DNA from: an uncultured Eubacterium sp.
GTDB taxonomy: Bacteria; Bacillota; Clostridia; Lachnospirales; Lachnospiraceae
Length of the DNA stretch: 52,029 nt
Reading direction: 5' to 3'
Assembly (NCBI GenBank): GCA_949959185.1
Contig: CATLIX010000021.1
Coordinates: 1-52,029 of the forward strand
The notes under the pieces were generated by a model that had not been told where the DNA came from, searched no databases, and worked only from the letters and a program-made list of their open reading frames with translations. Below, piece by piece: positions 1-52,029 of the stretch. Position 1 is the first letter of the stretch. Each line of letters opens with the position of its first letter. The position numbers and the translations under genes were made by a program.

Positions 1-183
1 ACCGTGTTACTGAGAAGTGCTAAAGTATATAGATTTCCTATAAGAGAAAGCCCACCGGGCGGGATGCGCAGCTCGCGGAGAGGAAATATATTGCCAGGCA
101 ATCCGCTCGCGCGCAGCAAACCCTCCAGGTCCCTCAAGAATGAGGGATTCAGGGAGTTGAAGCGGACCTGACCGCTTTGTTCC
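1..183 (+). repeat. Composite interspersed element, copy A (left end cut by window)
   Basis: The copy starts inside the left palindrome; its right arm ends about 46. It continues into a nested double hairpin: outer stem GCGGA (75-79) with TCCGC (102-106), inner stem TTGCC/GGCAA (91-101), and a conserved unpaired AGGAAATATA between. The last module has CAGGTCC (126-132) pairing with GGACCTG (164-170) around a CCCTCA/TGAGGG hairpin. The element ends about 20 bp before the CapA-like gene, in the same orientation. It closely matches copy C at 29926 and partly matches the copies at 12445, 33022 and 49627. Confidence 0.85.
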
Positions 184-202
184 ATAAACTGCGGTGAAGA
201 TA

Positions 203-1618
203 ATGAAAAATACACTGATGATTTTCTGGCTGTTTGTCCTGTTGCTGACAGGCTGGAGCCAGTGGGAGAGGGGCCGGAACCTTTATTCCGTATCCGGGAA
301 TTCTGTTTTGAAAGAAACGGGCATATGCGGTGAAGGAATCTCTGAGAGAATACCGGAAGGAAAAGAAATAATTTCAGATTCGGAGCGGTTCATAGAAAAA
401 ATCCTGAACTGGGGCGGGGAAGCATTTCTGGGCGGGTATCCTGCAGATACGTCTTTTTTTCAATGGTTTCGCGGACAGTATGGGGAGGAAAATTTATCTG
501 CTCTGAAGGAGGCAGCCGGAAACCCGGAGCAGGATGCGGAAAGCTGGTATCAGATTACCGGGAAATCCATTCATACTCTCTGGAGCGAATACTGCAGAGA
601 TACGGGACTTTACCCGGAGTATGGGGAGATAAAACTGTATGAAAAGGAGTGCGGGGAGCCGGACCGGGCTGTGATGGATTTTACAGGAGACGTCAATCTG
701 GCGGAAGGCTGGTCCACCACCAGGTATCTGGACGGGAGAGCAGGAGGCATTCAGGACTGTTTTTCGCCGGCGCTGCTGACAGAAATGAGACAGGCGGATA
801 TACTTATGATAAATAATGAATTTGCCTACAGCACCAGAGGAAATCCTCTGCCGGGGAAAAGCTATACCTTCCGGGCCAGTCCGGAACGGGTCTCTGTTTT
901 GCAGGAACTGGAAACAGATATTGTGTCTCTGGCGAATAACCATGTATTTGATTTTGGCGAGGAAGCCCTGCTGGACACGCTGGATACTCTGGAACAGGCA
1001 GGAATTCCCTGTGTGGGAGCCGGAAGAAATCTGGAGGAAGCCATGGAGCCTGTCTACTTTATTGTAAATGGAAGAAAAATCGCCATTGTATCCGCCACTC
1101 AGATTGAGCGTTCCGCCAGTTACACCAGGGAAGCCACGGAAACCAGCGGAGGCGTACTGAAAACCCAAAATCCCGATAAATTTCTGCAGGTGATTGAAAA
1201 AGCAGAGAAGCAGAGCGACTGTGTCATTGCTTTCGTTCACTGGGGAACGGAAAACACCAGCTATTACGGGACAGATCAGACAGAACTGGGAGCAGCCTTT
1301 ATTGAAGCCGGGGCAGATGTTGTGGTGGGCGGCCATACCCACTGCCTGCAGGGATTTGATTTTTATAATGACAAACCCATAATATACAGTCTGGGAAACT
1401 TCTGGTTTAATAACAGGACGCTGGATACGGGAATTTTCCAGGTAATCCTCCATACGGACAGCAATCAGACAGAGGTTCGTTTTTTGCCCTGTGTGCAGCG
1501 GGGCTGTATCACATCCCTGACGGAAGAACCGCAGGAAAAACAGCGAATTCTGGATTTTATGCAGCGGATTTCCGCGCCGGGGGTCCAGGTGGACGGGGAA
1601 GGATATGTTATCCCATAA
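203..1618 (+). CDS. CapA-like membrane-anchored metallophosphatase-fold protein
   Basis: The protein belongs to the CapA (PGA_cap) family of calcineurin-like metallophosphatase-fold proteins, usually linked to poly-gamma-glutamate or other cell-surface polymers. The N terminus has one hydrophobic segment (about residues 3-20), so the domain is probably exported and anchored or secreted. Family motifs are visible: FTGDVNL near residue 160, LANNHVFDFG near 245, GHTHCLQG near 380 and SLGNFWFN near 400. Residues 25-155 form an extra N-terminal region that I cannot assign. I chose ATG at 203, which has GGTGAAG before it; an in-frame GTG at 194 is possible. No capB or capC gene is adjacent, so the substrate is unknown. 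Confidence 0.8.
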   Translation: MKNTLMIFWLFVLLLTGWSQWERGRNLYSVSGNSVLKETGICGEGISERIPEGKEIISDSERFIEKILNWGGEAFLGGYPADTSFFQWFRGQYGEENLSALKEAAGNPEQDAESWYQITGKSIHTLWSEYCRDTGLYPEYGEIKLYEKECGEPDRAVMDFTGDVNLAEGWSTTRYLDGRAGGIQDCFSPALLTEMRQADILMINNEFAYSTRGNPLPGKSYTFRASPERVSVLQELETDIVSLANNHVFDFGEEALLDTLDTLEQAGIPCVGAGRNLEEAMEPVYFIVNGRKIAIVSATQIERSASYTREATETSGGVLKTQNPDKFLQVIEKAEKQSDCVIAFVHWGTENTSYYGTDQTELGAAFIEAGADVVVGGHTHCLQGFDFYNDKPIIYSLGNFWFNNRTLDTGIFQVILHTDSNQTEVRFLPCVQRGCITSLTEEPQEKQRILDFMQRISAPGVQVDGEGYVIP

Positions 1619-1623
1619 ACTGA

Positions 1624-1653
1624 TTGTATTTTCCGGTCAGAGTGTGTTATAAT
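1624..1653 (+). promoter_or_regulatory. Predicted promoter of the gpmI-purCFB operon
   Basis: TTGTAT (1624-1629), an 18-base spacer and a perfect TATAAT (1648-1653) lie about 95 bases before gpmI, directly after the CapA-like gene. Confidence 0.65.
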
Positions 1654-1747
1654 GTGCACGGATATTATACCGCCCGGATGGGAACAGGTTACCATATCAT
1701 ATTGTAAAATTATCAAATCAGAACAGAGAAAGGAAGATGAACATCTT

Positions 1748-3289
1748 ATGAGCAGGAAACCCACAGTATTGATGATTCTGGATGGTTTTGGTTTAAATGA
1801 AAAGCAGGAAGCAAATGCGGTGTATGAGGCAAATACACCCAATATCGACGGACTGATGAAGGACTGTCCTTTTGTCAGAGGTTATGCCAGCGGACTTTCC
1901 GTAGGACTTCCCGACGGACAGATGGGGAACTCCGAGGTAGGCCATCTGAATATGGGAGCCGGAAGAATTGTTTATCAGGAGCTGACCAGAATTACCAAAG
2001 AAATTGAAGACGGAGATTTCTTTAAGAATGAAGCGCTGCTGAAGGGCATGAAGAATGCAAAAGAGAACAATTCCGCCCTGCACCTCTACGGACTGTTATC
2101 CGATGGAGGCGTACACAGCCACAATACCCATTTATACGGACTGCTGGAACTGGCAAGACGGGAAGGGATTGAGAAAGTGTACGTACACTGCTTCCTGGAC
2201 GGACGTGATACGGCTCCCACTTCCGGAAAAGGATTTATGGAAGAACTGGAAGCAAAAATGAAGGAAATCGGCGTGGGAGAAATCGCTACGGTATCCGGGC
2301 GTTATTACGCCATGGACCGTGACAACCGCTGGGACAGAGTGGAGAAGGCATACAAAGCCCTTGTCCTGGGAGAAGGAAACCGCACGTCCAATGCAGTGGA
2401 GGCGGTGGCAGCTTCCTATGCGGAAGCTGTAACGGATGAATTTGTGGTTCCCACCGTAGTGGAAAAGGACGGGAAGCCGGTGGCAACCATCCAGGACAAA
2501 GATACCATTATTTTCTTCAATTTCCGTCCTGATCGGGCGAGAGAGATAACCAGAACCTTCTGTATGGATGAATTTGACGGATTTGACAGAGGGCCAAGAA
2601 AAGATGTGACCTACATCTGCTTTACCGAGTATGATGTGACCATCCCCAATAAAACAATTGCATTCCACAAAGTGGAGCTGACCAATACATTCGGAGAATT
2701 TCTGGCAGCCAACGGAAAGACCCAGGCCAGAATTGCCGAGACAGAGAAATATGCCCATGTTACTTTCTTTTTCAACGGAGGCGTGGAAGAGCCCAATCAG
2801 GGAGAAGACCGTATTCTGGTAAATTCCCCCAAAGTTGCAACTTACGACCTGAAACCGGAAATGAGCGCATACGAGGTATGCGACAAGCTGGTGGACGCCA
2901 TCAAATCCGACAAATATGATGTGATTATCATTAACTTTGCCAATCCTGACATGGTGGGCCATACCGGTGTGGAAGCGGCAGCCATCAAGGCTGTGGAAGC
3001 AGTGGATACCTGCGTGGGAAAAGCAGTGGCAGCATTGAAAGAAGTGGACGGCGTTATGTTCCTGTGCGCAGACCATGGAAATGTGGAGCAGCTGATTGAT
3101 TACAATACAGGGGAGAGCTTTACGGCCCATACTATCAATCCGGTTCCCTTTATTCTGATTAACTATGATGATGCATATACCCTGCGGGAGGGCGGCTGCC
3201 TGGCAGATATTGCGCCTACTTTAATCGAAATTATGGGAATGGAGCAGCCGGAAGAGATGACCGGAAAATCACTGCTGGTAAAACGATAA
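1748..3289 (+). CDS. gpmI: 2,3-bisphosphoglycerate-independent phosphoglycerate mutase
   Basis: This glycolytic enzyme interconverts 3- and 2-phosphoglycerate through a phosphoserine intermediate and needs manganese. At 513 residues it has the normal family length. Visible are the N-terminal metal motif LDGFG, the catalytic serine in MGNSEVGHLNMGAGR (about residues 58-72), DGRDT near 152 and the metal-binding ADHGN near 442. The start at ATG 1748 (MSRKPTVLMILDGFG) matches the family N terminus and follows AAAGGAAG; the open frame extends upstream without family similarity. Only 15 bases separate it from purC, so it probably leads a four-gene operon. Enolase, the next glycolytic step, lies at 8312. 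Confidence 0.96.
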   Translation: MSRKPTVLMILDGFGLNEKQEANAVYEANTPNIDGLMKDCPFVRGYASGLSVGLPDGQMGNSEVGHLNMGAGRIVYQELTRITKEIEDGDFFKNEALLKGMKNAKENNSALHLYGLLSDGGVHSHNTHLYGLLELARREGIEKVYVHCFLDGRDTAPTSGKGFMEELEAKMKEIGVGEIATVSGRYYAMDRDNRWDRVEKAYKALVLGEGNRTSNAVEAVAASYAEAVTDEFVVPTVVEKDGKPVATIQDKDTIIFFNFRPDRAREITRTFCMDEFDGFDRGPRKDVTYICFTEYDVTIPNKTIAFHKVELTNTFGEFLAANGKTQARIAETEKYAHVTFFFNGGVEEPNQGEDRILVNSPKVATYDLKPEMSAYEVCDKLVDAIKSDKYDVIIINFANPDMVGHTGVEAAAIKAVEAVDTCVGKAVAALKEVDGVMFLCADHGNVEQLIDYNTGESFTAHTINPVPFILINYDDAYTLREGGCLADIAPTLIEIMGMEQPEEMTGKSLLVKR

Positions 3290-3304
3290 GACATGGAGGA
3301 ATCA

Positions 3305-4183
3305 ATGAGCATTCAGGAATTTAAACCGATAAAAGAAGGAAAAGTACGTGAGGTCTATGACAACGGGGATAACCTGATTATCGTGGCCACAGACAGGATT
3401 TCCGCCTTTGATGTTATTTTAAAAAACAGAATTACACAAAAAGGTGCGATTTTAACAAAGATGTCGAAGTTCTGGTTTGATTTTACCAGAGATATTGTGC
3501 CGAATCATATGATTTCCACAGAAACGTCAGATATGCCGGAATTTTTCCGCAGTGAGAATTTTGACGGAAACAGCATGAAATGTAAGAAACTGGATATGCT
3601 TCCCGTGGAGTGTATTGTGCGGGGCTATATTACAGGAAGCGGCTGGGAGAGCTATCAGAAAAATGGTACCGTATGCGGAATCAGGCTTCCCGAAGGGCTG
3701 AAAGAATCCGATAAACTGCCGGAGCCCGTCTATACTCCCACCACCAAGGCGGAGCTCGGACTTCATGACGAACATATTACCTTTGAGGAAAGTGTGGAGA
3801 TTCTGGAGAAGCTCCATCCGGGCAGAGGCGCGGATTATGCGAAACAGATTCAGGAATATACCATTCGGTTATATGAAAAGTGTGCGGAATATGCCCGGAG
3901 CAAAGGAATCATTATTGCCGATACCAAATTTGAATTCGGACTGGATGAAAATGGATGCGTGGTTCTGGGAGATGAAATGCTGACCCCGGACAGCTCCAGA
4001 TTCTGGCCTCTGGAAGGCTATGAGCCTGGAAAATCCCAGCCCTCTTTTGATAAACAGTTTGTGAGGGACTGGTTAAAGCAGAATCCGGACAGTGATTACC
4101 TGCTGCCGGAGGAAGTTGTCACAAAAACAGTGGACAAATATAAAGAGGCATATGAACTTTTAACCGGAGAGAAATTCGCATAA
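3305..4183 (+). CDS. purC: Phosphoribosylaminoimidazole-succinocarboxamide (SAICAR) synthase
   Basis: PurC joins CAIR with aspartate using ATP to form SAICAR in purine synthesis. The 292-residue protein has GKVREVYD (about residues 10-17), TDRISAFD (about 31-38), the substrate-binding VECIVRGYITGSGW and a late DEMLTPDSSRFW segment. Its length fits the longer, Ade1-like PurC type rather than the roughly 235-residue form. ATG 3305 was chosen because GGAGG lies five bases upstream; an ATG at 3293 would place that site inside the gene. purF follows after 17 bases. Confidence 0.95.
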   Translation: MSIQEFKPIKEGKVREVYDNGDNLIIVATDRISAFDVILKNRITQKGAILTKMSKFWFDFTRDIVPNHMISTETSDMPEFFRSENFDGNSMKCKKLDMLPVECIVRGYITGSGWESYQKNGTVCGIRLPEGLKESDKLPEPVYTPTTKAELGLHDEHITFEESVEILEKLHPGRGADYAKQIQEYTIRLYEKCAEYARSKGIIIADTKFEFGLDENGCVVLGDEMLTPDSSRFWPLEGYEPGKSQPSFDKQFVRDWLKQNPDSDYLLPEEVVTKTVDKYKEAYELLTGEKFA

Positions 4184-4200
4184 AACTGACTGGAGAATAT

Positions 4201-5640
4201 ATGGATAACAGAAAAAGGGATTTTAGCCTGGATAAACCGCAGGAAGAATGCGGTGTGTTCGGAATGTATGATTTTGACGGCAACCATGTGGCTTCCACCA
4301 TTTACTATGGGCTGTTTGCACTGCAGCACAGAGGCCAGGAAAGCTGCGGAATTGCAGTCAGCGAGACCGCAGGCCCCAGAGGGAAGGTGACTTCCCATAA
4401 AGGCATGGGGCTGGTCAATGAAGTATTTACCCAGGAATCACTGGAGGGAATGAAGGGAGATATCGGCGTGGGGCATGTGCGCTATTCCACTGCCGGGGCT
4501 TCCACCCGTGAAAATGCACAGCCGCTGGTACTGAACTATGTAAAAGGAACCCTTGGGCTGGCCCATAACGGGAATCTTATCAACGCAGGCGAGCTGCGGA
4601 AAGAACTGGAATACACCGGAGCGATTTTTCAGACCACCATTGATTCGGAAGTGATTGCATACCACATTGCCAGAGAGCGTTTAAAGTCCCATACCGTGGA
4701 GGAAGCGGTACGCCGGGCGGCGGAGAAAATCAGAGGAGCCTATGCCCTGGTGATTATGAGCCCCCGAAAGCTCATTGGCGTCCGGGACCCCTTTGGCTTT
4801 AAACCTCTCTGTATCGGAAAGCGCGATAATGCCTGGATCATCGCATCGGAAAGCTGCGCGCTGGAAACGGTCGGAGCGGAGTTTGTGCGGGACGTACTGC
4901 CGGGAGAAGTGGTAGCCATTACACCGGAAGGAATCAAATCCGATACCAGCCTCTGTCTGCCGAAAGAGCAGGAGGCCAGATGTATTTTTGAGTATATTTA
5001 TTTCGCAAGGCCGGACAGCCATATCGACGGCGTCAGCGTTTATGGCGCCAGAATCAAAGCAGGGCGTTTTCTGGCCATGGATTCTCCGGTGGAGGCGGAT
5101 CTGGTGACGGGAGTACCGGAATCAGGCAATGCGGCGGCTCTTGGATATTCCCTGGAATCGGGAATTCCCTACGGGACAGCCTTTGTAAAAAACGGTTATG
5201 TGGGTCGGACCTTTATTAAACCGGGGCAGAGCAGCCGGGAGTCCGGTGTGCGGGTGAAGCTGAATGTGCTGAGGGAAGCAGTCAGAGGTAAACGAATCAT
5301 TATGATTGACGATTCCATTGTCCGGGGAACCACCTCGGACCGTATCGTGCGTATGCTCCGGGAGGCAGGAGCCGCTGAGGTGCATGTGCGGATTTCTTCG
5401 CCGCCCTTTCTGTGGCCCTGTTATTTTGGAACGGATATTCCGGAGCGGGAGCAGCTGATTGCATACAACAGGTCTGTGGAAGAAATCCGCCAGATTATCG
5501 GTGCGGATACATTAGGCTACCTGAATATCTCGCGTCTTCAGGAGATGGCGGAAGGACTGCCCATCTGTAAAGGCTGTTTTTCAGGAGAATATCCCCTGGA
5601 GCCACCCACAGAAGACATCAGAGGAGATTATGACAGATAG
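4201..5640 (+). CDS. purF: Amidophosphoribosyltransferase
   Basis: PurF catalyses the first committed step of purine synthesis, converting PRPP and glutamine to phosphoribosylamine. The catalytic cysteine is Cys17 in ECGVFGMYD, preceded by a 16-residue propeptide as in the Bacillus-type enzyme, which is processed and carries a 4Fe-4S cluster. The PRPP-binding motif MIDDSIVRGTT lies near residues 367-377 and the C-terminal KGCFSGEYP is typical of that subgroup. A TGGAGA site lies four bases before the ATG. It sits between purC and purB in the operon. Confidence 0.96.
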   Translation: MDNRKRDFSLDKPQEECGVFGMYDFDGNHVASTIYYGLFALQHRGQESCGIAVSETAGPRGKVTSHKGMGLVNEVFTQESLEGMKGDIGVGHVRYSTAGASTRENAQPLVLNYVKGTLGLAHNGNLINAGELRKELEYTGAIFQTTIDSEVIAYHIARERLKSHTVEEAVRRAAEKIRGAYALVIMSPRKLIGVRDPFGFKPLCIGKRDNAWIIASESCALETVGAEFVRDVLPGEVVAITPEGIKSDTSLCLPKEQEARCIFEYIYFARPDSHIDGVSVYGARIKAGRFLAMDSPVEADLVTGVPESGNAAALGYSLESGIPYGTAFVKNGYVGRTFIKPGQSSRESGVRVKLNVLREAVRGKRIIMIDDSIVRGTTSDRIVRMLREAGAAEVHVRISSPPFLWPCYFGTDIPEREQLIAYNRSVEEIRQIIGADTLGYLNISRLQEMAEGLPICKGCFSGEYPLEPPTEDIRGDYDR

Positions 5641-5672
5641 CAGTGCAGCGGACAAAGGAAGGAGAACATACC

Positions 5673-7124
5673 ATGTCGACAGACAGATATAACAGCCCCT
5701 TATCAGAGCGATATGCCAGTAAGGAAATGCAGTATATTTTTTCACCGGATATGAAATTCCGTACCTGGAGGAAGCTCTGGATAGCCCTTGCGGAAACAGA
5801 GCTGGAACTGGGTTTAAGTGAAAACGGAAAACCTGTCATTACACAGGAACAGATAGAGGAACTGAAAAGCCATGCGGAGGATATCAATTATGAGGTGGCC
5901 AGGGAACGGGAAAAGCTGGTAAGGCATGATGTGATGAGCCATGTATACGCTTATGGGCAGCAGTGCCCCAAAGCGGCAGGTATTATCCATCTGGGCGCAA
6001 CCTCCTGCTATGTGGGAGACAATACGGATGTTATTGTCATGAGAGAAGCCCTGAAGCTGGTGCATCGGAAGCTGGTGAATGTGATTGCGGAACTGGCCAG
6101 ATTTGCCGATACCTATAAGAATCTGCCAACCCTTGCCTTTACCCATTTTCAGCCGGCCCAGCCCACCACCGTAGGAAAACGGGCCTCTCTTTGGCTGCAG
6201 GAATTTCTGATGGATCTGGAAGATCTGGAATACGTGATGGGAAGTCTGAAGCTGCTGGGCTCCAAGGGAACCACCGGAACCCAGGCAAGTTTCCAGGAGC
6301 TGTTTGCAGGAGATCAGGAAACCATTGACAAAATTGACCCCATGATTGCAGAGAAAATGGGATTTTCAGAGTGTTATGCTGTGTCCGGACAGACTTATTC
6401 CAGGAAAGTGGATACCAGAGTGCTGAACGTCCTTGCAGGAATTGCCGCCAGCGCTCATAAAATGTCCAATGATATCCGTCTGCTCCAGCATTTGAAGGAA
6501 GTGGAAGAGCCTTTTGAGAAAAACCAGATTGGCTCCTCCGCCATGGCATATAAGAGGAACCCCATGCGCAGCGAGCGGATTGCTTCCCTGGCCCGGTATG
6601 TGATGGTGGATGCAATGAATCCGGCCATTACCTCTGCTACCCAGTGGTTTGAGCGTACCCTGGATGATTCTGCCAATAAACGCCTTTCCGTACCGGAGGG
6701 CTTTCTTGCGGTAGACGGAATTCTGGATTTATGCCTGAACGTGGTGGACGGTCTTGTGGTATATGAGAAAGTAATCCGCAAACATATGATGGCGGAACTG
6801 CCTTTTATGGCAACGGAAAATATCATGATGGACGCGGTGAAAAATGGCGGAAACCGTCAGGAAATGCATGAGAAAATCCGTCAGCTTTCCATGGAAGCAG
6901 GAAAGCATGTAAAAGAAGAAGGAAAAGATAATAATCTGCTGGATCTGATTGCGGCAGACCCGGCCTTTAACCTGACCCTGGAAGAACTGGAGCAGTCCAT
7001 GGAGCCTTCCAGATATGTGGGCAGAGCGCCTCTCCAGGTGGAGAAATTCCTGGCACAGGAGGTCCGGCCGGTTTTGGAGAAGAATAAAGAGATTCTTGGC
7101 ATGACAGCTGAGATTAATGTATAG
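5673..7124 (+). CDS. purB: Adenylosuccinate lyase
   Basis: PurB cleaves SAICAR to AICAR and adenylosuccinate to AMP, so it follows PurC directly in the pathway. The 483-residue protein carries the fumarase/aspartase superfamily signature GSSAMAYKRNPMRSE (about residues 287-301) and the upstream HLGATSCYVGDN and FTHFQPAQPTT motifs. ATG 5673 follows AAGGAGAACATACC; an in-frame ATG at 5643 has no better site and adds ten residues of no obvious similarity. A strong hairpin at 7141 probably ends the operon. Confidence 0.95.
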   Translation: MSTDRYNSPLSERYASKEMQYIFSPDMKFRTWRKLWIALAETELELGLSENGKPVITQEQIEELKSHAEDINYEVAREREKLVRHDVMSHVYAYGQQCPKAAGIIHLGATSCYVGDNTDVIVMREALKLVHRKLVNVIAELARFADTYKNLPTLAFTHFQPAQPTTVGKRASLWLQEFLMDLEDLEYVMGSLKLLGSKGTTGTQASFQELFAGDQETIDKIDPMIAEKMGFSECYAVSGQTYSRKVDTRVLNVLAGIAASAHKMSNDIRLLQHLKEVEEPFEKNQIGSSAMAYKRNPMRSERIASLARYVMVDAMNPAITSATQWFERTLDDSANKRLSVPEGFLAVDGILDLCLNVVDGLVVYEKVIRKHMMAELPFMATENIMMDAVKNGGNRQEMHEKIRQLSMEAGKHVKEEGKDNNLLDLIAADPAFNLTLEELEQSMEPSRYVGRAPLQVEKFLAQEVRPVLEKNKEILGMTAEINV

Positions 7125-7140
7125 GTTTTCAGAAAAAGGG

Positions 7141-7173
7141 AATGTATCAGGGCGGAAAGAGCCCTGATACATT
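7141..7173 (+). terminator. Hairpin after purB
   Basis: AATGTATCAGGGC and GCCCTGATACATT form a perfect 13-bp stem around a 7-base loop. Only a short T-rich stretch follows, so termination may be partial, and the HD-GYP gene starts 22 bases later. Confidence 0.6.
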
Positions 7174-7194
7174 CTTGCTGTATGGGTGGTAAAA

Positions 7195-8235
7195 ATGAGA
7201 TATATAGAAACAGGCAAAGTGGAACCGGGGATGATTCTGGGAAAGGGCATTTATGATTTTTCCGACCGCATTTTGCTGGCAGATGGAAAAATGCTGACAG
7301 AGGAGCTGATTAACCGGCTGGCTGAGCTGGGTTACGCAGGTATTTATATAGAGGATGAGCTGTCCAAAGACATCCGTATTCAGGAGGCCATTTCCACAGA
7401 ACTGCGCAACGCTGCGGTTCGTTCTCTGCAGGAGCTGAACCTGGAGAAGGCCCTGGAATTTGCGGAGAAAATTGTGGACCAGATTCTGGAGGCGAAAACC
7501 GTCTCGCTGGATTTGATGGATATGCGCTCTTTTGACGATTATACTTACCGCCATTCCGTCAATGTGGCTGTGCTGTCTACGGTAATTGCCATGGGAATGG
7601 GGTATGGAAGAGAGGATTTAATTGATTTGTGCGTGTCGGCAGTTTTTCATGATATGGGAAAAATGCTGATTGACAAAGATATTCTGAACAAGCCGGGAAA
7701 GCTGAATCCACAGGAATTTGAAATCATGAAACAGCACCCTCAGCTGTCTTATGACATGCTGGCGGAAAAGTGGAATATACCTGCAAGAGTGCGGATGGGC
7801 GCACTGTGCCATCACGAAAATGAGGATGGCAGCGGCTATCCGAAAGGTCTGACCGGTGAAAAAATCCATCCCTTTGCGAAAATCATCCATGTGACAGACG
7901 TGTACGATGCTCTGTCATCCAAACGCCCTTATAAAGAAGCCTGTTCTTTTTCTGAAGCCCTGGAGTATCTGATGGGCGGCTGCGGAACCATGTTTGATAA
8001 AAAAGTGGTAGAAGCATTTTTAAATTATGTACCGGTTTATCCCAAAGGTTCCATGGTGGAACTGTCAGACGGCAGGGAGGCTCTTGTGGTGGAAAATTAT
8101 CCCCGGAATCTGCTGCGGCCCCAGCTTCGCCTGACGGACGGAACTACCCTGGATTTGCTGAAAGGACGGGAAAACTGGAATCTGACCATTCTCCGGCAGG
8201 CCGGAGGCGCCCTGGCGCAGCCTTACGAGTCCTGA
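7195..8235 (+). CDS. HD-GYP domain protein, probable cyclic-di-GMP phosphodiesterase
   Basis: HD-GYP proteins hydrolyse the second messenger cyclic di-GMP. The C-terminal domain starts with HSVNVA near residue 119 and shows the HD pair in FHDMGK (about 151-156), CHHE near 204, the GSGYPKG signature near 213-219 and the trailing VTDVYDALSSKRPYK. All expected metal ligands seem present, so activity is likely. The N-terminal 110 residues are unassigned and may sense a signal. ATG 7195 has GGGTGG at suitable spacing; GTG at 7186 is less likely. Two GGDEF proteins, at 9750 and 15334, make the opposing messenger. Confidence 0.9.
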   Translation: MRYIETGKVEPGMILGKGIYDFSDRILLADGKMLTEELINRLAELGYAGIYIEDELSKDIRIQEAISTELRNAAVRSLQELNLEKALEFAEKIVDQILEAKTVSLDLMDMRSFDDYTYRHSVNVAVLSTVIAMGMGYGREDLIDLCVSAVFHDMGKMLIDKDILNKPGKLNPQEFEIMKQHPQLSYDMLAEKWNIPARVRMGALCHHENEDGSGYPKGLTGEKIHPFAKIIHVTDVYDALSSKRPYKEACSFSEALEYLMGGCGTMFDKKVVEAFLNYVPVYPKGSMVELSDGREALVVENYPRNLLRPQLRLTDGTTLDLLKGRENWNLTILRQAGGALAQPYES

Positions 8236-8263
8236 TATTCGTTTTTATGCATATTTTCTGTAA

Positions 8264-9631
<1,368 letters not shown>

Positions 9632-9656
9632 TATTCTGACATTTATTTCAAATATG

Positions 9657-9693
9657 GATTCCGGAGCTTTCTCATTAAAAAAGCCCCGGAATC
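9657..9693 (+). terminator. Hairpin after eno
   Basis: GATTCCGGAGCTTT and AAAGCCCCGGAATC form a 14-bp stem with one mismatch. There is no long T-run afterwards. A TATAAT-like hexamer immediately downstream may belong to a promoter for the FIST-GGDEF gene. Confidence 0.5.
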
Positions 9694-9749
9694 TGTTATA
9701 ATAAAAACCAGATAGAGACGGTGTTTTTGCAGAAAGGTACGGGGCGGTT

Positions 9750-11521
9750 ATGAAACAATTTCAATTTGAATATCATGATCCGGAAGTATTTTCCGGAGAA
9801 CTTTCAGAATTCAGACGCTGGTGTGAAGAACAGCGGATTTCCCAAAAGATATTTCAGATATATTCCGAAGTACTGGAGCCGGAAGTGCTGCAGTCTGTAT
9901 GTGCGGCAGTGGAAGAAATATTTCCGGACACGCCCTATATGGGCTGTTCCACCAGCGGAAATATTATTGACTGTCGGTTGTCCGGAAACATTACGGTAGT
10001 GTGTACGGTGTTTGAGCTTCCCTCCACGCAGGTGAAGCTGTTCCAGTATGATTTGTCAAAGGACAGTGTGGAGCACATTACCGATGAGATTCTGGTGGAA
10101 GCAGAAGAAAATCCCTGGGTGAAGGCCATGGAAATGTTTTTTACCATTCCGGAAGGCTCTACGACTCGATTTTGCGACGGACTGAAAAATATACGGCCGG
10201 ATATTCAGATTTTCGGCGGTGTTGCCTGCAGCGATGATATAACCAGTGATGATTCCTGTGTGTTTTCCAAAGGGGCGGACATTTCCGAACGGTCCATCGT
10301 GATATTGTTTTACGGGGGTGAAGAATTCCATGTGGAATCTATAAATGTAACAGGATGGAAACCGCTGGGCCGGAAGTTCCATGTGACCAAATCCAATGGT
10401 TCGGTATTACAGGAACTGGATGGAATTCCTGCTTATGATGTGTACCGTAAATATCTGAATATTAAAAATGATGAGAATTTTTTCTATAATACGCTGGAAT
10501 TTCCATTATTCTATGAGCATAATGATACTACCATACTGCGTACTCCCGTAGCCAGCAACGAGGATGGCTCCATTACCATGACCTCAGATATGGACATTGG
10601 CTCGGTGGTACGGATTTCCTACGGAGATCCGGGTACCATTGTTGAGAGTATCAAACAGGACAGCAGGAAGATTGCAGAATTTGCACCTGATTTATTACAT
10701 ATTTTTCCTGTGCCGCCAGACGTACGTTCTGGACCACCAAAGAACCCACTTATGAGATTTATCCCTTCCGGGAAATTTCATCTTCCAGCGGATTTTTTTC
10801 CCATGGAGAATTTCTGCGGACCGGCGGGAACCTGAATCAGCACAATGTAACCCTTGTAATCGCCGCCATGCGGGAAGGGGAGAAAAAGGTTTCCGTATCT
10901 GCAGGCAGTTCCCCGGAGGAAAATTCCCTGTCAAAGGTGCCGCTGGTGTCACGTCTGGCCACGTTCATCAGTATGACATCCCTGGAACTGGAGGAGATTA
11001 ATCAGAAGCTGGAGCAGGCCAATGAGAAATTAAAGACAGCGGCCATTATTGACGGGCTGACAGGGCTTTATAACAGGAGGGAAATACAGGCACAGATAGA
11101 GGCGGCCATTGCCGGTGAACCGAATCGGAAATTTTCGCTGGTCATGCTCGATATAGACAATTTCAAGCAGGTGAATGACACTTACGGCCATCAGGCCGGA
11201 GATGCGGTCATTATTGGACTGGCCAATCTTCTGAACAGTGAAAAGTCGGATTATATGCGGAATGTTTCTTCCGGGCGATGGGGCGGGGAAGAATTTATGA
11301 TGCTGCTTCATGATACGGAACTTTCCGCCGCTTCCTATATTGCGGATTTGATTCGCCAGTGTTTTGCCAATACGGATTTCCCGGCCATGCGGACCCAGAC
11401 AGTCAGCCTTGGGGTAACTCAGGCCAGAGAAGACGATACGCTGGATAAGCTGTGCACCCGTGTGGATGCAGCCCTCTACAAAGCCAAGAAGAATGGGAAA
11501 AACAGGGTTGTTGTTATCTGA
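9750..11521 (+). pseudogene. FIST-FIST_C-GGDEF sensory diguanylate cyclase, split by a one-base frameshift
   Basis: Two frames together encode one protein. The first (9750-10835) holds an N-terminal FIST domain and most of FIST_C, a ligand-sensing module found in signal-transduction proteins. After LLHIF near 10706 it runs into about 45 residues of unrelated sequence. Shifting by one base at the T-run 10702-10706 restores the expected FIST_C end, IFSCAARRTFW and later GFFSHGEF and HNVTLVIAA. That frame continues without a stop into the GGDEF domain. Five T are present where six would keep the frame. This could be a true inactivating indel, a slippage-prone phase switch or a sequencing error in a homopolymer. 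AAAGG precedes the first ATG. Confidence 0.85.
10868..11521 (+). CDS. GGDEF domain portion of the split FIST-GGDEF protein
   Basis: This is the C-terminal frame of the broken gene starting at 9750, given from its first internal ATG. It begins with the end of FIST_C, passes through a probable coiled coil (LELEEINQKLEQANEKLK) and then a complete diguanylate cyclase domain. Visible are DGLTGLYNRR, LDIDNFKQVNDTYGH and the active-site loop GRWGGEEF, all compatible with cyclic-di-GMP synthesis. No clear ribosome site precedes this ATG, so independent translation is doubtful. If the frameshift is real, the sensor and output domains are uncoupled. Confidence 0.7.
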   Translation: MREGEKKVSVSAGSSPEENSLSKVPLVSRLATFISMTSLELEEINQKLEQANEKLKTAAIIDGLTGLYNRREIQAQIEAAIAGEPNRKFSLVMLDIDNFKQVNDTYGHQAGDAVIIGLANLLNSEKSDYMRNVSSGRWGGEEFMMLLHDTELSAASYIADLIRQCFANTDFPAMRTQTVSLGVTQAREDDTLDKLCTRVDAALYKAKKNGKNRVVVI

Positions 11522-11628
11522 AATGATATTGCAGAGCAACAGTTTACAGACTTTCTTTTTGCTCTGTGAGATTATTTTCAGATTGATTTTGAAACACTTT
11601 CCACATATTCCATGAAAAGAGAACATGA

Positions 11629-11657
11629 TTGAAATTCCTGTCGAACTGTGGTAATAT
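11629..11657 (+). promoter_or_regulatory. Predicted promoter of the holin-like toxin mRNA
   Basis: TTGAAA (11629-11634) and TAATAT (11652-11657) are separated by exactly 17 bases, about 92 bases before the toxin ATG. The leader contains CCTCCC (about 11695-11700), complementary to GGGAGG in the ribosome site at 11734-11740, which could hide that site from ribosomes. A CCGAACC/GGTTCTTCGG-like hairpin lies between. Confidence 0.65.
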
Positions 11658-11748
11658 TTCGATTATGGAAAAGTGCCCATGACAGGGGCGGCAGCCTCCC
11701 GAACCAATGACCGGTTCTTCGGAATACATAGGAAGGGAGGTGCGTATC

Positions 11749-11865
11749 ATGACAGCTGCGGATATTATTTTAATATTCATTGGGATTATTGGCTTGCTGA
11801 TATCCTCTGGAAGTTTGATTGTTGCGTTTCTGACCTTTCTCGATAAGAGAAGTAAGAAGAAATAA
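11749..11865 (+). CDS. Small holin-like toxin of a type I toxin-antitoxin locus
   Basis: This 38-residue peptide has one membrane segment (about residues 5-31, rich in Ile, Leu, Gly and Ser) and a basic tail, DKRSKKK. Length, layout and tail match the putative holin-like toxin group (Hol_Tox type) of Firmicutes, which insert in the cytoplasmic membrane and are silenced by antisense RNAs. A strong GGAAGGGAGG site precedes the ATG. The stop codon abuts a hairpin shared with a convergent RNA on the opposite strand. Family assignment is from pattern recognition; toxicity is inferred. Confidence 0.8.
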   Translation: MTAADIILIFIGIIGLLISSGSLIVAFLTFLDKRSKKK

Positions 11866-11960
11866 AAATGCCTAACCTGTCTGCCAGCAGGTTAGGCGGT
11901 GCTCAATAGAGCATTTTCCCAATCAAGAGACATCCACCCCTGGGAGTGGGTGCTTTTCTT
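11860..11960 (-). ncRNA. Antisense antitoxin RNA of the type I locus
   Basis: A convergent transcript of about 100 nt is predicted from the minus-strand promoter at 11967-11995. It runs back over the 3' end of the toxin mRNA and would stop at the perfect hairpin GCCTAACCTG/CAGGTTAGGC (11870-11897), which on this strand is followed by ATTTTTATTT. It also contains the small TGCTC/GAGCA hairpin (11900-11913) and the CACCC/GGGTG hairpin (11935-11952). The plus-strand toxin mRNA could stop at the latter two, which are followed by TTTT. This convergent layout resembles the Fst and TxpA/RatA loci. Confidence 0.7.
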
Positions 11961-11966
11961 ATGTCC

Positions 11967-11995
11967 AATATACCATAATCTGTGCAGAGTTTCAA
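11967..11995 (-). promoter_or_regulatory. Predicted promoter of the antisense antitoxin RNA
   Basis: On the minus strand, TTGAAA (11995-11990) and TATATT (11972-11967) are separated by 17 bases. The start would be near 11960, just beyond the last toxin terminator hairpin. Confidence 0.7.
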
Positions 11996-12056
11996 GTGCT
12001 TTCTTCTGAAGGTGATGTTCTTTGGTAACAGTTTGTTACTGTTCAGTAAAAACTTC

Positions 12057-12085
12057 TTGAAAAATATTCCTGAATGTGATACTAT
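12057..12085 (+). promoter_or_regulatory. Predicted promoter of secG
   Basis: TTGAAA (12057-12062), a 17-base spacer and TACTAT (12080-12085) lie about 40 bases before the secG ATG. Confidence 0.65.
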
Positions 12086-12126
12086 AAAACAGGTTGTGAA
12101 CAGAACAGTCACAGGAGGTACGGAAA

Positions 12127-12366
12127 ATGGCAGTATTAAAAACGATTTTAATGGTAATATTTATTTTAATAAGTATTGGACTGACAGTCATTGTTTTGAT
12201 GCAGGAAGGAAAATCGGCAGGACTTGGAACCATCAGCGGTGCGGCAGACACTTACTGGGGCAGGAACAAGGGACGTTCCAGAGAGGGAATTCTGGTGAAG
12301 ATTACCAGGGTATTGGTGGTTCTGTTTCTGGTGATTGCCGCTGTATTGAATATTGGAAGTTTTTAA
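12127..12366 (+). CDS. secG: Preprotein translocase subunit SecG
   Basis: SecG is the small accessory subunit of the SecYEG protein-export channel. The 79-residue protein has two membrane segments (about residues 2-22 and 55-77). They are joined by the conserved cytoplasmic loop beginning VLMQEGKSAGLGTISG, followed by a lysine/arginine-rich stretch. ACAGGAGG precedes the ATG. Its position before rnr and smpB is the common Firmicutes order. A terminator follows at 12412. Confidence 0.93.
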   Translation: MAVLKTILMVIFILISIGLTVIVLMQEGKSAGLGTISGAADTYWGRNKGRSREGILVKITRVLVVLFLVIAAVLNIGSF

Positions 12367-12411
12367 CCAGCCGTCTGCGAAGCTGCAGGCAGCGTATATG
12401 TGGTACAGAAG

Positions 12412-12443
12412 AGACTGTCGGTTTTGTTCCGGCAGTCTTTTTT
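12412..12443 (+). terminator. Rho-independent terminator after secG
   Basis: AGACTGTCGG pairs with CCGGCAGTCT and is followed by six T. A copy of the interspersed palindrome begins immediately after the T-run. Confidence 0.8.
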
Positions 12444-12444
12444 A

Positions 12445-12590
12445 TCTTACAGGAAAGACCTTGTCACACTAACGTGTGAAAGTGTCTTCCTGTAAGATAA
12501 AACCATTATGCACAGCTCGCGGAGCGGAAATTTATTGCTGCGCAATCCGCTCGCGCGCGAAGAATGTGCTTGCGCATTCTTATTTATGGA
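12445..12590 (+). repeat. Composite interspersed element, copy B
   Basis: The palindrome at 12445-12497 has arms TCTTACAGGAAAGAC and GTCTTCCTGTAAGA with an inner CACAC/GTGTG stem. The nested double hairpin follows: GCGGA (12519-12523) with TCCGC (12546-12550), enclosing TTGC/GCAA (12535-12545), with GCGGAAATTTA-type sequence on the 5' side. The copy ends in a hairpin of AGAATGTGC with GCGCATTCT and a short T-rich tail, 14 bases or fewer before the rnr start. It abuts the secG terminator on its left. Confidence 0.85.
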
Positions 12591-12598
12591 GAATATAT

Positions 12599-14791
12599 AT
12601 GGAAAAAGAATTATTGGAAAGCAGAAAAAATATGATATTTGAATTCATGTGCAGTGACCTTTACGTGCCCATGAAGCTCAAAGAACTGGCCATTCTGATG
12701 GATGTGCCCAGAGAAGACAGAGATGACCTGGAACAGGTGCTTTCGGAACTTCAGAAAGAAGGAAAAATAGAAGTTTCCAGACGGGGTAAATACTCCAAAG
12801 CAGAAAGCAGGTTCCTGTGCGGGACTTTTACCGGAAATGTGCGGGGCTTCGGTTTCGTCAGTGTGGAGGGGGAAGAGAAAGATATATTCATACCGGAAGC
12901 CCGGGTGAACGGAGCCATGGACGGAGACCTGGTACAGATTTCCCTGCCGCCGGGAAAACCGTCAGGAAAACGCCGGGAAGGCGCGGTGGAGAAAATATTG
13001 CAAAGAGGTGTCACACGTCTGGTAGGTACCTTTCAGAAGAACAGCAGTTTTGGTTTTGTGGTGCCGGATAATCTGAAACTGGCGCAGGATGTATTTATCC
13101 CCAGGGAGTATTGCCGGGGAGCGGCGGACGGCCATAAAGTGGTAGTGGAACTCACGGAATATGGCGGCGACCGGAAGAAACCTGAAGGAAAAGTGGTGGA
13201 AATTATCGGGCATATCAATGATCCCGGAACGGATATCATGTCTATTGTAAAAGGATATGACCTGCCCATGGAATTTCCGGAAAAAGTTCTGAAACAGGCA
13301 GGAAACGTGGCCAGACCCGTGACCACAGCAGATATGGCAGGACGAAAAGATATCAGGGACTGGCAGACAGTGACCATTGACGGCGAGGACGCCAAAGATC
13401 TGGACGACGCCATCACCCTGACCAGAGAAGGAGAGAACTACCGTCTGGGCGTGCACATTGCAGACGTAACCAACTATGTGCAGGAGGGCAGCGCGCTGGA
13501 TGCGGAAGCATTAAACCGGGGCACCAGCGTCTATCTGGTAGACCGGGTCATTCCTATGCTGCCCCACATTCTGTCCAACGGCATCTGTTCCCTGAATGCA
13601 GGAGAGGACCGACTGGCTTTAAGCTGCATTATGTTGATTGATAAAAAGGGAAATGTGGTGGACCACGAGCTGGCGGAAACAGTAGTCCGGTCAGACCGCC
13701 GCATGAGCTATACCAGTGTGCGGAAAATTCTGAAAGACCAGGACGAAGCGGAGCGGGCCGAATACCAGGAACTGGTGCCCATGTTTGAAAGAATGGAAGA
13801 ACTGGCGGCCATATTGAGAGAGAAGCGGAGAAAACGCGGCTCCATTGATTTTGATTTCCCTGAGACAAAAATTATCCTGGACAGGCAGGGGAAACCCCTG
13901 GAAATCAAACCATACGAACGCAATGTGGCCACAAGAATCATTGAAGATTTTATGCTGCTGGCAAACGAGACCGTGGCTCAGGATTTTTTCTGGCAGGAGC
14001 TTCCCTTTGTATACCGGACCCACGATACACCTGATTCGGAGAAAATCAGGAAACTGGGCCTTTTTATCAATAACTTCGGGTATTCCATCAGAATCGGTCA
14101 GGAAGAGATTCATCCGAAAGAACTGCAGAAGCTGCTGGATAAAATCGAAGATACTCCGGAAGAACCTTTAATCAGCAGGCTGACGCTGCGCTCCATGAAG
14201 CAGGCCAGGTATACCACCATTAATACCGGACATTTCGGCCTTGCCGCCCAGTATTACTGTCATTTTACTTCGCCTATCCGGCGTTATCCTGATTTGCAGA
14301 TTCACCGGATTATCAAGGAAACCCTCAGAGGGAAGATGACGGAGAAACGGATTACCCATTATGAAGCAATTCTGCCCCAGGTGGCAGTCCGCTCCAGCCA
14401 GATGGAGCGGCGGGCCGATGAGGCGGAGCGGGAGACGGAAAAACTGAAAAAGGTGGAATACATGTCGGAGCATATCGGAGAAACCTTTGATGGGGTGATT
14501 TCCAGCGTTACATCCTGGGGAATGTATGTGGAACTGCCCAATACGATAGAAGGCATGATTCATGTGACCAGCCTGAAAGACGATTACTACCATTATCATG
14601 AAGACACCTGCGAACTGGTGGGAGAAGCTGCCGGGAAACGTTACCGGCTGGGAGAGAAAATCCGGATTGTGGTGGCGGACACAGACCGGATGATGCGCAC
14701 CATAAACTTTGTACTGCCTGAGGATGGGGAAGAACCAGACCTCGCTGCCATGCCGGAGTCTGAAGGACCGCAGGAAGAAAAGGAGCTGTAG
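12599..14791 (+). CDS. rnr: Ribonuclease R
   Basis: RNase R is a processive 3'-to-5' exoribonuclease that degrades structured RNA and works with tmRNA and SmpB in clearing faulty messages. The 730-residue protein shows an N-terminal winged-helix region, cold-shock-like domains (about 70-220), the catalytic RNB domain with DAKDLDDAI (about 264-272) and a C-terminal S1 domain (about 630-705) with an acidic tail. ATG 12599 (MEKELLESRK) follows TTATGGAGAATATAT; the open frame extends 41 codons upstream through the repeat element, but that part has no family similarity. smpB starts immediately after the stop. Confidence 0.95.
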   Translation: MEKELLESRKNMIFEFMCSDLYVPMKLKELAILMDVPREDRDDLEQVLSELQKEGKIEVSRRGKYSKAESRFLCGTFTGNVRGFGFVSVEGEEKDIFIPEARVNGAMDGDLVQISLPPGKPSGKRREGAVEKILQRGVTRLVGTFQKNSSFGFVVPDNLKLAQDVFIPREYCRGAADGHKVVVELTEYGGDRKKPEGKVVEIIGHINDPGTDIMSIVKGYDLPMEFPEKVLKQAGNVARPVTTADMAGRKDIRDWQTVTIDGEDAKDLDDAITLTREGENYRLGVHIADVTNYVQEGSALDAEALNRGTSVYLVDRVIPMLPHILSNGICSLNAGEDRLALSCIMLIDKKGNVVDHELAETVVRSDRRMSYTSVRKILKDQDEAERAEYQELVPMFERMEELAAILREKRRKRGSIDFDFPETKIILDRQGKPLEIKPYERNVATRIIEDFMLLANETVAQDFFWQELPFVYRTHDTPDSEKIRKLGLFINNFGYSIRIGQEEIHPKELQKLLDKIEDTPEEPLISRLTLRSMKQARYTTINTGHFGLAAQYYCHFTSPIRRYPDLQIHRIIKETLRGKMTEKRITHYEAILPQVAVRSSQMERRADEAERETEKLKKVEYMSEHIGETFDGVISSVTSWGMYVELPNTIEGMIHVTSLKDDYYHYHEDTCELVGEAAGKRYRLGEKIRIVVADTDRMMRTINFVLPEDGEEPDLAAMPESEGPQEEKEL

Positions 14792-15259
14792 ATGGGAAAG
14801 GAAAGTATAAAATTAATTGCCAATAATAAGAAGGCATATCACGATTATTTCATAGAAGACAAATATGAAGCGGGGATTAGTCTGGCGGGGACAGAAGTAA
14901 AATCCCTGCGCATGGGAAAATGCTCTGTGAAAGAGTCCTTTATCCGGGTGGAAAAGGGAGAAGTCTTTATTTACGGAATGCATATCAGTCCCTATGAAAA
15001 GGGAAACATCTTCAATAAGGACCCCCTTCGTACCCGGAAACTTCTGCTCCACCGCCATGAAATTCATAAAATAGCAGGGAAAATGGCGGAAAAAGGGTAT
15101 ACGGTGGTGCCCCTGCAGGTGTATTTCAGGGGAAGCCTGGTGAAAGTGGAAATTGCCCTGGCACGAGGCAGGAAACTTTACGACAAACGTCAGGATATTG
15201 CGAAAAAAGATATGCGCCGGGAATCCGAGCGGGAATTTAAGGTGAAAAACCTGTACTGA
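14792..15259 (+). CDS. smpB: SsrA-binding protein SmpB
   Basis: SmpB binds tmRNA and delivers it to stalled ribosomes for trans-translation. The 155-residue protein has the family start [19 protein letters not shown], the [10 protein letters not shown] segment and the lysine-rich end [17 protein letters not shown]. The ATG directly follows the rnr stop codon, so translation is probably coupled. Many Firmicutes place ssrA just downstream; I see no tmRNA here, only a hairpin and a convergent gene. Confidence 0.96.
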
Positions 15260-15278
15260 TTCCTTCTGAAAAGAGAAT

Positions 15279-15332
15279 CGGCACAGGTTTCGCAGACCGC
15301 GGAAAGGCAGGTCATGCCCGCACCTGTGCCGG
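15279..15332 (+). terminator. Hairpin between convergent smpB and GGDEF genes
   Basis: CGGCACAGGT and ACCTGTGCCG form a 10-bp stem with an internal structured loop, followed by TTTAC. It sits between two convergent stop codons and could serve both strands. Confidence 0.6.
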
Positions 15333-15333
15333 T

Positions 15334-16413
15334 TTACTGAATTACCACATTTTTGCCGTTGCGTTTGCCGATGTATAATTTCATATCTGCCCTGGCAATG
15401 GTGGACTCCACCGTCTGGTTTTTGTGATGGTGAGCAACGCCCATGGTAATGGTGTGATGAATTCTGGAATCCTGAAAATCAGTGTCGGTTCCGGCAATGG
15501 TGCTGCGGATTTTATCCGCCAGGGCGGCAGCCTCATCGGAGGTATATTCATTCAGAAGAAGCAGAAGTTCTTCGCCGCCCCAGCGGCATACATAGCTGCC
15601 TTCCGGCACAAAGCTCTGAATCATCCTGGCAATATGCTTCAGTACTTCATCTCCGCATTCATGTCCGTAAGTATCATTGATTTTCTTAAAATCATCAATA
15701 TCACACATAACCAGACAGAACGGCCGCTCTGCCTGAAAAGCATCAGAGAGGAATCTGGCCATACTCCAGCGGTTGTAAAGTCCGGTCAGGGCGTCAATCC
15801 CTGCAATCTGTCCCAGCATTTTATTTTCTTCGAACAGTTTGCTGAAAGAAGCACGTACGTCAATCATAAACAGAATGGAGAAAATCGTAATAAATGCAAA
15901 GGTGCACAGGGAATTAAAGGTATAAAGAACATGAAAAACTCTTCTGTCCGGAAAGGTGTGCAGGGGAGGCGTGGAGCGTCCCATGAAATAACATCCGAAA
16001 TAAGCGACGGCAGATAATATGCCGCAGACAAAAGGACTTATGATTTTATGCCGGGGAAAAGTGTAGGAAACGTAAAATCCGGCGGCTACCAGTGCCAGGA
16101 GAAACAGAGAAAAACCACTTTCCCAGCCGATGGTCCAGGTGGTGAAAATGGTGTTCAGAATAATCTCCCCGCAGGAAATATAATAAATAAGAGGGTAGGC
16201 CTCCTTCCGGAGCAGCCTTCGGCAGTAAAGGTAAGTCAGTGTGCTGAACAGACTGTAGACAGCCATGGAAGGGATGCGGATATACAGGAAAAAGAACAGA
16301 AAAAAAGTATGAACAGCCGCAAGAGAGTAGATGGTAAAGCTGTATTTGATTTTGTCCGTAATCGGGAGTTCTCCGGTAAGAATCCGTTTGCCGATTTCCT
16401 GTAATCTGTTCAA
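15334..16413 (-). CDS. Membrane-bound GGDEF protein, probable diguanylate cyclase
   Basis: The N-terminal half (about residues 20-200) has five or six hydrophobic segments and no recognised sensor domain. The C-terminal half is a GGDEF domain with DALTGLYNRW, CDIDDFKKINDTYGHECGDE and the active-site loop CRWGGEELL. No RxxD inhibitory site is seen five residues before the loop, so product feedback may be absent. I chose TTG at 16413, which follows GAGG at eight bases; a GTG at 16482 would add 23 residues but has no ribosome site. It converges on smpB and diverges from polA. Cyclic-di-GMP synthesis is inferred from the intact loop. Confidence 0.85.
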   Translation of the reverse strand: MNRLQEIGKRILTGELPITDKIKYSFTIYSLAAVHTFFLFFFLYIRIPSMAVYSLFSTLTYLYCRRLLRKEAYPLIYYISCGEIILNTIFTTWTIGWESGFSLFLLALVAAGFYVSYTFPRHKIISPFVCGILSAVAYFGCYFMGRSTPPLHTFPDRRVFHVLYTFNSLCTFAFITIFSILFMIDVRASFSKLFEENKMLGQIAGIDALTGLYNRWSMARFLSDAFQAERPFCLVMCDIDDFKKINDTYGHECGDEVLKHIARMIQSFVPEGSYVCRWGGEELLLLLNEYTSDEAAALADKIRSTIAGTDTDFQDSRIHHTITMGVAHHHKNQTVESTIARADMKLYIGKRNGKNVVIQ

Positions 16414-16599
16414 TGCCGCTACCTCGATTCTGTTGTGGAAATAATTTCCGGTAAAATTCAATAAAACTATATCATATTTCACAAAAAAGGTAAAGGAATA
16501 TATTTTTTGTAAATTTATAACTTTTAAAACGGTCCCATATGGTGTAGAATAGAGAATGATTATGAATTGAATGCTGGAAAATAAGAGGAATCGGTTTTT

Positions 16600-19326
16600 A
16601 TGAGTAAAAAAATAGTTTTAATTGACGGGCACAGTATTCTGAACAGAGCTTTTTTCGGAATTCCCGATCTGACCAACACGGAAGGACTTCACACCAATGC
16701 GGTGTATGGATTCCTGAATATCATGTTCCGCATACTGGAAGAAGAAAAGCCGGAATACCTGACGGTGGCCTTTGACGTGCACGCACCTACCTTTCGGCAT
16801 AAAATGTACGCGGATTATAAGGGGACAAGGAAACCCATGGCAGAAGAACTGCGCCAGCAGGTGCCGGTGATAAAAGAAGTTCTGAAGTCCATGAGAGTTG
16901 CCATTGTGGAGCAGGAGGGCTATGAAGCCGATGATATTCTGGGAACCATTGCCACCCGCTGCCAGCAGGAAGGACTGGAAGTGTCCCTGGTATCCGGGGA
17001 CCGGGATTTGCTGCAGCTTGCCAGTGAGCATATTAAGATTCGTATTCCCAAAACAAAACGTACCGGAACGGAAATCGAGGATTATTACGGGGCGGATGTA
17101 AAGGAAAAATATCAGGTAACACCCAAAGAGTTTATTGATGTAAAAGCTCTGATGGGAGATACTGCCGATAATATTCCGGGAGTGCCTGGAATCGGCGAAA
17201 AGACAGCTACCGCCATAATAGCAGCTTACGGAAGCATTGAACATGCATATGAGCATGTGGAGGAACTCAGTCCGCCCAGAGCCAGAAAAAACCTGCGGGA
17301 GTTTTATGAACAGGCGCAGATGAGCAAAACCCTTGCCACCATTGAGGTAAACGCACCCATTTTCTACAGCCTGGAGGAGGCGGTGCTGGGTGATTTATTC
17401 ACACCGGAAGCCTATGTGTGGATGAAGAAGCTGGAATTTCAGAATATGCTGAGCCGCTTTCAGGTGGAGGCGCCGACGACTTCGTCAGAACAGTATTTTC
17501 AGGAGATAACGGAATTCTCTCAGGCAGAGAAACTGTTTGCGGAAGCCGGGAAAGCAGAGGGCGTGGGGTTTCAGCTCCTGGCAGACCAGGAGGCAGCGAC
17601 GGAGCAGGAGGGCCAGATTTCCATGGACAGCCTTCTGAGAACTCCAAAAGAGCAGGAAGCGTCCCGGCGTGGGGAACAGATTCTGGGAGCGGCTGTTTCC
17701 TTTGGAGAAGAACAGATATTTTTTGTAAAAACAGGGCCGGAGCTGACAGGCGCATGGCTGAGGCAGGCATTGGCTGACTTGCTGAAGCAGACAGGCTGGG
17801 CGGCAACCTTTGATTTGAAGCAGCAGCTTCCCTGGATTTCTCCGGGGCAGGAGGAGCGGAAAAAAACGGCTGACCTGCTGCTGGCGGCTTATCTTCTGAA
17901 TCCTCTGAAAAATGATTATGCCTTTGACCACGTGGCGAAGGAACATCTGGACTGGATGGTGCCTTCCCGGACGGATTTGCTGGGCAAACTGTCTCTGGCT
18001 CAGGCAGCCAGGGAAAAGCCGGAAGAACTGTTCCGGTATGGCTGCTTTATGGCTGCAGCAGGATTTCAGGCGGCAAAAGTTCTGTTTCAGAAGCTGGAAT
18101 CTACCGGTATGGAACAGCTTTTCCGGGAAATTGAGATGCCTCTGGTCTATACGCTGTATGAGATGGAGCAGGAAGGGGTCCGGGTGGACGGAGAAGCCCT
18201 GAAAATCTATGGGGAGAATCTTTTCGGCAAAATCACAGAGCTGGAACAGGAAATATATCAGGAAGCCGGAGAAGAATTTAATATCAATTCTCCCAAACAG
18301 TTAGGGGTTATTCTGTTTGACAAGCTGAAAATGCCCTATGGAAAGAAAACAAAAACAGGTTATTCCACAGCGGCGGATGTACTGGAGAAGCTGGCGGGGG
18401 ATTATCCGCTGGTATCGAAGATTCTGGAGTACCGCCAGATGACAAAGCTGAAATCCACATATGCGGAGGGGCTTGTGGGCTGTATCCGAGAAGATGGAAG
18501 AATTCATTCCACTTTCCATCAGACCATTACAGCTACGGGCAGAATCAGCAGTACGGAGCCCAATCTGCAGAATATCCCAATCCGGATGGAACTGGGGCGG
18601 CAGATTCGGAAGGTATTTATCCCCGGAGAAGGCCGTGTTCTCATTGATGCGGATTATTCCCAGATAGAACTGCGGGTGCTGGCCCACATGTCGGGAGACG
18701 AGAATCTTATCGAGGCTTATCGGAAGGCTCAGGATATTCACCGGATTACAGCTTCCCAGGTATTCCATGTGCCCTTTGAGGAAGTGACATCTCTGCAGCG
18801 GAGAAATGCCAAGGCTGTGAATTTCGGCATTGTTTACGGAATTAGTTCTTTTGGTCTGAGCCAGGATTTAAGTATTACCAGAAAAGAAGCGGCACAGTAT
18901 ATTGATTCTTATTTTGAGACGTATCCAGGGGTGAAGGAATTTCTGGACAGGCAGGTGAAGGAAGCAAAAGAGCAGGGCTATGTTACCACCATGTTCGGCA
19001 GGAGACGTCCGGTGCCGGAACTGTCTTCCGGTAATTTCATGCAGCGGTCCTTCGGAGAACGGGTGGCCATGAATTCACCCATTCAGGGAACCGCGGCAGA
19101 TATCATTAAGATTGCCATGATTCGTGTCAGTGAAAAGCTGAAAGAACAGGGGCTCCGTTCCCGGCTGATTCTGCAGGTACATGATGAGCTTCTCATCGAA
19201 GCCTGGGAGGAGGAGACAGAGCAGGTAAAGGCCATTCTGGAGCAGGAAATGGAAACGGCAGCCGACCTTTCCGTTAAGCTGGAGATTGACATGAAGCAGG
19301 GAAAAGACTGGTACGACGCACACTAA
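16600..19326 (+). CDS. polA: DNA polymerase I
   Basis: Pol I fills gaps and removes RNA primers during replication and repair. The 908-residue protein has an N-terminal 5'-3' exonuclease domain (about 1-290, with DGHSILNRAF and SGDRDLLQL). A middle domain resembles the 3'-5' exonuclease fold (about 310-500). The polymerase domain follows, with motif A DADYSQIELR near 683, motif B RRNAKAVNFGIVYG near 733 and motif C VHDELL near 860. The middle domain lacks the usual DxE proofreading residues (VGFQLLAD at the equivalent place), so proofreading is probably lost, as in other Firmicutes enzymes. AGAGGAA precedes the ATG. A weak TTTTAA-N17-TAGAAT promoter lies at 16522-16550. The next gene begins 68 bases later. 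Confidence 0.96.
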   Translation: MSKKIVLIDGHSILNRAFFGIPDLTNTEGLHTNAVYGFLNIMFRILEEEKPEYLTVAFDVHAPTFRHKMYADYKGTRKPMAEELRQQVPVIKEVLKSMRVAIVEQEGYEADDILGTIATRCQQEGLEVSLVSGDRDLLQLASEHIKIRIPKTKRTGTEIEDYYGADVKEKYQVTPKEFIDVKALMGDTADNIPGVPGIGEKTATAIIAAYGSIEHAYEHVEELSPPRARKNLREFYEQAQMSKTLATIEVNAPIFYSLEEAVLGDLFTPEAYVWMKKLEFQNMLSRFQVEAPTTSSEQYFQEITEFSQAEKLFAEAGKAEGVGFQLLADQEAATEQEGQISMDSLLRTPKEQEASRRGEQILGAAVSFGEEQIFFVKTGPELTGAWLRQALADLLKQTGWAATFDLKQQLPWISPGQEERKKTADLLLAAYLLNPLKNDYAFDHVAKEHLDWMVPSRTDLLGKLSLAQAAREKPEELFRYGCFMAAAGFQAAKVLFQKLESTGMEQLFREIEMPLVYTLYEMEQEGVRVDGEALKIYGENLFGKITELEQEIYQEAGEEFNINSPKQLGVILFDKLKMPYGKKTKTGYSTAADVLEKLAGDYPLVSKILEYRQMTKLKSTYAEGLVGCIREDGRIHSTFHQTITATGRISSTEPNLQNIPIRMELGRQIRKVFIPGEGRVLIDADYSQIELRVLAHMSGDENLIEAYRKAQDIHRITASQVFHVPFEEVTSLQRRNAKAVNFGIVYGISSFGLSQDLSITRKEAAQYIDSYFETYPGVKEFLDRQVKEAKEQGYVTTMFGRRRPVPELSSGNFMQRSFGERVAMNSPIQGTAADIIKIAMIRVSEKLKEQGLRSRLILQVHDELLIEAWEEETEQVKAILEQEMETAADLSVKLEIDMKQGKDWYDAH

Positions 19327-19394
19327 AATAACAGATTTGCAGGTGGCGCAGGAGAAACTGCCGCCATCAATCAAAGATAAAGGAGTTTTGTGGT

Positions 19395-22300
19395 ATGCAG
19401 GTAATTGGAATTACAGGCGGAGTAGGAGCAGGAAAATCTGCTATCCTGGAATATTTGGAGCAGAATTACAGAGTAAAAAATCTGATTGCGGACAAAATTG
19501 CCCGGATGATGATGGAACCGGGAAGCGAATGCTACCGGAAGCTGCTGAAATTTCTTCCGGTGGAAGTGTATAACGAAGATGAGAGTATCAACCGTTCTGC
19601 GCTGGCGGCGGCAATCTTTACTTCGGAAGATTTGCGGAAACGTGTGAACGACGTCATGCATCCGGTGGTGAAGGAATACATTCTGAACCAGATTGAAGAA
19701 CAGAAGCGCATGGGCCTTCTGGACTTTGTGATAATAGAAGCAGCCCTTCTGATTGAAGACAATTACGATGAAATCTGTGATGAACTCTGGTATGTGCGTA
19801 CTTCGGAGGAAGTCAGGAAAAAACGTCTGATGCGTTCCAGAGGCTACACGGAAGAACAGGTGGAGCAGATGTTCGTAAGCCAGCTTTCTGATGAGGAATA
19901 CCGGAAGAACTGTCAGGTCATCATTGAAAATAACGGAACCAGAGAAGAGACCTTTTATCAGGTAGCTCAGGCCATTAAGGAAAAAGGAGAGTTAAATAAG
20001 ATGGAGCAGCAGTTAGACGGAGTTCCACTGGTATTTGGACTGGATATCGGAACCAGAAATGTGGTAGGTACCGTAGGCTATAAAGAAGACGATGATTTTT
20101 ATGTAGTTGCCCAGTATGTAAAGGAACATGCCACACGTTCCATGCTGGACGGCCAGATTCATGATATTGGCCGGGTAGGGCGTACCATAAATGCTGTAAA
20201 AAAAGAACTGGAAGAGCAGAGCCGCCTTTCTTTGAACGAAGTATGTATTGCGGCGGCGGGACGCGTGCTGAAAACCGTTACCACCACAGTGGAATACAGC
20301 TTTCCGGAAGAAATTGTGGTGACCGGAGAAGATGTGCATACCCTGGATTTACTGGGAATTGAGAAGGCTCAGCAGATTTTAAATGAAAATAACGATACCA
20401 ATTTTAAATTCTACTGTGTGGGATATTCCGTGGTAAAATATTACCTGAACGGAGATATTTTTTCCAATCTGGAAGGCCATAAGGCAGAAGTTATCAGTGC
20501 GGATATTATTGTAACCTTCCTGCCGGAAGACGTGGTGGACGGTCTGTATTCAGCCGTAGGCCTTGCAGGTCTGAAGGTTGCCAGCCTTACGCTGGAGCCT
20601 ATCGCCGCCATCAATGTGGCCATTCCGGAAACGTTCCGGATGCTGAATATTGCTCTGGTAGACGTGGGAGCGGGAACCAGCGATATTTCCGTTACCAGGG
20701 ACGGAAGCATCATTGCCTACGGCATGATACCCTGTGCCGGAGATGAGATTACGGAACTGCTGGTACAGCATTATCTGGTAGACTTTAAGACAGCGGAGCA
20801 CATCAAGCTCAGCTCCACCACGGAAAAAGAAATTGAATATCAGGATATCATGATGATTAAACATACGGTGACTGCAGAGGAAGTATGGGATCTGATTCAG
20901 CCTCTGGTGTATAATCTGACAGAAGATATTGCATCTAAAATCAAAGAACTCAACGGCGGGGAAACCGTAAGCGCCACCTTTGTGGTAGGCGGCGGCGGAA
21001 AAGTCCATGGATTCGTGGAGCACCTGGCGGAAGAACTGGAACTGCCTCTGGAGCGCGTGGCGCTGAGAGGGGAAGAAGTGCTGCAGGAAATCCATTTTGA
21101 ACAGCCGGAAATTAAAAAGGATCCACTGCTGGTAACGCCCATCGGTATCTGTATCAGTTATTATGACCAGAAAAATAATTTTGTATTTGTACGGTTTAAC
21201 GGGGAACGGATTAAATTATATGACAATAATAAACTGACCATTGTGGACGCCGCTTTGCGGGCGGGCTTCCCCAACGAGCAGCTGTTCCCCCGAAGAGGAA
21301 AGGAAATTAATTTCTATGTCAACGGGAAAAAGCGGATTGTCCGCGGGGAGCCCGGAGAGTCCGCGGTAGTCCGTGTCAATGGCAGAGTGACCAGTATCAA
21401 TGCTACACTGGAGCCCAACAGCGATATTGTAATTGAGCCTTCCACCATGGGAGAGGCGGCAGTCTGCCGTCTGGAAGAACTGGAGGAATACGGAAGAGTA
21501 GTCATTACCTTTGAAGTAAACGGAAGGATGATTACCTGTCCCAGATTTGCAGAAGTAAACGGCAGTCTGGAGCCGCCTTATTATGAAATACAGGAAAACG
21601 ACTGGGTGGAAATGCGCAATTTCTATACAGTAGCCCAGATTATGGAATTTATGGACGTGGAAATTGATATGGACAGCGAAATTCTGGTAAATAATAAGCC
21701 GGCAGATCTGGACACGCTGGTTTATGAGAATTTTTCTGTGGAATGGGATGTGATTTCTTATCGGACGCCCCCGTCAGAGATTGAGAATGTGTATAAACGT
21801 TCCGAACCGCTGGTAATGGAAGAAGGAGTACTTTCCGAACCGGAAGTTCCGGAACCGGTGATAGCAGAAGACTCTCAGTCTGAGCCGGAGAAAGCGGAAA
21901 CAGCAGAGGCAAAAGCCCGGCCGGAATCGGTGAAAAGCGAAGTATCTAAAGCAGAATCCCGGCCGGAATCAGTAAAAAGCGAAACGCCCAAAGCAGAACC
22001 ACAGCCGGAGCCGGTGAAAAGTGAAGCGCCCAAAGCAGAACCACAGCCGGAGCCGGTGAAAGCGGAAGCGCCTGAAGCAGAATCCCGGCCGGAACCGGTA
22101 AAACAGGAAGAATCAGCAATTCAGACGGAGCCTGTAAAGCCGGAGGATTCAGAATTTCAGCCGGAGGAGCGGGAACTGACCCAGGAAGAACTGGAAGAAA
22201 AGTTTCTCCAGTCTCAGCAGACGGTGGAAAGTGATATCCGGCCCACTATAATAAAGAAACCGGAAGTGAAGACGGTAAAGGCGAAACCGGAAACGGTTTC

Positions 22301-22502
22301 CCTGCAGGTAATTGTAAACAATGCGGCAGTTACTCTCACCGGCAAATCGTCCTATGTATTTGTGGATGTATTTGACGCAATATCCTTTGATTTGAACGCA
22401 GGAAACGGAAGGGCCATTGTTACCAGACTGAATAATGCAATGCCTTCTTATACCGCTCCTCTCCAGTATGGAGATGTGATTGAAATTTACTGGGAGGATT
22501 AG
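19395..22502 (+). CDS. coaE: Fusion of dephospho-CoA kinase (CoaE) with an FtsA-like actin-fold protein
   Basis: Residues 1-201 form a complete CoaE kinase, which phosphorylates dephospho-CoA to CoA, with P-loop GITGGVGAGKS and later YTEEQVEQM. From residue 202 the frame continues without a stop into an FtsA-family protein with actin-fold motifs GLDIGTRNVVG, VDVGAGTSDIS and VVGGGGKVHG. Two or three beta-grasp-like segments and a Pro/Glu/Lys linker follow. The linker has four 14-residue repeats (about 843-898), and the last about 65 residues form another beta-grasp-like domain. An internal ATG at 19998 has GGAGAG nine bases upstream, so the FtsA-like part could also be made alone. Usual relatives appear to be separate genes; the fusion is either real or a lost stop codon. 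The FtsA-like role is unknown. Confidence 0.88.
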   Translation: MQVIGITGGVGAGKSAILEYLEQNYRVKNLIADKIARMMMEPGSECYRKLLKFLPVEVYNEDESINRSALAAAIFTSEDLRKRVNDVMHPVVKEYILNQIEEQKRMGLLDFVIIEAALLIEDNYDEICDELWYVRTSEEVRKKRLMRSRGYTEEQVEQMFVSQLSDEEYRKNCQVIIENNGTREETFYQVAQAIKEKGELNKMEQQLDGVPLVFGLDIGTRNVVGTVGYKEDDDFYVVAQYVKEHATRSMLDGQIHDIGRVGRTINAVKKELEEQSRLSLNEVCIAAAGRVLKTVTTTVEYSFPEEIVVTGEDVHTLDLLGIEKAQQILNENNDTNFKFYCVGYSVVKYYLNGDIFSNLEGHKAEVISADIIVTFLPEDVVDGLYSAVGLAGLKVASLTLEPIAAINVAIPETFRMLNIALVDVGAGTSDISVTRDGSIIAYGMIPCAGDEITELLVQHYLVDFKTAEHIKLSSTTEKEIEYQDIMMIKHTVTAEEVWDLIQPLVYNLTEDIASKIKELNGGETVSATFVVGGGGKVHGFVEHLAEELELPLERVALRGEEVLQEIHFEQPEIKKDPLLVTPIGICISYYDQKNNFVFVRFNGERIKLYDNNKLTIVDAALRAGFPNEQLFPRRGKEINFYVNGKKRIVRGEPGESAVVRVNGRVTSINATLEPNSDIVIEPSTMGEAAVCRLEELEEYGRVVITFEVNGRMITCPRFAEVNGSLEPPYYEIQENDWVEMRNFYTVAQIMEFMDVEIDMDSEILVNNKPADLDTLVYENFSVEWDVISYRTPPSEIENVYKRSEPLVMEEGVLSEPEVPEPVIAEDSQSEPEKAETAEAKARPESVKSEVSKAESRPESVKSETPKAEPQPEPVKSEAPKAEPQPEPVKAEAPEAESRPEPVKQEESAIQTEPVKPEDSEFQPEERELTQEELEEKFLQSQQTVESDIRPTIIKKPEVKTVKAKPETVSLQVIVNNAAVTLTGKSSYVFVDVFDAISFDLNAGNGRAIVTRLNNAMPSYTAPLQYGDVIEIYWED
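21921..22102 (+). repeat. Tandem 42-bp coding repeat in the FtsA-like linker
   Basis: Four 42-bp units start at 21921, 21963, 22005 and 22047, with a partial fifth at 22089. Each encodes a 14-residue unit of the form PE(S/P)VKSE.KAE... . Units differ by a few substitutions, and copy number could vary between strains. Confidence 0.85.
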
Positions 22503-22507
22503 AGAAC

Positions 22508-23305
22508 ATGAAACTGTGCAGCATTGCCAGCGGCAGCAGCGGAAACTGCATTTTTGCAGGAACAGATACCACCAGCCTGCTGATTGATACGGGAATCAGC
22601 GGGAAGCGGGTGGAGCAGGGACTGAATGAAATCGGACACACTGCAAAGGATGCGGACGGTATTCTGATTACCCATGAGCACTCCGACCATATCAGCGGCC
22701 TGGGGGTGATAGCCAGACGGTACGGAATTCCCATTTATACCACAAGGGGAACCTGGGAAGCTATTTTAAAGTGTAAAACCACAGGGCAGATACCGGAAGA
22801 ACTCTTTCGGGAAATTGAACCGGACCGGGAATTTACTCTGGGAGATATCCGAATAAATCCCGTGTCTATTTCCCATGATGCCGCAATGCCCACTGCATTT
22901 ATTCTCCGCCATGGGTCAAAATCCATGGCGGTTATGACAGATTTGGGAAGATATGATGACTATATTATAGAAAGGCTGCAGCATCTGGATGTGCTGCTGC
23001 TGGAAGCCAATCATGACGTACATATGCTGCAGGTGGGCACTTATCCCTACTATCTGAAGCAGCGGATTCTGGGAGACCGGGGCCATCTGTCCAATGAACT
23101 GTCCGGACGGTTGCTGAGCGAGGTGCTTCACGATAATTTTAAAGCAGTGATTCTGGGGCATTTAAGTAAGGAGAATAATTACGAAAAGCTGGCCTATGAG
23201 ACGGTACGTCTGGAAATAGATCTTGCAGATAATCCCTACCATGCAGGAGATTTTCCTATTTATGTGGCCAAACGCGATATGGTTTCCGATATTATTGAAT
23301 TTTAA
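22508..23305 (+). CDS. MBL-fold metallo-hydrolase of the YycJ/WalJ family
   Basis: The 265-residue protein begins CSIASGSSGNC and has the metallo-beta-lactamase metal motif THEHSDH (about residues 55-61), then SHDA and LEANHD further on. YycJ/WalJ proteins are linked to cell-wall control and DNA repair in Firmicutes, but the substrate is not settled. In Bacillus the gene lies with walRK; here it follows the CoaE-FtsA fusion by five bases and no two-component genes are near. Translation is probably coupled to the fusion gene. Confidence 0.88.
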   Translation: MKLCSIASGSSGNCIFAGTDTTSLLIDTGISGKRVEQGLNEIGHTAKDADGILITHEHSDHISGLGVIARRYGIPIYTTRGTWEAILKCKTTGQIPEELFREIEPDREFTLGDIRINPVSISHDAAMPTAFILRHGSKSMAVMTDLGRYDDYIIERLQHLDVLLLEANHDVHMLQVGTYPYYLKQRILGDRGHLSNELSGRLLSEVLHDNFKAVILGHLSKENNYEKLAYETVRLEIDLADNPYHAGDFPIYVAKRDMVSDIIEF

Positions 23306-23320
23306 GAACTGGAGGAAAGA

Positions 23321-23605
23321 ATGGAAAAGAAAACAGACAGAACAATTATTACAGTTGTAGGAAAAGATACCGTGGGAATCATTGCCGGGGTATGTACATA
23401 TCTGGCAGAACATGACATTAATATACTGGATATCAGTCAGACCATAGTACAGGGATTTTTTAATATGATGATGATTGTGGATATGAGTAATGCAACCAAT
23501 TCCTTTGACCAGTGTGCCGGAGAACTGGAGCAGGTGGGAGAGAACATCGGCGTGTCCATCAAATGTCAGAGGGAAGAAATATTTAATAAAATGCACAGAA
23601 TTTAA
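23321..23605 (+). CDS. ACT domain protein (UPF0237 family)
   Basis: This 94-residue protein is a single ACT domain, a small ligand-binding fold often used for amino-acid sensing. It contains [20 protein letters not shown] and [19 protein letters not shown] lies before the ATG. It is followed after 11 bases by the UPF0210 gene; this pairing is conserved widely, suggesting that the ACT protein senses a ligand for that partner. The ligand cannot be read from the sequence. Confidence 0.88.
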
Positions 23606-23616
23606 GGAGCGGCACA

Positions 23617-24981
23617 ATGATAAATATCTGGGAAGTAAAAGAAACCAATAAAATGATAGAGCAGGAAAATCTGGACGTCCGCACCATTACTCTGGGTATC
23701 AGCCTGCTGGACTGTATGGATTCTGATCTGGAAAAATTAAATGAAAATATTTATAAAAAAATTACCGCAACAGCAGCCGGTCTGGTGGAGACAGGAGAAG
23801 AAATCCAGCGGAATTACTGTATTCCCATTGTAAATAAACGGATTTCCGTAACCCCCATTGCACTGGTGGGACAGACAGCCTGCCGGACGCCGGAGGATTT
23901 TGTATCTATTGCCAGAACACTGGACAGGGCGGCCAAAACAGTAGGTGTGAATTTTATCGGCGGTTATTCCGCACTGGTGTCAAAAGGAATGACAAAGGGA
24001 GATGAGAATCTGATTCGTTCCATTCCGATGGCTCTTGGAGAGACAGAGCGCGTCTGCAGCTCCGTCAATGTAGGCTCCACAAAAACCGGTATTAATATGG
24101 ATGCAGTGAAGCTCATGGGTGAGATTGTGCTTCAGACAGCAGAATATACGAAGGAAAATGATTCTCTGGGCTGCGCAAAGCTGGTGATTTTCTGCAATGC
24201 ACCCGACGACAATCCGTTTATGGCAGGGGCATTCCACGGAGTCACGGAAGCAGACGCCATTATTAACGTGGGAGTTTCCGGGCCGGGCGTTGTGAAAAAG
24301 GCTCTGGAGCAGGTGCGGAATGAGAATTTTGAGGTGCTCTGCGAAACCATCAAAAAGACAGCCTTTAAAATCACCCGTGTGGGACAGCTTGTGGCTCAGG
24401 AAGCCAGCAGAAGAATGGGAATACCCTTTGGAATTATAGATTTATCTCTGGCGCCCACGCCGGCCATCGGTGATTCCGTAGCTGAAATACTGGAAGAAAT
24501 CGGTCTGGAATATGCCGGTGCGCCAGGTACTACGGCCGCCCTTGCGTTATTGAATGACCAGGTAAAAAAAGGCGGAATTATGGCCTCCTCCTATGTGGGA
24601 GGATTAAGCGGGGCATTTATTCCGGTCAGTGAGGACCAGGGAATGATTGACGCGGTGGAAGCCGGAGCGCTGACGCTGGAGAAACTGGAAGCCATGACCT
24701 GCGTATGTTCCGTGGGACTTGATATGATAGCCATTCCAGGGGACGTACCCGCCTCTGTAATTTCCGGTGTGATTGCAGATGAAATGGCTATTGGTATGAT
24801 TAACCAGAAAACCACTGCTGTGCGCCTGATTCCCGTAATCGGAAAAAATGTGGGCGATACGGTGGAGTTTGGCGGACTTCTGGGCCATGCGCCTGTAATG
24901 CCTGTCAATAAATTCGGCTGCGAGGCCTTTATCAGCCGCGGCGGCAGAATACCTGCGCCGGTGCACAGTTTTAAGAACTAA
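23617..24981 (+). CDS. UPF0210 / PFL-like family protein
   Basis: The 454-residue protein matches the UPF0210 (DUF711) family, remotely related to pyruvate formate-lyase-type proteins and of unknown reaction. Characteristic stretches are [12 protein letters not shown] near the start, [25 protein letters not shown] and the glycine-rich [13 protein letters not shown] at the end. It follows the ACT-domain gene with GGAG upstream of its ATG. I see no truncation. The pair probably acts together, but no function is proposed. Confidence 0.88.
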
Positions 24982-24988
24982 AAATAAT

Positions 24989-25017
24989 TTGTATAATGAA
25001 AATGATTATGATATAAT
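24989..25017 (+). promoter_or_regulatory. Predicted promoter of the acidic membrane protein gene
   Basis: TTGTAT (24989-24994), a 17-base spacer and TATAAT (25012-25017) lie about 53 bases before the TTG start at 25071. Confidence 0.65.
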
Positions 25018-25070
25018 ATTGAAAGATATGATACGCCGTATAAATAATGAAAGCACCGGAGGTGGAATCT

Positions 25071-26744
25071 TTGAACGAGAGAGAAGATTACCTGGACAGA
25101 TTATTGCGGGGAGTGGAAGACAGTCCGGAAGATATTCAGGAAACAGAGGAAGATTTTTTAGAAGAATTTAATAATTCCTTTTCAGAAGATGATGAAAATG
25201 ATTTTCTGATGGAGTTTGAGAAAAGCAGGAATAAACCGGAAGAAGATTTCGCGGAAGACAGAAGTATGGATTTCGATATGGAAGATATCGACCATATTGT
25301 GAACAATGTAAAACAGAACACCATGGATGAGCCGGAGGAAATGGATGCCTTTGGAGCTCCTGATGATTTCGGGAACCTGGATACGTTCGGGGATTTTGAC
25401 ACTTTCGGAGGAGAAGATGAGCCGGGAGAAGTGGATACCCTGGGAGAAGGAGATCTGCCCATCGAGGAATCTCTGCAGAATTTTTCAGATGAGGAATCGA
25501 ACCTGGACGAAATCAGTACGGATTTTGGCGACGGAGAACAGGATTTCATGATTAACACCATGGATGAAGGCAATGACGAATCCTTTGGTATGGAACCGCT
25601 GGATGATATGATTCCTGAAATGGAAGAAGATATGGCGGCAGCGCCGGATAATGAAGCTCCAAAGGAGGGTGACATGCCCATGGATGAAATGGAATCCATG
25701 GCTATGGAACTGTCCAGAGAAATTGACGGGCTGGGACTGGACGAGATGGAAGAGGGCAGGGAAGCCGGCAAAAAGAACACAGAAGAGCAGGAAAAACTGG
25801 ACGAAGTTCTGTCGGAAGAGGACGAAGAGCCTGGAAAAGGCAAAAAGAAGAAAAAAGGGAAAAAGGGAGAAAAAGGAGAAAAGGGCGATGAAAAGCCCGG
25901 ATTCTTTAAACGACTGTCCCTGGCCTTATTTGGCGAAGAGGAAGTGGAAGTAAGCGAAGAGGATAAAATTCCGGAAATCGGAGATATTGAGAATATTTCG
26001 GATGAAAATATTGATATTCTGAGGGAACTGGAAAGGAAAAAAGGAAAGCAGGAAGATGACGCCAAAGCCCGGAAGGCTCAGAAGAAAAAAGAAAAGGCAG
26101 AGAAGAAAGCACAGAAAAAGAAAGAAAGAGAAGAGAAGAAAGCTCAGAAGGCCCAGGAAAAAGCAGCGAAGCCGAAGAAAGAAAAGAAGCCGAAAGAGCC
26201 AAAAACAGTAATAAAAACCAAACCGCTGCCGAAGAAACCGGTATTCCTCATCATGCTGGTGGGCGTTTCGCTGGTAATTCTGATTAATCTGATTACCACC
26301 CAGGTAGGTTATACCATAGATGTGGCAAATGCGAAGAAGTATTATGAGCAGGGGGACTATGTGGAAGCATATACCTGTTTTACCCAGGGAGCCAAGGTAA
26401 AAGCAGCGGACGAAGAACTGTATAATAAGGCAAAATATACTGCTTATGTACAGCAGCAGTTCCGGAATTATTATATGTACCGGGAACAGAATATGCATCC
26501 GGAAGCACTGAACGCGCTGATTTGCGGTCTGGGCAGATATGATAAAAATGTTTCTGATGCGGTCAAGGCCGGAGCCACAGCAGAATACGATAAAATGCTG
26601 ATGGATCTGGAGAAGCTGTTGTCTGAAAATTACAGTATGACACTGGAACAGGCCAGAACGCTGTATGCAATACATGAAAAGGAAGATTACACTTATGCTT
26701 TGTACGATGTGATTGACAGCCTGGGCCTTTCAGAGTCCGAGTAA
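25071..26744 (+). CDS. Bitopic membrane protein with a long acidic and lysine-rich cytoplasmic region
   Basis: I do not recognise the family. The 557-residue protein has four parts. Residues 1-230 are strongly acidic, with repeated Asp/Glu-Phe-Gly patches such as DTFGDFDTFGGEDE. Residues 258-385 are lysine-rich with alternating charge, probably a long single helix or coiled coil. One membrane segment follows at about 390-412, then a C-terminal helical region with a TPR-like pair (YYEQGDYVEAYTCFTQGAK). The charged N terminus should be cytoplasmic and the TPR-like part outside. TTG 25071 was chosen because GGAGGTGG lies five bases upstream; ATG 25047 lacks such a site. It may be cotranscribed with hisH, 17 bases downstream. 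Confidence 0.75.
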   Translation: MNEREDYLDRLLRGVEDSPEDIQETEEDFLEEFNNSFSEDDENDFLMEFEKSRNKPEEDFAEDRSMDFDMEDIDHIVNNVKQNTMDEPEEMDAFGAPDDFGNLDTFGDFDTFGGEDEPGEVDTLGEGDLPIEESLQNFSDEESNLDEISTDFGDGEQDFMINTMDEGNDESFGMEPLDDMIPEMEEDMAAAPDNEAPKEGDMPMDEMESMAMELSREIDGLGLDEMEEGREAGKKNTEEQEKLDEVLSEEDEEPGKGKKKKKGKKGEKGEKGDEKPGFFKRLSLALFGEEEVEVSEEDKIPEIGDIENISDENIDILRELERKKGKQEDDAKARKAQKKKEKAEKKAQKKKEREEKKAQKAQEKAAKPKKEKKPKEPKTVIKTKPLPKKPVFLIMLVGVSLVILINLITTQVGYTIDVANAKKYYEQGDYVEAYTCFTQGAKVKAADEELYNKAKYTAYVQQQFRNYYMYREQNMHPEALNALICGLGRYDKNVSDAVKAGATAEYDKMLMDLEKLLSENYSMTLEQARTLYAIHEKEDYTYALYDVIDSLGLSESE

Positions 26745-26761
26745 CAGACAGGAGCAGAACG

Positions 26762-27376
26762 ATGACAGCAATTATTGACTATGATGCAGGAAATCTGAAA
26801 AGTGTGGAAAAAGCTCTGAAATACCTGGGAGAAGAAAGTATTGTCACCAGGGATTTCAGAGAAATCCTGAAAGCAGATAAAGTGATTCTTCCGGGAGTCG
26901 GCGCTTTTGGGGTGGCAATGGAGCAACTGAAGAAATTTGAGCTGGACAAAGTAATACATGAAGTAATTGACAGGCAGACGCCCTTTTTGGGTATCTGCCT
27001 GGGTCTGCAGTTACTGTTTGAAGGAAGCGAAGAAAACAGCGGAGTGGAAGGGCTCGGTGTTTTAAAGGGAAAAATTTTAAAGATACCTGACAGGCCCGGA
27101 CTGAAAATACCCCATATCGGCTGGAACTCCCTTCATCTTCAGAATCAGGGCAGGCTGTTTGAAGGGGTGGCAGAGGGAGCTTTCGTATATTTCGTCCATT
27201 CCTTTTATCTGAAAGCGGAACATGAAGAAATCGTAAAAGCTTCCACGGAATACAGTGTGAATATTCATGCATCCGTGGAGCAGGATCGTGTATTTGCCTG
27301 CCAGTTTCATCCGGAGAAAAGCAGTTCCGTGGGACTGCAGATTCTGCAGAATTTTACCAGAACAGGGGAGGATTGA
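26762..27376 (+). CDS. hisH: Imidazole glycerol phosphate synthase, glutaminase subunit HisH
   Basis: HisH releases ammonia from glutamine for HisF in histidine synthesis. The 204-residue class I glutamine amidotransferase has the nucleophile in [10 protein letters not shown] (Cys near 79) and the His/Glu pair in FHPEKSS near 182-186. AGGAGC precedes the ATG. hisF starts two bases after its stop. No other his genes are in the window, so the rest of the pathway must lie elsewhere. Confidence 0.95.
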
Positions 27377-27378
27377 AC

Positions 27379-28140
27379 ATGTTTACAAAAAGGATTATTC
27401 CCTGTCTGGATGTACATAACGGGCGGGTGGTAAAAGGAGTTAATTTCGTGAATCTGAAAGACGCGGGAGATCCGGTGGCGGTTGCGGCGGCCTATGACCA
27501 GGCAGGGGCGGACGAAGTGGTGTTTCTGGATATTACCGCGTCTTCCGATGCCAGAAATACGGTAGTGGATATGGTACGCAGAGTGGCGGAGACGGTGTTT
27601 ATTCCTTTTACGGTAGGCGGAGGTATTCGTACGGTGGAAGATTTTCGTGTGCTGCTGCGGGAAGGAGCGGATAAGATTTCCATCAATTCTTCTGCCATCA
27701 ATACGCCGAATCTCATTCAGGAAGCAGCGGACAAGTTTGGCAGCCAGTGTGTGGTAGTTGCCATAGATGCCAGAAGAAGGCCGGATGGCAGCGGATGGAA
27801 TGTATATAAAAACGGCGGCCGGATTGACACGGGACTGGATGCGGTAGCATGGGCAATCCAGGCATGTGAGCTGGGGGCAGGAGAAATTCTCCTGACCAGT
27901 ATGGACTGCGACGGTACAAAAGCCGGTTATGATCTGGAACTGACGGGAACTATTGCGAATCATGTTTCCGTTCCTGTGATTGCATCCGGCGGCGCAGGTA
28001 CCAGAGAGCATTTTTATGAGGCGCTGACAGAAGGCGGCGCAGACGCGGCGCTGGCGGCTTCCCTGTTCCACTACAAAGAACTGGAAATTATGGATTTAAA
28101 ACGATACCTGGCACAGAAAGGCGTGTCGATGAGGATATAG
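27379..28140 (+). CDS. hisF: Imidazole glycerol phosphate synthase, cyclase subunit HisF
   Basis: HisF uses ammonia from HisH to convert PRFAR into imidazole glycerol phosphate and AICAR, linking histidine to the purine pathway encoded at 3305-7124. The 253-residue barrel protein starts [20 protein letters not shown], with catalytic Asp in CLDVHNG, and has IDARRR near residue 128 as the second catalytic Asp region. The late GGAGT phosphate loop is also present. ATG 27379 has GGGGAGG upstream; an upstream TTG at 27373 overlaps hisH and is less likely. Confidence 0.96.
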
Positions 28141-28191
28141 CGGTCCGAATGCGGCCGCTGTCAGTAAAGGAAACAGTGGAGGTTATTTACG

Positions 28192-28866
28192 ATGGGAATG
28201 CTGGTAAACGACTGGGTAGAGGCAGTCGGAGAGGAATTTAAGAAGCCTTATTATGCGAAACTCTACAAATTTGTCCGGGAAGAATACAATACAAGGGTTA
28301 TCTATCCGCCGGCAGACGATATATTCAACGCTCTGCATCTGACGCCTTTAAGCAAGGTGAAAGTATTGATTCTGGGACAGGATCCCTACCACAACGAAGG
28401 GCAGGCCCATGGTCTCTGTTTTTCAGTAAAACCAGGGGTGGAAGCGCCCCCCTCTCTGGAAAATATCTATAAGGAGCTCCATGAGGATCTGGGCTGCCGG
28501 ATACCCAATAACGGATATCTGGTTAAATGGGCGGAGCAGGGTGTGCTTATGCTGAACACGGTACTTACTGTCCGGGCCCATCAGGCCAACTCCCATCAGG
28601 GGCAGGGATGGGAACAGTTTACGGATGCGATTATCCATGCAGTCAATGCACAGGACAGGCCCATTGTGTCCATGCTGTGGGGCAGGCCGGCTCAGAACAA
28701 AGGTTCTGTTCTGACGAATCCGAAGCATCTGGTTTTGAAAGCTCCCCATCCCAGCCCTCTGTCGGCATACCGGGGATTTTTCGGCTGCAAACATTTCAGT
28801 CAGGCCAATGAATTCCTGCAGGCCAATGGGGTAGAACCGGTGGACTGGCAGATTGAAGATCTCTGA
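28192..28866 (+). CDS. ung: Uracil-DNA glycosylase, family 1
   Basis: Ung removes uracil from DNA to start base-excision repair. The 224-residue protein has the water-activating motif GQDPYHNEGQAHGL (about residues 62-75) and the C-terminal HPSPLSAYRGFFG loop (about 185-197) that recognises the flipped base. GGAGG lies nine bases before the ATG. A small AGCGGTCC/GGCCGCT hairpin at 28139-28160 separates it from hisF but has no T-run, so cotranscription is possible. Confidence 0.96.
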   Translation: MGMLVNDWVEAVGEEFKKPYYAKLYKFVREEYNTRVIYPPADDIFNALHLTPLSKVKVLILGQDPYHNEGQAHGLCFSVKPGVEAPPSLENIYKELHEDLGCRIPNNGYLVKWAEQGVLMLNTVLTVRAHQANSHQGQGWEQFTDAIIHAVNAQDRPIVSMLWGRPAQNKGSVLTNPKHLVLKAPHPSPLSAYRGFFGCKHFSQANEFLQANGVEPVDWQIEDL

Positions 28867-28939
28867 ACGGAGATAAAAGTTCGCAACAGTTCAGTCCGCG
28901 CCCCTTTTACAAAAGTTTAGTCAGATTTTCAGAAAAATA

Positions 28940-28968
28940 TTGCCAATACCGGTGAAAAATGGTATAAT
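28940..28968 (+). promoter_or_regulatory. Predicted promoter of the FliD-C-like gene
   Basis: TTGCCA (28940-28945), a 17-base spacer and TATAAT (28963-28968) precede a leader of about 120 bases. Confidence 0.7.
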
Positions 28969-29094
28969 ACATACAAGTAAACTGTAAATGGGATTTTTAT
29001 AACTGTGAGCAGAAAACAGTAATTTCAGACAGTGAGAAAGTTGTAAGCAGGGGAAGAGACAGGGATGTCCGCCCGATTCAAAGGAGTGAGGTTT

Positions 29095-29868
29095 ATGGCA
29101 TTTTTTGGATTAAATAACGCTAATTCGGTAAACACATTGTTTTCCAGCCTGAATTCAGGCTCATCCGGAATTGGTTCCGGGAATTTTCTGGCTGATTATG
29201 CAAGCATTCGCAACGGCGGGTATTATAAGCTGCTGAAAGCATATTACGGGACACATTCCAATCGGCAGGGACTCTCCAGCGTATCACAGACAATGCGTCC
29301 ATCCACATCCACGTCCGTTTCGAAAGATTCTACGAAGAAACTGACCAAGATAGAGAACAGTGCGGATGATTTGAAGAAGTCAGCAGATGCATTGCTTACC
29401 AGAGGAAATAAAAATGTATTCCGGAAGGTAGATGTAAAACAGGCAGACGGCACTGTGAAGAAAGACTATGATGTAAATGCGATTTACGATAAAGTGAAAT
29501 CCTTTGTGGATGATTACAATGCTCTGATTAATAATGCAGAAGATACCAATACGTCTACCATCGACCGGGCGGTTCGGCAGTTGACTCATCTGACAGACAC
29601 CAATGAGAAGACTCTGGATAAAATCGGAATCTCCATAGCAGAAGATGATACGCTGCGCCTTGACAAAGAGACATTCATGAAAGCAGATATGGATGTGGTG
29701 AAGGGACTTTTTAACGGAAATGGTTCTTATGGCTACTCCGTATCTACAAAGGCTTCCATGGTAGATTATTACGCGCAGAATGAGGCAAGTAAGGCGAATA
29801 CTTATGGACGCAACGGAGCTTATAATTATAATTATTCTTATGGAAGTAATTATAACAGCTATTTTTAA
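29095..29868 (+). CDS. FliD C-terminal-domain-like protein outside a flagellar locus
   Basis: The 257-residue protein resembles the C-terminal part of the flagellar cap protein FliD: VKSFVDDYNALIN, then LDKIGISIAEDDTLRLDKETF, then DVVKGLFNGNGSYGYSV. It lacks an evident FliD N-terminal D0 domain and ends in a Tyr/Asn/Ser-rich tail (YNYNYSYGSNYNSYF). Its first 90 residues are rich in Ser, Gly and Asn. There is no signal peptide and no flagellar gene in the window. ATG 29095 follows AAAGGAGTGAGG; an ATG at 29065 would add ten residues. It has its own promoter and terminator. Function unknown; similarity is by motif pattern only. Confidence 0.7.
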   Translation: MAFFGLNNANSVNTLFSSLNSGSSGIGSGNFLADYASIRNGGYYKLLKAYYGTHSNRQGLSSVSQTMRPSTSTSVSKDSTKKLTKIENSADDLKKSADALLTRGNKNVFRKVDVKQADGTVKKDYDVNAIYDKVKSFVDDYNALINNAEDTNTSTIDRAVRQLTHLTDTNEKTLDKIGISIAEDDTLRLDKETFMKADMDVVKGLFNGNGSYGYSVSTKASMVDYYAQNEASKANTYGRNGAYNYNYSYGSNYNSYF

Positions 29869-29890
29869 GAGAACAGAGTTTGATAAGTTG

Positions 29891-29923
29891 AGAGAACTGT
29901 TGCAAAGCAGCAGTTCTCTTTTT
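29891..29923 (+). terminator. Rho-independent terminator after the FliD-C-like gene
   Basis: AGAGAACTGTTGC and GCAGCAGTTCTCT form a 13-bp stem with one wobble pair and an AAA loop, followed by five T. Element copy C begins two bases later. Confidence 0.85.
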
Positions 29924-29925
29924 CA

Positions 29926-30140
29926 TCTTACAGGAAATACCATGTTACTGTGAAGTGCTAAAGTATATAGATTTCCTATAAGAGAAAACCCTCCGGGCGG
30001 GATGCGCAGCTCGCGGAGAGGAAATTTATTGCCAGGCAATCCGCTCGCGCGCAGCAAACTGTCCAGGTCCCTCATGATTGAGGGATTCAGGGAGTTGAAG
30101 CGGACCTGTCTGCTTTGTTTTCTTACAGGAAAGACTCAGT
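29926..30140 (+). repeat. Composite interspersed element, copy C (most complete short form)
   Basis: The palindrome (29926-29983) has arms TCTTACAGGAAAT and ATTTCCTATAAGA. The double hairpin follows: GCGGA (30013-30017) with TCCGC (30040-30044), around TTGCC/GGCAA. The third module has CAGGTCC (30064-30070) pairing with GGACCTG (30102-30108). The copy ends in a half palindrome (CTTACAGGAAAGAC at about 30122) that has lost its right arm. It abuts a terminator on the left, and cbiQ starts 27 bases after its end in the same orientation. Confidence 0.88.
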
Positions 30141-30166
30141 TCAACCTGCAATTGGAGGGGCCAGAA

Positions 30167-30970
30167 ATGATATTTCATCGTCACAGACGTCATTCCCACA
30201 GCGTGAACAGCATGGATTATTATGCCAGCCAGTCGGGAATACGTCATTGGAATGACAGCTATAAAGTAATATCCGCCTGCAGTATCCTGCTGTTGTGCAT
30301 TCTGCTGAATCAGCCGGTAATTTCCATTGCAGTGATTCTGACCATGGGATTTATGAATGTAAAGGTAAACGGCGTATCCTTTTACGATTATGCAGGATTT
30401 CTGAAGATTCCGGTCGCATTTCTGATACTGGGCAGTGCGGCGGTAGCCTGCGGCATATCCAGGTCTCCGGCAGGAGATTACAGGATTTCACTGAACTGGT
30501 TTTATCTGTATGTAACAGAAGAGGGGATAAAACAGGCTGCGGAGCTGGTTCTGAAAGCTATGGGAGCGGTAAGCGCCATGTATTTTCTGGCATTGTCAAC
30601 GCCGGCCCATGAACTGACAGGCGTGTTGAAAAAGGCTCACGTTCCCCGAATAATTGTGGAACTGATGGATATGATTTATCGTTTCATTTTTATTTTAACA
30701 GAAGTACAGGGCAGGATGAAGACTGCGGCCATGTCACGGTTGGGGTATACGGATTTTAAGACTTCCTGCTATTCTTTTGGCCAGACAGGCGGAAATCTGT
30801 TTTTGCTTTCCCTGAAAAAAGCAAATGCCTGTTATGATGCCATGATATCAAGATGTTACGAAGGGGAACTGCCTTTCTGGGAGGAGGAAAAGCAGCTGAA
30901 AATATGGCAGGTGGCATTGCTGGCGGCTTATGAAGGCAGCCTGATTATGTTGTTTTTGATTCTCCGGTAG
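30167..30970 (+). CDS. cbiQ: Cobalt ECF transporter transmembrane component CbiQ
   Basis: CbiQ is the membrane (T) subunit of the energy-coupling factor cobalt importer and connects CbiM/CbiN with the ATPase. The 267-residue protein has an early basic, His-rich N terminus, about five hydrophobic segments (about 30-130 and 240-265) and the coupling-helix region LMDMIYRFIFILTEVQGRMKTA with AMSRLGY after it. ATG 30167 has TTGGAGGGG upstream; the open frame extends upstream through the repeat element without similarity. It is followed by cbiO but is separated from cbiMN by 2.2 kb and a riboswitch. No promoter of its own is evident between the repeat and the gene. Confidence 0.9.
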   Translation: MIFHRHRRHSHSVNSMDYYASQSGIRHWNDSYKVISACSILLLCILLNQPVISIAVILTMGFMNVKVNGVSFYDYAGFLKIPVAFLILGSAAVACGISRSPAGDYRISLNWFYLYVTEEGIKQAAELVLKAMGAVSAMYFLALSTPAHELTGVLKKAHVPRIIVELMDMIYRFIFILTEVQGRMKTAAMSRLGYTDFKTSCYSFGQTGGNLFLLSLKKANACYDAMISRCYEGELPFWEEEKQLKIWQVALLAAYEGSLIMLFLILR

Positions 30971-31025
30971 GAAGGGCCCTTTTACTTTGAAGTATAGAAA
31001 TTCATGATTTTGTGAGGAGGAAGCT

Positions 31026-31856
31026 GTGGAATCCAGGGAGACAATTTTACAGGTACGGCATTTATCATATGGATATCATCCCGGAAATCCCGTGTTGAAG
31101 GATGTGAACGTTTCTGTTCGAAGAGGAGAAAAAATAGCAGTGATGGGCGCAAACGGAGCCGGAAAATCCACATTTTTTCTGAACCTGAACGGTGTGCTGC
31201 AGGCAGAAACCGGAGAAATTTTTTATGAAGGGCAGAAAACAGGGAAAAAAAATCTGAATGAGCTGCGGAAGCATGTGGGATTTGTGTTTCAGGATGCAGA
31301 CAGTCAGATTATTGCCTCCAGCGTGCAGGCAGAAGTGGCTTTTGGCCCCATGAATCTGAAACTGTCCAGAGAAGAAGTAAGAGAGCGGGTAAATCAGGCG
31401 CTGGAGTATATGGATTTGCAGGAGTACAGAACCAGGCCGCCCCATTATTTAAGCGGCGGGGAGAAAAAGCGGGTCAGTATTGCGGATATTATCGCCATGC
31501 ATTCAGAAGTGATACTGTTTGATGAGCCCACGGCGGCCCTCGATCCGCTTAGTGCAGATATGCTGGAAGAAGTTCTGGAGAAACTGTCCGGGGAGGGTAA
31601 AGCATTGCTGGTTTCCACCCATGATGTGGATTTTGCGTACCGCTGGGCAGAGCGGGTACTGGTTTTTGACCAGGGACAGGTGATAGCAGACGGAGAAGTA
31701 CTGTCCGTATTCCGGGATGAATCTGTTCTGGAGCGGGCGCATCTGAGAAAGCCGGAACTGCTGGAGGTGTATGAAATACTTCTGAAAAAAGGGCTGATAC
31801 GGGAAAACAGTTATCCCAGACAGGCAAAAGAACTGGCAAAAGCCATGCATTTGTAA
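31026..31856 (+). CDS. cbiO: Cobalt ECF transporter ATP-binding protein CbiO
   Basis: CbiO is the ABC ATPase that energises cobalt uptake. The 276-residue protein shows Walker A GANGAGKST (about residues 40-48), the ABC signature LSGGEKKR (about 142-149), Walker B VILFDEPTAALDP (about 161-173) and the switch His in VSTHD. It starts at GTG 31026 with AGGAGG five bases upstream. It lies 55 bases after cbiQ and 33 before an HD-domain gene, so the three probably form one unit. Confidence 0.93.
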   Translation: MESRETILQVRHLSYGYHPGNPVLKDVNVSVRRGEKIAVMGANGAGKSTFFLNLNGVLQAETGEIFYEGQKTGKKNLNELRKHVGFVFQDADSQIIASSVQAEVAFGPMNLKLSREEVRERVNQALEYMDLQEYRTRPPHYLSGGEKKRVSIADIIAMHSEVILFDEPTAALDPLSADMLEEVLEKLSGEGKALLVSTHDVDFAYRWAERVLVFDQGQVIADGEVLSVFRDESVLERAHLRKPELLEVYEILLKKGLIRENSYPRQAKELAKAMHL

Positions 31857-31889
31857 AAATATCCATAACATACAGGGAGGGCAGGAGAT

Positions 31890-32537
31890 ATGATGAACGA
31901 AAAATATATGGAATATCTGGTTTATGTGAAAGAATATCTTACCAGAAATCATGGTATAGATTCACCCAATCCCAGACATCCGTTCCGTTCCCGTTTTCAG
32001 CATACCATTCGGGTGCTGCACTGGTGTTTCCGTCTGACGGAAGGTATGGAACATGTGGATAAAGATGCTTTATATACAGCGGCTGTTTTTCATGACATCG
32101 GCTACATGAATCAGGATAATAACCGCCATGCCCTGCGGAGCGGAAAAGCATTTCATGAATATGCAGTGTGCCACCATATGGACGAAACATTTCGTGACAG
32201 GGTAGAACGTCTGATTTATGCCCATTCCAATAAAGAACTGCTGAAGAAGAAAGATACCAGTCTGGAACTGATTTTGCTGATGGAGGCAGATTTACTGGAT
32301 GAGGAAGGGGCCATGGGAATTGTGTGGGACTGTATGGCTATGGGAAATATACATGCCACAAGCTATGGAGCCGCATATTATCATATTATGGAGAATTCCA
32401 ACAAAAAGGAAGTGAATCCTATGGTGACGGAAAAAGCCAGAAAATTCTGGGAGGAAAAAAAGCGGATAGTGGCAGAATTTGCAGATATACTGGCAGAAGA
32501 TTTAATGATTGGAAGCCCTTATTTTGATGTTCCGTAA
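31890..32537 (+). CDS. HD-domain phosphohydrolase-like protein
   Basis: The 215-residue protein has an HD fold. His in FQHTIRVLHWC, the HD pair in VFHDIGYMNQ and the later CHHMDE are visible, with Asp in LMEADLLDEEG as a likely final ligand. There is no GYP motif, so it is not an HD-GYP protein. Related small HD proteins hydrolyse phosphate esters or nucleotides, but the substrate here is unknown. GGCAGGAG precedes ATG 31890. Its place between cbiQO and the cobalamin riboswitch suggests, but does not prove, a link with cobalt or cobalamin. Confidence 0.8.
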   Translation: MMNEKYMEYLVYVKEYLTRNHGIDSPNPRHPFRSRFQHTIRVLHWCFRLTEGMEHVDKDALYTAAVFHDIGYMNQDNNRHALRSGKAFHEYAVCHHMDETFRDRVERLIYAHSNKELLKKKDTSLELILLMEADLLDEEGAMGIVWDCMAMGNIHATSYGAAYYHIMENSNKKEVNPMVTEKARKFWEEKKRIVAEFADILAEDLMIGSPYFDVP

Positions 32538-32654
32538 TTCTGCTTTTACGCATTGTTACCCTGGCCCGGAGGAGAGAAAGAAAAGTTCTGGACATTTTTC
32601 TGCTGCCGTGATATGATTATAAAATACTGAGAGATATTCAGTATCAGAAAATAT

Positions 32655-32845
32655 AATTACGGAAGGTGCCTGCAGGATTGCAGGATAATAGGGAAATGAG
32701 TGTGAATCTCATACGGTCCCGCCACTGTAAAAGCGGAGTTTTCTTTCGCAGACAGCGTATGGTTCAGATACATTGTCAGATACCACTGGGAAACCGGGAA
32801 GGTGAAAGAAAATGCAGAAACTTGAGTCAGAAGACCTGCCTTTTG
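32655..32845 (+). promoter_or_regulatory. Cobalamin (B12) riboswitch
   Basis: The conserved blocks appear in order: GGTGCC (32665), ATAGGGAA (32688), GTGTGAATCTCATACGGTCC, the B12-box-type GCCACTGTAA (32721), GTCAGATACCACTGGGAAACC (split across 32776-32795) and GAGTCAGAAGACCTGCC (32824-32840). This is the class I cobalamin aptamer, which lowers expression of cobalamin and cobalt transport genes when B12 is plentiful. The downstream genes cbiM-cbiN fit exactly. Possible expression-platform stems lie at 32890-32964, and a terminator lies at 32977. A weak TATAAA-like -10 sits at 32618. Confidence 0.93.
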
Positions 32846-32889
32846 TAAGGGAATGCAAATAGTTACGAGAGATAACTGGTTGCAGATTA

Positions 32890-32964
32890 CCCGTTCCGAA
32901 AGATATCCGGGAAAAGGTTTTTCGGAATGGATTATCCAGGTGCGGTTTTCTGTGTGAGAACGGG
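32890..32964 (+). promoter_or_regulatory. Candidate alternative stems of the riboswitch expression platform
   Basis: CCGTTCCGAAA (32891-32901) can pair with TTTCGGAATGG (32920-32930). The overlapping CCCGTTC (32890-32896) can instead pair with GAACGGG (32958-32964). The two pairings exclude each other, as expected for a switch. Confidence 0.45.
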
Positions 32965-32976
32965 AAATTGCAGATG

Positions 32977-33020
32977 ATACCGGTTTGCTGTACGAAATGC
33001 AGGAAATGCGGTATTTTTTT
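32977..33020 (+). terminator. Predicted terminator between the riboswitch and cbiM
   Basis: ATACCG (32977-32982) pairs with CGGTAT (33009-33014), with a few further pairs inside, followed by seven T. It could be the regulated terminator of the riboswitch. Element copy D begins at its end. Confidence 0.55.
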
Positions 33021-33021
33021 A

Positions 33022-33129
33022 TCTTACAGGAAATACTGTTCCACTGTGAAGCACTAAATCATATAGATTTCCTATAAGATAAAAATAGTATGCGCAGTTC
33101 GCAGAGATGAAGTTTATTGTTTCGCAGCT
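33022..33129 (+). repeat. Composite interspersed element, copy D (degenerate)
   Basis: The palindrome (33022-33077) has arms TCTTACAGGAAAT and ATTTCCTATAAGA-type. A degenerate double hairpin follows, with outer stem GCAG (33099-33102) and CTGC (33126-33129) and a weak inner stem. The CAGGTCC module is absent. The copy lies between the riboswitch terminator and cbiM, inside the regulated leader. Confidence 0.75.
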
Positions 33130-33164
33130 GCCTGTTTGTTATTCAGCAGAAAAGGAGAAGGAAT

Positions 33165-33941
33165 ATGACAGAGAAACAGAAGAAATTATTGATAATGCTC
33201 ACTGCCTTTGCAGCGGGATTCGCAGTGGCGCCTGAAGTAAACGCCATGCATATCATGGAGGGATACCTGCCCATAGGATTCTGTATTGCCTGGGGGATTG
33301 TGTGCATACCTTTTCTGGCAGGAGGATTTTTTTCCATTCGGAACAAACTGAAAGAGAATCGGAAGAACATTACCATACTGGCCATGTCGGGGGCTTTTAT
33401 TTTTGTAATATCTTCTCTGAAAATTCCTTCTGTTACCGGAAGCTGTTCCCATATGACCGGGACAGGTCTGGGAGCCATTTTATTCGGACCGGGTGCGGTG
33501 AGTATACTGGGCATTATCGTGCTGATTTTCCAGGCGGTTCTGCTTGCCCATGGCGGGCTGACCAGTCTGGGAGCCAATACCTTTTCCATGGCCATTGCGG
33601 GGCCTGTGCTGTCCTGGGGCGTTTACGGACTGTGCAGAAAGTGTAAGGTAAACCGCAGAGTCAGCGTATTTCTGGCGGCGGCGCTGGGGGATCTTTTTAC
33701 CTATTGTGTGACCAGCTTCCAACTGGCCCTGGCGTATCCCTCTGAGCAGGGCGGTGTTCTGGCGTCTGCCGGAAAATTTCTGGGTGTTTTTGCTCCAACC
33801 CAGATTCCCCTTGCACTGATAGAAGGATTTCTCACCACGGTGATTATTATTACACTGGAAAATTATGCCCGGCCGGAACTGGAAAGTGTGGGATATCTGG
33901 AGACAGGAACTTCCGGGAGAGAAAAGGTACAGGAGGGATAA
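33165..33941 (+). CDS. cbiM: Cobalt ECF transporter substrate-capture protein CbiM
   Basis: CbiM is the membrane S component that binds cobalt. The 258-residue protein begins with a signal-like hydrophobic stretch ending in EVNA, then MHIMEGYLP, the conserved metal-binding start of mature CbiM proteins. It continues with about six membrane segments and the family motif [25 protein letters not shown] precedes ATG 33165; an upstream in-frame start at 33117 has no support. cbiN follows after two bases. Expression is probably under the cobalamin riboswitch at 32655. Confidence 0.95.
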
Positions 33942-33943
33942 AA

Positions 33944-34261
33944 ATGAAAAAGACAGATAAAAAGATTATGATACTTCTTCTGGCGGCGGCAGTTTTGCTG
34001 GTAGTAATACCGTTACTGGCTTTAAAGGGAGCGGAGTTTGGCGGTTCGGATGATGCGGGAAGCCAGGTAGTGGAAGGGATTCAGGAGGATTATGAGCCCT
34101 GGTTTACGCCTGTACTGGAAACATTGATTGGCGGAGAACTGCCGGGAGAAGTGGAAAGCCTGCTGTTCTGCGTTCAGACAGGAATTGGCGTTGGAATTAT
34201 TGCATTTTGTATGGGACGCCTGGTGGAACGGAAGAAATGGAAAGACCGTATGCAGGCATAA
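33944..34261 (+). CDS. cbiN: Cobalt transporter accessory protein CbiN
   Basis: CbiN is a small two-helix membrane protein needed with CbiM for metal loading. The 105-residue protein has membrane segments at about 7-28 and 74-93, with the conserved extracytoplasmic FGGSDDAGSQVV and EPWFTPV stretch between. Its ATG is two bases after the cbiM stop and AGGAGG overlaps the end of cbiM, so translation is coupled. Confidence 0.92.
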   Translation: MKKTDKKIMILLLAAAVLLVVIPLLALKGAEFGGSDDAGSQVVEGIQEDYEPWFTPVLETLIGGELPGEVESLLFCVQTGIGVGIIAFCMGRLVERKKWKDRMQA

Positions 34262-34339
34262 TATTGGGCATGAAATTTAATAAATCTGACAGCATTTTAA
34301 TCAAAATGAAAAGAAATTTATGTTACAGGAGGAATCAGA

Positions 34340-35188
34340 ATGGCAGAGAATAAGGAATGCAGCAGTGCATCGAGTTGTTCAAGAGAAAGTTGCGAAGGAT
34401 GTCCCAGTCAGAACGGAGGTACGCCTCAGAGTTTTCTGGAGGAACTGAATCCCTTTTCCAGTGTGAAAAAAGTAATTGGCGTTGTAAGCGGCAAAGGAGG
34501 TGTGGGAAAATCTTTTGTTACCGCATCTCTGGCGGCAGCAATGAGAAAACAGGGATATGAAGTGGGAATTTTAGACGCGGATATTACCGGGCCTTCCATT
34601 CCGAAAATGTTTGGAGTTCACGGGCCGGCAGAAGGAAATGATATGGGTCTGTTTCCCATACCTGCCCAGGACGGTACGAAAATCATGTCTCTGAATCTGC
34701 TGGTGGATGATGAGGAGTCTCCCGTAGTCTGGCGCGGGCCGGTGATTGCATCTACCGTAAAACAGTTCTGGCATGATGTGTACTGGGGAGATTTGGATTA
34801 CCTGTTTGTGGACATGCCTCCGGGAACCGGGGATGTCCCCCTGACCGTGTTCCAGTCTCTTCCGGTGGACGGGATTGTAATTGTAACGTCTCCGCAGGAA
34901 CTGGTGCAGCTTATTGTGAAAAAGGCAATCAATATGGCGGGAATGATGGATATTCCGGTACTTGGCATTGTGGAAAACTACAGTTTTCTGAAATGCCCGG
35001 ACTGCGGAACGGAAATAAAAATATTCGGAGAGAGCCATCTGGAAGAAGCGGCAGCGGAACTTGATTTGCCGGTTTTGGGCAGAATGCCTCTGGAGCCGGA
35101 GTATGCAAGACTGGCAGATGAAGGAAATTTCCATAAAATAGAGAATCCTTACCTGGAAGAAGCAGTGAAAAAAGTAGAAAATTTATAA
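34340..35188 (+). CDS. Mrp/NBP35-type P-loop ATPase, iron-sulfur cluster carrier
   Basis: Mrp (ApbC) proteins bind and transfer iron-sulfur clusters. The 282-residue protein has a cysteine-rich N-terminal leader (Cys in CSSASSCSRESCEGC), the deviant Walker A GKGGVGKS (about 50-57), DADITGPSIPKMFG, VDMPPGTGDVPLT and the cluster-binding CPDC (about 219-222). The cysteine leader is an additional metal site, as in NBP35-like members. ACAGGAGG precedes the ATG. It lies 78 bases after cbiN, possibly in the same transcript, and ends with a strong terminator. Confidence 0.92.
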   Translation: MAENKECSSASSCSRESCEGCPSQNGGTPQSFLEELNPFSSVKKVIGVVSGKGGVGKSFVTASLAAAMRKQGYEVGILDADITGPSIPKMFGVHGPAEGNDMGLFPIPAQDGTKIMSLNLLVDDEESPVVWRGPVIASTVKQFWHDVYWGDLDYLFVDMPPGTGDVPLTVFQSLPVDGIVIVTSPQELVQLIVKKAINMAGMMDIPVLGIVENYSFLKCPDCGTEIKIFGESHLEEAAAELDLPVLGRMPLEPEYARLADEGNFHKIENPYLEEAVKKVENL

Positions 35189-35203
35189 AGCCTTTTGACA
35201 TGC

Positions 35204-35248
35204 AAAAAGCCTTGTGGAAAGCGGATTTCCTTTCCCAGGGCTTTTTTT
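35204..35248 (+). terminator. Rho-independent terminator after the Mrp gene
   Basis: AAAAAGCC pairs with GGCTTTTT, extended inside by CCT/AGG pairs, and ends in seven T. Confidence 0.85.
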
Positions 35249-35278
35249 CGGCAGAAAAATTTTGTTAATAGTGCCTAA

Positions 35279-35307
35279 TTGCAATTTCCGGAATCAGGAG
35301 TTACAAT
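35279..35307 (+). promoter_or_regulatory. Predicted promoter of the Tad-like locus
   Basis: TTGCAA (35279-35284), a 17-base spacer and TACAAT (35302-35307) lie about 213 bases before the first small pilin gene. The long leader has an AATTGGC/GCCGATT hairpin at 35432-35455. I see no known riboswitch in it. Confidence 0.6.
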
Positions 35308-35519
35308 ACCATCACAGAAGCAATTCTGGTTACAACTTATTACTTTATTATCTTACCGTCGGTAATTTCTTTGCCGGCACATCACAATCTTTTATTTTCT
35401 GCATAGGAATGACAGACAGTTGTTCTTAATCAATTGGCATTTTATTTCGCCGATTACCAATGCATGAAATGTACAGCAAAATCGTGGATTATTCTGTCCG
35501 CAGAAAGGAGGGAATAAGT

Positions 35520-35681
35520 ATGAAAGTAATCTTCGAGGAATACAGCGGCATTATTGTTACAGCAGTTGCCATTGTTGCTCTGATTGCAATAGTGGGATTT
35601 TTGCTGGCAGCCGAAGGGCCGGTGCATACTGCTTTTGCAAAAATGATCAGTGAATTATTTGCAAAAACAGGTATGTCCTGA
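35520..35681 (+). CDS. Short pilin-like peptide 1 of the Tad-like locus
   Basis: This 53-residue peptide starts MKVIFEEYSG and continues with one hydrophobic helix (about residues 10-30) and a short amphipathic tail. The Glu-Glu-Tyr just before the helix resembles the conserved Glu-Tyr of Flp pilins, but only four residues precede it, so there is no leader for a prepilin peptidase. Two other peptides in the locus (38849 and 38984) share the pattern M(K/R)-V/E-I-x-(E/D)E-(Y/F)-x-G. GAAAGGAGGG precedes the ATG. It is probably the main pilin, being first in the operon and followed by a structured spacer. Confidence 0.7.
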   Translation: MKVIFEEYSGIIVTAVAIVALIAIVGFLLAAEGPVHTAFAKMISELFAKTGMS

Positions 35682-35745
35682 ATCCCATCGTGTGCCTGAA
35701 TGTTTTGCCGAAAGGTCAGACTGAACTTCTTCGGCTGAGACGGGA

Positions 35746-35835
35746 CTGCTGCAAAATAATGGATTGTCACAATATATTACGGACCTGCGGCTATACGCCA
35801 GGTATATCATACGGAATCTTCATATTTTGCAGCAG
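35746..35835 (+). promoter_or_regulatory. Long inverted repeat between the first pilin-like gene and the ATPase gene
   Basis: CTGCTGCAAAATA (35746-35758) and TATTTTGCAGCAG (35823-35835) are perfect 13-base complements around a 64-base loop containing a smaller CCTGCGGC/GCCAGG hairpin. No T-run follows, so it may be a processing site, attenuator or stabiliser of the upstream pilin message. Confidence 0.65.
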
Positions 35836-35867
35836 GTTCTGTTCCATAATAACAGATTGGAGGAATA

Positions 35868-36968
35868 ATGAAATATAGCTGGGAATTAACAGAGGCAGAA
35901 TTTGGTCCTTTTTATCCCTATATTCAGGATAAAAATGTGACAGATATTGATTATAACGGGAAAACACTGTGGATTGCCGATTTGAAAAAGGGAAGGTACC
36001 GGGCTGAAGCAGAGGTAACAGAAGAATTTGTGGAACGATTTACCCACCGGATTGCCAATCGGGTGAACAAGCCCTTTAACAGAGCCAGTAATGTACTGGA
36101 AGCAGAGACAAATGAACTTCGAATCAGCATTGTGCATGAGTCAGCGGCAGTGTCAGGCCGAAGTATCTGTATACGCAAATCTCTGCCCAAAGTGCGGCAT
36201 ACCGTAGAAAGTATGCTGGAAAGCGGCTACTGTTCCATAGAGGTTTTAAGCCTTTTAATCAATTGTGTGAAAGCGAAAATGAATTTTGCTTTCTGCGGAG
36301 AGCCGGGAGTGGGAAAGACAGAATGCGCCAAATTCTTTTCCCGTTTTATTCCGGAAAATCAGAGGGCAATTACCATTGAGGATAATCTGGAAATGCATTT
36401 TCATGAAATCAACCCGGAAAACGATTGTGTGGAACTGCAGGTAAGTAAAGAACTGAGCTATACGGATGCGATTAAGCTCTGTCTCAGACAGAATCCGAAA
36501 TGGATTATTCTGTCTGAAGCCAGGTCCACAGAGGTGCAGTATCTGTTAGAGCAGTGGTCTACCGGAGTGTACGGGTTTACCACTCTGCACCTGGATGATC
36601 TGCGTAATCTGCCGGATCGGATTATGAATATGATTGGACGCTCCAGAGATGCGGACCGGCTGGAAAATTATATTTATGAGTTTATCAGCGTGGGCGTACT
36701 GCTCAGGCAGTATGAAAACGAATATGGGATGCTGGAGCGGTATATTGACCAGATGTGTTTTTACGACCGCCTGAATGGCCGGAACGCCATTTATATGCTG
36801 GTGGAAGACGGAAAACTGATTTCCAAAAATATTCCGGGGGATATATTAAAACGGATGATGCGGGCCGGAATTTCAGAACCTTTTCAATGTCCGGAAACAT
36901 GTCCTTACGAACCTCTGGATGTGGAACTGGTAAGAACTGCCAGGAAGGCAGAAGGGAAGGAAGTATGA
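35868..36968 (+). CDS. TadA/CpaF-type secretion ATPase
   Basis: This 366-residue cytoplasmic ATPase should power pilus assembly or secretion. It shows the CpaF-like N-terminal domain, Walker A GEPGVGKTE (about 143-151), an acidic box IEDNLEMHF and a Walker B region read as WIILSEARSTE (about 211-221), where the usual form has GEVRG or GEARG. A His-box-like TTLHLDD follows (about 237-243). The Ser in place of the usual Gly and the shortened His box are departures from classical TadA. GGAGG lies four bases before the ATG. Its stop overlaps the next start (ATGA). Confidence 0.88.
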   Translation: MKYSWELTEAEFGPFYPYIQDKNVTDIDYNGKTLWIADLKKGRYRAEAEVTEEFVERFTHRIANRVNKPFNRASNVLEAETNELRISIVHESAAVSGRSICIRKSLPKVRHTVESMLESGYCSIEVLSLLINCVKAKMNFAFCGEPGVGKTECAKFFSRFIPENQRAITIEDNLEMHFHEINPENDCVELQVSKELSYTDAIKLCLRQNPKWIILSEARSTEVQYLLEQWSTGVYGFTTLHLDDLRNLPDRIMNMIGRSRDADRLENYIYEFISVGVLLRQYENEYGMLERYIDQMCFYDRLNGRNAIYMLVEDGKLISKNIPGDILKRMMRAGISEPFQCPETCPYEPLDVELVRTARKAEGKEV

Positions 36969-38488
36969 AACAGAATCTGAAAAAGAAGAAAAATTATTCC
37001 CGCAGGACGGGATTCTCTTATCTGTTCCATCCTGCAGATTTGCAGAAACAGATTGACAGTTATGGCTATCATTTTTCCATGGGGAGGTATGTGCTGTTTG
37101 TTCTGACTGCTGCGGCAGGAATTACAGGGTGCGGTATGCTGTTTTCTCTGCGCTGGTATTTTGTGGTGGTGACCGGGCTGGTATGTGTCGGAATCCTGCC
37201 GTTTCTGATTCTGGACGGATATAAACAGAGGTACGAGCATAAACGTTTTCTGGATGTGTCGGACTATATGGAGCAGATTCTGTATTCCTTCCGTGCGAAT
37301 CAGAAGATTATCAGTGCCCTGAAAGATACCTGGGCCCTGTTCGGGAGCGGGCGGATGCATATGGTAATTGGCCAGGCTGTGGATTATATTGAGCAGGGAA
37401 AGTATCAGCGGGAGCTGTACCGTGAGGCCTTTGCGCTGATTGAACAGGAGTATCCTGCCAGCCGCCTGCCGGCCATTCATGAGTATCTGCGGATGGTGGA
37501 AAGCAACGGCGGCTCCTGTAGCGAGGGAATAGACCTGCTGCTGCAGGATAAGGCAGTATGGGCGGACAATGTTCTTCTGCTGCAGGAGGATAAAAGGGCA
37601 GCCCGTACCAGAGTCATTTTTTCTCTGGCAGTGACCATGATACTGGCTGTTATTTTTCACAGTGTGTATCGTTCCATGCCGGAACAGTATGCCATTGTGG
37701 AGCATCCGGTTACTCAAATCAGCACGACCATTTATCTGCTGCTGAATATTCTGATATTCCGGAGAGCCAGCAGGGAAATTGCCGGAAGCTGGATGGTGCA
37801 GGACAATCCGGAAGAGGAAGAAAAATGGTTCCGGTATTATCATATGGTGATGGAATTTGATGAAAAAACGGAGCGAAAAAAGAGCCTGATTCTGGGCGGC
37901 GGTTTTTTTACCGTCAGTTTTGTTATCTGGCTGTCAGGGCATTCCGCCGGGGCATTGCTGGCTGCGGCAGCAGGAGGGATTCTGGCCAACCAGCATAAAA
38001 TGGGTTATCGGCTGGCATACGACCGGGTAGTAAAGGAAATTAATCGTGTATTTCCGGCATGGCTTATGGAAATGGCATTGCTGATGCAGGGAAATAATGT
38101 ACAGGTCTCCATAGAAAAGACCATAGAACATGCTCCGGCAGTTTTGAGAGAAGAGCTGCAGATATTGTCGGATAATCTGAAAAGAAAGCCGGATTCCGTG
38201 GAACCTTATCTGAATTTCCTGACAAAATTTCAGCTTTCTTCGGTGCAGTCTTCCATGAAAATGCTCTATGCGATTTCAGAGTCAGGAAGCGGGGATGCGC
38301 AGGCCCAGATACGGATTCTGGTACAGCGCAACAGCAAAATGCTGGACAAGGCGGAAAAATTTACCAATGAGAAAAATCTTGCGGGAATCAATGGCGTTTT
38401 TTATCTTCCTCAGGTTACCGTATCTTTTCATACCATCGTCAATATGGTGGTATTTATGATAGTGTTTCTGGGACAGATGCAGCTTTGA
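36965..38488 (+). CDS. Fused TadB-TadC-like inner-membrane platform protein
   Basis: The 507-residue protein carries two GspF/T2SSF-like units in one chain. The first has two membrane helices (about 42-60 and 65-83), a cytoplasmic helical bundle (about 100-215) and two helices (about 218-236 and 252-266). The second has helices at about 309-342, a bundle with EINRVFPAWLMEMALLMQ and VSIEKTIEHAPAVLREEL, and a final helix at 487-505. In classical Tad loci TadB and TadC are separate genes. The start overlaps the ATPase stop by four bases. The open frame extends far upstream, but that part is the ATPase in another frame. Confidence 0.82.
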   Translation: MKQNLKKKKNYSRRTGFSYLFHPADLQKQIDSYGYHFSMGRYVLFVLTAAAGITGCGMLFSLRWYFVVVTGLVCVGILPFLILDGYKQRYEHKRFLDVSDYMEQILYSFRANQKIISALKDTWALFGSGRMHMVIGQAVDYIEQGKYQRELYREAFALIEQEYPASRLPAIHEYLRMVESNGGSCSEGIDLLLQDKAVWADNVLLLQEDKRAARTRVIFSLAVTMILAVIFHSVYRSMPEQYAIVEHPVTQISTTIYLLLNILIFRRASREIAGSWMVQDNPEEEEKWFRYYHMVMEFDEKTERKKSLILGGGFFTVSFVIWLSGHSAGALLAAAAGGILANQHKMGYRLAYDRVVKEINRVFPAWLMEMALLMQGNNVQVSIEKTIEHAPAVLREELQILSDNLKRKPDSVEPYLNFLTKFQLSSVQSSMKMLYAISESGSGDAQAQIRILVQRNSKMLDKAEKFTNEKNLAGINGVFYLPQVTVSFHTIVNMVVFMIVFLGQMQL

Positions 38489-38504
38489 GCGAAAGGAGGA
38501 GAAG

Positions 38505-38840
38505 ATGGGGCAGGTATTGAAAACGTATCTGGGGCTGTTTTTTCTGATGCTGATGGGGCTTGTGGGAATCGGCGTGGTGGCAGCGGGAATGGAGGCAGCG
38601 GCAGCCAGAAGTTATCATGCTGATGTAATCAGTGAAATTGAGTGCAGTAACTTTAATCCCGGTGTGATTGCGGCCTGTCAGAGTCAGGCAGTCAGCAGAG
38701 GTTATGAACTGACAGTTGCAGATTTGGTGTATGATACGGAGCAGAGGCAGCAGATGGCAGAAGTGATACTTTCTTTTGATTATGCCATCCCTGTGTTAAA
38801 TCTGGTATCTGATCATGAAATACGGGGATTTGCAAGATAG
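38505..38840 (+). CDS. Small membrane-anchored protein of the Tad-like locus
   Basis: This 111-residue protein has one N-terminal membrane helix (about 8-31) and a short extracytoplasmic domain with two cysteines (Cys about 47 and 58) that could form a disulfide. The layout resembles TadE-type pseudopilins, but I see no defining motif. GAAAGGAGGAG precedes the ATG. It lies 16 bases after the platform gene and eight before the second short pilin-like gene. Confidence 0.65.
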   Translation: MGQVLKTYLGLFFLMLMGLVGIGVVAAGMEAAAARSYHADVISEIECSNFNPGVIAACQSQAVSRGYELTVADLVYDTEQRQQMAEVILSFDYAIPVLNLVSDHEIRGFAR

Positions 38841-38848
38841 GAGGCAGT

Positions 38849-38950
38849 ATGAAAGTAATTTTGGAAGAATTCGGAGGTTCCATTGTCTATGCGATTGCCG
38901 GAGGCGGTTTTGTGGGAATTTTCTGTTATATATTAACGATGGTTGTGTGA
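38849..38950 (+). CDS. Short pilin-like peptide 2
   Basis: This 33-residue peptide starts MKVILEEFGG and has a glycine-rich hydrophobic helix to its end. It shares its first residues almost exactly with peptide 1 at 35520 (MKVIFEEYSG). TAGGAGGC lies before the ATG. Its small size means gene callers would often miss it. The repeated N-terminal motif and good ribosome site support it as a real gene. Confidence 0.7.
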   Translation: MKVILEEFGGSIVYAIAGGGFVGIFCYILTMVV

Positions 38951-38983
38951 TACGATAAAGTGAAAGGAAGCGGAGGAACTGAT

Positions 38984-39127
38984 ATGAGAGAAATCATAGA
39001 CGAATATGCAGGAATACTGCTGGGCGGAACGGCGGCTGTGGTAATAGCGGGAATGGCGGCAGAATTTGTACTGGGCGGAGCAGGTTTATACGAGATGCTT
39101 CTGTCTTTTTCCCGGAGTATTTGTTAA
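38984..39127 (+). CDS. Short pilin-like peptide 3
   Basis: This 47-residue peptide starts MREIIDEYAG, then has an Ala/Gly/Val-rich helix (about 11-33) and a short tail ending in cysteine. It is the third member of the locus family, with peptides at 35520 and 38849. GGAAGCGGAGG precedes the ATG. It is too short for standard open-reading-frame cutoffs. Confidence 0.7.
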   Translation: MREIIDEYAGILLGGTAAVVIAGMAAEFVLGGAGLYEMLLSFSRSIC

Positions 39128-39139
39128 GAAGGAGCTGAA

Positions 39140-39616
39140 ATGAAAGAAAGTTACAGAATCATGGCAGGAATATTGCTGGCCGGACTGATATTTGCGGCAT
39201 TATATTCGGTTCTGTCTGCCCTGTCATTTTCGGACAGGCTGGGAGAACATATGGATGTTCCGGAAGAACGTTATGAGGATTATGCAGATTCCGGAGAAAT
39301 AAAGAAAATCTGCAGCCGCAAATCTCCTGAAATCATCCGCCGAACCTCCAAAATCTGGAAACCAAGGGAGGAAATCCAAATTGCCCAGGTGTTTGAGGGA
39401 AGGGATGCAGAGGGAATACAGACGGAGATTAAAGTGCTGGATATTCAGGATGAACACGGAAACGACAGAATGGATTGTTATGACAGGGCAGCACATAAAA
39501 TGGTATTTTCTGAGCGGGGCATGTATCTGCTGGAACTTAAGACCACAGACGGGCAGAGAAAATCTGCGGTCAGGAAATTTGTACTGCTGACAGACTACAG
39601 GCAGGGAGGAATATGA
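39140..39616 (+). CDS. TadE/TadF-like single-pass surface protein
   Basis: The 158-residue protein has one N-terminal membrane helix (about 7-29) followed by an extracytoplasmic domain of about 125 residues. Its second half has beta-strand-like character (AEGIQTEIKVLDIQDEHGND, then GMYLLELKTTDG). This resembles a minor pseudopilin plus a carried domain. GAAGGAGC precedes the ATG. Its stop overlaps the next start by four bases. No catalytic motif is seen. Confidence 0.65.
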   Translation: MKESYRIMAGILLAGLIFAALYSVLSALSFSDRLGEHMDVPEERYEDYADSGEIKKICSRKSPEIIRRTSKIWKPREEIQIAQVFEGRDAEGIQTEIKVLDIQDEHGNDRMDCYDRAAHKMVFSERGMYLLELKTTDGQRKSAVRKFVLLTDYRQGGI

Positions 39617-40203
39617 AACAGACGGTATATGGCCTGGCACTGGCCGTTCTGGCAATGCTGGTTTTGGCAATTACACTGGCAGTCAGCGGAAAGCATGTGC
39701 GGGAAAATGAAATGGAAACATCACTGAATACGGCTATTGAACAGGCCCTGGAACAACTGCAGAATGAAGAAGAGAATGGCCCGGAATCACCGCAGGAGCT
39801 GGTTGCCCGGTTTAATCAGCTTCTGCTTCTGCAGGTGGAATCGGATTCCGAGCTGCAGGTGGAGATTCTGAGTGCGGATGCAAAGCGGGGAGTTCTGGAT
39901 GTGAGAATTACAGAGACATATCGGAATATTCTGGGGAATGAGAAGAAAGCTGTCTGCCGGAAATCTGTGATTCTGGAAGAATATTCCGAAAAGAGGGCGT
40001 ACCATACCGTGACATTTCTGTCAGAGGGGGAAGTGTATGACAGGTATTCTCTGTATGAAGGCGGCACAGTTGTTCTGCCGGAAGCACCCAAAAAGGATGG
40101 TAAGACATTTCGCTGCTGGGTGAAACAGGGAGAGAGCCAGGAATGGGATCCGGCCCATGCAGCAGTAGAAGAAAATCTGATACTGGACGCTGTATTTGAA
40201 TAA
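39613..40203 (+). CDS. Membrane-anchored minor pilin-like protein with an InlB-type repeat
   Basis: The 196-residue protein has an N-terminal membrane helix (about 5-25), a helical stalk (about 30-75) and a beta-rich domain. A C-terminal segment from about residue 142 (YSLYEGGTVVLPEAPKKDGK, then FRCWV) resembles the Listeria-Bacteroides (InlB B) repeat. The large secreted protein encoded next carries the same kind of repeat. The start overlaps the previous stop (ATGA), so the two are cotranslated. Confidence 0.68.
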   Translation: MKQTVYGLALAVLAMLVLAITLAVSGKHVRENEMETSLNTAIEQALEQLQNEEENGPESPQELVARFNQLLLLQVESDSELQVEILSADAKRGVLDVRITETYRNILGNEKKAVCRKSVILEEYSEKRAYHTVTFLSEGEVYDRYSLYEGGTVVLPEAPKKDGKTFRCWVKQGESQEWDPAHAAVEENLILDAVFE

Positions 40204-40223
40204 AAATAAAGGAGGTAACGGGA

Positions 40224-43200
40224 TTGAGAATTGCCTGTATACTGTTGTCATTTGTGCTGATGACAGGGAATCTGAAATCTGCGGAAATGACAGAGGCATA
40301 TCCGAACTGCGGACAAAGGCAGCAGGAAAATATGGAAGAAAAATCTGAGAAGGAGCCGGATGCAGAACGGGCGGAAAAAAGCCAGGAACCGCAATCAGAA
40401 CTGACGGAAGAAAAATGGGAATTGAAGACAGAAAAAACAGAGGTCAGCTCGGAATCAGAGACAGAACGGACAGAAGAAAAACAGAATCCGGAAGGGAAAG
40501 AGAAAATGCCGGATTTATCAGAAAAGGAAGTGATTTCGGCTGAACGGTATAATACAAAGGAAGAATATTATGCAGAGCAGCAGGACTACAGGAAGAAAGA
40601 AGGCCATTTCTATATATTTCTGAGAAAAGAAGGCGATAAAGTGGAAAAGGGAAGATGGTACAGGATTAATATGGGTGTGAAATCCCTTTCTTCCTATAAG
40701 AGTCAGAATATTTCCTGGAGTCTGCGGTATCTGAAAAATCAGAAAGGGGATATTTCCAATATTGACAATTGGGAATGGACCACCGATACTGTGATAAAGC
40801 TGCATGATCCATTTTCCTTTGATGTTGAATCGGGAAAGAAATGGGAAAAAACCGCGCAGAACGGCGCAGGCGCTTCTCCCATTCTTGGTTCAGCAGGTGT
40901 TCCCGCCCACAACAATGGATATTATTTTAAACTTTGCGGAAAATTCCTGTATGGCTACCGGGGATATCAGATTCGGTTTGATAACAGCATTTATGAGGAT
41001 CTGGAGGGGTTTGACATTGAAGAGGAAAATAAGCGGATACAGAAACCGGATGATAAGCTGAAAGAAGGAGAGGCGTCCTGGACGGGAGACGGATATTTTA
41101 AATTTGCCATAGATACCAATAATACAGGAATCACCAACTATGGAGCTTCCGGGGAATACCATAATTCTGTGTTTGGTTTTAAGATGGTTCCGAATAAATA
41201 TACGGTGAGATATCACGCCAATGGAGGAAGCGGAACCATGGAAGACCAGTCCGCAGTCTATGATAAGCCGTTTACCCTGAAAAGCAATCAGTTCAGCCGT
41301 CCTGGCTATACCTTTTTGGGATGGGGGATGCAGACATTTGGGAGGTATTATCAAAGCGGACAGAGCGTGAAAAATCTTACGGAAATACAAAATGGAGTGG
41401 TCACCCTATATGCCCAATGGATGCCGAATATATACACGGTTACTCTTGACAGGCGTCTTGATACTCCGGAGACTCCAGGAACGGGGAATGTTTATGAAAA
41501 ATATGAACATGGCTGGTATCTGAACCCGGAGTGTACCAGTATTCTGAAAGAAGGAGAGCAGACGGGAAGCATTGAAATTCCACGAAAAACAGGATATGTG
41601 TTTCAGGGATACGATAATGCTCCTGTCGGCGGCACTCAGATGATTGCGGCAGACGGCAAACTGACAGCGGCCGGAATTGCAGATTACCGGCAACTGGGTG
41701 ACGCTATATGGTATGCGCGATATAATTTTCTGATTTCCTGCGAAGATTACGCGGACGTCCCCTGTGATTTTGAAAAAACAGCAGGAGATGCCAGAGAATA
41801 CACAGGTGTGCTGCTGTCCTGGGATAAGGAACGGGGACAGGTAACGGCAAAGACCGGACAGCCAGATGTGACGGTATCTCTTATCGGCCTGCCTGCCGGA
41901 ACAAAAATCGGGCAGTTTCAGTCTGAGGCCGGAGGCAGTTCTGCTTCCGCTTTTGCCGGAGTATCGCAGACAGCCGGATTATCCATGGTGCCGCAGGAAG
42001 GGGCTGCATATCAGCTTCAGGTGACCGCACAGGGAACGATACAGTTTCAACGGGCGGTATATTTCAAAAACGGGCGTTTTCGTACCCTTGTAAAACTGGG
42101 AGATAAAGAGAAAAAAGAAGCGGCCCAGGGGAAAGAAATTGCCGGGACTGCCTGGGGAACAGAGGATACCTCTTATCCCCTGTATCAGTATACAGGCTGT
42201 TCCAACCTTAAAAACATACAGGGGCCGGGCGTTGTATACCGCTATTTCCGATATCGGGATATCAATATGGCCTACAGCGGCAACGGAGCTACTTCCGGAA
42301 CCAATATGATAGAATATGGAATTTCCATGGAGAATCTTTACCAGTTCCGGAAAAATGAATTTGCCAGGGAAGAAAATCAGAGGAAATATACACAGGATGG
42401 GAAGCCTTATGACTGCCGGGTAAAATACTGTTTTGAGGGATGGAATCTGTCTCAGAACAAATTATATCAGGAACATCATCAGGACGTTGCAGCACATATT
42501 TACAAAGAAGCAGAAGGGGTGCATGGTGTTTCGGACAGGACTCTGGAACCGGCTGCAACGTATCAGCCTGTGGATTCAGTTCTGGCACCGGGAAATAAGC
42601 AGGCGGTTTTTCCATCCCTGTATCTTAATTTTCTGGCAAAATGGAATGCGTTTCCCACGATTGTGGTAACACCGGGCAGCAGTCTGGAATTCTATGAGGG
42701 GGAAGATGTCACAAAAGAGGATTTGACGGCCTGTCTGACTGCCCATGACGAAGAAGACAATTGCAGGGAAAATCATCCGGATTATCCGGATTTGAATGAT
42801 AAAATCAGAATTGTAAAAATTACGTATCCCAAATCAGAAAACGGAAGCCAGGAGGCTTATGAGAAAGTATACGATGAGGACGTTCCGGAAGACTTTCTGC
42901 TGGATACCTATTATCTGAAACTGGAGCAGGATGAAACCATTACGGTACGCATAAAATTTGCGGTTACCGACAGTAACGGGTATACTACGGAGGAAGAATT
43001 TCCGGTGAAAGTAAAATATAACAATTATCCGGAAATTCACAGCGAAGAAATTTTTTATTATCTGAAAGAAGAGGCGAATCGCGGAGAGATTACAGCGGAT
43101 ATCCTTGTGGAGCGCGCTTCGGCAGAAGATGTGGAAGACGGGAATCTGACCGGGAAACTGCAGTTGAAGGATTTTGATTCGCAGATTCTGAAAATGCAGA

Positions 43201-43574
43201 CAGAAGCCAGAGCAGAGTTTGATATTATTTATGAGGTGACGGATGCTTATCGGAAAACTACATACAGGACGGTGAAACTCAGGGTAATGGATGAGGATGC
43301 CCTGGTGGCAGAACTGCCCAGGTACTATGTCCGTTATATTTCAGATAAATATCTGGATACCCTGGAGAAGAATTCAGCCTGGAGAGAGCCGGAACATTAT
43401 GCATATCTGCAGCGTATTCTCAGCAATGAAACACCTGTGGAAGTCTGGAAATTCACTCACGAAGATATACAGGATGCGCAGGAATGGATAACAGGAGATG
43501 GAAGCTGGAAATTTGGACAGAAGGCAAATCAGGAATTTCAGGTCCGATTTTCACGCTGCAGGCTGTCAGGCTGA
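40224..43574 (+). CDS. Large secreted protein with InlB-type repeats, probable Tad-like system cargo or tip adhesin
   Basis: The 1116-residue protein starts at TTG 40224 after AAAGGAGG. A signal peptide (about 1-20) is followed by a Glu/Lys/Thr-rich linker (about 32-100). A novel beta-rich region follows (about 110-320), then InlB-type B repeats (about 325-395, with YTVRYHANGGSGTM and FSRPGYTFLGW, and a weaker unit near 400-490). A central unknown region comes next, and Ig- or cadherin-like strands near 810-1030 (PTIVVTPGSSLEFYEGEDV). There is no LPXTG motif or C-terminal membrane helix, so it is either released or held by the Tad-like proteins. It is last in the operon. Adhesive function is inferred. 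Confidence 0.8.
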   Translation: MRIACILLSFVLMTGNLKSAEMTEAYPNCGQRQQENMEEKSEKEPDAERAEKSQEPQSELTEEKWELKTEKTEVSSESETERTEEKQNPEGKEKMPDLSEKEVISAERYNTKEEYYAEQQDYRKKEGHFYIFLRKEGDKVEKGRWYRINMGVKSLSSYKSQNISWSLRYLKNQKGDISNIDNWEWTTDTVIKLHDPFSFDVESGKKWEKTAQNGAGASPILGSAGVPAHNNGYYFKLCGKFLYGYRGYQIRFDNSIYEDLEGFDIEEENKRIQKPDDKLKEGEASWTGDGYFKFAIDTNNTGITNYGASGEYHNSVFGFKMVPNKYTVRYHANGGSGTMEDQSAVYDKPFTLKSNQFSRPGYTFLGWGMQTFGRYYQSGQSVKNLTEIQNGVVTLYAQWMPNIYTVTLDRRLDTPETPGTGNVYEKYEHGWYLNPECTSILKEGEQTGSIEIPRKTGYVFQGYDNAPVGGTQMIAADGKLTAAGIADYRQLGDAIWYARYNFLISCEDYADVPCDFEKTAGDAREYTGVLLSWDKERGQVTAKTGQPDVTVSLIGLPAGTKIGQFQSEAGGSSASAFAGVSQTAGLSMVPQEGAAYQLQVTAQGTIQFQRAVYFKNGRFRTLVKLGDKEKKEAAQGKEIAGTAWGTEDTSYPLYQYTGCSNLKNIQGPGVVYRYFRYRDINMAYSGNGATSGTNMIEYGISMENLYQFRKNEFAREENQRKYTQDGKPYDCRVKYCFEGWNLSQNKLYQEHHQDVAAHIYKEAEGVHGVSDRTLEPAATYQPVDSVLAPGNKQAVFPSLYLNFLAKWNAFPTIVVTPGSSLEFYEGEDVTKEDLTACLTAHDEEDNCRENHPDYPDLNDKIRIVKITYPKSENGSQEAYEKVYDEDVPEDFLLDTYYLKLEQDETITVRIKFAVTDSNGYTTEEEFPVKVKYNNYPEIHSEEIFYYLKEEANRGEITADILVERASAEDVEDGNLTGKLQLKDFDSQILKMQTEARAEFDIIYEVTDAYRKTTYRTVKLRVMDEDALVAELPRYYVRYISDKYLDTLEKNSAWREPEHYAYLQRILSNETPVEVWKFTHEDIQDAQEWITGDGSWKFGQKANQEFQVRFSRCRLSG

Positions 43575-43643
43575 TTTTCGGACAATGTGAACTGACAGGC
43601 AACGACAGAAACGGAGGCGAAAACCCGGCGTATTTTTAATTTT

Positions 43644-43697
43644 ATCATACAGGAAGACACTTTCACGCTTATGGTGACGGGGTCTTTCCTGTATGAT
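43644..43697 (+). repeat. Interspersed palindrome only, copy E
   Basis: ATCATACAGGAAGAC and GTCTTTCCTGTATGAT form a long stem with an inner imperfect hairpin. It is the subtype seen at 12445, without the double-hairpin tail. It lies between two convergent genes and could act as a bidirectional transcription block, but no T-run follows on either strand. Confidence 0.78.
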
Positions 43698-43707
43698 ATG
43701 TTACATA

Positions 43708-44727
43708 TTATTTTGCAGCTTTTTCTGCAAAGGAGGAATCAATTAAATCTTTGTAAGCAGGGCGGTCAGTCAGTTCTCCCGATTCAGAGAGAATATCCAG
43801 GAGCAGATTGTAAGCGGATTCTTCAAAAATCAGATTTTCTTTCCAGGTTTCCTGTTCATGGTATCTGGAAATGATGGTAGTAAGCGTATCCATATCTGTT
43901 TCTTTGAACTGGGGAGAGATTACCTCTGCAATTTCTTCCGGTGTATGGGAAAGGGTGTATTCCAGCCCCTTTTGCAGAGCGTTGGTAAATTTCTGTATCA
44001 CGTCGGGGTGTTTTTCCATATAGCTGGATTTTGCACTGAAAGCAGTGTAGGGGACATAACCGGAATCTACGCCGAGGGAAGCGACCACATAGCCGGCTCC
44101 TTCTTTTTCCAGTGCAGTAGCTCCCGGCTCAAATTCAACGGAGAAATCTCCTTTTCCGCCGGAAAATGCCGCTGCAGTGGAGCCGAAATCAATACTCTGG
44201 TCAATGGACAAATCATTCGCAGGGTCTATGTTGTTCTGCCTTAAAATGTATTCAAATACCATTTCCGGCATACCGCCTTTTCTTCCGCCAAGTACTTCTG
44301 TTCCACGCAGGTCATCCCAGGTGAAATCCGGGAGTTCCTCACGGGCCACCAGGAAGTTGCCGGCGCGCTGAGTAAGCTGGGCAAAATTAACAACATAGTC
44401 GTCAGAACCTTCGTTGCGGGTGTAGACTGTGGTTTCCGGTCCCATAAATCCAATGTCAGCTTCGCCGGAGAGAACGGCAGTCATGGTTTTATCGGCGCCG
44501 AAACCCGTAACCAGTTCCAGATTAATGCCTTCTTCTTTAAAATAGCCCTCCTCGATGGCGACATACATGGGAGCATAGAAGATGGAATGAGCCACTTCAT
44601 TTAAGGTTACGTCGGTCACAGTGTTTTTGCTGTCTGCCTTTTTTGGATTTCCGCATCCTGCAAAGGCCATCAGAGCCCCGGTAAGGCATAAAGCCAGTGC
44701 CATAAAGCGTGATAAATTTTTTTTCAT
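43708..44727 (-). CDS. ABC transporter substrate-binding lipoprotein, SsuA/NMT1-like
   Basis: The 339-residue protein has a lipoprotein signal peptide with lipobox AFAGC (Cys25), then a periplasmic-binding fold of the SsuA/TauA/NMT1 type (YAPMYVAIEEGYFKEEGINLEL, later SGEADIGFMGPET). Such proteins bind sulfonates, nitrate or thiamine-precursor-like ligands for ABC importers. No permease or ATPase gene is adjacent, so it is an orphan here; the ligand is unknown. On the minus strand ATG 44727 has TGGAGG upstream; an in-frame ATG at 44739 overlaps that site. Confidence 0.88.
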   Translation of the reverse strand: MKKNLSRFMALALCLTGALMAFAGCGNPKKADSKNTVTDVTLNEVAHSIFYAPMYVAIEEGYFKEEGINLELVTGFGADKTMTAVLSGEADIGFMGPETTVYTRNEGSDDYVVNFAQLTQRAGNFLVAREELPDFTWDDLRGTEVLGGRKGGMPEMVFEYILRQNNIDPANDLSIDQSIDFGSTAAAFSGGKGDFSVEFEPGATALEKEGAGYVVASLGVDSGYVPYTAFSAKSSYMEKHPDVIQKFTNALQKGLEYTLSHTPEEIAEVISPQFKETDMDTLTTIISRYHEQETWKENLIFEESAYNLLLDILSESGELTDRPAYKDLIDSSFAEKAAK

Positions 44728-44833
44728 AATTTCCTCCATAATTATATGCAGTTTTCTTTTTTATAAAATATGTGAAAAGGAAAAAAGTGTGTGCAAAGTC
44801 TTTGAATCCGGTGATATCTCTGCTTTGGCCTGC

Positions 44834-44862
44834 TTGCAATTTTCTGATAAAACAGCTAGAAT
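44834..44862 (+). promoter_or_regulatory. Predicted promoter of the PHP-domain gene
   Basis: TTGCAA (44834-44839), a 17-base spacer and TAGAAT (44857-44862) lie about 45 bases before the ATG. Confidence 0.65.
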
Positions 44863-44907
44863 AGTAGCAGAAACAAAAGCAGACAGGAGCTGGAAAAGAG
44901 GAATGAT

Positions 44908-45630
44908 ATGTTGGATAAAGTAGATTTGCATACCCATACGATTATGAGCGGACATGCTTATAATACAAGAAATGAAATGATAAGGGCGGCGGAAGAAAAA
45001 GGACTTGAAATCTATGCAGTGACAGAACATGCGCCTGCCATGCCCGGAAGCTGTCATAACATGTATTTTATGAATTTCCGGGTACTGCCCAGAAAACATG
45101 GGAATATGACGGTGCTGTATGGGGCGGAACTGAATATTCTGGATTATCAGGGGCATGTGGATTTGCCGGAACATATATTGAAGGGCATGGATCTGACGCT
45201 GGCCAGCCTCCACACACCCTGTTATGTGTCAGGTACCAGGGAGGAAAATACAGATGCATATATCGGAGCCATGAAAAATCCTTATGTCAATATTATTGCC
45301 CATCCGGATGACGAGCGTTATCCTGTTGATTATGAAAGGCTGGTTCAGGGAGCAAAGAAATACCATGTTCTTCTGGAAGTGAACAATGCCTCTCTGTCTC
45401 CCGGAAGTTTTCGGGGTGATCCGGTGGAACGATATCAGAAAATGCTGGGCCTGTGTGCAGAATATGAGGTGCCGGTAGTGATGGATTCAGATGCCCATGT
45501 GGATGTACAGGTGGGAGAACATGGGTATGCAAGGAAGATGCTGGATATGGTAAAATTTCCGGAAGAACTGGTGGTGAATTTTCACAGCGAACTTCTGAAA
45601 GGGTATCTTAACAGAGTATATACAGAATAA
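44908..45630 (+). CDS. PHP-domain phosphatase, YcdX-like
   Basis: The 240-residue protein is a single PHP domain, a metal-dependent phosphoesterase fold. Metal ligands are visible in DLHTHT (about 6-11), the TEH motif, GAELNI, LHTPC, IAHPDDERY and SDAHV near the C terminus. The full set suggests a trinuclear zinc site as in YcdX. The substrate is not known. It diverges from the lipoprotein gene and has its own promoter; GAGG precedes the ATG. Confidence 0.88.
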   Translation: MLDKVDLHTHTIMSGHAYNTRNEMIRAAEEKGLEIYAVTEHAPAMPGSCHNMYFMNFRVLPRKHGNMTVLYGAELNILDYQGHVDLPEHILKGMDLTLASLHTPCYVSGTREENTDAYIGAMKNPYVNIIAHPDDERYPVDYERLVQGAKKYHVLLEVNNASLSPGSFRGDPVERYQKMLGLCAEYEVPVVMDSDAHVDVQVGEHGYARKMLDMVKFPEELVVNFHSELLKGYLNRVYTE

Positions 45631-45651
45631 AAGAAAACATGAAAATATGTG

Positions 45652-45680
45652 TTTACTTCAAGACTTTAGTATGTTAAAAT
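45652..45680 (+). promoter_or_regulatory. Predicted promoter of the YerC-like regulator gene
   Basis: TTTACT (45652-45657), a 17-base spacer and TAAAAT (45675-45680) lie about 62 bases before the ATG. Confidence 0.5.
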
Positions 45681-45742
45681 CACTACAGGATTATTTATAA
45701 GATATGATTATAAAAGAAGTAATACATAAAGGAGAAGGGTAT

Positions 45743-46057
45743 ATGAGCAAAAAATTAAGGACAGAAGCCGTAGACCATTTATTTGAAGCAATATTAAGTC
45801 TGGAAAATAAAGAGGAGTGTTATACATTTTTTGAAGATGTATGTACGGTAAATGAACTGCTGTCTTTATCCCAGCGTTTTGAAGTTGCAAGAATGCTTCG
45901 GGCTCAGAAAACATATCTGGATATTGCCGAAAAAACAGGGGCTTCCACAGCGACCATCAGCAGAGTAAATCGTTCTCTGAATTATGGGAATGACGGGTAT
46001 GATATGGTGTTTGCCAGGACAGGTATGGGAACAGAAGAAAAGGAATCCGGAGCGTGA
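45743..46057 (+). CDS. YerC/YecD family TrpR-related DNA-binding protein
   Basis: The 104-residue protein is a TrpR-like helix-turn-helix regulator of the YerC/YecD family. Visible are the N-terminal helices (LFEAILSLENKEECYTFFEDVCT), SLSQRFEVARML and the recognition region YLDIAEKTGASTATISRVN. In Bacillus yerC lies beside pcrA; here pcrA is two genes away at 46978. ATG 45743 has AAAGGAGAAGG upstream, and the in-frame start at 45704 lacks one. The regulated genes and ligand are unknown. Confidence 0.9.
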   Translation: MSKKLRTEAVDHLFEAILSLENKEECYTFFEDVCTVNELLSLSQRFEVARMLRAQKTYLDIAEKTGASTATISRVNRSLNYGNDGYDMVFARTGMGTEEKESGA

Positions 46058-46194
46058 CAGAGCGTAAGAATCTGCGGAAAAATGGAATGAGGGTGCTGCA
46101 AATGAGAAATGCCGCAACAGGCAGCTGTGATATTATCCACATGTATTCCTGTATATGGAAATACTTTCTTATTTTGCCGCATCCTCACGGTAAA

Positions 46195-46830
46195 TCAGTT
46201 ATTCTCAGGAGCTTTGGAATGTTTTCCGGCGGGTTTCTCGTGTTTCACACTCTTTGCGTCGATTAATTTTTCAATTAATTGCTTTTTGATATAGACGTCA
46301 AAGCTCAGCATACAGATAAAAGCAAAATGCTGCAGAGATTCTTTTTCCTCCGGGGAAGTGTCAGAAAACGTCTGCTGGCTGGTGTGGTATTTTTTGGTAA
46401 TGTCTTTCTGCAGGTTCCGTATTTCAGCTTCTTCCAGGCGGAACACCTCAGAATAGATGTCTTCCAGATTCGGCTGTGAATCTGAGGCAAAATAGCGTTC
46501 GGTGACAGGATTCAGTATGGCCTGTATATCGCCGATACTCAGAATATTTTTAAAATAGTAAATAAATATCAGAGCAAGCAGATGTTCTTTGGAATATTTC
46601 TTTTTTACCGGGGGCGGAAGCAGGTTGTTCTTGGCATAGTTATTAATCATTGTTTTGGTAAGAACCTTGTCTTCCGGGCGGCGCTTGGATACGGAGAGCT
46701 GAGCGTCCATAAAGGTAGTGACCTGATCCATGTATAAATCTATGTTGGGAAGTTCTTCCGGCTTGATGTAATCAATACGTGCCAGACTTTCCAGGATACT
46801 GTTCAGTAAATCTTTTTCATCTATTGTCAT
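46195..46830 (-). CDS. DUF1836 domain protein, possible MerR-like regulator
   Basis: The 211-residue protein matches the DUF1836 pattern: a KVLTKTMINNYAKNNLLPPP segment followed by KKKYSKEHLLALIFIYYFKN, resembling a winged helix with a MerR-like turn. Function is not established. On the minus strand ATG 46830 follows GAGGTGAAACAA; an upstream in-frame ATG at 46851 overlaps the promoter. It converges with the YerC-like gene and diverges from pcrA. The 137 bases between it and yerC hold no other feature I can support. Confidence 0.78.
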   Translation of the reverse strand: MTIDEKDLLNSILESLARIDYIKPEELPNIDLYMDQVTTFMDAQLSVSKRRPEDKVLTKTMINNYAKNNLLPPPVKKKYSKEHLLALIFIYYFKNILSIGDIQAILNPVTERYFASDSQPNLEDIYSEVFRLEEAEIRNLQKDITKKYHTSQQTFSDTSPEEKESLQHFAFICMLSFDVYIKKQLIEKLIDAKSVKHEKPAGKHSKAPENN

Positions 46831-46849
46831 TTGTTTCACCTCAAAGTAC

Positions 46850-46878
46850 ATTATATAGTATTAAAAACCAGATAACAA
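46850..46878 (-). promoter_or_regulatory. Predicted promoter of the DUF1836 gene
   Basis: On the minus strand, TTGTTA (46878-46873) and TATAAT (46855-46850) are separated by 17 bases. Confidence 0.6.
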
Positions 46879-46917
46879 GTGTTTTGTGAGTTTTTCTGAA
46901 ATATAGCCGGAAACAGG

Positions 46918-46946
46918 TTGAAATGTAGAAGAATATTTACTATAAT
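46918..46946 (+). promoter_or_regulatory. Predicted promoter of pcrA
   Basis: TTGAAA (46918-46923), a 17-base spacer and TATAAT (46941-46946) lie about 31 bases before the pcrA ATG. It diverges from the DUF1836 promoter. Confidence 0.75.
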
Positions 46947-46977
46947 AAACATACGTTTGAAGTTGAGAGGAAAGAAT

Positions 46978-49224
46978 ATGAGTATGTACGATAAGTTGAA
47001 TCCCATGCAGCAGGAGGCTGTGCTGCACACAGAAGGGCCCCTGCTGATTCTGGCAGGAGCCGGTTCCGGAAAGACCAGAGTGCTGACCCACAGAGTTGCC
47101 CATCTGATTGGAGAACGGGGTGTGAATCCCTGGCATATTATGGCAATTACATTTACCAATAAAGCGGCGGGAGAGATGCGGGAACGTATTGATAAAATGG
47201 TGGGATTCGGCTCGGAGAGTGTATGGGTTTCCACCTTTCATTCCACCTGTGTGAGGATTTTAAGACGTTATATAGATCGTTTGGGGTATGATACGAATTT
47301 TACCATTTATGATGCGGATGATCAGAAAGTGCTGATGAAAGATATCTGTAAGCGGTTGCAGATAGACACGAAGATTTACAAAGAGAAGAATTTTCTGGGT
47401 GTAATTTCTTCGGCCAAAGATGAACTGATATCCCCGGAGGAATTTACCCTGCGTGCAGCAGGCGATTTCGTGAAAGAAAGGCAGGCAGCCGTGTACCGGG
47501 AATATCAGGCCGCCCTTCATAAGAATAACGCGCTGGATTTTGATGATCTGCTTGTAAAGGCTGTGGAGCTTTTCCGAAATGACAGGGAGGTGCTGGATTA
47601 CTATCAGGAACGGTTTCATTATATTATGGTGGACGAGTACCAGGATACGAATACAGCACAGTTTCATCTGATAAAACTTCTTGCTGGAAAATATCAGAAT
47701 CTTTGTGTGGTGGGGGATGATGATCAGTCTATTTATAAATTCCGCGGCGCCAATATCAAAAATATACTGAATTTTGAGGAGGTGTATCCGGAAGCAAAAG
47801 TGATTAAACTGGAGCAGAATTACCGTTCCACTCAGAATATTCTGAATGCGGCAAATGGTGTGATTGCCCATAATGTGGGCCGGAAATCCAAAAAGCTGTG
47901 GACAGATAATGATGAGGGGGAAAAGATTAATTTCAGTCAGTTTGAGACCGGGTATGAGGAGGCGGAATATATTGCGGGAGATATACAGAGAAAAGTACGG
48001 GAGGGAAACTGCAATTACGGAGAATGCGCCATTCTTTACCGCACCAACGCTCAGTCCCGCTTATTTGAAGAAAAATTTGTAGTGTCGAATATTCCCTACC
48101 GGATTGTGGGCGGCATTAATTTTTACGCAAGAAAAGAAATCAAGGATTTGCTTGCTTATCTGAAGACCATAGACAATGGGAAGGACGACCTGGCAGTCCG
48201 GCGGATTATCAATGTGCCAAAGCGTGGAATCGGAGCTACAACTCTGGGACGCGTACAGGTTTATGCGGAGGAACATAACCTGAGCTTTTACGATGCTCTG
48301 AGGCAGGCGGATGATATAACATCTCTTGGAAAAGCCGGAGCGAAAATAAAACCGTTTGTGAATCTGATTCAGACCATGCGGAGTAAGCTGGAATATCTGG
48401 GCGTTTCCGAACTTTTGCAGGAAATCATTGAGGAAACCGGATATGTGGCCGAGCTGGAGGCGGAGGATTCCGATGAAGCTCAGGCGCGTATTGAGAATAT
48501 TGATGAATTAATCAGTAAGGCCGTGGCTTATGAGGTATCTGAGGAAACACCCACTCTGAGCGGATTTCTGGAAGAGGTAGCTTTGGTTGCGGATATTGAT
48601 ACACTGCAGGAAGGCAGTGATTATGTGGTTTTAATGACATTACATAGTGCAAAAGGACTGGAGTTTCCCAATGTATATCTTACCGGTATGGAAGATGGAA
48701 TCTTTCCTGGTTATATGAGTATTGTATCGGATGACCCTTCTGAGATAGAAGAAGAACGGAGACTCTGTTATGTGGGAATTACCCGTGCCATGACAGATTT
48801 ATCAATTACCTGTGCCAGACAGCGCATGATACGGGGAGAAACCCAGTATAATAAGGTATCGCGATTTGTCAAGGAGATTCCTGTTGGTCTGCTGGGGGGA
48901 ATGGTAAGAAAAAAGGAAACGGATTCTTCCGCAGGAATACAGGAAAAATCCTTTCGCCAGGCGGCTTCCAGAGTAAATCCCGTGTTCAGTACCAGGAATA
49001 AATATCAGACAAACCCGTATCAGAGTACTTCATTTTCCAGCAGCAGCACAGGGAAAATCGTACTGGAGTATACCAGCGGGGATCGGGTAAAACATATGAA
49101 ATTTGGGGAAGGTACGGTGACCGGTATTGTGGAGGGCGGCAGAGACTATGAAATAACGGTGGATTTTGACCGGGTGGGAACGAAAAAAATGTTTGCTTCT
49201 TTTGCAAAACTAAAAAAAGTATAA
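46978..49224 (+). CDS. pcrA: ATP-dependent DNA helicase PcrA (UvrD/Rep family)
   Basis: PcrA is the 3'-5' helicase used in repair and for removing proteins from DNA. The 748-residue protein shows the Q-motif LNPMQQEAV, Walker A GAGSGKT (about 27-33), TFTNKAAGEM, Walker B DEYQDT (about 219-224), LEQNYRS, LMTLHSAKGLEF and VGITRA. The C-terminal GDRVKHMKFGEGTV domain (about 701-745) is typical of Gram-positive PcrA. ATG 46978 follows AGAGGAAAG; upstream in-frame sequence overlaps the promoter. Confidence 0.96.
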   Translation: MSMYDKLNPMQQEAVLHTEGPLLILAGAGSGKTRVLTHRVAHLIGERGVNPWHIMAITFTNKAAGEMRERIDKMVGFGSESVWVSTFHSTCVRILRRYIDRLGYDTNFTIYDADDQKVLMKDICKRLQIDTKIYKEKNFLGVISSAKDELISPEEFTLRAAGDFVKERQAAVYREYQAALHKNNALDFDDLLVKAVELFRNDREVLDYYQERFHYIMVDEYQDTNTAQFHLIKLLAGKYQNLCVVGDDDQSIYKFRGANIKNILNFEEVYPEAKVIKLEQNYRSTQNILNAANGVIAHNVGRKSKKLWTDNDEGEKINFSQFETGYEEAEYIAGDIQRKVREGNCNYGECAILYRTNAQSRLFEEKFVVSNIPYRIVGGINFYARKEIKDLLAYLKTIDNGKDDLAVRRIINVPKRGIGATTLGRVQVYAEEHNLSFYDALRQADDITSLGKAGAKIKPFVNLIQTMRSKLEYLGVSELLQEIIEETGYVAELEAEDSDEAQARIENIDELISKAVAYEVSEETPTLSGFLEEVALVADIDTLQEGSDYVVLMTLHSAKGLEFPNVYLTGMEDGIFPGYMSIVSDDPSEIEEERRLCYVGITRAMTDLSITCARQRMIRGETQYNKVSRFVKEIPVGLLGGMVRKKETDSSAGIQEKSFRQAASRVNPVFSTRNKYQTNPYQSTSFSSSSTGKIVLEYTSGDRVKHMKFGEGTVTGIVEGGRDYEITVDFDRVGTKKMFASFAKLKKV

Positions 49225-49326
49225 AATTTCAAAAAACTGGTATGCTAATGAGTAAATATGTGTTATACTTATACCAACAACTGGTTGGAAATCCAACCAC
49301 AAAAAAGAGGAGAAGGAGCGGTAATC

Positions 49327-49581
49327 ATGAATAGAGAAAAGATTGATGAACTGTTGAGCACAGTAAAACTGAATGAGCTGTTACACAGACAGGAAGAGGA
49401 AAAGAAGAAATCAAAGGTACTTTGGGTATGCGCCATTGCAGGAGCGGTTGTGGCAGTTGCAGCGATTGCTTATGGTATCTATCGTTTCTTCACACCGGAT
49501 TATCTGGAAGATTTCGAAGATGATTTTGATGAAGATTTCGAAGATGATTTCTTTGATGATGAGGATGAAACAGAAGAATAA
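49327..49581 (+). CDS. Small bitopic membrane protein with an acidic tail
   Basis: The 84-residue protein has a charged N terminus (about 1-30), one membrane helix (about 31-53) and a tail of almost only Asp, Glu and Phe with repeats of the form (E/D)DF(E/D)(E/D). I do not recognise the family. ATG 49327 follows GAGGAGAAGGAGC. The leader contains a perfect TGGTTGG/CCAACCA hairpin (49282-49299). A strong terminator follows, so it forms a single-gene unit. Confidence 0.75.
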   Translation: MNREKIDELLSTVKLNELLHRQEEEKKKSKVLWVCAIAGAVVAVAAIAYGIYRFFTPDYLEDFEDDFDEDFEDDFFDDEDETEE

Positions 49582-49595
49582 GAATCAGATGTCTG

Positions 49596-49624
49596 GACTC
49601 CCGCATGGAATGCGGGAGTCTTTT
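49596..49624 (+). terminator. Rho-independent terminator after the small acidic membrane protein gene
   Basis: GACTCCCGCAT and ATGCGGGAGTC form a perfect 11-bp stem with a GGA loop and four T. Element copy F1 starts two bases later. Confidence 0.88.
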
Positions 49625-49626
49625 CA

Positions 49627-49919
49627 TCTTACAGGAAATACCGTGCTACTGTGAAGTACTAAAATGTATAGATTTCCTATAAGATAAGGCCCTGCGGGCG
49701 GGATGCGTACTCGCACAGGAGGAAAATATTGCTTCGCAATTGTGCTTAAACGCGATACGTTCAGCATACTGCGTATGCTCTGACACACCGCAAATGGCGC
49801 AGCAAACCGTCCAGGTCTACGCTCCGCTTCGGTCCACGCTAAACGGACATCCACAGGATGTCCGGCGCCCCTCATGATTGAGGGATTCAGGGAGCCCCTG
49901 CGGACCTGTCCGCTTTTTT
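49627..49919 (+). repeat. Composite interspersed element, copy F1 (expanded)
   Basis: The palindrome (49627-49684) has the TCTTACAGGAAAT arm. The double hairpin has outer stem GCACA (49713-49717) with TGTGC (49741-49745) and inner TTGC/GCAA (49729-49739). Extra hairpins AGCATAC/GTATGCT and GGACATCC/GGATGTCC are inserted relative to copies A and C. The third module has CAGGTC (49812-49817) and ends in GCGGAC/GTCCGC with six T (49900-49919), a terminator-like hairpin. A second palindrome starts directly after that T-run. Confidence 0.85.
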
Positions 49920-49920
49920 C

Positions 49921-50077
49921 TCTTACAGGAAATACCTTGTTACGCTAAAGCGTGAAAGTGTCTTCCTATAAGAGAAAAACAAAGATGCACACGCAAATGC
50001 AAAGGAAATATGTCGCCAGGGCGACACATTTGCGGCGCAGAATTTCGTAAAGCGAAATTCTTTTTTAAAGTATGGGA
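49921..50077 (+). repeat. Composite interspersed element, copy F2, nested after F1
   Basis: The palindrome (49921-49973) begins immediately after the T-run that ends copy F1. The double hairpin has outer stem CGCAAATG (49992-49999) with CATTTGCG (50027-50034) and inner stem TGTCGCC/GGCGACA, with AAAGGAAATA between them on the 5' side. It ends with GAATTTCG/CGAAATTC followed by T6. rlmD starts about 54 bases later in the same orientation. No protein-coding signal is seen in 49582-50130. Confidence 0.82.
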
Positions 50078-50130
50078 AATTCTGACGTATTTCCTGTATT
50101 TGGAGATTACACACAGAAATGAGGTAAGTT

Positions 50131-51573
50131 ATGAAAAAAGGACAGATATATGATGGCCTGGTGGAAAAAGTGGTATTTCCCAATAAAGGAATTATCAGAG
50201 CAGAGGATGGGAGAATCGTTGTGGTGAAAAATGTAGTGCCAGGACAGAAAGTTTCTTTTTCCATTACTAAGGTGCGAAAAGGAAAAGGTGAGGGAAGACT
50301 GCTGGAGGTTCTGGAAAAATCCCCTATGGAACTGGAGCATGTGCCCTGCGAACATTTCGGAGCCTGCGGAGGCTGCACATTTTTGAATCTTGCTTATGAA
50401 ACACAGCTGAAATTAAAGGAACAGCAGGTTCGGGAACTGCTGGAGCCGGTCTGTGCTCCTTATGAAAAAGCATATGCGATGAAACCGTTCGATGAACGAT
50501 TCGAGGGAATTAGAAAAAGCCCAAGGCAATTGGAATATCGCAACAAAATGGAATTTTCTTTTGGAGACAGCTATAAAGACGGGCCATTGGAATTGGGTAT
50601 GCATAAAAGAGGAAGTTTTCATGATATTGTAACCGCAGAAGGCTGTAAAATTGTAGACCAGGATTATTCTGATATTTTATCGGCAACGCTGTTCTGGTTC
50701 CGGAACTGTGAGAATCCCATGGAGGAAACAGGAGGGAAAAAAGGTATTCCATATTATCATAAAATGCGCCATACCGGATATCTCAGACATCTTCTGGTGC
50801 GAAAGGCAGAAAAAACAGGAGAAATTCTGATAGACCTGGTTACCACTACGCAAATGGGAGAAGCCGCAGAACAGAATGTATTAGAGGGATTTTGTTCTGA
50901 ACTGCTCAATCTGAAACTGAAGGGCAGGATTGTGGGAATTCTGCATACCCATAATGACAGTCTGGCTGATGCGGTGATTAATCATGGAACCAGAATTCTG
51001 TCTGGTGTGGATTATTTTTATGAAGAACTGCTGGGGCTGCGTTTTCGGATTTCACCTTTTTCTTTTTTTCAGACAAATTCACTGGGAGCCGAGGTTCTGT
51101 ATGAAACAGCCAGAGGGTATATTGCAGATGCCGGAACAGGCAAGGTGGTATACGATTTGTATAGCGGAACCGGGACGATTGCCCAGATTCTGGCTCCTGT
51201 GGCGAAAAAGGTAATTGGTGTGGAGATTGTGGAAGAAGCAGTGGAAGCGGCCAGGGAAAATGCAAAATTAAACGGGCTGGATAATTGTGAATTTCGGACA
51301 GGCGATGTGCTGAAGGTGCTGGATGAAATTGAAGAAAAACCGGATTTCATTGTACTGGACCCTCCGCGGGAAGGAATACATCCGAAGGCACTGGAACGGA
51401 TTATCCGTTATGGAGTAAAACAGATGGTATATATTTCATGTAAACCCACCAGCCTGACGAGAGATCTGGAAGTGCTTCAGGCGAGCGGGTATATGGCAGA
51501 GCGGATTTGCTGCGTGGACATGTTCCCCGCCACCGCTAATATTGAGACGTGCGTCCTTTTGGGTAGGAAATAG
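50131..51573 (+). CDS. rlmD: 23S rRNA (uracil-5-)-methyltransferase, RlmD/TrmA family
   Basis: The 480-residue enzyme methylates a uracil in 23S rRNA using SAM. It has an N-terminal TRAM domain (about 1-60), iron-sulfur cysteines in CEHFGACGGC (about 72-81), the SAM motif VYDLYSGTGTIAQIL, LDPPREGIHPKA and the catalytic Cys in YISCKPTSLTRDL. The exact target (U1939 or U747 type) cannot be told from sequence. GAGGTAAG precedes the ATG. It ends GRK with tandem stops, while a following frame encodes the C-terminal domain that is fused to many related proteins. Confidence 0.92.
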   Translation: MKKGQIYDGLVEKVVFPNKGIIRAEDGRIVVVKNVVPGQKVSFSITKVRKGKGEGRLLEVLEKSPMELEHVPCEHFGACGGCTFLNLAYETQLKLKEQQVRELLEPVCAPYEKAYAMKPFDERFEGIRKSPRQLEYRNKMEFSFGDSYKDGPLELGMHKRGSFHDIVTAEGCKIVDQDYSDILSATLFWFRNCENPMEETGGKKGIPYYHKMRHTGYLRHLLVRKAEKTGEILIDLVTTTQMGEAAEQNVLEGFCSELLNLKLKGRIVGILHTHNDSLADAVINHGTRILSGVDYFYEELLGLRFRISPFSFFQTNSLGAEVLYETARGYIADAGTGKVVYDLYSGTGTIAQILAPVAKKVIGVEIVEEAVEAARENAKLNGLDNCEFRTGDVLKVLDEIEEKPDFIVLDPPREGIHPKALERIIRYGVKQMVYISCKPTSLTRDLEVLQASGYMAERICCVDMFPATANIETCVLLGRK

Positions 51574-51859
51574 TAACACTGCTGAAACAGTCTATGCGTA
51601 TGTGGATTATGAGCCAAAAGATAATGAATATCTAAAGGATGTAAAAGGCTGTGCGACCTATACGGAAATTAAAGAATGGATAATGTCGGAGTATGGTTTA
51701 AAGGTATCGTCACTGTATGTAGCACAGATAAAAAACAAATGCGGTATTGAGAAACGTCTGAATTACAATGTAGGCGATAATAAAAGCCGTGTGCCGAAAT
51801 GTCCGCCGGAGAAAGAAAAAGTTATTATGGCAGCATTTAAGCATTTTAACATGATATGA
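51542..51859 (+). pseudogene. Detached C-terminal domain of an RlmD-like protein, out of frame
   Basis: The frame encodes ATYTEIKEWIMSEYGLKVSS, then LYVAQIKNKCGIEKRLNYN and SRVPKCPPEKEKVIMAAFKHF. From memory, this ATY-EIK/AQVK/CPPEKE pattern occurs as a C-terminal extension of RlmD-type proteins in Lachnospiraceae. Here it overlaps the 3' end of rlmD in the +1 frame with no good start codon: TTG 51542 lies within rlmD and has no ribosome site. It is probably a separated tail after an indel near the rlmD stop, or a fused remnant from another gene. Function unknown. Confidence 0.65.
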
Positions 51860-51887
51860 GATATTCTGCCGAGCTTCAAAAAGAATG

Positions 51888-51916
51888 TTGATTTTCAGAT
51901 TCAGAAATGTTATATT
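51888..51916 (+). promoter_or_regulatory. Predicted promoter of the second antitoxin RNA
   Basis: TTGATT (51888-51893), a 17-base spacer and TATATT (51911-51916) would give a start near 51923. Confidence 0.68.
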
Positions 51917-51922
51917 ATAGAA

Positions 51923-52016
51923 AAGGAGCAACCGCCCACAAAGTGGTTAGCCTCCACGAATAAGCCTAAAGCCTACCTGTAACCGGCCAAGTTAGCAAGG
52001 TAGGCTTATTTATTTT
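51923..52016 (+). ncRNA. Probable antitoxin RNA of a second type I toxin-antitoxin locus
   Basis: The predicted transcript of about 95 nt has a hairpin around CCGCCCAC/GTGG and ends in GCCTACC/GGTAGGC (51971-52005) followed by TTATTTATTTT. Its layout mirrors the antisense RNA at 11860: strong 17-spaced promoter, small 5' hairpin, and a terminal GCCTA-type hairpin that would overlap the 3' end of a convergent toxin gene. A 19-codon-size open frame from an ATG at 51908 (MLYYRKG...) spans the 5' part but starts before the predicted RNA start, so it is not called as a gene. Confidence 0.6.
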
Positions 52017-52029
52017 CGCTTGTTGTTCC
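52010..52029 (-). CDS. C-terminal stub of a holin-like toxin (cut by the window end)
   Basis: On the minus strand the last bases read NNKRK followed by a stop (52012-52010), directly before the shared hairpin. Short holin-like toxins often end in such an Asn/Lys/Arg tail; the toxin at 11749 ends DKRSKKK. Only five codons are in the window, so this rests on position and tail alone. Confidence 0.45.

Follow-up and report, generated by a model that had tools for sequence, protein, structure and literature searches.

A dispersed mosaic hairpin repeat behind intrinsic terminators in Lachnospiraceae, with a covarying fold apparently under selection on the strand opposite the terminator RNA

Comparison with described repeats and insertion systems

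The BOX, RUP and SPRITE sequences of Streptococcus pneumoniae are described, in the excerpts of PMC3049150 at hand, as small MITE-like interspersed repeats that are predicted to fold (BOX being modular), that cluster and insert into one another, with one BOX composite with T-box riboswitches, and with SPRITE terminator-like and near gene 3' ends. The REP and BIME sequences that go with RAYT (Y1) are, according to excerpts of PMC2817692, high-copy extragenic palindromes in mosaic arrays that carry complementary changes and for which mobilisation in trans has been proposed. Integron attC sites show little sequence conservation and are recognised by structure, i.e. as a folded bottom-strand hairpin (excerpts of PMC2727003 and PMC6393395), and group IIC introns insert at intrinsic terminators (excerpt of PMC4424553).

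The repeat considered here lies in a stretch of 52,029 nucleotides from an uncultured Eubacterium sp. (hereafter the window), and it comes closest to the small interspersed structured repeats (BOX/RUP/SPRITE, REP/BIME). With BOX, RUP and SPRITE, as far as the excerpts describe them, it shares being small, foldable, modular, clustering and associated with T-boxes and terminators; it differs from that description in lying directly behind existing terminators, in being kept in 56 of 298 sampled genera of the family, and in folding better on the strand opposite the terminator RNA. With REP/BIME, as excerpted, it shares high copy number, mosaic arrays and palindromes kept via complementary changes, but it is a larger composite and several high-copy genomes have no Y1 match. 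Instead of the GTAG/GTGG head of REP/BIME, rows of its second hairpin (HP2) start with GCRCA, while the first (HP1) lies in or adjoins a T-run (by eye). The repeat fails both REP/BIME features that were tested (a Y1 transposase in the genome and a GT(A/G)G head). The likeness to attC, within what the excerpts cover, is the preference for a folded bottom strand, which is here computed only (HP2, 37 of 40 genomes), but no gene cassettes were noticed. Group IIC introns, by the excerpt, share the location at intrinsic terminators, but there is neither an intron RNA match nor tracking by a maturase, and the element has its own terminator-like 3' end.

Rfam at gathering scores returned only a cobalamin riboswitch for the window, and when five loci were searched permissively, the six matches were all far below the gathering scores of their families. 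No description of this repeat was found in the open-licence PMC papers searched. The excerpt of PMC8040213 mentions thousands of gut candidates tabulated in supplements, among which the HP2 motif may be present.

Anatomy, spread and position of the element

The original prediction described a nested double hairpin, with stems that differ between copies while still pairing. This double hairpin is indeed found in the sequence, where it forms one module, HP2, of a mosaic repeat with dispersed copies. Read by eye along the host gene, the order of parts is an intrinsic terminator with its T-run, then HP1 (a long palindrome whose stem mostly extends from within the T-run to an A-run), a short linker that often carries a small hairpin, HP2 (starting with GCRC), and HP3 (a terminator-like hairpin, often with a T-rich stretch on its 3' side). 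The features of the window are collected in Table 1; the labels beginning with G denote genomes (G000 being the window's own, of 3.4 Mb in 114 contigs, and the others those of relatives) and those beginning with L denote loci.

Table 1. Parts of the repeat in the window and the host terminator in front of array F
Feature	Position	Strand	Remark
Host intrinsic terminator of ORF 49258-49581	49595..49624	+	terminator-like match, 12 pairs, 7 G-C
F1 HP1 (type b), palindrome TCTTACAGGAAAT...ATTTCCTATAAGA	49627..49684	+	1 of 165 copies distinct by exact sequence (own genome and close relatives)
F1 small hairpin GCCC-TGC-GGGC between HP1 and HP2	49689..49699	+	read in sequence
F1 HP2 (type II), stems GCACA/TGTGC and TTGC/GCAA	49705..49753	+	R1 match 49713-49746, 31 bits
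F1 variable inserted modules (ACGCGATACG.., CCAGGTC..GGACCTG)	49754..49899	+	modules recur in other copies
F1 HP3, terminator-like hairpin GCGGACCTGTCCGC and T-run	49900..49919	+	second unit begins directly after
F2 HP1 (type a)	49921..49973	+	
F2 HP2 (type III), CGCAAATG/CATTTGCG and TGTCGCC/GGCGACA	49987..50038	+	R1 match, 55 bits, E 6.4e-10
F2 HP3, terminator-like hairpin AGAATTTCG..CGAAATTCT and T-run	50039..50067	+	
Short HP1-like palindrome GTATGGGAAATTC..GTATTTCCTGTAT 3' of last T-run	50071..50101	+	by eye
Copy A, cut by window edge; HP2 66-114	1..181	+	
Copy B: HP1 12445-12497, HP2 12510-12558, then HP3	12445..12558	+	
Copy C: HP1 29926-29983, HP2 30004-30052, module and HP3	29926..30122	+	
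Copy D: HP1 33022-33079 and decayed HP2	33022..33131	+	behind terminator 3' of cobalamin riboswitch
Copy E: HP1 (type a)	about 43643..43696	-	no HP2 found

The predicted outer stems are in place in copy A (GCGGA 75-79 / TCCGC 102-106), in copies B and C, in F1 (GCACA 49713-49717 / TGTGC 49741-49745) and in F2 (49992-49999 / 50027-50034); a GCGT/ACGC outer stem of HP2 was read by eye in F1, and on the minus strand of F2 an outer GCGC..GTGC closes too. For copy D the predicted GCAG/CTGC stem exists but is decayed, and it lies at 33101-33104 / 33128-33131, about 2 bases off the predicted 33099-33129. The strand between the two 5' arms, which had been said to stay nearly constant, is kept as a purine-rich stretch of broadly AAGRGGWAWWW (by eye). 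A covariance model made from relatives recovers copies A, B, C, F1 and F2 and misses copy D at E <= 0.5. The HP1 of copy E on the minus strand and the placement of the copies behind terminators had been overlooked.

Array F (49627-50077) consists of two units in tandem followed by a short palindrome, and starts directly 3' of the T-run of the host terminator (short HP1 forms also occupy orthologous sites in G024). The ORF that this terminator closes encodes a small protein that ends in an Asp-, Glu- and Phe-rich run (G009, G021, G003 and G024 show similar ends), and the large ORF upstream of it looks, by eye, like a UvrD-type helicase. By exact sequence, 165 distinct copies of HP1 were collected from the own genome and close relatives. 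Among these, 31 lie directly after an element-type 3' terminator and 7 carry hairpins inserted in the internal loop of HP2 (both by motif test). A further HP2-like type, starting with TCGCACTGCGGCGG, occurs in 11 of the 165 copies by motif test and lies outside the model (L098:441, L107:4183 and L110:2459). In other genera the sequence of the HP1 stems often varies between copies with complementarity kept, and the small hairpin pairs in variants that include CGC/GCG, ACCC/GGGT, GGCA/TGCC and GCAC/GTGC. Among the 72 cross-genus copies, HP1 was not called in 13 and the small hairpin was not found in 12; in L285, L289, L291 and L295 the T-run is followed directly by HP2.

With a 460-base query, at least 71 BLAST pieces are present in G000 (40 of 166 candidates scored), and sequence was taken from 38 loci outside the window. 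As the pieces are shared in differing combinations, the repeat is a mosaic. A 201-base query matches 26 of the 28 genomes of the genus (own included) and 2 of 33 others, and the exact 23-base HP1 pattern is found, among the matches listed, in Lachnospiraceae bacterium A2, 3-1 and X68, in Eubacterium sp. 14-2 and in several metagenome bins. The genome search with a covariance model that the original prediction called for was run with an HP2 model (R1), which matched 15 of 19 genomes, with no match in four genomes of other families; the number of matches was 48 in G000, 82 in G009, 74 in G014 and 45 in G024. In other genera of the family, 6 of 9 genomes were matched, G030 with 57 matches, and in a sample of the family R1 matched 57 of 299 genomes, i.e. 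56 of 298 genera (stricter filters, 20 candidates scored per genome). Neither the phage collection nor the plasmid collection held a match to 49621-50130.

The position behind terminators was assessed for the 163 of 165 HP1 copies with enough flank, by asking for a strict hairpin and T-run ending directly before HP1. Such a structure precedes HP1 in 120 of 163 copies (24 of 36 in the own genome and 96 of 127 in relatives), compared to 4.6% and 4.8% in shuffled controls, 27% and 25% in shuffles that left the T-run intact, and 4 of 148 control stretches taken downstream. Five or more T's are present within the last 8 bases before HP1 in 154 of 163 copies, and several of the copies that fail the strict test have, by eye, terminators with longer loops. 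In other genera, 48 of 71 copies pass the hairpin and T-run test (shuffled mean 6.6), and the HP1 stem starts in a T-rich stretch in 57 of the 59 copies with an HP1.

Attenuator terminators are also used. According to Rfam, a T-box leader lies directly upstream of the element in 5 of 40 cross-genus loci, and among 20 of the 38 loci of the own genome a T-box precedes L021 and an FMN riboswitch precedes L038. In the window, the cobalamin riboswitch at 32647-32857 (RF00174, 95 bits) precedes copy D, and since it is the terminator 3' of this riboswitch that carries the copy, the element sits between the riboswitch and the gene.

Covariation of HP2 and the strand that carries the fold

A pattern gave HP2 in 91 of the 165 copies, 69 of them distinct, and 67 of these were aligned with MAFFT (A1; 2 long rows dropped). 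As A1 misregistered class I (AGCTC) by one base on the 3' side, the counts were made on a second MAFFT alignment (A2), with 43 of the 67 rows from the own genome and close relatives and 24 left out. In A2, 97.7% of the 641 pair cells pair, both sides have changed at 10 of 15 pairs (101 cells, where shuffles give 30), and covariation scores 0.426 versus 0.200 when shuffled, with 0 of 500 shuffles as high (the shuffles ignore relatedness). Sliding the partner by 1-3 columns lowers pairing to 17-51%, and RNAalifold recovers both inner stems without guidance.

Two further alignments were fitted to R1 and so lean toward its structure. In A3 (31 rows from six other genera), 93.5% of the cells pair and both sides have changed at 10 pairs (45 cells versus 10.6 shuffled). 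In A4 (41 rows, 40 distinct, from 34 further genera), 97.7% pair, both sides have changed at 11 of 15 pairs (48 cells versus 7.6), and 0 of 500 shuffles reach the covariation score, relatedness again being ignored. One of the five measures, that of further pair types, is not above shuffles in A2 (17 versus 19.1), A3 or A4, the shuffles being at least equal in 500, 262 and 482 of 500 cases, respectively. The arms of the stems thus change letters together, by which the folded shape is preserved, and the original prediction of selection on structure is strongly supported, as covariation persists in larger alignments that include rows from 40 other genera. A single hairpin is not always exceptional, the z-scores of folding as single-stranded DNA being -0.8 (plus strand) and -1.0 (minus strand) for copy C, -1.8 and -2.1 for copy B, and -3.2 and -3.9 for F2; the covariation is the part that goes beyond chance.

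Covariation is usually taken as a sign of functional RNA. In this repeat the covariation is strong across many genera, while mismatch types and fold energies favour the other strand, for which the host terminators a few bases away provide a built-in control. If selection acted on top-strand RNA, G.T mismatches would be expected to exceed A.C mismatches, as they do in the host terminators (G.T 52 and A.C 7 across genera, with 22 of 26 genomes for, 1 against and 3 ties; G.T 130 and A.C 22 in the close-relative set). In HP2 the reverse is the case, with 43 A.C versus 11 G.T (A.C 11, 19 and 13, and G.T 6, 4 and 1, in A2, A3 and A4, respectively), although one outer pair supplies 22 of the 43 A.C and zero G.T, leaving 21 versus 11 when that pair is excluded. 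HP1 contains 48 A.C and 19 G.T across genera (A.C-rich in 17 of 31 genomes, opposite in 4, ties in 10), with a mild bias in the close-relative set (140 and 102), and HP3 has no mismatch bias (G.T 10, A.C 11).

Fold energies give a similar picture for HP2, the bottom strand being better in 37 of 40 genomes and the top strand in 1 with RNA parameters (36 and 1 with DNA parameters), whereas for host terminators the top strand is better in 22 of 26 genomes and the bottom strand in 3. For HP1 the bottom strand is better in 21 of 31 genomes and the top strand in 6 (RNA parameters), and for HP3 these numbers are 7 and 10 of 35. In 92 of 114 rows the CTC/TCG internal loop of HP2, which has T.C and C.T on the top strand, amounts to a tandem G.A when the bottom strand is read (of the remaining rows, 14 have two Watson-Crick pairs and 8 have other combinations). 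Loops of the tandem G.A and GNA kind (GCGAAGC) are exceptionally stable. As R1 describes the top strand by RNA pairing rules, it should not favour a bottom-strand result.

Given the A.C excess in HP2 and the stability of its bottom strand, both reversed in the host terminators, RNA of the given strand is unlikely, and selection on the structure appears to act on the strand opposite that of the host terminator RNA. Of the original prediction of a candidate structured RNA, the selected structure is therefore supported and RNA of the plus strand is not; its reasoning had allowed for RNA or DNA structure where its title named RNA, and the evidence shifts it in the direction of DNA or of the antisense strand. 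For RNA-discovery pipelines this holds a warning, in that such an element could be scored as structured RNA with the strand misassigned.

Turnover, mobility and competing explanations

G024 shares synteny with the window (identity about 85-92%), and its orthologous sites hold a short hairpin only (at C), a relic (at B, by eye), no element-like sequence (at E) or, in the case of A, D and F, elements of another subtype. In G009 and G021, which are more distant, the terminator at F is present with no element behind it, and in G003 the terminator at F is weaker (by eye), also with no element behind it. It follows that turnover is faster for element content than for the flanks, and that sites common to the close pair are empty further out. 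This fits a mobile repeat with hot spots, and recombination between copies is probably also at work, since other hairpins of the kind are present at A, C, D and F of G024 and turnover by recombination would explain part of the picture. As regards the MITE hallmarks of terminal inverted repeats and target-site duplication, HP1 is palindromic between T-run and A-run, but the sites compared in G024, G009, G021 and G003 showed no clean empty site with duplicated bases. Neither a clean target duplication nor a same-species empty site was seen.

With moderate confidence, the repeat may be regarded as a non-autonomous mobile DNA repeat of Lachnospiraceae that settles behind terminators and is recognised as a bottom-strand hairpin. 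The hairpin modules (HP1, often the small hairpin, HP2 and HP3) would settle immediately 3' of the T-run of intrinsic terminators, and as the element itself ends 3' in a further hairpin, often with a T-run, units also stack behind one another. What is conserved would be a hairpin formed by the bottom strand as single-stranded DNA, which a trans-acting recombinase or transposase would bind and cut, and the anatomy suggests that a hairpin plus T-run may serve as both target and right end. More tentatively, and rather less probably, this could be a family-wide element that homes to terminators via its folded bottom-strand DNA, i.e. attC-like, structure-recognised recombination without integrons, by an enzyme for which any hairpin plus T-run is a site. 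If the repeat is mobile, terminators, among them those of T-boxes and riboswitches, would be serving it as safe places to land, and the question raised is which enzyme recognises a hairpin plus T-run.

Three protein families were considered as a general mobiliser and rejected, as none tracks copy number (28, 18 and 18 genomes for Y1, the group II maturase and Y2, respectively). Y1 (RAYT-type, PF01797) was matched in 17 of the 28 genomes of the genus, with no match in G000, G009, G024 and G021. The group II maturase (PF08388) is present in G000 and in G026 and G019 (the latter two with 1-2 element copies each), with no match in G009 and G024, and Y2 (PF04986) had no match in G000, G009 and G030. 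By eye, the 15 largest ORF clusters near copies held element translations and ordinary genes and no recurrent linked protein family, and no recurrent neighbouring recombinase was seen among the ORF clusters.

The alternative that survives best, although doubtful, is that the bottom strand is read as RNA and counters transcription from the right, by termination or as antisense RNA, in which case HP2, the small hairpin and the T-run that complements the A-run of HP1 would together with the host terminator form a two-sided transcription barrier. Fold and mismatch asymmetry favour the bottom strand here too, and in many copies the small hairpin comes before a T-run on that strand (by eye), but most copies have no obvious convergent transcript. 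With a crude longest-ORF call, both neighbours were called in 181 of 237 cases, and where the upstream gene is on the plus strand, the downstream gene is co-directional in 92 of 131 cases and convergent in 39. (In the other 50 of the 181, the upstream ORF was called on the minus strand, a misfit with the host terminator that may be a calling error.) Moreover, a promoter scan of F1-F2 gave a single weak match, on the minus strand within HP1, and the high copy number and fast turnover resemble a mobile repeat.

It is less probable still that the palindromes are kept by mutation, with quasi-palindrome template switching and recombination between copies changing both arms together. This would suit HP1, the stems of which are long and nearly perfectly complementary despite a sequence that often varies between copies, as well as the swapping of subtypes at orthologous sites. 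However, the unpaired purine strand of HP2 (about 11 bases) and the mismatch pair (92 of 114 rows) persist where template-switch repair would be expected to erase both, and the fold is kept in 56 of the 298 sampled genera.

Slightly less probable again is a structured RNA of the top strand, as originally predicted, acting as a regulatory 3' UTR or leader element or as a small RNA. The strong covariation and the copies behind a T-box, FMN or cobalamin attenuator are what such an RNA would lead one to expect, but mismatch types and fold energies favour the other strand while those of the adjacent host terminators favour the top, Rfam gave no match, and an element behind a terminator would mainly be reached by read-through. 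Insertion via RNA, with a group IIC intron reverse transcriptase working in trans, proposed because these introns also insert at terminators (a target shared as far as the excerpt of PMC4424553 goes), is very improbable, for although an intron end in L276 (RF00029, L276:25-98 and on) adjoins a cut HP1 as if inserted into the palindrome, maturase genes do not track element copy number and Rfam at gathering found no group II intron RNA in the window or in the elements of 60 loci.

Apart from these readings, long ORFs begin inside the element at window positions 12476 and 30002 (for example, ATGCGCAGC at 30002 continues into the next gene), so that the element can yield false N-terminal extensions in annotation. 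At L022, a lone open frame lies between two oppositely oriented copies. Elsewhere in the window, repeats at a 42-base spacing are present at 21866-22145 inside the 1035-aa ORF 19395-22502, and 33-base repeats at 26072-26179 encode, by eye, a Lys/Glu-rich stretch of ORF 25047-26744.
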